Positions 1 through 41,051 of a stretch of 41,051 nucleotides of DNA are shown piece after piece. Position 1 is the stretch's first letter. Every line of letters begins with the position of its first letter. Where the stretch lies: assembly GCA_001775995.1 (NCBI GenBank), contig MEZH01000016.1, forward strand, positions 10,263 to 51,313. The letters are read 5' to 3'. The DNA is from Candidatus Bathyarchaeota archaeon RBG_16_48_13. GTDB lineage: Archaea > Thermoproteota > Bathyarchaeia > RBG-16-48-13. Under the pieces are notes generated by a model. That model was not told where the DNA came from, made no database searches, and saw nothing but the letters and a program-made list of their open reading frames with translations. The position numbers and the translations under genes were made by a program.

Positions 1-181
1 AGTCGCAATAAAGTAAACAATAATCTCTTCCTTTTTTTTGAAAGAGACTCTCAGAACTTTTCCTCCGTTGTCGCTATGCGTGCGCACGCCAAAGATAGCA
101 ATTCTCTTCATGCCTCCTCGAATACTGGTCCTAGAGCATGCGTGCGACAAACGGAGTTGTCCAAAAAATCACTCTTTTGTT

Positions 182-1381
182 TTATCTTGTCATCATTCTT
201 CTGAACACGGGTACCGCTATTGCGGTCATTACCACCCCAAACGCTATCAGTACCGTTAGCTCTGTGGTAATTTCGGGTATTCCTGCTCCTAAAACCATGA
301 CTTTCCTAAGGGCTTCCGATGCGTAGGTGAGGGGAAGCACCTTTGAGATATCTTGCATATACCATGGCATTTGCTGTATTGGGAAGAATACGCCGCTGAG
401 GAACATCATCGGGAACATCAGCGTCATCATCATCATCTGCGCTGTCTCCTGGTCTTTTGCGAAGGAGGTTATTACGATGCCGAGCCCAACGAAGCTAAAT
501 ATACCCAGCAAGAGCAGGCCGAATACAAGCAGGATGCTTCCCTGAATTGCGACACCGAACAAGCCCACGGACAACACCAGTATTAGGACCCCTTGGATCA
601 GGCCTCTTGCAGTCTGGCCGAGGGTTTTCCCGAGTATTATGGACAGTCTGTTGATTGGTGCGACCATCATTCCGTCCAATGTGCCAATTTCTTTCTCTTG
701 GGATATGGCCACGGGGAGCCCAGTCATGACGCTCATCATCACGGTCATAGCCATTAACCCCGGAGCGATGAAGTCGAAGTAACTAGGGTTTCCGCCAACA
801 ACTCCTTCCGTCTGAACCTTGTAGGGTTTTACGATCGCCAGGGAATTGTTCGCGTTGACTGCTGGACTTAGCATCTGAACTTTCTGTTGAGCCAACATTG
901 TGCCCATTTGATCAAACACCGCGGACAAAACGCCCTGAATGGTCACTGATATTTGAGGATTAGACTGGTCAGTCACAATGATCAAAGTCCCCTGTTTCCC
1001 ATTCAATATGCTCGTGCTGAAATTGCTTGGGACGACTATGCCCCCATAAATATCGCCTTTCTGAACCATACTCTTGATGTCACCAACACTCGACGCGTTA
1101 GAAAAGACCATTATCCCTGTCTTATCGTTGATCTGCCGCAAGACCATGGTAAAAGTTTGGCTTGCAATAGTGGAATTGCCATAACCCACATCCTCATTCA
1201 CCAGCGCAACAGGCAAGTTGCTCATAGAGCTGCCGTTAGATGGATAAATGAAGCCTACCATGACCATCATGAACATCGGCATTAGCACAAGTAGGACCAA
1301 CCCCAATCGATTCCTGAACAACTCCATTAGATCTTTCCAAGCGATCCTAAAACTGTGTGAAAGTAGAGTTCTTGCACCCAT
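182..1381 (-). CDS. ABC-2 type transporter permease
   Basis: 399 aa; N-terminal TM, large extracytoplasmic segment, then about 5 TM helices; typical ABC-2 text (MTVMMSVMTGLPVAISQEKEIGTLDGMMVAPI...SGVFFPIQQMPWYMQDISKVLPLTYASEALR); directly downstream of the ATPase gene. Confidence 0.93.
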   Translation of the reverse strand: MGARTLLSHSFRIAWKDLMELFRNRLGLVLLVLMPMFMMVMVGFIYPSNGSSMSNLPVALVNEDVGYGNSTIASQTFTMVLRQINDKTGIMVFSNASSVGDIKSMVQKGDIYGGIVVPSNFSTSILNGKQGTLIIVTDQSNPQISVTIQGVLSAVFDQMGTMLAQQKVQMLSPAVNANNSLAIVKPYKVQTEGVVGGNPSYFDFIAPGLMAMTVMMSVMTGLPVAISQEKEIGTLDGMMVAPINRLSIILGKTLGQTARGLIQGVLILVLSVGLFGVAIQGSILLVFGLLLLGIFSFVGLGIVITSFAKDQETAQMMMMTLMFPMMFLSGVFFPIQQMPWYMQDISKVLPLTYASEALRKVMVLGAGIPEITTELTVLIAFGVVMTAIAVPVFRRMMTR

Positions 1382-1387
1382 AGCGCC

Positions 1388-2407
1388 TCACCTTGTCCTT
1401 CCCTGTGGTGCCCCAAAGCGACGATGCGTTGCCATTGGCATCTTCTGATCCGCGGTGTCCCTCACTTGGTGACCCGTTAGGTGCAGGAACACATCTTCAA
1501 GCGTGGGTTGAAGGTTTTCCATAGAATCTATCTTTCCGTTTTTCGCCCTTATCGCATCGATCACAGAGTCGAACGCCTCATCCCCATGAACAAGAATCTT
1601 CAAATGGGTCGAGTTTTCTTGAGTCACAGAATCCGCGCATTTAAGCGCCCGAACCGTTTCGACAAGCTCTGAAGTAAGATTTGCCATCTCCAGGTTCAAT
1701 ATCGTAGTACCAACTCCTGAAATCAGTTTTTTCAAATTCGTTGAGGTATCAAGCGCGACAATCTTGCCGTGGTCCATAATGCCTATGCGATCACACAATA
1801 AATCAGCATCAACCATCATGTGCGTCGTTATTATTATGGTGGTTTTGTTTTCTCTATTGAGTTTCTTTATGAACTCCCTTATCTCAACAGACGATTGAGG
1901 ATCCAAACCCATTGTTGGTTCATCTAAGAACAGCACTTGGGGCAGGTTAAGGAGAGCCCGTATCACGTTCATCCTCTGTCGCATGCCTGTCGAAAACGTG
2001 CCCACCTGAGAATCCTTCCATTTGGTGAGTTGGACCAGCTCTAGCAGTTCCTCAATTCTCTTCGCCAAGACATCTTTCGGAATGTTGAAGAGACTCCCAA
2101 AAAACCGCAGGTTCTCTCTGGCCGTCAAACGATTGTACATTATCATCTTCTCGGAAACGATGCCTATCAGTTTTCGCACATTGGTGTCGTTTTTCACGAC
2201 GTCGTATCCGCCAATCGTTGCAGTTCCCTTTGTGGGCCTTGCTAACGTGGAGAGCATGCGTAAGGTGGTGCTCTTGCCAGCTCCGTTAGGACCGAGTAGG
2301 CCAAGTATCTCACCTTTCTTAACGTCAAACGAGATGTCGTCAACCGCTACGAAATCGTTGAATGTTTTCGTGAGGTTCTCAACCTCGATTATTGATTCGT
2401 TTTCCAA
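1388..2407 (-). CDS. ABC transporter ATP-binding protein (DrrA-like)
   Basis: Walker A GPNGAGKST, signature-like FSTGMRQRMN, Walker B VLFLDEPTMGLD. ORF track opens at 2494, but a TTG at 2407 (LENESIIEVENLTKTF) is the more likely start. Confidence 0.93.
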   Translation of the reverse strand: MENESIIEVENLTKTFNDFVAVDDISFDVKKGEILGLLGPNGAGKSTTLRMLSTLARPTKGTATIGGYDVVKNDTNVRKLIGIVSEKMIMYNRLTARENLRFFGSLFNIPKDVLAKRIEELLELVQLTKWKDSQVGTFSTGMRQRMNVIRALLNLPQVLFLDEPTMGLDPQSSVEIREFIKKLNRENKTTIIITTHMMVDADLLCDRIGIMDHGKIVALDTSTNLKKLISGVGTTILNLEMANLTSELVETVRALKCADSVTQENSTHLKILVHGDEAFDSVIDAIRAKNGKIDSMENLQPTLEDVFLHLTGHQVRDTADQKMPMATHRRFGAPQGRTR

Positions 2408-2461
2408 CGGGAAATCACCGAATATATTCTTCGGTGCAATATATACGAGCAAAATATAAAT

Positions 2462-2489
2462 ATTTCGGATACAATTGTACATTCGAAAT
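2462..2489. promoter_or_regulatory. Candidate PadR operator between divergent PadR and ABC genes
   Basis: ATTTCG-GATACAATTGTACATT-CGAAAT: ATTTCG/CGAAAT arms around the perfect palindrome TACAATTGTA (2470-2479), next to an AT-rich box (AAAATATAAATATTT) in the divergent intergenic region. Confidence 0.5.
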
Positions 2490-2492
2490 GCC

Positions 2493-3059
2493 ATGTTCGC
2501 CCAGAACGTAGAGGAGAATCAGAGAACTGCACGTTGGCTGAAGGAAGCTCAAAAGGGATACATTCGCGTCGCGGTGCTCATCCTCCTAAATAGGAAACCG
2601 GCTCACGGCTACGAAATCATGAAGGAAATCAAGGACAGAACCAAAGGTTTCTGGAAGCCGACCGCCGGCGGCGTCTACCCAATCCTCCTAGACCTAGAAA
2701 AAGCAAGATACGTCGAAGGAGAATGGTCCACCCAAAATAACAGAAAGATAAAAGTCTACAAAATCACTGAAACAGGCAGAACGATTCTCAGAAATGCAAT
2801 TGTCAAACAAAACGAAATTGCCAACAACATGAACACCCTGTTTGGAGAATTTGCGAGAGACGTTTTAAACCTGGAACAAACAACATTACCCTTCCCAATA
2901 ATGCCCACCCCTTTCTCACCCTTTCTTGAGGAGAAAGATCGTGAATCTGAAGATAAGACAGAAGACTTGGAGCGAAAACGTATCGATCTTAAACGCATGA
3001 TCAAAATGTTGCAGGATGAGCTCCAGACAACAAACAAAAGACTAGCCAAAGCGAAATAA
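2493..3059 (+). CDS. PadR family transcriptional regulator
   Basis: YIRVAVLILLNRKPAHGYEIMKEIKDRTKGFWKPTAGGVYPILLDLEKARYVEGEW...YKITETGR is classic PadR winged helix, followed by a C-terminal coiled coil. ORF track opens at a TTG at 2475; ATG at 2493 preferred. Confidence 0.93.
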   Translation: MFAQNVEENQRTARWLKEAQKGYIRVAVLILLNRKPAHGYEIMKEIKDRTKGFWKPTAGGVYPILLDLEKARYVEGEWSTQNNRKIKVYKITETGRTILRNAIVKQNEIANNMNTLFGEFARDVLNLEQTTLPFPIMPTPFSPFLEEKDRESEDKTEDLERKRIDLKRMIKMLQDELQTTNKRLAKAK

Positions 3060-3230
3060 CCGAGACGGATCAAATTCAGCCGCATGACCAGTGCTCTGCG
3101 ATCTTATGAGCCCACACAAGAATCCAATTCAGTTAGGCAAGAACGAAATCGGGCAGTTTTGGCTAGCGCGCGCCATTCTTCCGCAAGAACTATTAGCCCA
3201 TTCCACCTGTGTTCTTTGTGGCGACAACCT

Positions 3231-3596
3231 GTGAAAACATTGAAGAAACGCTTTGAAACAATAGACGAATATATCGCTACATTCCCCCGAAGCGTCCAAG
3301 ATATTTTAGAAGAACTGCGACAAACAATCCAAGATTCAGCGCCGGATGCCAAAGAGACAATCAGTTACCAAATGCCCGCTTTCAAATTGAATGGCAATTT
3401 GGTGTATTTCGCGGCGTTCAAGAATCATATTGGATTTTATCCCACTTCATCTGCCATTAGTGAATTCAAAAAAGAACTGTCTCATTATGAAGTAGCAAAA
3501 GGCACCGCCAGATTTCCCATAGACGGGCCGATCCCTTTTGACCTGATAAGGAAGATTGTGAAGTACAGAGTAAAACAGAATTTAGAAAAAAGGTGA
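3231..3596 (+). CDS. DUF1801 / YdhG-like domain protein
   Basis: FETIDEYIATFPRSVQDILEELRQTIQDSAPDAKETISYQMPAFKLNGNLVYFAAFKNHIGFYP...; GTG start at 3231. Confidence 0.85.
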   Translation: MKTLKKRFETIDEYIATFPRSVQDILEELRQTIQDSAPDAKETISYQMPAFKLNGNLVYFAAFKNHIGFYPTSSAISEFKKELSHYEVAKGTARFPIDGPIPFDLIRKIVKYRVKQNLEKR

Positions 3597-3734
3597 CAGC
3601 GGAGCGCGAGCTACAGACGTCTAAAGCTGCTGCAGCAACACCCCGATATCCTTGTTTGAATATTCTACCTCAACAATGCCTGGTGACAGCGAATCGAACT
3701 AAATCTTGATCCAAAGGCCTAGGGATCTGTTGAA

Positions 3735-4460
3735 CTATGCGATTTGCCATTTCTCTTTGAGTTTTCCCGCAGGACAATACTTGAGGCAGGGGGCGGGACA
3801 AAGCTTGTACGGTGTGCCAGGGATGGGTTCGCCGAGTTCCATTTCCGCTCGCCAACACGTCTCGACATTGTTCCGGCCTTCGTTGATGGCTTTCGCGATG
3901 CAGACCTTTTCGCAGACCATGCATTTGCCGCAGGGATCCCTTTCCAAGGGCTTGTCAGGGGTGAGCGGCGCGTTGGTGATTATGGCCGCCAAGCGGACGC
4001 GGGGTCCATACTGCGGAGTGATGAGTAGGCTGCTCTTGCCCACGGCTCCGAGGCCCGCCAATTGAGCGGCATGTTTCAGGGAGATCGATCCCCGCATGTA
4101 TTCCCAGTCCGTGGACAGGCTTTTCGAGGTCTTGGATGACTCGGGAGTCTTGTAAACAGGAGAAATCGCCGTGACGCCTTTGAAACCGTTCTCCGCGAGA
4201 ATTCCTATGATCTGGGTGCCGACTCTGGCCAGCTCATCCTCTCTGGCTTTTTTGACGATCCGCCTCTCCTCCGGGGAAGCCTCCTCGATCACTTTGTCAG
4301 GCATCTGAATTGCCATTACTATGACGCTCTTGGCGTCTGGAAGCACATCTCTGGGCCTGCGGCCCTCGGTGACGTTCCATCCTTTGGCGGACGCTATGCC
4401 GACGAGGCTTATCCCTTCAAACATCGCCAGGGCTTTGATCACTGAAGTCAGATCATGCAC
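3735..4460 (-). CDS. Epoxyqueuosine reductase-like 4Fe-4S protein
   Basis: QueG-like text (LAGLGAVGKSSLLITPQYGPRVRLAAIIT) and Fe-S cysteines DPCGKCMVCEKVC / CPAPCLKYCP. Confidence 0.85.
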   Translation of the reverse strand: MHDLTSVIKALAMFEGISLVGIASAKGWNVTEGRRPRDVLPDAKSVIVMAIQMPDKVIEEASPEERRIVKKAREDELARVGTQIIGILAENGFKGVTAISPVYKTPESSKTSKSLSTDWEYMRGSISLKHAAQLAGLGAVGKSSLLITPQYGPRVRLAAIITNAPLTPDKPLERDPCGKCMVCEKVCIAKAINEGRNNVETCWRAEMELGEPIPGTPYKLCPAPCLKYCPAGKLKEKWQIA

Positions 4461-4700
4461 GATGAATCAATAAATCAGTGTTCACGCTGTTCTTTAATTC
4501 TTTTTGTATGCTTGTTTTCAGAGGATCAGTAACCTGAGGCACAGGCAGCGTCTTCAAAGCATCTGCTACTGACTTGCCAACCCGTACGTCCTTTCATTGT
4601 AACAATTAGCAAATGCATCATGAGTCCTCTTCTCAACCCTTTTATAATTCCTCGATAGAATTGCCCCCGATTAACACAAGAGACTTTGAGGTTTCAAAAA

Positions 4701-5042
4701 ATGCTGTTCCTGAACATATTGAAGGCATATATGCCTTTGCCGATACCTCTGGCCCAATTTGCCGAGCTGGCGGTCAAGCACCGGGACTACCTGAGGAGGC
4801 TCGAGAAAGAGGGAAAGATAAAGTTCACCGCCGCCTTCCTGGGGAAGCGGGCTAGGGTGATAATCTTCGACGTCGAGTCCGACGAGGAGCTCTTCGAGTG
4901 CATAAACGCGGACCCGCTATTCAACTACATGGAGCGGGAGACCCACGCGCTCATCTCGAACGAGAAGGTCTACTCCATATACGAAGGGATCGAGAAAGCC
5001 TCGTCCAAGAAAACACCTGCGAAGAAATTCAAGCGAGAATGA
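4701..5042 (+). CDS. Small dimeric alpha/beta-barrel (muconolactone-isomerase/YCII-like) protein
   Basis: YMPLPIPLAQFAELAVKHRDYLRRLEKEGKIKFTAAFLGKRARVIIFDVESDEELFECINADPLFNYMERETHAL; start uncertain (4686 or 4701). Confidence 0.7.
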   Translation: MLFLNILKAYMPLPIPLAQFAELAVKHRDYLRRLEKEGKIKFTAAFLGKRARVIIFDVESDEELFECINADPLFNYMERETHALISNEKVYSIYEGIEKASSKKTPAKKFKRE

Positions 5043-5165
5043 ATTGAGAGCGAGTACCCAAAAGGCTCCTGCTGCAGGGAATGCAGGCAGTTTAGAGCGC
5101 ACACATCGCATGACTTAAAAGGCGTCAGCAACCAAAAGATACCTATTGGTTGGGATCGAAGAATC

Positions 5166-5732
5166 ATGCGCCCATATCCGGTCATCCTGTGTTTTGTGCT
5201 GGTCTTCTCATCTCTGGCAGGCCTTGCGTTGCCCCCCGTGAGGGCCGCGGACTGGCAGCAAGTGACCCGCTTCACCGGGTCGGGAACCCAGCAATTGAAC
5301 ACCACAGAGTTCAGCATAGCCGGGTCCGAGTGGCGCATAGTGTGGAGCTACACTCCCAATAGCATCGAGCCGAGCCTTACGATATTCAGCTTCTTCATCG
5401 TCAGGCACGGAGAAGGGGCTCCCTTCGGCGAATACGTATACGAGTCTGGGACCGACACGACGAGCGGCGTCCTCTACATCCATGAGGGACCCAGACCCTA
5501 TTACCTGATGATCTTGGCGGCCAACACCGCGGGGTACACGATCACTGTGGAGTCTGACAGGAGTACCGAGGTCGGGACGGGGATGCTCACCCTGATAATC
5601 GCGTTGGTCATCGCGATCCCGGTGGCTCTCATAATCGTCATGGTGTACATCCTGAGGAAGAGAAAGCGCACACAGAAGGCACCGACCTTTGCGGAATATC
5701 CGCAGCCTCCCCCTCCGCCTCCCCCCGCTTAG
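5166..5732 (+). CDS. Secreted, membrane-anchored protein with proline-rich cytoplasmic tail
   Basis: N-terminal signal peptide, beta-rich ectodomain, C-terminal TM (LTLIIALVIAIPVALIIVMVYIL) then RKRKR and a PPPPPPPA tail. Confidence 0.75.
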   Translation: MRPYPVILCFVLVFSSLAGLALPPVRAADWQQVTRFTGSGTQQLNTTEFSIAGSEWRIVWSYTPNSIEPSLTIFSFFIVRHGEGAPFGEYVYESGTDTTSGVLYIHEGPRPYYLMILAANTAGYTITVESDRSTEVGTGMLTLIIALVIAIPVALIIVMVYILRKRKRTQKAPTFAEYPQPPPPPPPA

Positions 5733-5842
5733 TCTCGCGCGAATGCTGTAGGAACAAAGCGCCATTCAATGGTATTAGTGTCATCAGATGTCAGCATATG
5801 AGTGCGCGCGCTATGTCAGTGGAAACATTGGTCGCGAGAATA

Positions 5843-7171
5843 TTAATCTAGCAATCGTATTCTCAGGCTCCTTCTTCGGGATGAAGGATCTGATTTTAGA
5901 GTCTCCGTTGCGGAAAGAGAAACTTCACGATCGCTGTCTACATGTATCACAAACTCGATCTGAGGCACACCTCGAGGTGACGGCGTTATCCCTGTGAATT
6001 GCACCCTCCCCAGAGACACATTTTTCTCTATCTTCTGGTTCTCTCCAAATGCTATGTGGAGGTTCATTTCAGTTTGATTGTCAGCCAAGGTTGAAAAGAT
6101 TCCTCGATGCTCTAATGGCAATGAGCTTCCCATCTTGATAAGAGGGGTGAAGACCCCTCCCAATGTCTCGACCCCGATGGAACCGCGATCTAAGTTGATC
6201 CTTCCGAGCCTCAAGCTTTCTTCAGTTGGCTTTGCAGGAAGATTAGTCTCAACATACGCCTTGTTGTGCAGGGTTTCTGCGTGTTGCGGGTTGATTTCCA
6301 GAGCCTTATCAAAGCACCTTAACGCTTCATCAATATGGCCCAAACCCGCCAGAACAATTCCTTTACTACTCCAGGCATCCGTGTACTGAGGGCTCATTCG
6401 CAGTGCTTTGTCGAAGCATTCTAAGGCCTCACTCAAACGATTGATACTATTGAGACTGTTCCCTTTTGCGTTCCAAGTCTCTGTGTCTTGTGGGTTGATC
6501 TTCAGAGCTTTGTCGAGGCATTTTATTGCTTCATCGAAGCGTCTCAACTCATGGAGCATAGTTCCTTTCTTATACCATGCCTCTCTAAGTTGCGGATTTG
6601 TTGCCAGAGCATTATCATAACAGTTCATTGCTTCATCAAGACGACCCATCTTACGGAGGTCGTTTGCCTTGTTGTACCAAGCCTTTGCGTCTTGTGGGTT
6701 GATTCTCAAGGCCATATCGCAGCATTCTATCGCTTCATCAAGACGGCCCAAATAGTAGCAGCTCGCTCCCTTGGCATTCCATGCACTTGCATCTTGTGGG
6801 TTGATTTCCAGAGCTTTGTCGAAGTATCTTATTGCTTCATCAAAACGATCGAGACTATTGAGCGCAGCTCCCTTCCCGTACCAAGCTTCTTCGTAACGAG
6901 GGCTAATTGCCAGAGCGCTCTCGTAACGTATTGCCGCTTCATCAAAACGACCATATTCGTAGTGAATCGATCCCTTGTACCACAAAACTTCTGCGTCTCG
7001 CGGGTTGATTTCCAGAACCTTATCGAAGCATTTCAAAGCCTCATCAAAACGTCCAGAATCCGCAAGGTCCTTTCCCTTTTTCTTCCACTTTTTCGTTTCA
7101 TTATCTGGCAATTCGTCTGGTTTTGGAGTGTCAGTTGCCTCTTTTTCTTTCTTCCGTTTGAAGATGTTCAT
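5843..7171 (-). CDS. TPR repeat protein with C-terminal Hsp70/DnaK-like substrate-binding beta-domain
   Basis: Eight 34-aa TPRs (FDEAIRYFDKALEINPQDASAWNAKGASCYYLGR etc.) followed by SIGVETLGGVFTPLIKMGSSLPLEHRGIFSTLADNQTEMNLHIAFGENQKIEKNVSLGRVQFTGITPSPRGVPQIEFVIHVDSDREVSLSATE, matching the DnaK SBD-beta pattern. Confidence 0.92.
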   Translation of the reverse strand: MNIFKRKKEKEATDTPKPDELPDNETKKWKKKGKDLADSGRFDEALKCFDKVLEINPRDAEVLWYKGSIHYEYGRFDEAAIRYESALAISPRYEEAWYGKGAALNSLDRFDEAIRYFDKALEINPQDASAWNAKGASCYYLGRLDEAIECCDMALRINPQDAKAWYNKANDLRKMGRLDEAMNCYDNALATNPQLREAWYKKGTMLHELRRFDEAIKCLDKALKINPQDTETWNAKGNSLNSINRLSEALECFDKALRMSPQYTDAWSSKGIVLAGLGHIDEALRCFDKALEINPQHAETLHNKAYVETNLPAKPTEESLRLGRINLDRGSIGVETLGGVFTPLIKMGSSLPLEHRGIFSTLADNQTEMNLHIAFGENQKIEKNVSLGRVQFTGITPSPRGVPQIEFVIHVDSDREVSLSATETLKSDPSSRRRSLRIRLLD

Positions 7172-7469
7172 ATATCAGTCACCTTGTAGTTCAAACAACG
7201 CTTCTTCGTTGAAGGCTTACGTGTTTTTTGCGAGCGCTCATACCAAATCAAGGTGTCAAGATTCCAATTCCAGCTTAGAAAATGATTGTGAATAATGAAC
7301 CCGCCTAAGAAGGGAATAGAAAGCCCAAACATCAAGGCCTTGATTCTGTCAGAAAAAGTATGGGTCAATCAAGACACTGATTGTATTATGGAATCGATAG
7401 ATTCTTAATACTTCTGTCTGTTGCTTGTTTCCGAGCGCGCTTACAGCAGGTGAGGTCCAGGGGTGTGAA

Positions 7470-7910
7470 TTACTTGCCTCTGCCGCTGCATCTCTTGCAA
7501 ATGCCGTGAATGTCGAGGCGCTGCCCTGTCCGCGTGAACTCCTTCTTGGCAGCAAATTTCGCAACCATTTCCCTAGCGGCAGGATCTTCCATGTCCTCTA
7601 TGCTCCCGCATCGGAGGCAGACCAAGTTTATGTGGGGCTCCATGCAGGAATCGAACCTCGCCTGGCTTCCGGGGAAATCCAGCTCCTGGACCAACCCGTG
7701 TTCAGTCAATATCTGAAGCGTCTTGTATACTGTCGCGAGGCTGACGGTGGGATGGACCTTCCTCACTTCATCGTAGACCCTCTGCGCGGTCGGATGGTCT
7801 CGACTCTGGAGCGCGTACCGGCACACCGCTATCCTCTGGGGAGTGGCCCTGTACCCCTTCTTGCGGAGGCTCTCGATAATCAGCGCGTCTGACTTGAGGA
7901 AGCTGCTCAT
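7470..7910 (-). CDS. Fur/PerR family transcriptional regulator
   Basis: GYRATPQRIAVCRYALQSRDHPTAQRVYDEVRKVHPTVSLATVYKTLQILTEHGLVQEL...HINLVCLRCGSIED...HGICKRC. Confidence 0.93.
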   Translation of the reverse strand: MSSFLKSDALIIESLRKKGYRATPQRIAVCRYALQSRDHPTAQRVYDEVRKVHPTVSLATVYKTLQILTEHGLVQELDFPGSQARFDSCMEPHINLVCLRCGSIEDMEDPAAREMVAKFAAKKEFTRTGQRLDIHGICKRCSGRGK

Positions 7911-7914
7911 AGCT

Positions 7915-7933
7915 CTTATTAGATAATAATAAG
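7915..7933. promoter_or_regulatory. Candidate Fur/PerR operator
   Basis: Perfect inverted repeat CTTATTA-GATAA-TAATAAG (7-5-7) immediately upstream of fur and within the divergent fur/catalase promoter region. Confidence 0.65.
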
Positions 7934-8003
7934 TCTTAAATAACCTTTGAGCCAGTCAAATGCTTGGAATACTCAATAATGTGAAGAGGGAGGTTCCTCA
8001 AAA

Positions 8004-9452
8004 TTGAAGAAAAGATTCCTTACAACGAACCAGGGCGTTCCCGTCTCCGACAACCAGAGCTCGCTCACAGTCGGCGACCGCGGACCCGTCCTGCTGCAGG
8101 ACGTCCATCTGATCGAGAAGCTCGCGCACTTCGACCGCGAGCGCATACCCGAGCGCGTCGTCCACGCGAAGGGCGCCGGTGCGCACGGCTACTTCCAGGT
8201 GTACAAGAGCATGGAGAAGTACACCTGCGCGAATTTCCTCCAAGACCCGAAGAAGAAGACGCCGGTCTTCGTCCGCTTCTCGACGGTCGTCGGCGCACGA
8301 GGATCAGCGGATTCGGCGCGTGATCCCAGGGGCTTCGCGGTGAAGTTCTACACCGAGGAAGGAAACTACGACCTGGTGGGCAACAATCTGCCGGTCTTCT
8401 TCATCCGAGACGCGATAAAGTTCCCCGACATGGTGCACGCCTTCAAGCCCGCCCCAGACACAGGATACCCCACGAGCTCTTCGGCGAACAGCCGCTTCTG
8501 GGACTTTATCTCCCTCCACCCGGAATCGACCCACATGATCACCTGGCTCTTCTCGGACAGGGGTACGGTGAAGAGCTACAGGAAGATGGAGGGGTTCGGC
8601 GTCAATACCTACAAATGGGTGAACTCCAAGGGCAAGGAGGTCTACGTCAAGTACCACTGGAAGCCTAAAGAGGGGATAGAGACAATCGACCGCCATGAAT
8701 CCACCCGCCTCGCTGGCGAGGACCCTGACATCGCGACCCGCGACCTGCGAGAGACGATTGCCTCCGGCAAGACCGTAGAATACGAGTTGCGCGTCCAGAT
8801 CATGGAGACGGCCGACGAGCTGAAACTGGATTTCGATCCACTCGATGCGACGAAGACCTGGCCCGAGGACAAGTATCCGCTGATGCCGGTGGGAAAGATG
8901 GTGCTCGACCGCAACCCCGAGAACTTCTTCGCAGAAACGGAGCAAGCCGCCTTCAGCCCGGGCTCCATCGTCCCGGGAGTCGACTTCTCCACCGACAAGC
9001 TCCTCCAAGGAAGAGTCTTCTCCTACGCGGACACGCAGAGGCATCGACTCGGCGCCAACTACCTGCAACTGCCGGTCAATCGGCCAAAGGCGCAGGTGGA
9101 CAACAACCAGCGCGACGGCGCCATGCAGTACGCGCCCTACGGCGGAGGAACGGTCAATTACGAGCCCAACACCCTGGCGGGCGGGATGCCACAGGAAGCA
9201 TCGGCCATCGCCGTGAGCACGCCGAACATCGAGGGCAGAATCATCCGCAAGAAGATCGGTCTGACGAACAACTTTGAGCAGGCAGGCAAACGCTACTGCT
9301 CACTTAACAAGACGGATCAGGACCACCTGGTCGGGAACATCGCGGACTCGCTGGGCCACGCGGACAAGCCGATCCAGCAGCGCATGGTCGAGAATCTGAC
9401 CAAAGCCGACAATGAGCTAGGCAAGAGAGTAGCAAAAGAACTTAAGCTCTAA
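8004..9452 (+). CDS. katA: Monofunctional heme catalase
   Basis: TTNQGVPVSDNQSSLTVGDRGPVLLQDVHLIEKLAHFDRERIPERVVHAKGAGAHGYFQV...VRFSTVVGARGSADSARDPRGFAVKFYTEEGNYDLVGNNLPVFFIRDAIKFPD; TTG start with GGGAGG upstream. Confidence 0.97.
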   Translation: MKKRFLTTNQGVPVSDNQSSLTVGDRGPVLLQDVHLIEKLAHFDRERIPERVVHAKGAGAHGYFQVYKSMEKYTCANFLQDPKKKTPVFVRFSTVVGARGSADSARDPRGFAVKFYTEEGNYDLVGNNLPVFFIRDAIKFPDMVHAFKPAPDTGYPTSSSANSRFWDFISLHPESTHMITWLFSDRGTVKSYRKMEGFGVNTYKWVNSKGKEVYVKYHWKPKEGIETIDRHESTRLAGEDPDIATRDLRETIASGKTVEYELRVQIMETADELKLDFDPLDATKTWPEDKYPLMPVGKMVLDRNPENFFAETEQAAFSPGSIVPGVDFSTDKLLQGRVFSYADTQRHRLGANYLQLPVNRPKAQVDNNQRDGAMQYAPYGGGTVNYEPNTLAGGMPQEASAIAVSTPNIEGRIIRKKIGLTNNFEQAGKRYCSLNKTDQDHLVGNIADSLGHADKPIQQRMVENLTKADNELGKRVAKELKL

Positions 9453-9454
9453 AA

Positions 9455-9482
9455 CGCGCCAATCACGGCGCGCTTTTTCTTT
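9455..9482 (+). terminator. Hairpin plus T-rich tract after catalase
   Basis: CGCGCC-AATCAC-GGCGCG stem-loop (9455-9472) followed by CTTTTTCTTTC, 2 nt after the catalase stop. Confidence 0.6.
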
Positions 9483-9690
9483 CAAGGTTCAGCGTCAGCG
9501 CGCGCTTGAAGCAGAGGAAAAATTTCAAATAGCTGCTTTCTTCCTAATTTTTGAGAACTCACGATCTCTCGAAAAGCGCATGCCTAACGGTTCGTAGCGA
9601 AGAGTAGGCCCAACGCTCGCTTACACTGGGATTGGGTAGCCCTTGGGGCACGTAGAGCAAGAATGCTTCGTCGGAGAAGAGGGGAGCCCT

Positions 9691-10260
9691 ATGTTTAGAA
9701 ATCGAGAAGGAATACGCCAACGAGTTCAGGAGATTGTAGAGAGATTTCGCCAAAAAGGAGCCACAAGTCCAGAAAAGGCCATGACGACCCAAGAGCTAGG
9801 GTTGCCGCCGCGTTTTGAAGATGCCATGCATCGAAGACTCGGTCAATCAGGCATCTTCGTTGAGGTGAACGGCAAATACTACTTGAATGAAGAACGACTC
9901 AAACGGGTCCAAGAGCAACGCGCCAAGGCGGGGTCTAGAATCGACGGAAGCATCGGAGCGGGTCAACCCACCTGGTTCCGGATTGCCGGGATTCTGCTCA
10001 TGCTGCCGATCGGCGTCATCGTCGCCCTTGCCCTGTTCTTCATTCTCGGCTCAAGAATAGGGTCCTTTCCTGGGGAATTCCTCATTATCGTGACGGCCAT
10101 CTTGCTGGCGTTGACCGTGGCCAGGCTGTTATTCTGGAGGTCTAGAAGGAGATATTGGCGGGGGCGCGGCGGTTCTGGTGGATTGTTCTCCAGCGCGCGG
10201 ACGCTTCAAGAATGGCTCAATGCGAGCCAAGACTTCAGGATCTCAGTGTGGCCGGATTAG
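9691..10260 (+). CDS. Hypothetical membrane protein, N-terminal HTH-like region plus two TM helices
   Basis: MFRNREGIRQRVQEIVERFRQKGATSPEKAMTTQELGLPPRFEDAMHRRLGQSGIFVEVNGKYYLNEERLKRVQEQRA, then two hydrophobic helices; start and C-terminal tail uncertain. Confidence 0.65.
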   Translation: MFRNREGIRQRVQEIVERFRQKGATSPEKAMTTQELGLPPRFEDAMHRRLGQSGIFVEVNGKYYLNEERLKRVQEQRAKAGSRIDGSIGAGQPTWFRIAGILLMLPIGVIVALALFFILGSRIGSFPGEFLIIVTAILLALTVARLLFWRSRRRYWRGRGGSGGLFSSARTLQEWLNASQDFRISVWPD

Positions 10261-11249
10261 ACGGCTTCGCACATCGCTATGAACATGGCCTTCACCTGCT
10301 TGAACGTCGCACCGCTGTTCAGGCTGGTTTTCTTTGAGCTTGAGCTGTCCCACCCACTCATGACTTCCGTCATGAATCCCGCCGCGCCTTTGCTCGCCGC
10401 ACCGCCGTACGAATTTCCTGACCCGCAACCGCTGCCGACCGAGAACGTCCATTTACTTGTTACACCCAGCGCTGATTGTATTCCGGAGAGAAGGCTCTTC
10501 ACTTTGTTTGCGTCCGTCTTCGCTTGACTGGTCGTGGCGCTACACCATGTTTGCGGAGATGCTCCCTGATGCAGGTTCCAGTATATCCGGGGGTGGTACT
10601 TGTTCCAAGCGTTTATGAGAGCTTGAGCCTCCTTTTCGCTGTTCGCGGAGGTCCCGGAGTATGAGTCGGTGTTCGAATGGCTCAGCGAACTGGGCCAATT
10701 CGGACCGAAGTTCCTGTTGAGGTTGACGCCGCATTTCCCTCCGTCTTTGGCCGGGTCTTTCGCAGTCATCCAGGAGGGCACGTTGTAGTTGGTTCTCCCC
10801 CACCTGTAGTCAACGATTGGGACGATCAGGACGTAGTTGTTTTGGAGGATTTGTTTTGCGTAGGTATCGCCGCTTGTGAGGAGCCATTTGACCAGTGAGT
10901 AGAGGACTTCTTCTCCGTAGAACTCGTTGCCGTGAAGGTAGCTGTCCACCATCACCGGGGCGCCGTTGGGGTTGCCGAACTTGAAGAGGATTATGTCCCA
11001 GCCGTATGTGCCGCTGCTCTTGCCTATGCTCTCATAGGTTCCGCGGTACTGATTGGCCAAGGACATGAACGCTGGGATCACCGCTTCTTTCTTGGTCCAT
11101 GGCAGATAGCTCGAAGGTACTCCCCCGTAGGAGATCTTGCCGGTTGCCGGATATGACAGAGCCACGGCTTGCACGGGCTGCACTTGGATGCCGAATGACG
11201 CCACTGCGATGATGACCAGCAGTATGGCCAATACCTTAAGCATTCTCAT
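10257..11249 (-). CDS. Secreted M14 family zinc carboxypeptidase
   Basis: Signal peptide; YLHGNEFYGEEVLYSL (HxxE zinc site), GVNLNRNFGPNWP, NLHQG and C-terminal GFMTEVM. Confidence 0.9.
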   Translation of the reverse strand: MRMLKVLAILLVIIAVASFGIQVQPVQAVALSYPATGKISYGGVPSSYLPWTKKEAVIPAFMSLANQYRGTYESIGKSSGTYGWDIILFKFGNPNGAPVMVDSYLHGNEFYGEEVLYSLVKWLLTSGDTYAKQILQNNYVLIVPIVDYRWGRTNYNVPSWMTAKDPAKDGGKCGVNLNRNFGPNWPSSLSHSNTDSYSGTSANSEKEAQALINAWNKYHPRIYWNLHQGASPQTWCSATTSQAKTDANKVKSLLSGIQSALGVTSKWTFSVGSGCGSGNSYGGAASKGAAGFMTEVMSGWDSSSSKKTSLNSGATFKQVKAMFIAMCEAV

Positions 11250-11260
11250 TGCTTGTTACC

Positions 11261-12937
11261 TCAGACCGTGGGCCCGCTGGACAGGCTGTCGCCGTAGACC
11301 GTGAGCCCAGCCTGCACGTTTGTCGCTGATAATATGCCGAAGTCCACGTGGGTCGCAGCGGCGCCGCCCGAGTTCACAGTTAGCTGAAGCACCTTCGTCC
11401 CGTCGACGTACATCTCAGCAAGTCTCTGCCCGGCGTCGTAGCGTATCTCTACGCTGTGCCAGCTGTTGGCAGACACTACTTTGGAGGAAGTCACGTATGA
11501 CCCTGCGGCGTAGAGCTCCCACCTGTTGGTGCTTCCCGTTCGCCTTATCCCGGCCGTTGCGAGGGATTTTGTTCCGTCAGAGAGGCGGATCAGGTAGAAC
11601 CTGTCACCCTCGTCTCTGAGCCAGCTGGAAGTGGAGCTGACGATGCGGACGTATCCCTTTGCGAAGGCCTTCTGCAGAGGGTCCACATTTTCGTACAAGT
11701 AGGCGTTCTCGGTCCCGCTTGAGGTTCCAGAAGTCGTGAATCGAGCGCTGTAAGCGCCCTGGTATGGCGTGTATTTCCCGATAGTTACGGTCTCGCCCGA
11801 AGTCTTGCTTGACCCGCTCCAGGCGCCGGCATCTCCAGATTCAAAGTTGTCTTCAAACGCATCGTCCGAAGGCGTAGGGGCAGGCGTAGGCGAGGGCGTA
11901 GGGTTGGGTGTTGTGCTCGACGACTCAGGGTATTTCGTGAGCTCGTAGTACGCGGGCTTCGGGGCGGTTCCGCTGTAGATGTTGAAGGCCATGCTGCTCG
12001 CTTCTCTGGCCTGCCACATCCAGGCGTAGGTTATGGTAATGATCCCGGCGCTTAGGAATTTCTGGAGGCTGAGCTTGTAAAACTGCGTGACGAAGGCGCT
12101 GTCCTTGCTGTCGCTGCCGTACTCGATGACCCACAGGGGGACGCCGGCCGCTTTGACCTGCGACACGAGGGTGTTCCAGTCGCTCCAGGTGACGTGGTAT
12201 CTCGTGCTGCTCGGGTCGGCGGGGTCGAGATATTCCGTGACCGCGAATGCGTCAAACATCTTGTACACGGACTGATCGTATTTGCCAGTCGCTGGGGTGT
12301 AGGACAGGGTGAAGCGGCAGGCTACCATGTGCTTCGGGTCCACCGATTTCACCGCGGTGTAACTATTCTGGAAGAGGGTCTGGAATTGGCTTTTGTCTTG
12401 GCTTGTCCAAGGATACTTCCAGGGCTCGTTCATCACGGCCCAATTATCCACGGCAGGGTAGTCTTTGAGCTGTGCGACCACGGCTTTCAGGTACCGGAGA
12501 TAGTATCCCTGGACGGTAGAACTGGACACGATGTCATAGTAGTCGTTCACCCACGTCGGTAAGCCGAGGTCGTAGGTGAACTGCGTCCAGAAGGTGATCC
12601 CCACCTTTATGCCGTACTTGTCCGCTATCTGGAGGACGCGCTTGTAATTGTTCATGGCCGTGGTCGACAGACGAGCGCTGCTGCTGGAGAATGTGGGCTC
12701 CGTCACGGACCAGAGTATCCGCACGTTTATGTGTTTGATTCCGTCTTTTGCGAACCGCGAGAAATCCGCTGTCAGAGTCGAGTTGGGTTCGCCCCAAGCG
12801 TTTCCTGAAGACAGGTAGTTGATGCCCGCGACCAGCGTAGCCTGTGCCTGCGCCGGCCTCACTTGAACGCCGAAGGATGCCAGTGAAATAAGGAGCAGGG
12901 TCACCAGCAGCGTCAAAGGCGCTTTGTGCTTCATCAT
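11261..12937 (-). CDS. Secreted clan GH-A-like glycoside hydrolase with Pro/Thr linker and C-terminal LamG/lyase-like beta-domain
   Basis: Signal peptide; GINYLSSGNAWGEPN, WAVMNEPWKYPW (acid/base), WVIEYGS (nucleophile); linker TTPNPTPSPTPAPTPSDD; C-terminal DNFESGDAGAW...SWHSVEIRYDAGQRLAEMYVDGTKV. Confidence 0.85.
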   Translation of the reverse strand: MMKHKAPLTLLVTLLLISLASFGVQVRPAQAQATLVAGINYLSSGNAWGEPNSTLTADFSRFAKDGIKHINVRILWSVTEPTFSSSSARLSTTAMNNYKRVLQIADKYGIKVGITFWTQFTYDLGLPTWVNDYYDIVSSSTVQGYYLRYLKAVVAQLKDYPAVDNWAVMNEPWKYPWTSQDKSQFQTLFQNSYTAVKSVDPKHMVACRFTLSYTPATGKYDQSVYKMFDAFAVTEYLDPADPSSTRYHVTWSDWNTLVSQVKAAGVPLWVIEYGSDSKDSAFVTQFYKLSLQKFLSAGIITITYAWMWQAREASSMAFNIYSGTAPKPAYYELTKYPESSSTTPNPTPSPTPAPTPSDDAFEDNFESGDAGAWSGSSKTSGETVTIGKYTPYQGAYSARFTTSGTSSGTENAYLYENVDPLQKAFAKGYVRIVSSTSSWLRDEGDRFYLIRLSDGTKSLATAGIRRTGSTNRWELYAAGSYVTSSKVVSANSWHSVEIRYDAGQRLAEMYVDGTKVLQLTVNSGGAAATHVDFGILSATNVQAGLTVYGDSLSSGPTV

Positions 12938-13061
12938 TTGTAGTGTTCCTCCGTTGAGTCAACCCCGTGTTCCGCTTTGCTGCCCCAAGCGCGACATGAG
13001 TTGCCCTCGGAATCTTTGGCGCATGGTTTTTAGCCTTTTTTGAGAAGATCCATTGAGATGA

Positions 13062-13083
13062 TTAGTCAAGTGCACTTGACTAA
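13062..13083. promoter_or_regulatory. 22-bp perfect palindrome upstream of the GH/M14 pair
   Basis: TTAGTCAAGTGCACTTGACTAA is identical to its reverse complement; lies 125 nt upstream of the GH start. Confidence 0.6.
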
Positions 13084-13191
13084 GCTTTGGCTGGCTAAAA
13101 AGCGCGAGCGTTCCAGCGCTGTTCTATAGAAATTGCCATGCCTGCGCCGTGATTTTCCATGCCAAAAAGCTCGGTTAGGAAGTGGCGTTGG

Positions 13192-14007
13192 CTAGGAGGA
13201 AGACTTGGTTTCAGGCGCCGGAGGGGCCTCAATTTGGCTCTCTTCGGGCTTCTTAATTCGATGAGGAAGATGGGGAACAAGCGCGCGGGCGCTGCGGGGG
13301 ACCCTGAGCTTGGGCTGCACGTCGGTGACCGTCGTGCCGGAGTACTTGTCGAAGAACCTGAGATATCTTTCGTCCTTAAGCCTTCTCCCGGCCCAGAGAT
13401 CGACGGGCAAGAGGAAGACCTTGCCCAGGTTCCTGACGGCCGCCTGGTCGTAGGACAGCTTCTTGCCTTCCACGTGTATCGCCTTGATGCCTATCAGGAA
13501 CTTGCCCAGCGTCTGCCCAGAGAAGCCCTCCAGCAGAGTTGAGTAGAGGAAGAAGAAGGCGAGAAAGAACATTATGCTGATGTTCAGCATGCCGAGGGTG
13601 ACCGGGAAGAGGAGGAAAGGTATGCTGGGCAAAGCAGCGGCCACGACGAGGGATAGGCCGAAGTCAATGAGAAAGGCGAAGACCCGCTTCTTTACGTTGG
13701 AGACAGAGTAGATGAGCTTCCTGCCCACGGACTTGACGTCGAGCCGCCACTCCTGTATGTATTTGATGACGTTGATCGCGTTCTGACCAGCGATGCTTAG
13801 CCGATACCTGCCTTCCGGTGTCTGTTCCAGGAATTCCTCCTGGGTCCTCAGGTGGAAGCTCAGTTTCCCTGTGCCGACGCCGAAGGTCTTGGCGAGTTCG
13901 GTGAAGGAGCACTCCTTCTTCTCGTCAAGGTAGAGAATGATCTTCCTCCTCAAGGGGTGCGACAGTACCGAGAGGACCCTTGAGACTATGTCTTCATCTA
14001 CATGCAT
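13192..14007 (-). CDS. ArsR-type winged helix fused to RDD membrane domain
   Basis: HVDEDIVSRVLSVLSHPLRRKIILYLDEKKECSFTELAKTFGVGTGKLSFHLR (HTH) then KKRVFAFLIDFGLSLVVAAALPSIPF...GQTLGKFLIGIKAIHVEGKKLSYDQAAVRNLGK (RDD). Confidence 0.88.
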   Translation of the reverse strand: MHVDEDIVSRVLSVLSHPLRRKIILYLDEKKECSFTELAKTFGVGTGKLSFHLRTQEEFLEQTPEGRYRLSIAGQNAINVIKYIQEWRLDVKSVGRKLIYSVSNVKKRVFAFLIDFGLSLVVAAALPSIPFLLFPVTLGMLNISIMFFLAFFFLYSTLLEGFSGQTLGKFLIGIKAIHVEGKKLSYDQAAVRNLGKVFLLPVDLWAGRRLKDERYLRFFDKYSGTTVTDVQPKLRVPRSARALVPHLPHRIKKPEESQIEAPPAPETKSSS

Positions 14008-14321
14008 TGCTAGTCTTCCGCTGAAACCGAACAAACGGTCACAATGCCGTTATACCGCGATCGTGTTTAAACGTTGCTGTTTTGACTGGTTACCCTGACG
14101 ATTCCGTCTGGGGATGGAGGAATAAGTCAAGAAGACCCCAAAAAAGGAAAAGAGATGAGGCTCGCAAGAGGGGTCTGCGTGGAGTCTCCGATTCACGTTC
14201 CTCATAGGTGAGGAGGGACGAATGAGGCGTGTTGGGGGCAACTCCGGAGAGTCATATTGGCATCCCTGAGAGGATGTTGGCAAAAAGAAAAAGGATGTGG
14301 ATAGCGCTTCCATGAACTGAT

Positions 14322-14573
14322 CTACAAGAGCTTCAGAGCTTCTTCCCTTGGGATAGCTATCAACGTCTCTGAGGTCATTACCTCTCTCATGTCAATGGCC
14401 AGCTTCATTGCATCTTTCTCGCTGGGTGCCTCAAAAATCAAGACGCCATCATATCGTCCCAGAGTCCAGTAGGATCCGATGATGTTTATCCCTTTCTTCT
14501 TGAGTTCGCTGAACATTTTTGTGACTTGGCTAGTGCTTTCTTTGGCTGGCTTCACCTTGGACTTGCTCAACAT
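14322..14573 (-). CDS. GYD domain protein
   Basis: KMFSELKKKGINIIGSYWTLGRYDGVLIFEAPSEKDAMKLAIDMREVMTSETLIAIP; start taken at MLSKSKVKPAKE. Confidence 0.85.
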   Translation of the reverse strand: MLSKSKVKPAKESTSQVTKMFSELKKKGINIIGSYWTLGRYDGVLIFEAPSEKDAMKLAIDMREVMTSETLIAIPREEALKLL

Positions 14574-14652
14574 TATGAAAATCAAAAAACAAGCCCCACA
14601 TAAATTATCCAGAGAAATGCTTTTAGAGTTTCCTCCGCGCGCATAGGGAAAG

Positions 14653-15042
14653 TCAGTGACCGCGCCCCGAGCATGGGGGCTTGTGCCTACTCTGGCGTAT
14701 CCCCTTCGGAGGCACGAACATGCCATTCTTAGCCGGCTCGAAATCTATGACCTTCACAACTGCATTGATGTTCAAAGGCCCGTAAATGTGAGGATAAAGC
14801 TCACTACCTTCAGCGCCTTCGTATCTGATTTCTGATTGTACTCTGCCAGTTTCTATAGAGAGGAGAACGAGCCCTTTCTGAGAGCGGAACAGTGTATTTG
14901 CCACCTTGACTATCTGTTTTGAGGTGGAACAATGTACGAAGCCCTCCGAATCCAGCGTATCACCGCGATAGACACCTTCCAGCTTTGCATTTTCCCACTG
15001 TTCACATCTTGTGATGTGGAAGATGATGCTCACATTAATCAC
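14653..15042 (-). CDS. DUF952 family protein
   Basis: IFHITRCEQWENAKLEGVYRGDTLDSEGFVHCSTSKQIVKVANTLFRSQKGLVLLSIETGRV...LYPHIYGPLNINAVVKVIDFEP. Confidence 0.88.
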   Translation of the reverse strand: MINVSIIFHITRCEQWENAKLEGVYRGDTLDSEGFVHCSTSKQIVKVANTLFRSQKGLVLLSIETGRVQSEIRYEGAEGSELYPHIYGPLNINAVVKVIDFEPAKNGMFVPPKGIRQSRHKPPCSGRGH

Positions 15043-15207
15043 CCTTCGGACATGCTGAAACCTTCATGCTAGCAGTTATTTCTGTCTAGCTGCAATCTCT
15101 CCGCAGCATCGCAAGAGTCGACTCGCAGGCTCCACCGGCTCGAAATAGCTTTCTTGCTGACCAAAAGAGCGCGCGCGGATAAGTAAGTCAATGGGTCAGC
15201 AAGGAGT

Positions 15208-15711
15208 TCAGGGACAACTGGTGCGTTTCTCTACTTCAGTGAATGGAAGGGTGTCGACCGCTTGATGGAAGAAGAGCTTCATGAAGTAGCGCATAACGCG
15301 GAACGCGACTCTGGTGTGCCCATCTTTCTTTGGTTTAGGCTGGAAAAATCCTTTCTTCGTCATGTAGAATATCACGCTCGGGAAGACACCCTCAAGGGCA
15401 CATGGTATCTCCTTCTGCCCTAATTGACGGTAGGCATGGTATCTGTGGTGACCATCCACCACGGCATATAGATCGCGCTTCGGATGCTTGATCACGATGA
15501 TCGGTTCAAGGTCTTGGCCCTCCGCTATTCTTCTACCATATCGGCACACCACGTCGCTTTGAACCTTCGAATCCGAAACGATTTTCTCAGCAGGCAACTT
15601 AATCACGTACTTCGCTGGATTAACGTACACGTCGGGGTTGAACAAGTATCCGGCTTTCTGAAGGGCAACCTCAGTCCGCTTGGGTAACTCAGGGATTGCA
15701 GTCTTTGACAT
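15208..15711 (-). CDS. Stand-alone ParB/Srx-fold protein (DGHHR motif), paralog A
   Basis: YVNPAKYVIKLPAEKIVSDSKVQ...LEPIIVIKHPKRDLYAVVDGHHRYHAYRQLGQKEIPCAL; close paralog at 36817-37371. Confidence 0.82.
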   Translation of the reverse strand: MSKTAIPELPKRTEVALQKAGYLFNPDVYVNPAKYVIKLPAEKIVSDSKVQSDVVCRYGRRIAEGQDLEPIIVIKHPKRDLYAVVDGHHRYHAYRQLGQKEIPCALEGVFPSVIFYMTKKGFFQPKPKKDGHTRVAFRVMRYFMKLFFHQAVDTLPFTEVEKRTSCP

Positions 15712-15938
15712 GGATAATTGCACCGCCTATCTCCCGGGTCCTAGAAATGGACTATCGGAAACGCCAGAGGTCTTGTCCTCAGACCCCTTCAATCTCATGT
15801 TGTGAACTGCACAGCCGGTTCCCGGTGCAAGGCTGAACATCAATTTGTTGCGAGCCATTTTGCGCATCTTCGCTGAACAGGATGATCTTTTGACGGGCGG
15901 ACCATGGAAGAGGAGAAAAAGGGGCCGCCGCAGTCGTT

Positions 15939-16316
15939 TTACTTCTTTTTCGACATTGCCTCCATGTTTCGCATCATGACTTCCATGCTTTTTTTCAGTT
16001 TGTCGTTCGGGCTGAACTCCCAGAGCTCGGTGCCCGCTTCAAATATGCCCGAGTGGCCCGGCGGCGCATAGTACGCGTCCCCAGCTTTGACGATTTCCTT
16101 TTTCCCGCCAACCATCATCGTCACTTGACCCTTCAATACGATGCCCCAGTGTGGACAGGGATCACGGTCATTAGGCAGACCCTTCAGCAGTGGGGTAACG
16201 TCAAAGCGTTTCTTGAAGATGTCGTACTCGACGTGCATCTCGCCCCAGACGCCTTCGAACATGGTCATTTCCTCGGTATCCATCGTCTTGGACATTTCAC
16301 TCTTAGAAGCTCGCAT
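15939..16316 (-). CDS. Cupin domain protein
   Basis: DRDPCPHWGIVLKGQVTMMVGGKKEIVKAGDAYYAPPGHSGIFEAGTELWEFSP; start chosen at MRASKSEMSK. Confidence 0.75.
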   Translation of the reverse strand: MRASKSEMSKTMDTEEMTMFEGVWGEMHVEYDIFKKRFDVTPLLKGLPNDRDPCPHWGIVLKGQVTMMVGGKKEIVKAGDAYYAPPGHSGIFEAGTELWEFSPNDKLKKSMEVMMRNMEAMSKKK

Positions 16317-16555
16317 TCTTTCACAACACCTTCTATCTGTCACTAGTTGATGGGCGCCGCGTTTATGCCTTTGTGGTTGACGCCTCACTACCACAAGCCT
16401 ATTGTCATGTTCTCTTACCGTCGTTTTCAGCGCGCTTGGGAGAATTCATTGGTACCTGCTCAAAGCTAGGAATGAAATGGATAACAAATGCTATGTTAGA
16501 GATAAGAAGTTGGATTGGCTGCCATCAAACCGACACCAAGTGCGCGCTAAGTTGG

Positions 16556-17629
16556 CTACAGTTTCTTGCCACAGCTTCCACAGAACTTCATTCCGACCGG
16601 ATTCTTTGTTCCACAATTCGGACACACGAGCTCTTCCTGTTGAAGGGGTTTTCCGCAGTTCCCGCAGAACTTCATGGTTTCAGGATTCTCTGTTTGACAG
16701 TTGGAGCATTTTACCGTTCGAGCGGGCGCCAAACTAGTTCCGCAGTTCCCACAATATTTCTGTCCGAGGCTATTTTGGCTTCCGCATTTGTTGCAGATGA
16801 TGACTTGTTCCGGCTGAGCCTGGGTTTGAACCGACTTCATCATCTGAGCCCCAAACGCAAGGCCTATCCCTGCCCCGAGTCCAGCTCCCGCTGCTCCGCC
16901 TGCTCCACCGTCGCTTGGCAGAACCGCAGCCGTCTCTTTAGCATATTGCATGGTCATGGCCTGCTGTCCCATCCCCGAAGCGAATCTCCTCGCCTCTTCA
17001 GGTATCTTCACACCTTCGAAGGTTGTGTCAATGATTGTAAGGCCTATCCTGCGGGCTTCATCATTAATAGTTAGAGCGATCTTGTCCGTGGTCTCGTCAA
17101 CGTTCTTCACCAATGACGAGGTTTCATATTCAGCGAATGCGTCGATGACCCGTTCAACTACGAAGCCACGAATATAATTCTCGACGTCTGATGAGGTGCT
17201 CGCCTTACGGTTCCCGAAAAACTCCATTACAAAAAGCCGGGGGTCATCCACCTTGTAAAGTGAGTAGCCGAAGAACCCTATCTCTGCTTGATACTGAATC
17301 TGTCCGCTGGGTGCAGAATATGCTGATCCACCAAAGTTGGCGCGCATCTGACTATTGTTTACGAAGATGACTTCGCATTCAAAGATATCTCCGATCAACT
17401 TGACGCCCTTCAGCAAATCTATGAGAAGGGGAATATTGTTGCTGGATATCGTGTGGCGACCGGGTCCAAAGACGTCAAGGGCCTTTCCGTCTCTGAAGAA
17501 GACGGCCCACTGATTTTCCATAACAATGACCTGGCTTCCAAACTTAAGTGAAACATTTGGATACCTGACCGCGATTTGGTCTGGTGTGGCATTTTGCCAT
17601 GATATGGCTTCAATTAAGGGCATTTCCAT
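16556..17629 (-). CDS. SPFH domain protein with three C-terminal zinc ribbons (YdjI-like)
   Basis: N-terminal SPFH region (DQIAVRYPNVSLKFGSQVIVMENQWAVFFRDGKALDVFGPGRHTISSNNIPLL), Gly/Ala-rich linker, then CNKCGSQNSLGQKYCGNCG, CSNCQTENPETMKFCGNCG, CPNCGTKNPVGMKFCGSCG. Confidence 0.9.
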   Translation of the reverse strand: MEMPLIEAISWQNATPDQIAVRYPNVSLKFGSQVIVMENQWAVFFRDGKALDVFGPGRHTISSNNIPLLIDLLKGVKLIGDIFECEVIFVNNSQMRANFGGSAYSAPSGQIQYQAEIGFFGYSLYKVDDPRLFVMEFFGNRKASTSSDVENYIRGFVVERVIDAFAEYETSSLVKNVDETTDKIALTINDEARRIGLTIIDTTFEGVKIPEEARRFASGMGQQAMTMQYAKETAAVLPSDGGAGGAAGAGLGAGIGLAFGAQMMKSVQTQAQPEQVIICNKCGSQNSLGQKYCGNCGTSLAPARTVKCSNCQTENPETMKFCGNCGKPLQQEELVCPNCGTKNPVGMKFCGSCGKKL

Positions 17630-17635
17630 TCTCTC

Positions 17636-18178
17636 CTACATTTCTTTTGATCTGAAATATTCTTCTCTTTCCTTCCATCTTTTCTCAGTGCTGTCGAGCA
17701 CTTTTTTCATACTATTGATTCCGTCAGACACTGCATCCCAATCCTCTTCCTCTACGCTTTTTGCCACGTTGTCCTCGGATTCTTTGAGTCGAACCAAGTA
17801 TTCACCGAATTCCTTGTCGTAGTTGAAGACTCTTGCGAGTTCGTTTGATTCTATCTGTCCTCGCCTATTGAATAGCGGTGCATAACCGTAGGTGGCTCTG
17901 TTAACCTGCTCCTGGATCCTGTCGAGGGTCTGAATCACAGTCTTGGTTTTTCTGTTGAGCGAGGGTTGTTTGGACTCGAGTATCTCCAGATAGATTTCCT
18001 CCCATCTTTTTCGCAAATCGGATAATTCTTTATGATAATCCTCGCGTAGCTGCATGTCAAATTCTTTCAGGTCTTCCCTTGTACCTTTTCCCAAGAGAAG
18101 AGAATCCTGTATCTTAGACATCCAACTCTGTTCTTCCTTGGCTTTTTCAACTGTTTCCTTTTCACTCAAATCAATCAC
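17636..18178 (-). CDS. Coiled-coil protein in SPFH operon
   Basis: 180 aa, charged heptad-like sequence; 6 nt before the SPFH gene and 2 nt after the upstream gene. Confidence 0.75.
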   Translation of the reverse strand: MIDLSEKETVEKAKEEQSWMSKIQDSLLLGKGTREDLKEFDMQLREDYHKELSDLRKRWEEIYLEILESKQPSLNRKTKTVIQTLDRIQEQVNRATYGYAPLFNRRGQIESNELARVFNYDKEFGEYLVRLKESEDNVAKSVEEEDWDAVSDGINSMKKVLDSTEKRWKEREEYFRSKEM

Positions 18179-18180
18179 TC

Positions 18181-19314
18181 CTAGTTACTGGAAACGGGAA
18201 TGGTTGCGCCGCAGTACTTGCATTGCAAAGAAGTCTGTCCTCTGTAAATCTCCTCCGAATAAGGTGCGCTACATCTTGGACAAACAATTGGGACAGACGG
18301 CCGCTCATCTGTCTTGGAGCCTTCCGTTGCATCAAGTTCTTGATCGGCCTCCCCATTCGAAATGAAATTGTGAAAGCGCAAGACTAGATCTGCGTCTTCG
18401 CCATCAGTATCGAGTTTCATCTCCTGTTGCCCGCTGTCAGGTTTGAATGTGACGTACAAACCTTGTCCAGCGAGGATGCCAACTCTGCCTTTCACAATAT
18501 TATCAATCATGCCGATAGGTCTGTCAACAGTGGTCTCACGAATTTTCTTCTTTTGCGTCGCGATGAAAAATGTTTTCTTCAGAACCACTTCTTTCTCCGA
18601 CTCATAGATGAAGCGTTGGTTGGTCAGGCTCAAGACCCCTTCAGCATCAGCGTTCAAGTCTTTTGCTTTGACTGAAAGGATGGGAGATTCACCCTGTTTC
18701 CATTTGAACGATGAAATCGATGTAAGACTGAGTGTCCTCTCCGCCACACCAACATCTCGGTCTAGTGAATGTATCTTATTCAACGTGTCCCCCGTAGCGC
18801 CGGATACTCGGCTTGAGAAATCCGACACGTAAGCTTGAAATGTGGAGACCCTCGCTTCAACACTACTTAGTTGAGAGACGTCATAGTTTGAGGAAAAGCG
18901 TCTTTGAGCCAATTCATTCTCAATGGTTCTTCCCTCCGAAACGAGAACTGGTGCAGTGCTCCCAATGATGCTTGCTACATTGGGTTTTGCTAGTGACCAT
19001 CTTTCTGAAAGAGAGGCAACGTCCTTCTCAAGATTCATCATCACCCGATAATTCATCTTCCTGATCTGCTGAATTCTCGTGGGGAGTCTGTTCAAAGCAT
19101 CATCGATATCAGTTACATTTCTACTGGTTTGATTCAGCTGCTGCACTAAAAGGGAAACTTGGTTAGTTATGACATTAAATCGGTTCATATACGCTAGCTG
19201 TCTATTGTCTACGGTACTCGGGCTGTAGCCCGCTCCACTCGCGCTGTAACCCTTCCTCATAGGCCCCTGGCCACCCATATTCCCACCCATATGTATCACT
19301 GATTCTTGGATCAA
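18181..19314 (-). CDS. Coiled coil plus PH/GRAM-like domain plus C-terminal zinc ribbon
   Basis: Coiled-coil N-half; ADAEGVLSLTNQRFIYESEKEVVLKKTFFIAT...IDNIVKGRVGILAGQGLYVTF (PH/GRAM-like); VCPRCSAPYSEEIYRGQTSLQCKYCGATI (zinc ribbon). Confidence 0.8.
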   Translation of the reverse strand: MIQESVIHMGGNMGGQGPMRKGYSASGAGYSPSTVDNRQLAYMNRFNVITNQVSLLVQQLNQTSRNVTDIDDALNRLPTRIQQIRKMNYRVMMNLEKDVASLSERWSLAKPNVASIIGSTAPVLVSEGRTIENELAQRRFSSNYDVSQLSSVEARVSTFQAYVSDFSSRVSGATGDTLNKIHSLDRDVGVAERTLSLTSISSFKWKQGESPILSVKAKDLNADAEGVLSLTNQRFIYESEKEVVLKKTFFIATQKKKIRETTVDRPIGMIDNIVKGRVGILAGQGLYVTFKPDSGQQEMKLDTDGEDADLVLRFHNFISNGEADQELDATEGSKTDERPSVPIVCPRCSAPYSEEIYRGQTSLQCKYCGATIPVSSN

Positions 19315-19712
19315 TTATCTATATGAGTTAGCTACCAGTATTAATTTTGTGTCTAAGTAAGTATTTCAGGTCATAGCAATGATAAGTTACTTTTCTTGGT
19401 AAGATTGCTCTTTTCCTCATTCAATTCTTCGCTTCTATCAGTATATATCGGAAAGCGCACGCTCGACTGCGACCAGGACATTGGGACAACACGAGGACAG
19501 GAATGCTTCGTGCGGGACATCTTTAGGTCAGAATCGGGACATTTCTTATATGGAGCACGCGCCTTTCCCCTTAATCCCTTAATCCTCATATCTACTTCAA
19601 AATATTTTCTCCCGGCAAAAGTTCCACGACCGAATGTACATTTATATCTCTTCTCAGACACGGATAGAGTAACTCCTTTTGCGCGTGCTGAAAAGAGGAT
19701 TGGGATAGGGAC

Positions 19713-20255
19713 ATGGGCAACCTTTGGAGAGACCTTCCAGCCGGGCCAAGACCGCCGAGCAGCGTTTATGCCGTGGTGGAGGTCCCCAGGGAGTGCACGA
19801 ACAAGTACGAATTCGATTGGAAGAACGGGGTCTTCAAGCTCAATCGCGTACTGTACTCAGCCCTGTATTACCCAGGCGACTACGGGATAATCCCAAGAAC
19901 CTGGTACGGAGACGAAGACCCGTTGGACATACTCGTGCTGACCACCAAGCCCACCTTCACCGGATGCGTGTTGGAGGCCAGACCGATCGGGGCGCTGCTG
20001 ACGGAGGATGAACACGGCCAGGACGACAAGATCTTGGCGGTACCGATCAGGGACCCGAGGTGGAACGAGGTCGCAGACATAAAGGACTTGGGAAAACACA
20101 TCCGGTTCGAGATAGCGGACTTCTTCCTCAACTACAAGAAGCTCGAGCCCGAGAAATGGGTCAATGTGAAAGAGTGGATGGACTCCAAAGCCGCGGAAGA
20201 GATAATTCTCTCAGCCATGCAGATGTATACAGAGAAATTCGGAAAAGAATGCTGA
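19713..20255 (+). CDS. ppa: Inorganic pyrophosphatase (family I)
   Basis: VYAVVEVPRECTNKYEFDWKNGVFKLNRVLYSALYYPGDYGIIPRTWYGDEDPLDILVLT...ILAVPIRDPRW. Confidence 0.97.
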   Translation: MGNLWRDLPAGPRPPSSVYAVVEVPRECTNKYEFDWKNGVFKLNRVLYSALYYPGDYGIIPRTWYGDEDPLDILVLTTKPTFTGCVLEARPIGALLTEDEHGQDDKILAVPIRDPRWNEVADIKDLGKHIRFEIADFFLNYKKLEPEKWVNVKEWMDSKAAEEIILSAMQMYTEKFGKEC

Positions 20256-20473
20256 GCTCGATTGTGCCAATTTCGATTTCATCTTCCTGGCGCGCGCGAC
20301 CTCGACATGTTCTGCCAGATTCACTTACTCATGTTTGATACGCCAAGGCTGTTGTAACAATTTCCCGAAAACCGCGCACTCCCAGACTCGGAAAGCGTTT
20401 AAAGAATGCCCTTCCAAATTATATATTCGAAGGTCGGACAGCTAAAAAGTGGAAGATAGAAGGGCGTGAAAAA

Positions 20474-20842
20474 ATGAGCGAGGAAGATTCTTCCAGCCTA
20501 AAGCAGACGATAGTGGGGAAAGCCCGGGAGGGCGCTTTCAACAACAACCCACTGCTGAGCGCGGTCCACTCCGTGACATGCCGCGGATGCGGGCACCGTC
20601 AGAGGGCGGTCTTCCTGGAGTTCCTCAGGTCCGGGGAGTTCGAACTGGGAAAGGTCGAGCAGGTCGAGGCCCTCGACACACAAGGTCCCACTGGGTTTGT
20701 CGAGATCCAGAAGGTCACCCCAGTAGTCCTGATGTTCGCCTGCGAGAGGTGCGGTCGCAGAATCGAGGCGCAGCCGGTGAGCGCCGAGTACCTGAACATG
20801 ATAATCAGCAGGCCGCGGGCAGCAGGAACCATGATCGCCTAG
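20474..20842 (+). CDS. Hypothetical protein with two CxxC pairs
   Basis: VTCRGCGHRQRAVFLEFL...LMFACERCGRRIEAQP; TATA-like box (AATTATATAT) about 45 nt upstream. Confidence 0.72.
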   Translation: MSEEDSSSLKQTIVGKAREGAFNNNPLLSAVHSVTCRGCGHRQRAVFLEFLRSGEFELGKVEQVEALDTQGPTGFVEIQKVTPVVLMFACERCGRRIEAQPVSAEYLNMIISRPRAAGTMIA

Positions 20843-20927
20843 GGTTCAGCATCTCCACGACCACTCATCGTGGTGACCCCGACACGAGAATGCATGGGAA
20901 CGACTGAGCCGTTAGCGCGCGCTGAGG

Positions 20928-21203
20928 TTAAGTTGGCCTCCTCAGATCTTTGATTGATTTGTCAATTGTGATAACGTCAGACACGGCCTTCACTACGTCG
21001 ACTGGCACCTTGATCTCTACGCGTCCAAGTCTGGGTCTTTTGTATCCCAAGGATTCGACTGAATCATATGACAACTGCACCTTCAGATGAGTTACTTTCC
21101 ACGATGAAAGATCGAATTCAATTCCAGAAACGGTTCCCAGTATTCTTCCACCGGTTTCAATAACGTTCTTTCCTTCCAGTTCAGATGGGCGCATGAACAT
21201 CAC
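20928..21203 (-). CDS. PRC-barrel domain protein
   Basis: MRPSELEGKNVIETGGRILGTVSGIEFDLSSWKVTHLKVQL...RVEIKVPVDVVKAVSDVITIDKSI. Confidence 0.87.
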   Translation of the reverse strand: MMFMRPSELEGKNVIETGGRILGTVSGIEFDLSSWKVTHLKVQLSYDSVESLGYKRPRLGRVEIKVPVDVVKAVSDVITIDKSIKDLRRPT

Positions 21204-21495
21204 CTACTAGCAATGTTTTCTGAATATTTGAGGTTTTGCAGCCTTACTAGGTCTCATTCTACAGCTACCTCTACCTCATCCTTTTTCGGAATACTTCTTT
21301 TCACGGTTGATCTTTTTGTGTTTGTTTTTGCTATGAGAGAATGTGAGTGAGAGAAAGAGAAGGAAAAATAAGGAAAAGAAGAGGTTGTTGTTGGGCGCGC
21401 GGGAAGTTCTTTCTGAACAAGCGAGCTATCAAGATCAATCAAACAGAATTTTTTGTCGATAAATAAATATTCTATTTCCAATTGAAGTATACACT

Positions 21496-22149
21496 ATGGC
21501 CTGTTCCTCGTGTGGAAGAAAAGCCCAACCATTTGAAAGATTCTGTACAGCCTGTGGAGCCCCATTACCAGAGGCGAGCACAATTGCCGGAAACCCACCC
21601 CCTCCGCCTCCTCCTGAAGGTTACTTAAGAGCGGGCACTGAAGTGGTAGTTGGAGTCATACCCCACCTGGTTGTGGCGACAGGTAGCCTGAAGACGAGGC
21701 AGTGGATACTTATCTCGACCAATCAGAGGATGTTGCTGGCGCAGTTCTCCGGTCCCCAGATGCAGGAGGCTCTGGCTCAGTCGAAGGCGCGAGCGAAGGG
21801 GTTTCTATCTAAGCTCTTAGCGGGTAAGGTGTTGCTACCAGCTGATGTGGTCGAATACTGCCGCAAGTACTTCACGATGTCCCCGGAGCAAATATTGGTT
21901 GAGACGCCGGGCAATATCTCATTGAATTTATCGGAGATCCGCAGGGCCTACATTGACTACGAGCAAGATGAAAAGGATCCGGACTCGAGCATCCGAACGG
22001 ATAGGTACTGGTTGACCATCCTATCCAATGTGGGGGAGTACAAGTATGTCTTCGACGCAGATCCTCAAGATATGAAGGTACTGCGAGACGCGCTGGGTGA
22101 AAGGGTCCATGGTGTGAGTCGTGCCAAGGCGATGAAGCCAACATTCTAG
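21496..22149 (+). CDS. N-terminal zinc ribbon plus PH-like domain protein
   Basis: CSSCGRKAQPFERFCTACGAPLP, PPPPPPP linker, then TRQWILISTNQRMLLAQF...VETPGNISLNLSEIRRAYIDYE. Confidence 0.75.
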   Translation: MACSSCGRKAQPFERFCTACGAPLPEASTIAGNPPPPPPPEGYLRAGTEVVVGVIPHLVVATGSLKTRQWILISTNQRMLLAQFSGPQMQEALAQSKARAKGFLSKLLAGKVLLPADVVEYCRKYFTMSPEQILVETPGNISLNLSEIRRAYIDYEQDEKDPDSSIRTDRYWLTILSNVGEYKYVFDADPQDMKVLRDALGERVHGVSRAKAMKPTF

Positions 22150-22256
22150 TTCGCACGCGCAGCTCGCGCTAGAAGGATGAAACTATCATCCGAAGAAGCT
22201 CTAGCTCGCGCTACGAAGATTTGTTTTAATATGCACGTCTCCTTCAAAGGAAGGAC

Positions 22257-23123
22257 ATGAATGGGCCTGTCTTGGCGTTACTTTCGGCATTGGCTTCAGG
22301 CTTGTCTGTTGTCCTAGTAAGCAAATACTCAAAGAAGTCAAATGCCTTCAACGTCAGCCTAGTAATTACCTGCGTGGGCACGGTAATCCTCTGGCCCCTC
22401 GCGGTTCTACTGACAGATCTCGGATCTGCCAACCTTGAAGGGCTCATACTCTTTGCCATAGGCGGAGTGCTTTCACCGGGATTAGTGAGGCTCCTTTACT
22501 ACCGTGGCCTAAGAATGGTGGGAACATCGGTGAACTCGTCCATCTTCTCAATCTACCCACTCTACGCTTCGCTTCTCGCTGTGCTTATGCTGAACGAAAT
22601 ACTGTCGCTGGAAAACTGGGCAGGCATTCTATGCATCGTTCTCGGTGTCGTTTCCGTGGAAATGAGTTCCCGCGAAATCAGCAGTGGAAACAGATTCGCC
22701 AGAAGAGACTTTATCTTCCCCATATTAGGAGGCTTAACCTTCGGCGTGTCCAGCATAATCAGAAAGTACGCCTTAGACGCTTACAACGCCCCAGTCATGG
22801 GTGTCGCTGTAGCCCACACTTTTGCGCTTCTTCCATACTTGTTGATGCTGATGCTCTCTACGTCGACACGAAATGAATTATCCTTGAAACGAGATCTTCG
22901 GTTCTTCTGGATAGCTGGGATCGGACAAGCGCTTTCGTGGATTTTGAGCTTCTACGCTCTGAGCTATGAGGGAGTCTCAATCATAACGCCGCTGCTTTCA
23001 GTAGAACCGCTGTTTGTGGCATTCTTCGCATACCTTTATCTGAAAGAACTGGAACGCATCTCTCCCAGACTCATAGCAAGCATGATTCTCACAGTTCTCG
23101 GAGTTATTCTTGTCATAACATAG
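22257..23123 (+). CDS. EamA/DMT superfamily transporter
   Basis: About 10 TM helices in two halves; SVNSSIFSIYPLYASLLAVLMLNEILSLENWAGILCIVLGVV and ...ITPLLSVEPLFVAFFAYLYLKELERISPRLIASMILTVLGVILVI. Confidence 0.92.
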   Translation: MNGPVLALLSALASGLSVVLVSKYSKKSNAFNVSLVITCVGTVILWPLAVLLTDLGSANLEGLILFAIGGVLSPGLVRLLYYRGLRMVGTSVNSSIFSIYPLYASLLAVLMLNEILSLENWAGILCIVLGVVSVEMSSREISSGNRFARRDFIFPILGGLTFGVSSIIRKYALDAYNAPVMGVAVAHTFALLPYLLMLMLSTSTRNELSLKRDLRFFWIAGIGQALSWILSFYALSYEGVSIITPLLSVEPLFVAFFAYLYLKELERISPRLIASMILTVLGVILVIT

Positions 23124-23278
23124 TGCGCGTTAAGATTTAGCACTCACACACTGACTACTACCACCACTACTACTCTCTCGCACACCTAGCACACACCACA
23201 ACACACCGCATACAACAGAAATCCTGGCAAGCGCGCTAATGGGTTTGAGCCAAAGACGAAATCCGGGTTGAAACGCCT

Positions 23279-23689
23279 CTAGCGGCACGGAACCGAGGCG
23301 CGCGGAGGTGGGTGCTTCTGGGCATCGTTCGAAGTGTGAAACTCTAACGCAGCCCTCGGCAAAGGGTGGGGAAGGCCGTCGTTCTGATACGCATCAACAG
23401 AAAGGATCTGCCAACTCGGGTGAGCCATCTTGAACGCCAACCCGATTGTGGACTTGGTCTTTTCAAGAGGCATCTCTCCGTCGATCATCACATGATAAGT
23501 GTTGACGAAATGTGCCTCAAGGTAAGGCCTCAAATAGGTTACCATAATTCGGTACTCTGTTTCCTCACTCGTATCAGACACATTCGAAGGGGATGACCCA
23601 TTTGGCCTTCTGAAACTCAACAAAGAGCTTGCTGCCCTCATGAGTCTAGAAGCATGCCCGTAGCTTCCCGATTTGTCGACCTCCCACAA
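23279..23689 (-). CDS. Uncertain ORF
   Basis: Open frame with a plausible core (EYRIMVTYLRPYLEAHFVNTYHVMIDGEMPLEKTKSTIGLAFKMAHPSWQILSVD) but odd ends; may be a remnant. Confidence 0.3.
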   Translation of the reverse strand: MWEVDKSGSYGHASRLMRAASSLLSFRRPNGSSPSNVSDTSEETEYRIMVTYLRPYLEAHFVNTYHVMIDGEMPLEKTKSTIGLAFKMAHPSWQILSVDAYQNDGLPHPLPRAALEFHTSNDAQKHPPPRASVPCR

Positions 23690-23986
23690 AGCCGCCTTTA
23701 GAGGGGACGTTTCTTCGTCCAGCTAATAAGACCTTTATGAACGTGCAGTCCATGGAGGAAAAATGTACACGGTTCGAGTGAAGCAACAGTTCTAGCACGC
23801 GATAAGACTTAATCCCACCACAAGAAAACAAAAGACGCACAACTCGCGCACGTGCACACTGTAGGCTAATCTCTTCAAGCGAACGGCGATAATGATTATA
23901 AGGAAGGGGAGCCGTCACATTCAGTCGAGTATAACGACCCTAAGCATCAGTGACTCTGATGCCTGTCTTGAGACCATAGACTCCCC

Positions 23987-24010
23987 GATGGGTGCCTGCA
24001 GGCACCCATC
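23987..24010. repeat. 24-bp perfect palindrome / hairpin
   Basis: GATGGGTGCC-TGCA-GGCACCCATC followed by TTTCT; 63 nt before the GATase1 start. Confidence 0.85.
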
Positions 24011-24072
24011 TTTCTGGACCAGAGGTTTCGCAAGTTATTTGAAGTAGCCTATCCACTAATTTCTTAAGGGTC

Positions 24073-24795
24073 GTGCTGAGAGTGCTGTGCTACGTCAACA
24101 TCGAGCATGCTAATATGATGAAGGATCCGATGAGGCGGAGGGCTCGCCTGATCAAGTTGATGGAGGCCAAGCTGCGCTTCGAGGAGCTCTCGGGCGAACC
24201 ATGCCTCATCTCTCACTACCTCGATGTCTCCGCCGAGTCCATCCGGGAGATGCGGATAGGCGCGATCCTCATAAGCGGCAACTCCACCAATTGGCTGGAG
24301 TACGACTTCGAGGGCTTCAGGGGACTATTCCGGCTGATCACGGACAGCAGCATCCCGATCTTTGGTCTCTGCGGTGGCCACCAGCTCATAGCCATGGCCT
24401 ACGGCGCCGAAGTGGCGGCCATGCGCCCGCTCGGGCCCGGCGAAGACGACCCGCTACCCCACCTAGCGCCGGGATTCTACAAGGAAAAGGGTTTCCTCGA
24501 GGTCAATGTAGTGAAGAAGGACCCGCTTTTCAGGGGCCTCTCCGATAGAATCACCGTGAACGAAGCGCACCACGCTGAGATCAAAAGATTACCAAAGGAA
24601 TTTGAGTTGCTCGCCTCCGGAGACGAGTGCGACATCCAAGCGATGAAGCACCGAAGGAGAATCATTTACGGAACACAGTTCCACCCCGAGAACTACGATG
24701 ACCGCCATCTCGATGGGAAAATCATACTTCAAAACTTCTTCAGGATAGCCGGTGTTTCTCCGCGTTACTCTTCAAAGGATCGAAACGACTCATGA
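24073..24795 (+). CDS. Class I glutamine amidotransferase-like protein
   Basis: IPIFGLCGGHQLIAMAYGAEV (nucleophile Cys) and YGTQFHPENYDD (His-Glu); GTG start. Confidence 0.9.
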   Translation: MLRVLCYVNIEHANMMKDPMRRRARLIKLMEAKLRFEELSGEPCLISHYLDVSAESIREMRIGAILISGNSTNWLEYDFEGFRGLFRLITDSSIPIFGLCGGHQLIAMAYGAEVAAMRPLGPGEDDPLPHLAPGFYKEKGFLEVNVVKKDPLFRGLSDRITVNEAHHAEIKRLPKEFELLASGDECDIQAMKHRRRIIYGTQFHPENYDDRHLDGKIILQNFFRIAGVSPRYSSKDRNDS

Positions 24796-25024
24796 GGTTG
24801 GCATGTTTTGCGGGAGGAATCGGGTTCATCGATTGATGTTCAAAGCATTTTCAATGGAGCATAGTGGGATGAGGATTTAGCGTTCATAAGCGTTATTAAT
24901 CGTGTTGTCAGAAGGTACTATCAATTCGGTTTCCACATGGAAAATCGAGAAGAGATCAGGATTCTGACGAAGAAGCATCTCAGAAATACCATGCGTGGAC
25001 ATTCCAAGAACGAGGCTGTGAGAA

Positions 25025-25438
25025 ATGGAGTTTCTGACCAAGAACATAACTATTGAGGTACCCCCGAAGGTCGTCTACGAAGCACTTAAGGAAATCAACG
25101 ATTCACCTCGGCTTAAGCAATATTGGAATGATCTCGACCAAGGATCCTTCAAGACCGAGTTGGTCGAGTTCGTCCCCAACGAAGAACTTGTCTTCAGCGG
25201 CTCAAACGTTATAGTCAAGGTGGATTGGAAATTCCTCATACGCTCCGTGACAGACTTCAGCGAAATTACTATAACGATCGATTTCAAGCCGAACAACGTC
25301 AAGTTCCTTGCTCACGGACTTGAGAAAGCAGTCGCACAGACACTGATGGCGGACGTGATTACGAGCCTTTTCTTGCTCGAAAAAGGGTACAAGACGAAGT
25401 CACAGTCAGCGGCAACCCCAGATCGAAAGAAGGAGTAG
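25025..25438 (+). CDS. Hypothetical protein, possibly SRPBCC/START-like
   Basis: 137 aa; FLTKNITIEVPPKVVYEALKEINDSPRLKQYWNDLD... consistent with a polyketide-cyclase-like N-terminus; fold assignment is weak. Confidence 0.65.
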   Translation: MEFLTKNITIEVPPKVVYEALKEINDSPRLKQYWNDLDQGSFKTELVEFVPNEELVFSGSNVIVKVDWKFLIRSVTDFSEITITIDFKPNNVKFLAHGLEKAVAQTLMADVITSLFLLEKGYKTKSQSAATPDRKKE

Positions 25439-25715
25439 GCGCCTCTCTCGATAGACGCCACAGTGGAATTACCTTACAATTTCTGAGGCATATATCTCGC
25501 AGAACGGTTTTGCGTTCTGTTTCTCTCTCCGCTTTGTAATATAGACCCCATAATATGATTGACATAGAGAAGGAAGAATGAGGCAGAAGACAAGAACGAA
25601 ACAGGACTCGAGATTCGAAGAACAAGAGCATGCAGGTTAGACGCCAGTTCGTTGGATCAGTTCTGCAAGCTTATTTATAGACGGAGGGCACCTCTTAGGT
25701 TGGGGCTCCCTCGAA

Positions 25716-26675
25716 TTGGACATATTAACCATTTTCGTAATGCTAGCCTTTGTTGTGGCCGTAATAATACTGGTCGTCAACAGTTACGCAGTGGTACGAC
25801 CAACGCATAGAGCGTTGATAGAAAGGCTGGGCAAATACAACAGGTTTGGAGGCGCAGGACTAAACTTCAAGATGCCATTGATTGAAAGAATCGTGAGGGT
25901 GGACATAACCGAACAATTGGTCACTGCCGAGCCTCAACAGATAATCACCAAGGACAAGCTCAACGCCACCGTAGATGCTCAGGTGTACTTCAAGGTTCAA
26001 GAAGACGAGAATAATGTAAAGGCTTGTCAATACAACGTCTTCAACTACAGGGTGCAGATAGTGCAGTTGGCCAGAACCACGTTGAGAAACATCATCGGCA
26101 CCCTCACCCTGACGGAGGCCAATTCTCAGAGGGACAAGATAAACACAGAGCTCATGACCACACTGGCTATAGAGACAAAGAACTGGGGCATATTGGTCGT
26201 GCGAACGGAGCTGAAGGAAATCGATCCGCCCCCCGACGTGCAGGCAACGATGAACATGGTCGTGAAAGCGGAGAACACAAAGATAGCAAACTTGGACTTC
26301 GCCACTGCGGCCGAGACAAAGGCAGACGGAGAGAGGAGAGCTCAAATAAAGACTGCAGAAGGACTGAAGCAGGCAGCCATTCTCGCGGCAGAAGGAGACA
26401 GGGAAGCAAAGATACTCAGGGCACAAGGCGACGCAGAGGCCATAAAAATCGTAAACTTGGCTGCAGAAAAATACTTTGTCGATAATGCACAAGTACTCAG
26501 GAAGATACAGGCAGTAGAGACAGCGTTTCAGGGCGCAACGAAGTTGGTCATCCCGGAAGGAACTTCGTTGGTGAACATTCTTTCGGAAGCAGCTGGCGTG
26601 CCGAAGGTAATACCTTTGGTTACCACTCCTGTTGAAGAAAAGAGCAGGAGCCAAAGTCCCACGAGCCCAGAGTAA
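25716..26675 (+). CDS. SPFH/Band 7 (stomatin-prohibitin-like) membrane protein
   Basis: N-terminal TM; VVRPTHRALIERLGKYNRFGGAGLNFKMPLIERIVRVDITEQLVTAEPQQIITKDKLNATVDAQVYFKV; Ala/Glu-rich coiled coil GLKQAAILAAEGDREAKILRAQGDAEAIK; TTG start. Confidence 0.93.
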   Translation: MDILTIFVMLAFVVAVIILVVNSYAVVRPTHRALIERLGKYNRFGGAGLNFKMPLIERIVRVDITEQLVTAEPQQIITKDKLNATVDAQVYFKVQEDENNVKACQYNVFNYRVQIVQLARTTLRNIIGTLTLTEANSQRDKINTELMTTLAIETKNWGILVVRTELKEIDPPPDVQATMNMVVKAENTKIANLDFATAAETKADGERRAQIKTAEGLKQAAILAAEGDREAKILRAQGDAEAIKIVNLAAEKYFVDNAQVLRKIQAVETAFQGATKLVIPEGTSLVNILSEAAGVPKVIPLVTTPVEEKSRSQSPTSPE

Positions 26676-26812
26676 AACTTGATTGCCTTGACTCTCACTC
26701 GACCAGCCACTCGATCTGACTCTTGGGTCAAAGTCCCAGGACCCGAGATTAGACCCACCCGGCTCTATTGAAATGGGGGGGGACTCGAGGGGATAGGCTA
26801 ATTCGGCTTCTT

Positions 26813-27130
26813 TCACAGCGGTTTTCCGCATTTGATGCAGTTGGCTCCGACAGGAGGTTGAACTGTGTGGCAATTCCTGCACTCTACGACGAGATGGGCG
26901 CCGCAGTTCTGGCAGTAGTCATCGAAGAAGGTGAGCTTTCCGCATTTGGGACAACTGATCGACAAGGAGAGGCCGCAACTGCTGCACCTAGCCCAGCCGA
27001 CCTGGATCGGCGCACGGCATTTGGGACATCTGGTCTCCAGGGGGTTCACCTTCCCGCACGCGGGGCATACCTTCGAATTTGGGGGGACGAGCTGGCCGCA
27101 GTACTTGCACGGTTTCTGATAGCTCGACAT
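26813..27130 (-). CDS. Multi zinc-ribbon protein
   Basis: 105 aa almost entirely CxxC knuckles (CKYCGQ...CPACGK...CPKCRA...CSSCGL...CPKCGK...CQNCGA...CRNCHT...CIKCGK). Confidence 0.85.
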   Translation of the reverse strand: MSSYQKPCKYCGQLVPPNSKVCPACGKVNPLETRCPKCRAPIQVGWARCSSCGLSLSISCPKCGKLTFFDDYCQNCGAHLVVECRNCHTVQPPVGANCIKCGKPL

Positions 27131-27253
27131 GGGCGTTCACTTTTGAAGGATTCTTGGATACGCTTCCGTAATATGCTTTTTCGTGGCATCGAGCCGAACA
27201 TAACCTTCTTATAACCCAGGTTTCAATCGCTAAGAATATGGAGTTGTATTGAG

Positions 27254-27913
27254 ATGCCTTTCATACCTTTCACGAGAAATTACGCCGACAATAGCACCGA
27301 GGCAGGGTTCCAGTTCACCTTCTTCTGCGACATATGCAACGATGGCTACAAGACCGGCTTCATCGAGTCGAAGACCTACAAGAAGGCCGGGCTTTTCAGG
27401 GGGTTGGGCAGGGCCGCCTCGATAGGCTCATCCATGTTGGGCCGCGGAGCTGGATACCAGGTCGAGCGGGGCACCGACGTGATCGCCGAGAGGTTCTCTG
27501 GAATGTCGCCAGAGTGGCACAAGGAGTACGAGGAAGCGTTCAAGCTTGCCCAGAACGAGGCCATGGGACACTTCCACAAGTGCCCGAAGTGCGCCAAGTG
27601 GGTGGACGACACGTGCTGGAACGACGAGGACGGGCTGTGCACCAATGATGCGCCGAGAGCCGCGGCGGAGATCGCTGCAGCGAGGGCCACCCAGAGGAAA
27701 GACCAGATATGGAAGAAGGCTGCGGAGACGACCGTCTTCACCGGCGAAGTCAAGGCCACTCAGACCATCTGTCCGCGGTGCGGGAAGCCCGCTGGATCGG
27801 GCAAGTTCTGCACGAATTGCGGAGCCCCACTCATGATGTTGACGTGCTCAAAGTGCGGAGCACAGAACAATCCGGGCACAAGTTTCTGCAGCGAGTGCGG
27901 AAACAAGCTCTAG
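27254..27913 (+). CDS. Zinc-ribbon protein (Cys-rich N-domain plus two C-terminal zinc ribbons)
   Basis: FTFFCDICNDGYKTGFIESKTYKKAGLFRGLGRAASIG...FHKCPKCAKWVDDTCWNDEDGLC...ICPRCGKPAGSGKFCTNCGAPLMMLTCSKCGAQNNPGTSFCSECG. Confidence 0.88.
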   Translation: MPFIPFTRNYADNSTEAGFQFTFFCDICNDGYKTGFIESKTYKKAGLFRGLGRAASIGSSMLGRGAGYQVERGTDVIAERFSGMSPEWHKEYEEAFKLAQNEAMGHFHKCPKCAKWVDDTCWNDEDGLCTNDAPRAAAEIAAARATQRKDQIWKKAAETTVFTGEVKATQTICPRCGKPAGSGKFCTNCGAPLMMLTCSKCGAQNNPGTSFCSECGNKL

Positions 27914-27972
27914 TCCACCCAGGGATCAGAAAAACCCTTCGAAAGAAAGCTGATGCCAGAAAGAGATAGGAA

Positions 27973-29307
27973 ATGGGAAGCGCCGAGGAAGAAGAGAAGA
28001 GTACGATCGATTGCCCCATGAGCTACGCTCTCATCGACGAAAAAGGAGGACAAGTGGCCGCAGGTGAGGGAAAGGGGGCGATCACGAGAGAGTATCTAAC
28101 AATCTCCCCGAAGTTCGGCAACATCCTGCCATTTCACCTGAGGGACATAGACGAGATCATAGTAGAAGGCTATCGAATCAACCTGCCGCTGTTCTCGAGT
28201 GAGAAGCTCATTCTCTCCAATCTGGGCCATTGTTTCGAGGACTTTGCGAGGACCCTTTCATACCTTAGAAACGAGGTGATAATATCGGATCTCCTCATGA
28301 ATGAGACCATCCGAAACCCCGACGTCGAAATGGAGTTCGCTTACCTCGACGAGAAGGGAAATGAAGTTCAGAGGGGCGCCGGAAAGGTTCGCCTCTACGA
28401 GACCGGGTTGCTCGTCATACCCCAAAGGGGCGAGATCCTGCGAGTGCCCTACGGCGATGTCGTTGGCGTCTCGGAGGAGGGCCATGGCGTGAAGATAGGC
28501 ACCGAGTTCGGAGAACAATTCCTCTTTCAGAAGATGGGCGCGGAGTTCGACCCGTTTCTCAGGAAGTTCTCGGATGTCCAGAATGAGCTAAGAGCCAAGG
28601 AGGTTTCCTCGGTCAAGGCGCTCTTCCCTGCGATCGACTCAGTCTCGCTAAGAAGGGTCGCAGCGATCGTGAGGGAAGGAAAGGCTGCCAAGCGAGCGGA
28701 AATTGAAGCCATCAGCCCGAGGCTTTGGCAGGAGCTGGAGAAGAGGATAGCCTCGGCCGGGCTCAACGAATCGTACACATTCCTGAAAGAACTCGGTCGC
28801 CAGGAGAGGATAGCCATAGGATTCAAGCGCGGCCTCATAGGGGACCTGACGGGCGAATACATCTGGTTCCTCGTGCCAATCTACGGTGATAGCGAGAAGG
28901 GCTACGGGAACGCCCTCTGCATGGAGGCGGCCGAGGCGACCGGCGAGGAGGCCTCCGGGAAGGCCACCTACTTCTTCAGGATGGGTAGCAGAAAAGAATA
29001 TTCAGTCCATGAAAACGCTGAGCAGCTCGACATCGGGGCGGACAATCTCATCAAAACGGTGAGCCGGTGCATGCTCGACATCAACTTCCGAAGGGAACCC
29101 ATTTACCTGCAGGATGAGGTGCTGAACGAGCCCGACTACGTCAAGTACAGAGTAGCGGTGCGGAGGATCCCTTCTCTTGGGCTCCTCAGGGAGCTCTTCA
29201 TAGGAAGAGTCATACATTCCTCGCCCGAGCAGTGGAGGAATGATGTAATGGATCTACTCAAGTTCAACATGGCAACGCGAGACGACTCTGTTAAGTGGAG
29301 AAGATAA
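27973..29307 (+). CDS. Protein with tandem PH-like N-terminal repeats and uncharacterised C-domain
   Basis: Internal duplication: YALIDEKGGQVAAGEGKGAITREYLTISPKFGNILPFHLRDIDEI vs FAYLDEKGNEVQRGAGKVRLYETGLLVIPQRGEILRVPYGDVVGV. Confidence 0.8.
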   Translation: MGSAEEEEKSTIDCPMSYALIDEKGGQVAAGEGKGAITREYLTISPKFGNILPFHLRDIDEIIVEGYRINLPLFSSEKLILSNLGHCFEDFARTLSYLRNEVIISDLLMNETIRNPDVEMEFAYLDEKGNEVQRGAGKVRLYETGLLVIPQRGEILRVPYGDVVGVSEEGHGVKIGTEFGEQFLFQKMGAEFDPFLRKFSDVQNELRAKEVSSVKALFPAIDSVSLRRVAAIVREGKAAKRAEIEAISPRLWQELEKRIASAGLNESYTFLKELGRQERIAIGFKRGLIGDLTGEYIWFLVPIYGDSEKGYGNALCMEAAEATGEEASGKATYFFRMGSRKEYSVHENAEQLDIGADNLIKTVSRCMLDINFRREPIYLQDEVLNEPDYVKYRVAVRRIPSLGLLRELFIGRVIHSSPEQWRNDVMDLLKFNMATRDDSVKWRR

Positions 29308-29485
29308 GAACGGTAGCAGGACCATCCTCGTGACCTGATGAGCTGAGAGTTTCCAGGAATCTTCTTCGAATGCTCCAACCAAACTCTCTTCCTGTACATG
29401 TGAAATGTTCCTTCGCACTGCTAAACAATTAGTAGCACAGCCGATAGGCTAGGGACGGCAAAAATAGGGGAAAATGGTTCTTAAC

Positions 29486-29974
29486 TCATCCATGGACTTC
29501 TCGCTTTCTCTCATTCATTCTGTCCACGAGATACTCCCAAAACTTGAACATTTCTGCATCGCCAGACTCCTTGCGCATCTCTGATATCAGGGGTTTGAGA
29601 TCATTCCATGTTGATGGAATGATGCCGCCCCAGAAATCCTGTACAATATCCGGTTCGACCAATTTTCTGTAAACGAGAATCCCTATGCCTTCAAAATAGT
29701 TGCCGAGCATTTTGAGTGAAGTATTTTCGGGTTTCCCAGAGTACCTTTCAAGGTAGTCGCTGTAACTTGAGTACTCGATGGAGCAGACCTGAGTAATTGC
29801 CTCCTGCACCTCTCGGGCGTTCAAGTTGAACCATGGAGACAGCCTGATCAGGCTCTCCGTTTGTCTGATTCTGCCCTGATGCCGAATCTCTAGGATATAG
29901 TAGATTACGCCGGCTAGCACACCCGCAGAAGCAATCGCGATAGAAGCAGTCTGTATGTCGACCATCGTTCCCAC
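29486..29974 (-). CDS. Membrane-anchored protein of DUF4760-like type
   Basis: N-terminal TM (IASAGVLAGVIYYILEIRHQGRIRQTESLIRLSPWFN) then a helical domain. Confidence 0.65.
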   Translation of the reverse strand: MGTMVDIQTASIAIASAGVLAGVIYYILEIRHQGRIRQTESLIRLSPWFNLNAREVQEAITQVCSIEYSSYSDYLERYSGKPENTSLKMLGNYFEGIGILVYRKLVEPDIVQDFWGGIIPSTWNDLKPLISEMRKESGDAEMFKFWEYLVDRMNERKREVHG

Positions 29975-30158
29975 CCTAGAGGAAATCTTGGTTCGAGCAA
30001 TCTATAACTTTTCTGCGAACGTGAAATCGGGGCGCGCAGGGGAACCAAAACCCATCAATTTGCCCAAACCTCTACCCCCGTCTGTCTTCTTGGGCAAATG
30101 TTATCTCATGTTTGGGCTCTATTCAAGAGCAACGGACAAGATGTGAGGAGGGATTGAT

Positions 30159-30566
30159 TTGCATTGGATCGATCAGTGGATTGGAGTCGGAGACCTCATT
30201 GACGCTAACTACGTCGCAGAGCTTAGAGAGCAGGACGTTGACTTCATCGTGGACGCAAGAACCCTGTTCGAAAGTGCGCACGTTGGATTTCATCACGAAA
30301 ATCGCCCTGTCCCAAGCAAGATACTCAAAGCCGCGAGGCTTCTTGTTGCCCTATCGGATCTCGACGCGAAGATATTGATACACTGCCTCGAGGGCATCGA
30401 TAGAACGCCATTTCTGGCAATGGTATATGTGAGCAGGAAATATAAGATGAACTACGAAGCTGCCTACAAGTTCGTAGCGGAGAAGAGACCGAGCACTCGC
30501 TACCATTGGGATTGGGTGAAGCTGCTGGAGTCCAACGAAAGTGTAGGTGCTGCGTCGCAAGAGTAG
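30159..30566 (+). CDS. Dual-specificity protein phosphatase-like
   Basis: KILIHCLEGIDRTPFLAMVYVSRKYKMNYEAAYKFVAEKRP contains the HCx5R loop; TTG start. Confidence 0.85.
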   Translation: MHWIDQWIGVGDLIDANYVAELREQDVDFIVDARTLFESAHVGFHHENRPVPSKILKAARLLVALSDLDAKILIHCLEGIDRTPFLAMVYVSRKYKMNYEAAYKFVAEKRPSTRYHWDWVKLLESNESVGAASQE

Positions 30567-30684
30567 TCCCTTGGTGTGTTTGGGGAATAATGATTCAGTA
30601 TACTTTGTGTTAATGTGAATTGAGGAAAAACCTTGAGGTGTCCTGGAAAAATCTTTTTAGCATTGGTCGGAGCGCGCACTCTGT

Positions 30685-31265
30685 TTATGGATTACTGGGT
30701 GGCCTCTTTTTCGGTTCGGCTGAACCAGGCGCGCGCTGGGCAAAGCTTTGGCGATGATGCAGCAAGATGGCAGCAGTGGTGGAATGAACAAACCTGAGAT
30801 CAAGTTCATTCCTCCCATCTAACGATCTTTTCTTGTTCCGTAACTCATCTAGACTGCAGCTAAAGCATATTCCGTTGTGGCAGCACACCACTTCACCGCA
30901 TTTTGGGCACCGCCATTTTTCCTCTTGAGCCTTTAGAAACTCTGACATACCATTCTTTTGATAGATTCAAGGTTCTCAATTAGGCTCGTTCGAAAAAGCG
31001 CCCTATACCTCTTGTCAATTCCTTTCAGCCTTTCACAGGGGAAGCTTCCACATTCGTGACAGAACTCCACTCTATTGTTCTGCAGCAATTCGCATCTTTT
31101 CTTAAGAAAGGCACATTTCTTGCCTCTGGGTCTGCAACCCTCGCAGTAAGAGATCCTAATCCCCTTGCTCCGAACATCATGTATTAGAGCGAGGTGTCCG
31201 CAGCAAAACAGCGCAATTCATTCCGCAGGGCGCAACGAATCCTGGAGAGAATCTCTCACTTTGCA
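30685..31265 (-). pseudogene. Frameshifted DUF3795-type zinc protein
   Basis: MQSERFSPGFVAPCGMNC | HLALIHDVRSKGIRISYCEGCRPRGKKCAFLKKRCELLQNNRVEFCHECGSFPCERLKGIDKRYRALFRTSLIENLESIKRM | MSEFLKAQEEKWRCPKCGEVVCCHNGICFSC lies in three successive reading frames. Confidence 0.8.
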
Positions 31266-31473
31266 TAAGTACTCAGTAATGGGGTGACATCCTAATCCGT
31301 TTTGCTTACGCTAGCTAGCCAACGTGAACCGCGCGCGCCGAAATGCATTTTATTCTTCCCTTCTACTGGACTTCTTGTCTAGTCCCTTTTTTCCTTTTTC
31401 GCAACATGCCCTACACTACTCTACACGCAGAAGGATTATAACGGGTGCGAGAGATATTACTTGGGATACTAAA

Positions 31474-31860
31474 ATGGGCCCGCTGAGAAAGAAGAATGGG
31501 ATGGACATAGTCAAAATTGTCCTGCTCGCCTCGATCATAATAATGGCTGGAATTTCAGGATTCTTGTATTATAGAACCAACCAAATAAGCTCTCAACTTG
31601 CAAACCTGCAGACTTCGTATGATGAGCTGGAAGCGGCAAGAAATGATCTGCAGAATGAAAAGAACGCCTTACAAGCATCCTTCAACGATTTGCTGAGTCA
31701 AAAGAACGCATTGCAAGCATCCTTCGACAATTTGCTGAGTCAAAAGAACGCTTCGCAGACTTCATATGAGACTTTGCAGTTTCAGTACGCAATTCTGCAA
31801 GCATCCTACAACAGTCTGTATGATGATTATCAAGATCTCCTGGCCAGACTTGTGGATTAG
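31474..31860 (+). CDS. Membrane-anchored coiled-coil protein with 14-aa repeats
   Basis: N-terminal TM (VKIVLLASIIIMAGISGFLYY) then LQASFNDLLSQKNA/LQASFDNLLSQKNA/SQTSYETLQFQYAI/LQASYNSLYDDYQD; ATG at 31474 preferred over 31324. Confidence 0.75.
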   Translation: MGPLRKKNGMDIVKIVLLASIIIMAGISGFLYYRTNQISSQLANLQTSYDELEAARNDLQNEKNALQASFNDLLSQKNALQASFDNLLSQKNASQTSYETLQFQYAILQASYNSLYDDYQDLLARLVD

Positions 31861-31954
31861 ACATCGTATGACAATCAGCGCGCACTTGCCTATAGATAGG
31901 GTATTCAATGCTTTCACGTTGACTCGTTTTTGTCTGTTCTTATTCCGCGCGCGC

Positions 31955-32230
31955 TGACGAAGTCGCCGTCGTCGCTCCAGTCATCAGAGATGCCGTCCAC
32001 GGGGTTGGGCAAAGCATTCGGCGTGTTGAATATGGGGTGCGACGTATAGCGCGCGCTATGTCATTCCATGGTTGTCAAGGGCTAGGATCGGGTAACGTTG
32101 GGTGGGATCGCTGATGTCTATATCGCTCGAGAAGACCAGGATTTGCGGCTCCTGAGCCGTGATAACACGAACCGTTCCCAAGAGAGAGCATCAACAGAAC
32201 TGCCAGAACAGCTACAGTTGTTTTCCTCAT
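31955..32230 (-). pseudogene. Remnant of a secreted protein gene
   Basis: MRKTTVAVLAVLLMLSLGNG (signal peptide) | VITAQEPQILVFSSDIDISDPTQRYPILALDNHGMT* | HPIFNTPNALPNPVDGISDDWSDDGDFVS in different frames. Confidence 0.55.
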
Positions 32231-32341
32231 ATGAATCAAACCCATTTCTCATTTTCTCAGCGATTACCTTGAGAAATCTTATGCCATGTCCGACGCAACA
32301 AAGCTTAAATGAAATGATTCCCCAGTCGGTTTGAAAGAAAA

Positions 32342-33283
32342 ATGGTTCTAATACCAATTCTGCTCGTCTGCGCCGGTTTGGCTATCATAGTGTTTAGCGC
32401 AGATGAGGCGATAAAGAGAGTTCTGAATTTGGCGAGGTACTTCCGCCTCAGTGAGTTCATCACGAGCTTTGTGATAGCCGGCGTCGTTGCGGTCCTTCCC
32501 GAATTGACCATAGGCGTCGTAGCTGCCCTCGAAGAAACGTCGTCGCTTGGTTTCGGAGTAATTCTGGGCTCAAACGTCGCTGATCTGACATTGGTGATCG
32601 GGGTGGCAGTGTTGTTTGCCGGGAAATTGAAGTTGGAGCCCGACACGGTAAGGCTGATACGCAATTCCTTTCTGGCAGTTATCCTTCCGGTTTTTTTGTT
32701 CTTGGACGGAGAGATATCCCGTGTAGACGGAGTCATTTTGCTGCTCGCTTTTGCGATCTATATCTTCATATTGCTCAGGACTGGTCGTTACGGACACAGT
32801 ATTATGGGTGAGGGAGGAAAAAAGCGATTCACCTTTGAAGTCATTCTTTTGGCAGCGAGTCTGGCGGTTCTGTTCTTCGGCGGAAATCTCGTCGCACACA
32901 ATTCCCGGGAACTGAGTCTGCAGCTCGGCCTGCCTTTATTTCTGGTCGGAGTCGTCGTTGCCGTTGGGACATGCTTTCCTGAGATGCCTTTTGCTATTCG
33001 CGCCTCCAGAAGAAAGCACGGCGAGCTTGGATTGGGCAACATCTTGGGATGCGTCCTTGCAGACTCCATGTTCACCATTGGGGTAGTTGCACTCATACAG
33101 CCCATCAAACCCTTGTACCCCGCCTTTCCACTGTCAACTGCTGGGTTCATGGTTTTCTCAGCAATAATTGTATATGGGCTATCAAGGGACGGCGTATTAG
33201 ATCGAAGAGACGGAACGATCCTGGTTACTGCCTACGGTGTCTTCTTGGCGATGCAGCTAGTGCTCAAAGCACTCAGCATATGA
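32342..33283 (+). CDS. CaCA family cation/Ca2+ antiporter
   Basis: About 10 TM; alpha-repeats VLPELTIG...GFGVILGSNVADLTLVIG and GTCFPEMPFAI...LGLGNILGCVLADSMFTIG. Confidence 0.88.
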   Translation: MVLIPILLVCAGLAIIVFSADEAIKRVLNLARYFRLSEFITSFVIAGVVAVLPELTIGVVAALEETSSLGFGVILGSNVADLTLVIGVAVLFAGKLKLEPDTVRLIRNSFLAVILPVFLFLDGEISRVDGVILLLAFAIYIFILLRTGRYGHSIMGEGGKKRFTFEVILLAASLAVLFFGGNLVAHNSRELSLQLGLPLFLVGVVVAVGTCFPEMPFAIRASRRKHGELGLGNILGCVLADSMFTIGVVALIQPIKPLYPAFPLSTAGFMVFSAIIVYGLSRDGVLDRRDGTILVTAYGVFLAMQLVLKALSI

Positions 33284-33450
33284 GAGCTCCAGGTCGTGTT
33301 GAACGGACTTGTCAGGAGGAGCTTCAGGAGAACAAGAACGGAAATAGCGTACTGTGTTGCGATCAAAGGGTCACGGGAGTGCATAATAATCCGAATAACC
33401 AAATACCCGAATCCGATTGAACAAGACCTATAAACGGATTTTTCCAGGAG

Positions 33451-33918
33451 ATGCTTTCGATGGTGCCGAGAATAAGCGTGAGAAGGGCGGAGACCCGAGA
33501 TTTAAGCAGAATCGCTGATTTCAACATGAGAATGGCGGAGGAAACCGAACGGAAAAAACTTAACGCCGAGGACGCACTCAAAGGCGTCGAGGCCGTATTG
33601 AATGATCCCGGCAAGGGGTTCTACCTCGTGGCAGAAAAAGGGAACAGCCGGGAAATAGTCGGTCAACTGTTGGTGACCTTTGAATGGAGCGACTGGAGGA
33701 ACAAGAACGTCTGGTGGATGCAAAGCGTCTTCGTTGAGCCCGAAGCCAGGAACCAAGGAGTCTTCACCCAACTCTACAGGAAACTCGGGGATTTGGCGGA
33801 CTCTGAGGGACGGGTCTGCGGTTTTCGACTCTACGTTAAAAAGAGCAATGTTGCAGCTAAGAGAGTCTATGAATCGATCGGGTTCAGGATGACTTTGTAT
33901 GAGATATACGAGAAGTAA
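33451..33918 (+). CDS. GNAT family N-acetyltransferase
   Basis: VRRAETRDLSRIADFNMRMAEETE...WWMQSVFVEPEARNQGVFTQLYRKL...GFRLYVKKSNVAAKRVYESIGFRMT. Confidence 0.93.
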   Translation: MLSMVPRISVRRAETRDLSRIADFNMRMAEETERKKLNAEDALKGVEAVLNDPGKGFYLVAEKGNSREIVGQLLVTFEWSDWRNKNVWWMQSVFVEPEARNQGVFTQLYRKLGDLADSEGRVCGFRLYVKKSNVAAKRVYESIGFRMTLYEIYEK

Positions 33919-33942
33919 CACCGCTTTCTGGGCGTAGCGTTC

Positions 33943-34233
33943 TCACAGCCTAGCTTTCATCTTCTTGTAAAGATCGGCACCCTTGGATGATTCCCATATT
34001 GGGAACACTTGGATCTTGGCTATTCGGCCGTACTCAGTCACGAAATGCATTATATCCTCTATGTTATCGGTCTCAAAGATTGTGAATCCTTTGTATCCTC
34101 TTGGCGCATCGGCGATCGTGTGAGGCGGGATCAGAGTCTTAACGACGTGCCTTGCTGACACTCTCTTGTCCCAGATGGCGATGAATCCATCGAGGTCGTC
34201 TTCCGCACACTCAATAAAAGCTATAAATCTCAC
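33943..34233 (-). CDS. Small ferredoxin-like dimeric protein (DUF3303-like)
   Basis: MRFIAFIECAEDDLDGFIAIWDKRV...GYKGFTIFETDNIEDIMHFVTEYGRIAKIQVFPIW. Confidence 0.7.
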   Translation of the reverse strand: MRFIAFIECAEDDLDGFIAIWDKRVSARHVVKTLIPPHTIADAPRGYKGFTIFETDNIEDIMHFVTEYGRIAKIQVFPIWESSKGADLYKKMKARL

Positions 34234-34471
34234 TTGGAAACTCCTCCCTGTTGCCTCTTTATGCAGAATCGCAGATATTAGTCTTCACCGTCCGATCTGG
34301 GCGCGACAAAGAAATGGCAGTGACATAATTCCAAGAGGAGATAGGGCAACATACTGTTCATGGCTTCGGAGAGAAAGGAGTGGACGGCTCCAAACCCCGA
34401 GAAAGAACTTAATCCAAACCAAAAACCTTTTCATGCCTCAGGTTTGAAATCACCTTCTGTGGTTTAGTCCG

Positions 34472-35296
34472 ATGAACATTTCAGAGAAGTTGAAGATTGA
34501 CCCGCTGAATTATGCCGCTGGTCTTGAATCACCCATCGGGATCTACATCAGAAGGGAAATCTTCAAACATGAACCCAAGAGCGATGCGGCCCTGAAGAAA
34601 AGACTGTATGACCAAACAGTTGCAGACCAATCTATAGATGGGAGTTGGAGCCAACTATTTGTTCGAACAGCCAACAATCTGTGGAACCTGGCTCTACTTG
34701 GCTGTGAAGCAGAGGAGAAAAGCGTCAAGAAGGCATTAGGATGGCTTCTGTCGATTCAAAAAAGCGAATATCGAGGCCATCCGGGCTTCTTTAGTTCACC
34801 CAACAGAAAAGACCCGAGTCTGATGCGTTCAACAACCTATGGAGAATTCGGACCGGGCTGTTCGATTTTCTATCAAACAACCTATGCAGTGCATTTATTC
34901 CACATTTTCGGTCTTCACAACAACGAGAATGTCCAAACGACCGTAAGATCATATTTGGATTTTTGGAATCCAAGATGGTGTGGAGCATGGTGTACGATCA
35001 ACGTGTTACGTATATTGATAGAGCATCCGCTGAGTGCAGAATCCAAACAAGTCAACAGCGGGCTAGAGCATCTCGCAGGACTGCAAACCAAAACAGGAAC
35101 ATGGAGGGGCTTCCCATTCTACCATACACTCCACGCCCTGTCTAGAACCAGACATACCGTGGCAAAGAAACAACTTGAAAGAGCTTTCCCAATAGTCATC
35201 AGGAGACAAAACAAGGACGGAAGCTGGGGGAGAAAGGAACGCGAGACCGAAACTTTTCTTGTACTAGACTCTCTGAAAAATGCCGGCGTCATGTAA
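34472..35296 (+). CDS. Prenyltransferase/squalene-oxidase-repeat-like (alpha-alpha barrel) protein
   Basis: DQSIDGSWSQLFVRTANNLWNLALLG...ALGWLLSIQ...LEHLAGLQTKTGTWRGFPFYHTLHAL...RRQNKDGSWGRKERETETFLVLDSL. Confidence 0.75.
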   Translation: MNISEKLKIDPLNYAAGLESPIGIYIRREIFKHEPKSDAALKKRLYDQTVADQSIDGSWSQLFVRTANNLWNLALLGCEAEEKSVKKALGWLLSIQKSEYRGHPGFFSSPNRKDPSLMRSTTYGEFGPGCSIFYQTTYAVHLFHIFGLHNNENVQTTVRSYLDFWNPRWCGAWCTINVLRILIEHPLSAESKQVNSGLEHLAGLQTKTGTWRGFPFYHTLHALSRTRHTVAKKQLERAFPIVIRRQNKDGSWGRKERETETFLVLDSLKNAGVM

Positions 35297-35625
35297 GCGC
35301 GCTCGTCTCAACATAACTCGAACGCGCATATTGCCCCCAACGCGCGCATGCTTGGAATAGACGTAGGCAGAACCATCGCCTCATTGATCAGAATGAATTT
35401 TCACTCTATGCTGTGCGTCCATAAGCGTCTTATTAGCTGTCTAAGTACCTCTCAAAAGACTGATGTGCCCAAATATCTGAGATGAGTCTCACGAAGACTG
35501 GACGGAGAATCGACTCTGGGCCGGGCGGTGCATCTTCCCGTCTTGACTGACATGCGGAATGTTTTGCGTAGTAATTGGGAGAAAGTGAGGGAATTCGATA
35601 AGAATAATTCCGTGGCTGTGATCTG

Positions 35626-36060
35626 ATGGTTGAGTATCTTGGAGGGCATCTTGCAGAGTCCGCCTTATCATCAGGATTCCTGGTCGGTCGATGCCCCATG
35701 TGCGGCAACTTGACTGCTCATGATTGCAAGGCATCGCACTATGTACTGAACGACCACATTTTGCCGAAGGAGATCGTCAAGGAGAAGAGCCGCTGCCAAG
35801 TCGCATTGGAGATCGACGACATCAGCGTCGGCCACTGCGACCATTGCGACTATCTCTGGTGCCTAGAGTGCCTCACTCAACTGAACGTTGACGAAGGGGT
35901 TTGCCTCCACTGGGAGGTCTGCGCCGTCTGCAATGAGGAAAGGGGATCGAACAAAGGGGAAGAAGGCGACAATGCGCGTGATGTTGAATGCCCCTACAGG
36001 GACAAATTCGAGTGTCCAAAAATTAGGAGTATGAAAAGCGAAAACAACTCAGAAAAATAG
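35626..36060 (+). CDS. Cysteine-rich hypothetical protein
   Basis: GRCPMCGNLTAHDC...GHCDHCDYLWCLECL...VCLHWEVCAVCNEE; no family recognised. Confidence 0.6.
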   Translation: MVEYLGGHLAESALSSGFLVGRCPMCGNLTAHDCKASHYVLNDHILPKEIVKEKSRCQVALEIDDISVGHCDHCDYLWCLECLTQLNVDEGVCLHWEVCAVCNEERGSNKGEEGDNARDVECPYRDKFECPKIRSMKSENNSEK

Positions 36061-36226
36061 AAGAGACTCGAATCAGCGAGTTCAACCTTGCATTTGGACC
36101 GGCTATGGAGAAGTTTCTCTTTCAGCCTTCACTTCTCATGCGGTCTGATGGAACGCCAGAACCAATAACGGGCTTCTTGTGGCAAACCTTAAGGGAGACG
36201 CTTGGGTTAGTAGCTTGGGCTTTGGT

Positions 36227-36532
36227 ATGCCCGCTTTTGTTGTGTGTATCCGTCACACCCCTGAATCTCGCCCCACGTTCAACGAGGATGTCAAGAAGAA
36301 GTTCGGGGCTGTCGTCGGAAAGAGACAGGAGGTCGCTGGGAAGCAGGAAGTCAAGATACTGAGCGCGTACACCTCGACTCTGGATCATCTGGCTTGGTTC
36401 ATACTCGAGGCGCCTTCGCAACAGGCGGTGGAGAATTACTTCACGGAGATAGGCTTCGCGTTCTGGAATAGTGTGGAGATCCGACAGGTCAAACCGGTTG
36501 AGGATGTGAAAAAGAAGGTACCAGGAGAGTAG
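36227..36532 (+). CDS. Small dimeric alpha/beta-barrel-like protein
   Basis: MPAFVVCIRHTPESRPTFNEDVKKKF...VKILSAYTSTLDHLAWFILEAPSQQAVENYFTEIGFAFWNSVEIRQV; upstream part of ORF (36179) probably not translated. Confidence 0.65.
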   Translation: MPAFVVCIRHTPESRPTFNEDVKKKFGAVVGKRQEVAGKQEVKILSAYTSTLDHLAWFILEAPSQQAVENYFTEIGFAFWNSVEIRQVKPVEDVKKKVPGE

Positions 36533-36816
36533 AAATCTCAAAATCCTCTTTTTTTTCTGCACGTGCGTGAGGTGCCTTTCTGGGCGCACGGCTCTTAGGG
36601 GAAAGAGAGAAGAATGTAGTTGGATTTTTTCCTAATTTCGTCCCGCTCATGCGACTTACGTTCAATCCATGGCGGTTTTCTCTTAATATATATTAGAAAA
36701 AGAAAAAAGACAAGAATGCAAATAGGTTTGTGATGCCAAAATCAGCAAGGAGTCATTGGAAATCTCGAACTCTTGAGCTAAAATGACAATGAAACGTTGA
36801 GAGATGGTAGGAACTT

Positions 36817-37371
36817 ATGCACCCGGAACGTGATGGTCCAGTGCCGAGAACGGGAGGTATAGAATCGATTAAATCGAAGATTAAAAGTCTACGAAAGCCG
36901 CCGCAGCGAGAGATCAATCTCGATGTTTTCGCCAACCCTAGTAAGTATCTTAGGCGATTGCCCTTGGAGAAGATTGTCGCGGACACAAAGATCTATCGAC
37001 AAGGAGTTGAACGATACAAACGGAAGATCATCAAGGATGAGGACATAGCACCGATTATCGTGGTCAAGCATCCCACTAAAGAAATATATGCGGTTTTGGA
37101 TGGCCACCACAGGTACTTTGCATATGTTGAATTAGGAATAAGGGAGATCGATTGCGCCTTAGCAAGCGACTACTCATCTGTGGTTTTTTATGCGACTAAG
37201 CTCGGTCTATTCCAACCACATCCCGAGATAACAAAAAACGTACGGATCCCAGCACTCCAATTACACGGGAACTTGGAGCTGTTCCTATTGGATTTCCAAA
37301 AGAATCCTTACAGGTTCAGAAAATTGATGGAAGCCTATGTCAAGAGAATCAACGGTAGGCTGAAATCCTGA
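36817..37371 (+). CDS. Stand-alone ParB/Srx-fold protein (DGHHR motif), paralog B
   Basis: FANPSKYLRRLPLEKIVADTKIY...IAPIIVVKHPTKEIYAVLDGHHRYFAYVELGIREIDCAL...FYATKLGLFQPHP. Confidence 0.85.
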   Translation: MHPERDGPVPRTGGIESIKSKIKSLRKPPQREINLDVFANPSKYLRRLPLEKIVADTKIYRQGVERYKRKIIKDEDIAPIIVVKHPTKEIYAVLDGHHRYFAYVELGIREIDCALASDYSSVVFYATKLGLFQPHPEITKNVRIPALQLHGNLELFLLDFQKNPYRFRKLMEAYVKRINGRLKS

Positions 37372-37444
37372 TTACCTTCTGAGATAAATCCAACACCACG
37401 TCCGCTGAGGGATAGCTGAGGATTCTGAGAAATCTGTCTCACCT

Positions 37445-37758
37445 TTAGTTTTGCAGCAAATCATCCAGTCTTCTCCGAATATCCTCCGTTTTCAACTCCC
37501 TTTCGTCTATGCAGCATGAGCATGGCTACGGGGTTCTTTCCGCAGAGCGCTTCCATCTCAGGAAATATATCGTTATCATTACTGTCTCCAGTGCGGAAGA
37601 ACGCCACATCCTTGAGGCGTCCTCCGTGCTTTGACATGTAGGTTCTGATTGGAGTCAACAATGTGTGATTCCATTTCGGGGTCCCGAAATACGACGACGT
37701 CAATTCTCCCTAAATTGCCTAACAGATAAGCCCATTCCACTCTATAGCCACCCTTCAT
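37445..37758 (-). pseudogene. Decayed flavodoxin-like gene (N-terminus missing, frameshifted)
   Basis: MKGGYRVEWAYLLGNLGRIDVVVF | FGTPKWNHTLLTPIRTYMSKHGGRLKDVAFFRTGDSNDNDIFPEMEALCGKNPVAMLMLHRRKGVENGGYSEK | LDDLLQN* across shifting frames; FMN-binding N-terminal loop absent. Confidence 0.7.
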
Positions 37759-37829
37759 AAGTCTTTTAAACGAAATTTCGGGTTTTTTAATGTAAGTGGC
37801 TCCTGCATGACCACTTCCGCTTAAGGGAA

Positions 37830-38285
37830 ATGCCCACCTTGAACAACAAGAACATATTAGTGATAGACAACGACATTGATCTGTTAAAAGTTCTGCGCGA
37901 GATCCTTACGTCAGAGGGATACAGCGTGGACACCGCTGAGAGCGGAAGGCAGGCCGTGGAGAGATCCAAGACATCTGTCTACGACTTGGCGCTGATAGAC
38001 ATCATGCTCTCGGACACCGAAGGGATCGAGCTCTTGGATATCCTGCGAGAGGATATGCCGAATACAATCAAGATCATGATGACAGGACACCCGACAGTCA
38101 ACAATGCCATTGAGGCTCTGAACAGGGGGGCAGACGCCTTCATAACGAAGCCAATAGACCCGGAGGGGCTCCTCGAACTAGTGAAGGACAAACTGAAGAA
38201 GCGCGAGCAAGCAGAGAATCTGTGCCAAGACAAGGTTTCTGAATGGCTTGAAGATAGGATGCGAAGACTTGAATTGGTGACTTGA
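37830..38285 (+). CDS. Response regulator receiver protein
   Basis: NILVIDNDIDLLKVLREILTSEGYSVDTAESGRQAVE...DLALIDIMLSDTEGIELLDILRE...IKIMMTGHPTVNNAIEALNRGADAFITKPID. Confidence 0.93.
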   Translation: MPTLNNKNILVIDNDIDLLKVLREILTSEGYSVDTAESGRQAVERSKTSVYDLALIDIMLSDTEGIELLDILREDMPNTIKIMMTGHPTVNNAIEALNRGADAFITKPIDPEGLLELVKDKLKKREQAENLCQDKVSEWLEDRMRRLELVT

Positions 38286-38451
38286 GGACATTTCTAGACT
38301 AGAATGAAGAAGCAGGAACGATCTTGTGCATTCATGCGGTCCATGTCTACCTGATACCGAAAGATGACGTCAAACAGGCTGATGAGACGTTGACGCGGCG
38401 ACATTTCTCTCGCACATTGCACTTCTTCTTTTCCGTCCTTGCGGTGAACAA

Positions 38452-40595
38452 ATGAAACAAAAGACTAGCGTTCCCAGAACTGATTTGCTAGATGTCCTGC
38501 TAGTCGACGATGAAAGGCAAGTCCTCAACCTAGCCAAAGAACTCCTAGAGATGCACGGTCCTTTCAAAGTCGAGATGGCTCTGTCCGTTGATGAGGCCTT
38601 TTGCAGGCTTGGTATGAAAGAATTCTCGGCGATTATATCGGACTACGCGATGCCGGCTAAAGACGGGCTGGAGTTCCTCAGGGAGCTGAGGCTGAACGGA
38701 AGCAACATTCCATTTATCTTCTTTTCTGGAAAGGGCGAGCAGGAGATAGCGGCTAAAGCCTCAGGGTTGGTCGCTGACGAATACGTCTGGAAGAGCGGAA
38801 GCCCGGAGGACGTTTACTCAAGATTGGCATGCTGCATAGTACATGCGGTGGAGGAAAGGGGTGTCCACAATTCAACTCACGGAATCGCAATTGATGAGCG
38901 GGCGCTGGATCCAGCCGGCGTAAACGAGCATTCCTCGAATGCCGTAACCGAAAACGAATCGAGCCATCTCTCTGAGGCGGCGAGAGAGTTTAACACTAGA
39001 CTCAAGGAAGACCTGTCGGACGCACATCCCATGGCTGAAGAGGCGCAATTCTCCCCCCAAAAGGTGAACACGGGGGTTCAGAGCGCTCAGCCAGATTCCT
39101 ATGACCTCGAGGTCAGAAAGCTGCTAGAGGGCATCTCGCGAAACGTGGCTGAGCGCAGAAGAGCAGAGAAAGCCCTCCTACAGAGCCAGGAGAGGTTTCG
39201 CAACATAGTAGAAACTGTCAAGGATTGGATATGGGAAATCGACGCTGAAGGCCGCTTCACCTACGCCAGTCCCAGGCTCCGCGACATACTTGGGTACGAA
39301 CCCGATGAGATTTTGGGGAAGAAGTTCTTTGACATCATGCCTCCTGAAGAGGCGAAGCGGGTCGATGATGCCTTCAGGGGGTCACTTGAAGACGAAGGTC
39401 CAGTCGTGTCCCTCGAGAAGACGGTTATTCACAAGGATGGTCACCTCATTGTCTTGGAAACTAACTTCGTCCCCTTCTTCGACCAGGAGGGCAACCCAAT
39501 GGGTTTCAGGGGAGTTGACCGCAACGTCACGGAGCGCAAGAAGGTTGAGCGGGCCATCATGGAGAGCCGCGAGAAGTTCGAAGGGCTATTCAGGAGTAAT
39601 CCCGAGGCCGCATGCTATCTCGACTCTGAATTCAGGGTCATAGATATCAACCCCAAATTCAAGGATCTCTTCGGATACTCTCTAGACGAGATCAAAGGCA
39701 TGAAAATCAGCGATCTGATAGTGCCTAAAGACATGATTGGAGAGGGGGAAACCCTCGATCAGAAGATCCGAATGGGTCATCTATACTTCGACACAGTGAG
39801 AAAGACCAAGGGAGGAAGGTTAGTAGCCGTCTCTATCTCAGCAGCTCCTCTGACTCTAGGCGAGAAAGTTGCGAGCTACACCGCCATATACAAGGACATC
39901 ACGAAGCTAAAGGACGCGGAGGAAAAACTGAAGGAGCTGAATGAGAAGCTGCGCGTCGTCGGAGTGCTGACGAGGCACGATGTCCGGAACAAGTTAAGCG
40001 TGTTGATGGGGTACAGCTACACTCTTAGGAAGAAGCTGGCTGGCAACGATGAGGCGCTTAAGCGATTGCGTGAGGTAGAATACTCGTCCCAACAGATAAT
40101 GAACATACTCAAGTTCGCCAGCAACTACGAGAAGGTCGGGGGGAACAACTGACTGACATCGACTTAGGAGCATGCATTGACGAGGCAGTATCTCTCATCT
40201 CTGACCTTAGAGGCGTGAGGGTAACTAACAATTGCCACGGGCTGTGGGTCCTGGCAGATGATCTATTGAGGCAAGTCTTCTACAACTTGATCGAGAACTC
40301 GTTGAAGTACGGCGAGCGCACGTCCGAGATCAAGATCACCTTCAAAGAGGAGAACAGCCGGCTCAGAGTCGTCTATGAGGACAACGGCATCGGAATATCG
40401 AGCGAATTCAAGAGAAACTTGTTTAAGGAAGGCTTCGGAAGGGGCACGGGCTACGGATTGTACTTGATCAAGAAAATAAGCGAAGCCTACGGGTGGATCA
40501 TCGAGGAGACCGGCATAGGGTATGGAGCCCAGTTCGCATTCACGATCCCAAGAACGGTGAGAGGCAGCGACACGCCAAGGTACGAGGTCAAATGA
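38452..40595 (+). CDS. Hybrid receiver-PAS-PAS-histidine kinase, interrupted by a frameshift at a G6 run
   Basis: ORF 38452-40152 = receiver + 2 PAS + HisKA-like (LTRHDVRNKLSVLMGYSYTLRKKL); ORF 40215-40595 = HATPase (VFYNLIENSLKYGERTSEIKITF...DNGIGIS...GFGRGTGYGLYLIKKISEAYGW). Adding one G to GTCGGGGGGAACAAC gives continuous VGGEQLTDIDLGACIDEAVSLISDLRGVRVTNN. Confidence 0.88.
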
Positions 40596-40599
40596 AGGG

Positions 40600-41051
40600 A
40601 TGGCCACACAGATCTTGCTTCAATCCTCCCAGGGGATCGCGAGAGTAAGCAAGAGCGATCTAATAGGGCTGTTGAGGAAGAATGGAGTCGGGGAACTCGA
40701 AGCCCTACAGGGAACCGAGGTCACAGCAGAGAACCTGATCTTCCTCCTTAGAAGGAGGAAGTATCAAGTGAGCGAGGAGTTCTTCAAGGATCTAGCGGAT
40801 GTATTGGACATCCCACTGATCCGCGAACAAGACCTGAAGAACAAGGAGAAACTGACCACCCTCCTGCCCTACAACTTCATGAAGGACAATCTGGTTGTTC
40901 CCGCAGAGATCGGGAAGAGTTCCATCACCATCGCCACGGCAAACCCGATGAACACAAAGGCAATCCGGGTTCTCGGCGAGCTATTTCAGGGGAAGAACGT
41001 TTCATACAAGGTGGGCTCCATCGAAACCATCGAGCGGGTCATAGAGGACGT
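40600..41051 (+). CDS. GspE/PilB-type ATPase N-terminal (MshEN-like) domain, truncated by window end
   Basis: Read by eye (not in ORF track because no stop): MATQILLQSSQGIARVSKSDLIGLLRKNGVGELEALQGTEVTAENLIFLLRRRKYQVSEEFFKDLADVLDIPLIREQDLKNKEKLTTLLPYNFMKDNLVVPAEIGKSSITIATANPMNTKAIRVLGELFQGKNVSYKVGSIETIERVIED. Confidence 0.82.
   Translation, partial: MATQILLQSSQGIARVSKSDLIGLLRKNGVGELEALQGTEVTAENLIFLLRRRKYQVSEEFFKDLADVLDIPLIREQDLKNKEKLTTLLPYNFMKDNLVVPAEIGKSSITIATANPMNTKAIRVLGELFQGKNVSYKVGSIETIERVIED

Follow-up and report, generated by a model that had tools for sequence, protein, structure and literature searches.

One gene of Candidatus Bathyarchaeota archaeon RBG_16_48_13 encodes a TPR protein whose C terminus carries a substrate-binding beta-domain (SBD-beta) derived from Hsp70; the protein is neither an Hsp70 nor an HscA. 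Its best reading, to which we assign a probability of about 0.5, is an ATP-independent, low-affinity peptide-binding adaptor built on a TPR scaffold, with restricted specificity probable. The gene lies in a window—the whole stretch of DNA analysed—of 41,051 nt, corresponding to positions 10,263–51,313 of contig MEZH01000016.1 on the forward strand.

Gene and protein layout

The open reading frame (ORF) contains no internal stops, and its start codon follows a good Shine–Dalgarno sequence at a spacing of 7 nt (Table 1). The eight 34-residue TPRs described in the initial annotation are borne out by a Pfam match to TPR_1 (E = 4e-74), by eight in-register 34-mers over residues 26–297, and by a full-length structure model in which eight helix pairs precede a capping helix at residues 298–309; the protein thus has the tandem 34-residue helix–turn–helix repeats of the TPR family. 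By eye, no carboxylate-clamp residues for EEVD tails (Hop/CHIP type) were recognised in TPR1–3, and no TPR paralogues of the protein were found within the same genome (75% complete).

Table 1. Features of the TPR–SBD-beta gene and its product, in window coordinates
Feature	Position	Strand	Basis
TPR–SBD-beta fusion ORF, 442 aa, ATG to stop	5843..7171	-	ORF reading, Pfam
Shine–Dalgarno AGGTGA, 7 nt before ATG	7179..7184	-	Read from sequence
Lysine-rich tail, aa 1–25, predicted disordered (aa 1–19 pLDDT <50)	7097..7171	-	Structure model
Eight 34-residue TPRs, aa 26–297	6281..7096	-	Pfam, repeat register, modelled helix pairs
TPR capping helix (298–309) and linker with ETNLPAKPTE, aa 298–318	6218..6280	-	Model, sequence
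Hsp70 SBD-beta (beta1–beta8), without lid, aa 319–442	5846..6217	-	Pfam, PDB phmmer, model, fold match
L362, arch position, equivalent of DnaK A429	6086..6088	-	Alignment to DnaKs
M369, pocket position, equivalent of DnaK V436	6065..6067	-	Alignment to DnaKs
M347-G348, equivalents of E. coli DnaK NBD-docking K414-N415	6128..6133	-	Alignment; PMC4595643, PMC5240922

An Hsp70 substrate-binding domain without its motor

The Pfam HSP70 profile matches residues 331–426 through its positions 393–488 of 599 only, with an E value of 2e-18 when the full sequence is searched and 1.3e-19 when only the C-terminal piece is; judged by sequence comparison, the Hsp70 match of this domain is far beyond chance. 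The best PDB matches found by phmmer are DnaK SBDs (E ~1e-22), identity to the DnaKs compared is mostly 38%–48%, and the motif PRGVPQIE is intact. An AlphaFold model of residues 314–442, guided by 48 DnaK SBD rows, has nine strands (mean pLDDT 87.1), and its closest PDB folds are the SBD-beta of DnaK and BiP (TM 0.74–0.77, rmsd 1.6–2.3 Å); the model leans to the DnaK fold because DnaK rows guided its building. In the single-sequence full-length model, the TPRs exceed a pLDDT of 90 and the SBD fold is not predicted at all. Taken together, the profile search, the PDB matches and the modelled fold uphold the original identification of an Hsp70 SBD-beta sandwich. The extent of about 120 residues first given for it is about right if strands beta1 and beta8 are counted, which stretch the domain to about 319–441, but clear Hsp70 homology is narrower, at residues 331–424.

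The remaining parts of an Hsp70 are missing, as the initial annotation had claimed. The actin-like ATPase domain (NBD) is absent from the protein (Pfam) and from the 41-kb window (tblastn), with no in-frame NBD nearby; the hydrophobic interdomain linker LLLLDV is absent, the aligned stretch reading SLRLGRINLDRG; and there is no alpha-helical lid. Because the ORF stops directly behind the beta8-equivalent strand, the lid is missing by design of the ORF and not through truncation of the contig. Since NBD, linker and lid are all lacking, the protein is not an Hsp70, and no ATP-driven opening and closing of the groove would be expected.

A separate and intact DnaK system

A PF00012 search of the same genome found two places only: a 633-residue DnaK on contig C4 and the orphan SBD. 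Around the DnaK gene lie those for GrpE, DnaJ (with J, zinc-finger and C-terminal domains) and the thermosome, so that the full DnaK/DnaJ/GrpE set is present. When the genome's own DnaK was compared with the window by tblastn, only its residues 381–471 rose above background, at 6181–5909. The separate, intact grpE-dnaK-dnaJ operon and thermosome therefore make the TPR–SBD protein an extra one; a truncated, broken or mis-assembled dnaK is ruled out by the same operon and by the lack of NBD or lid remnants near the gene.

The genome is a draft of 16 contigs, 75% complete, which leaves room for an assembly chimera or contamination. This is very improbable: the fusion is a single open frame inside a 53-kb contig with similar composition on either side of the fusion point, and its SBD shares only about 41% identity with the DnaK of this genome. 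Among the neighbouring genes, one for a pyrophosphatase has orthologues of 45%–47% in genomes of the same order, and a second contig of the genome carries a 61% paralogue of a Fur family gene.

An altered pocket and changed motor-facing residues

Residues were compared with sets of 48 diverse DnaKs and 25 Thermoproteota DnaKs. The backbone of the groove is kept (E402, T403, G405, G406, F426, S427, T428, Q433, R467 and I472), and the peptide-contacting residues are mostly kept (E402, T403, G405, F426, S427, T428, Q433 and I472). Two pocket residues, however, are enlarged relative to DnaK, A429 being replaced by L362 and V436 by M369; A429 and V436 are present in 117/117 DnaK SBDs surveyed by pattern, whereas an HscA fragment has Y429 and M436. 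On the side that faces the motor, P419, L454 and D481 are kept, and the changes are K414M, N415G, Q442F and R445N. In DnaK, the substitutions K414I and N415G are known to weaken allostery or eliminate it (PMC5240922, PMC4595643). Conserved columns are kept at 7 of 10 substrate-side positions against 6 of 17 NBD-facing ones, a non-significant trend (Fisher p = 0.12) between column lists that rest partly on general knowledge of structures; over all columns, those conserved in DnaK are kept hardly better (29/57) than the variable ones (16/36).

The pair of enlarged residues recalls HscA, in which Met at 436 (HscA M433) leaves a shallower pocket that is tailored to proline, and a bulky arch residue compensates; IscU is the only known client of HscA, and in DnaK the substitution V436F raises the peptide KD 40-fold (PMC8215388). 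The fusion shares with HscA the large arch residue at 429 and the Met at 436 (L362/M369 against Y/M; PMC8215388); HscA, however, is a full ATP-driven Hsp70, and the fusion fails the HscA family model TIGR01991 (62 bits against a cut-off of 708). Because it scores higher against the DnaK model, at 82 bits, the HscA-like pocket is probably convergent. The main new point is thus a pocket that, from its sequence, appears to have been remodelled—retuned or narrowed—rather than merely inherited, although A429L and V436M might block the groove instead of retuning it. The domain would offer a test case for the setting of specificity by residues 429 and 436.

Distribution, age and origin

So far, the TPR–SBD architecture is a singleton, present in one Bathyarchaeia genome among those searched. 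An HMM search found no SBD in a non-DnaK ORF in 60 relatives. Among the matches listed, the fusion is absent from the other 256 of 257 genomes of the class, from 400 genomes drawn from the phylum and, overall, from ~580 genomes of the phylum; among the matches listed, it is likewise absent from 348 genomes sampled from the phylum of a Methanolinea genome and from 177 sampled from that of a Thorarchaeota genome. These collections are samples, and in TPR-rich genomes 10–19 candidates were scored each. GTDB genomes and IMG/VR were also scanned with patterns that demand near-exact 8-mers, and no such fusion came up; in a second GTDB scan, the best 80 of at least 584 relatives either were cut by contig ends or, from the length of their ORFs and the position of the match, were DnaKs. 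Among phage and plasmid tblastn matches, the annotated ones are named DnaK or HscA and several others are unannotated. The open-access literature yielded no published natural SBD fusion lacking an NBD. The architecture was thus looked for in other archaea and found in none of the genomes searched, so that the status of a conserved module is not supported and selection on function is not demonstrable by conservation.

Of the short ORFs listed, those examined as candidate orphan SBDs (L163–L171) were rejected, their sequences being contig-end fragments of DnaK and one dnaK, in the interior of a contig, with an in-frame stop. The latter, L163 (G1107:C388, minus strand), comes from the Thorarchaeota-centred phylum sample; its dnaK is split before the SBD half by a single in-frame stop, either real or a sequencing error, and dnaJ lies just downstream.

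In a phylogenetic tree, the origin of the SBD could not be placed (saturated branch, 112 columns). GC3 is 0.46 in the TPR half, 0.49 in the SBD half and 0.51 in the genome's dnaK, and the closeness of both halves to the dnaK operon suggests that both have long been in the genome. The SBD is identical to the genome's own DnaK at 39 of 93 positions. About 58% of aligned residues therefore differ, yet the frame is open, the alignment is free of gaps over 93 codons, PRGVPQIE is retained and 15 of 20 changed core positions are still hydrophobic. When the genome's dnaK SBD was mutated neutrally in simulation to the same identity, the frame stayed open in 13% of runs and as many hydrophobic core residues survived in 4.8%, a suggestive result that speaks mildly against decay and is not decisive. 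The open frame with its retained residues, the simulation and the strong Shine–Dalgarno sequence argue against an evolutionary accident, in which a TPR gene and a piece of dnaK would have become joined recently or neutrally and the product would drift, functionless, in a single lineage. The singleton status among the genomes searched and the DnaK-conserved columns, which are not preferentially kept overall, fit such an accident, but we regard it as improbable.

Proposed mode of action and its rivals

A lone SBD-beta without NBD, linker or lid, in a genome with a full DnaK/DnaJ/GrpE set, makes ATP-independent binding the natural reading. We infer that the superhelix of eight TPRs would dock on a partner, and that the detached SBD-beta would use the former Hsp70 groove to grip short peptide segments in extended form. 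Binding would be weak, fast and passive, like that of lidless Ssz1, and with a pocket narrowed in the fashion of HscA (L at 429, M at 436), a restricted motif or a dedicated partner would be most likely. The client or partner might then be handled by a factor held on the TPRs, for example the genome's DnaK/DnaJ/GrpE or its thermosome. The initial annotation had proposed an ATP-independent peptide-binding, holdase or adaptor protein; ATP independence stands as an inference, whereas a promiscuous holdase becomes less likely given the bulky HscA-like pocket. Its further phrase, that the TPRs replace the nucleotide-driven module, is a matter of wording only as regards any control of the groove by the TPRs.

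Ssz1, of the fungal RAC, keeps an ATP-binding NBD, partners Zuo1 and is not known to carry TPRs. It resembles the fusion in its lidless SBD-beta and its lack of an ATPase cycle, and the SBD-beta of this non-hydrolysing Hsp70 can act as a low-affinity chaperone; the LP pseudo-substrate of Zuo1 is bound by Ssz1 (PMC7083937). Linkers of BiP bind in the grooves of neighbouring molecules, even without a lid (PMC4608358). Both precedents would suit a second explanation, in which SBD-beta is a structural or docking module whose groove is permanently filled, by its own linker in trans or by one partner, and which serves assembly instead of client binding: a lid is unnecessary for the BiP contacts, Ssz1 holds a pseudo-substrate, and the linker between TPRs and SBD contains LP (ETNLPAKPTE). 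This weak match would arise by chance about 8% of the time, as a rough estimate, and LP alone is a poor motif; the docking explanation is unlikely, slightly more so than general holding of unfolded proteins.

In the latter case, the protein would be an ATP-independent holdase that, during stress, binds a wide range of unfolded proteins by their hydrophobic stretches and passes them to DnaK or the thermosome. A precedent is CnoX, a TPR holdase that passes its clients to DnaK/J/E and GroEL (PMC6282202), and the groove backbone residues are kept. The CnoX/YbbN chaperedoxins are indeed like the fusion in being TPR proteins that cooperate with DnaK/J/E as holdases (PMC6282202); in these, however, the partner domain is a thioredoxin, and the TPR domain is itself the activated client-binding part. 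An oxidative-stress role is hinted at by the adjacent Fur family gene and a catalase. This Fur/PerR-type regulator (7470–7910, minus) is on the same strand as the TPR–SBD gene, and a heme catalase (8004–9452, plus) diverges from it, but the gap between the TPR–SBD gene and fur is 298 bp, and GC3 is 0.75 for fur and 0.82 for the catalase against 0.46–0.49 for the TPR–SBD gene and about 0.5 for the dnaK operon. Co-regulation with the two genes under stress is hence unsupported. The weak binding expected of a lidless SBD-beta and the narrow specificity to which the bulky pocket points also tell against general holding, which we consider unlikely; the A429L/V436M pair makes a restricted partner or client the likelier case.

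A Toxoplasma protein, DnaK-TPR (20.m00351), is likewise named for DnaK/HSP70 and TPR parts; it has 763 residues, a central DnaK-like region (about 248–396) and two C-terminal TPRs, and thus the opposite domain order (PMC5693876). DnaK itself shares with the fusion the complete beta-sandwich of the C-terminal part of PF00012, the conserved groove residues and PRGVPQIE; the fusion departs from it in lacking NBD, conserved linker and alpha lid and in carrying A429L, V436M, K414M, N415G, Q442F and R445N.

Within the preferred adaptor reading, a more specific proposal is that the Hsp70 grip has been freed from its motor and, mounted on a TPR scaffold, has become a reader of a dedicated motif whose HscA-type pocket arose by convergence; this is tentative, and we would put it at appreciably less than even odds. 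Hsp70s are regarded as an inseparable machine of motor plus grip. If the proposal is true, a motor-free grip would show that the Hsp70 substrate domain is reusable as a stand-alone recognition module. More generally, a grip-only protein with several lost motor contacts and a changed pocket would be a test of whether SBD-beta is a portable peptide-binding module and of why Hsp70s need a lid and allostery. Bathyarchaeia are abundant and largely uncultured, and the TPR–SBD protein would add to them a possible chaperone adaptor, with a significance limited by its being known from one genome.

Other features of the window

The Fur-type regulator has its 61% paralogue on contig C3 of this genome. 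Two ParB-like ORFs (15208–15723, minus, and 36817–37371, plus) are very similar and resemble paralogues, with the stretches DLEPIIVIKHP...AVVDGHHRYHAY and DIAPIIVVKHP...AVLDGHHRYFAY, respectively. An M14 zinc carboxypeptidase (10257–11249, minus) adjoins a GH5-like cellulase (11261–12937, minus); both have N termini like signal peptides and are GC-rich (GC3 0.71–0.76). An SPFH/Band-7 protein with three zinc ribbons (16556–17629, minus) shares its strand with uncharacterised ORFs at 17636–18178 and 18181–19314, a possible operon. Finally, a muconolactone-isomerase-like protein (PF02426, E = 3e-13) is encoded at 4686–5042 (plus) in this archaeon.
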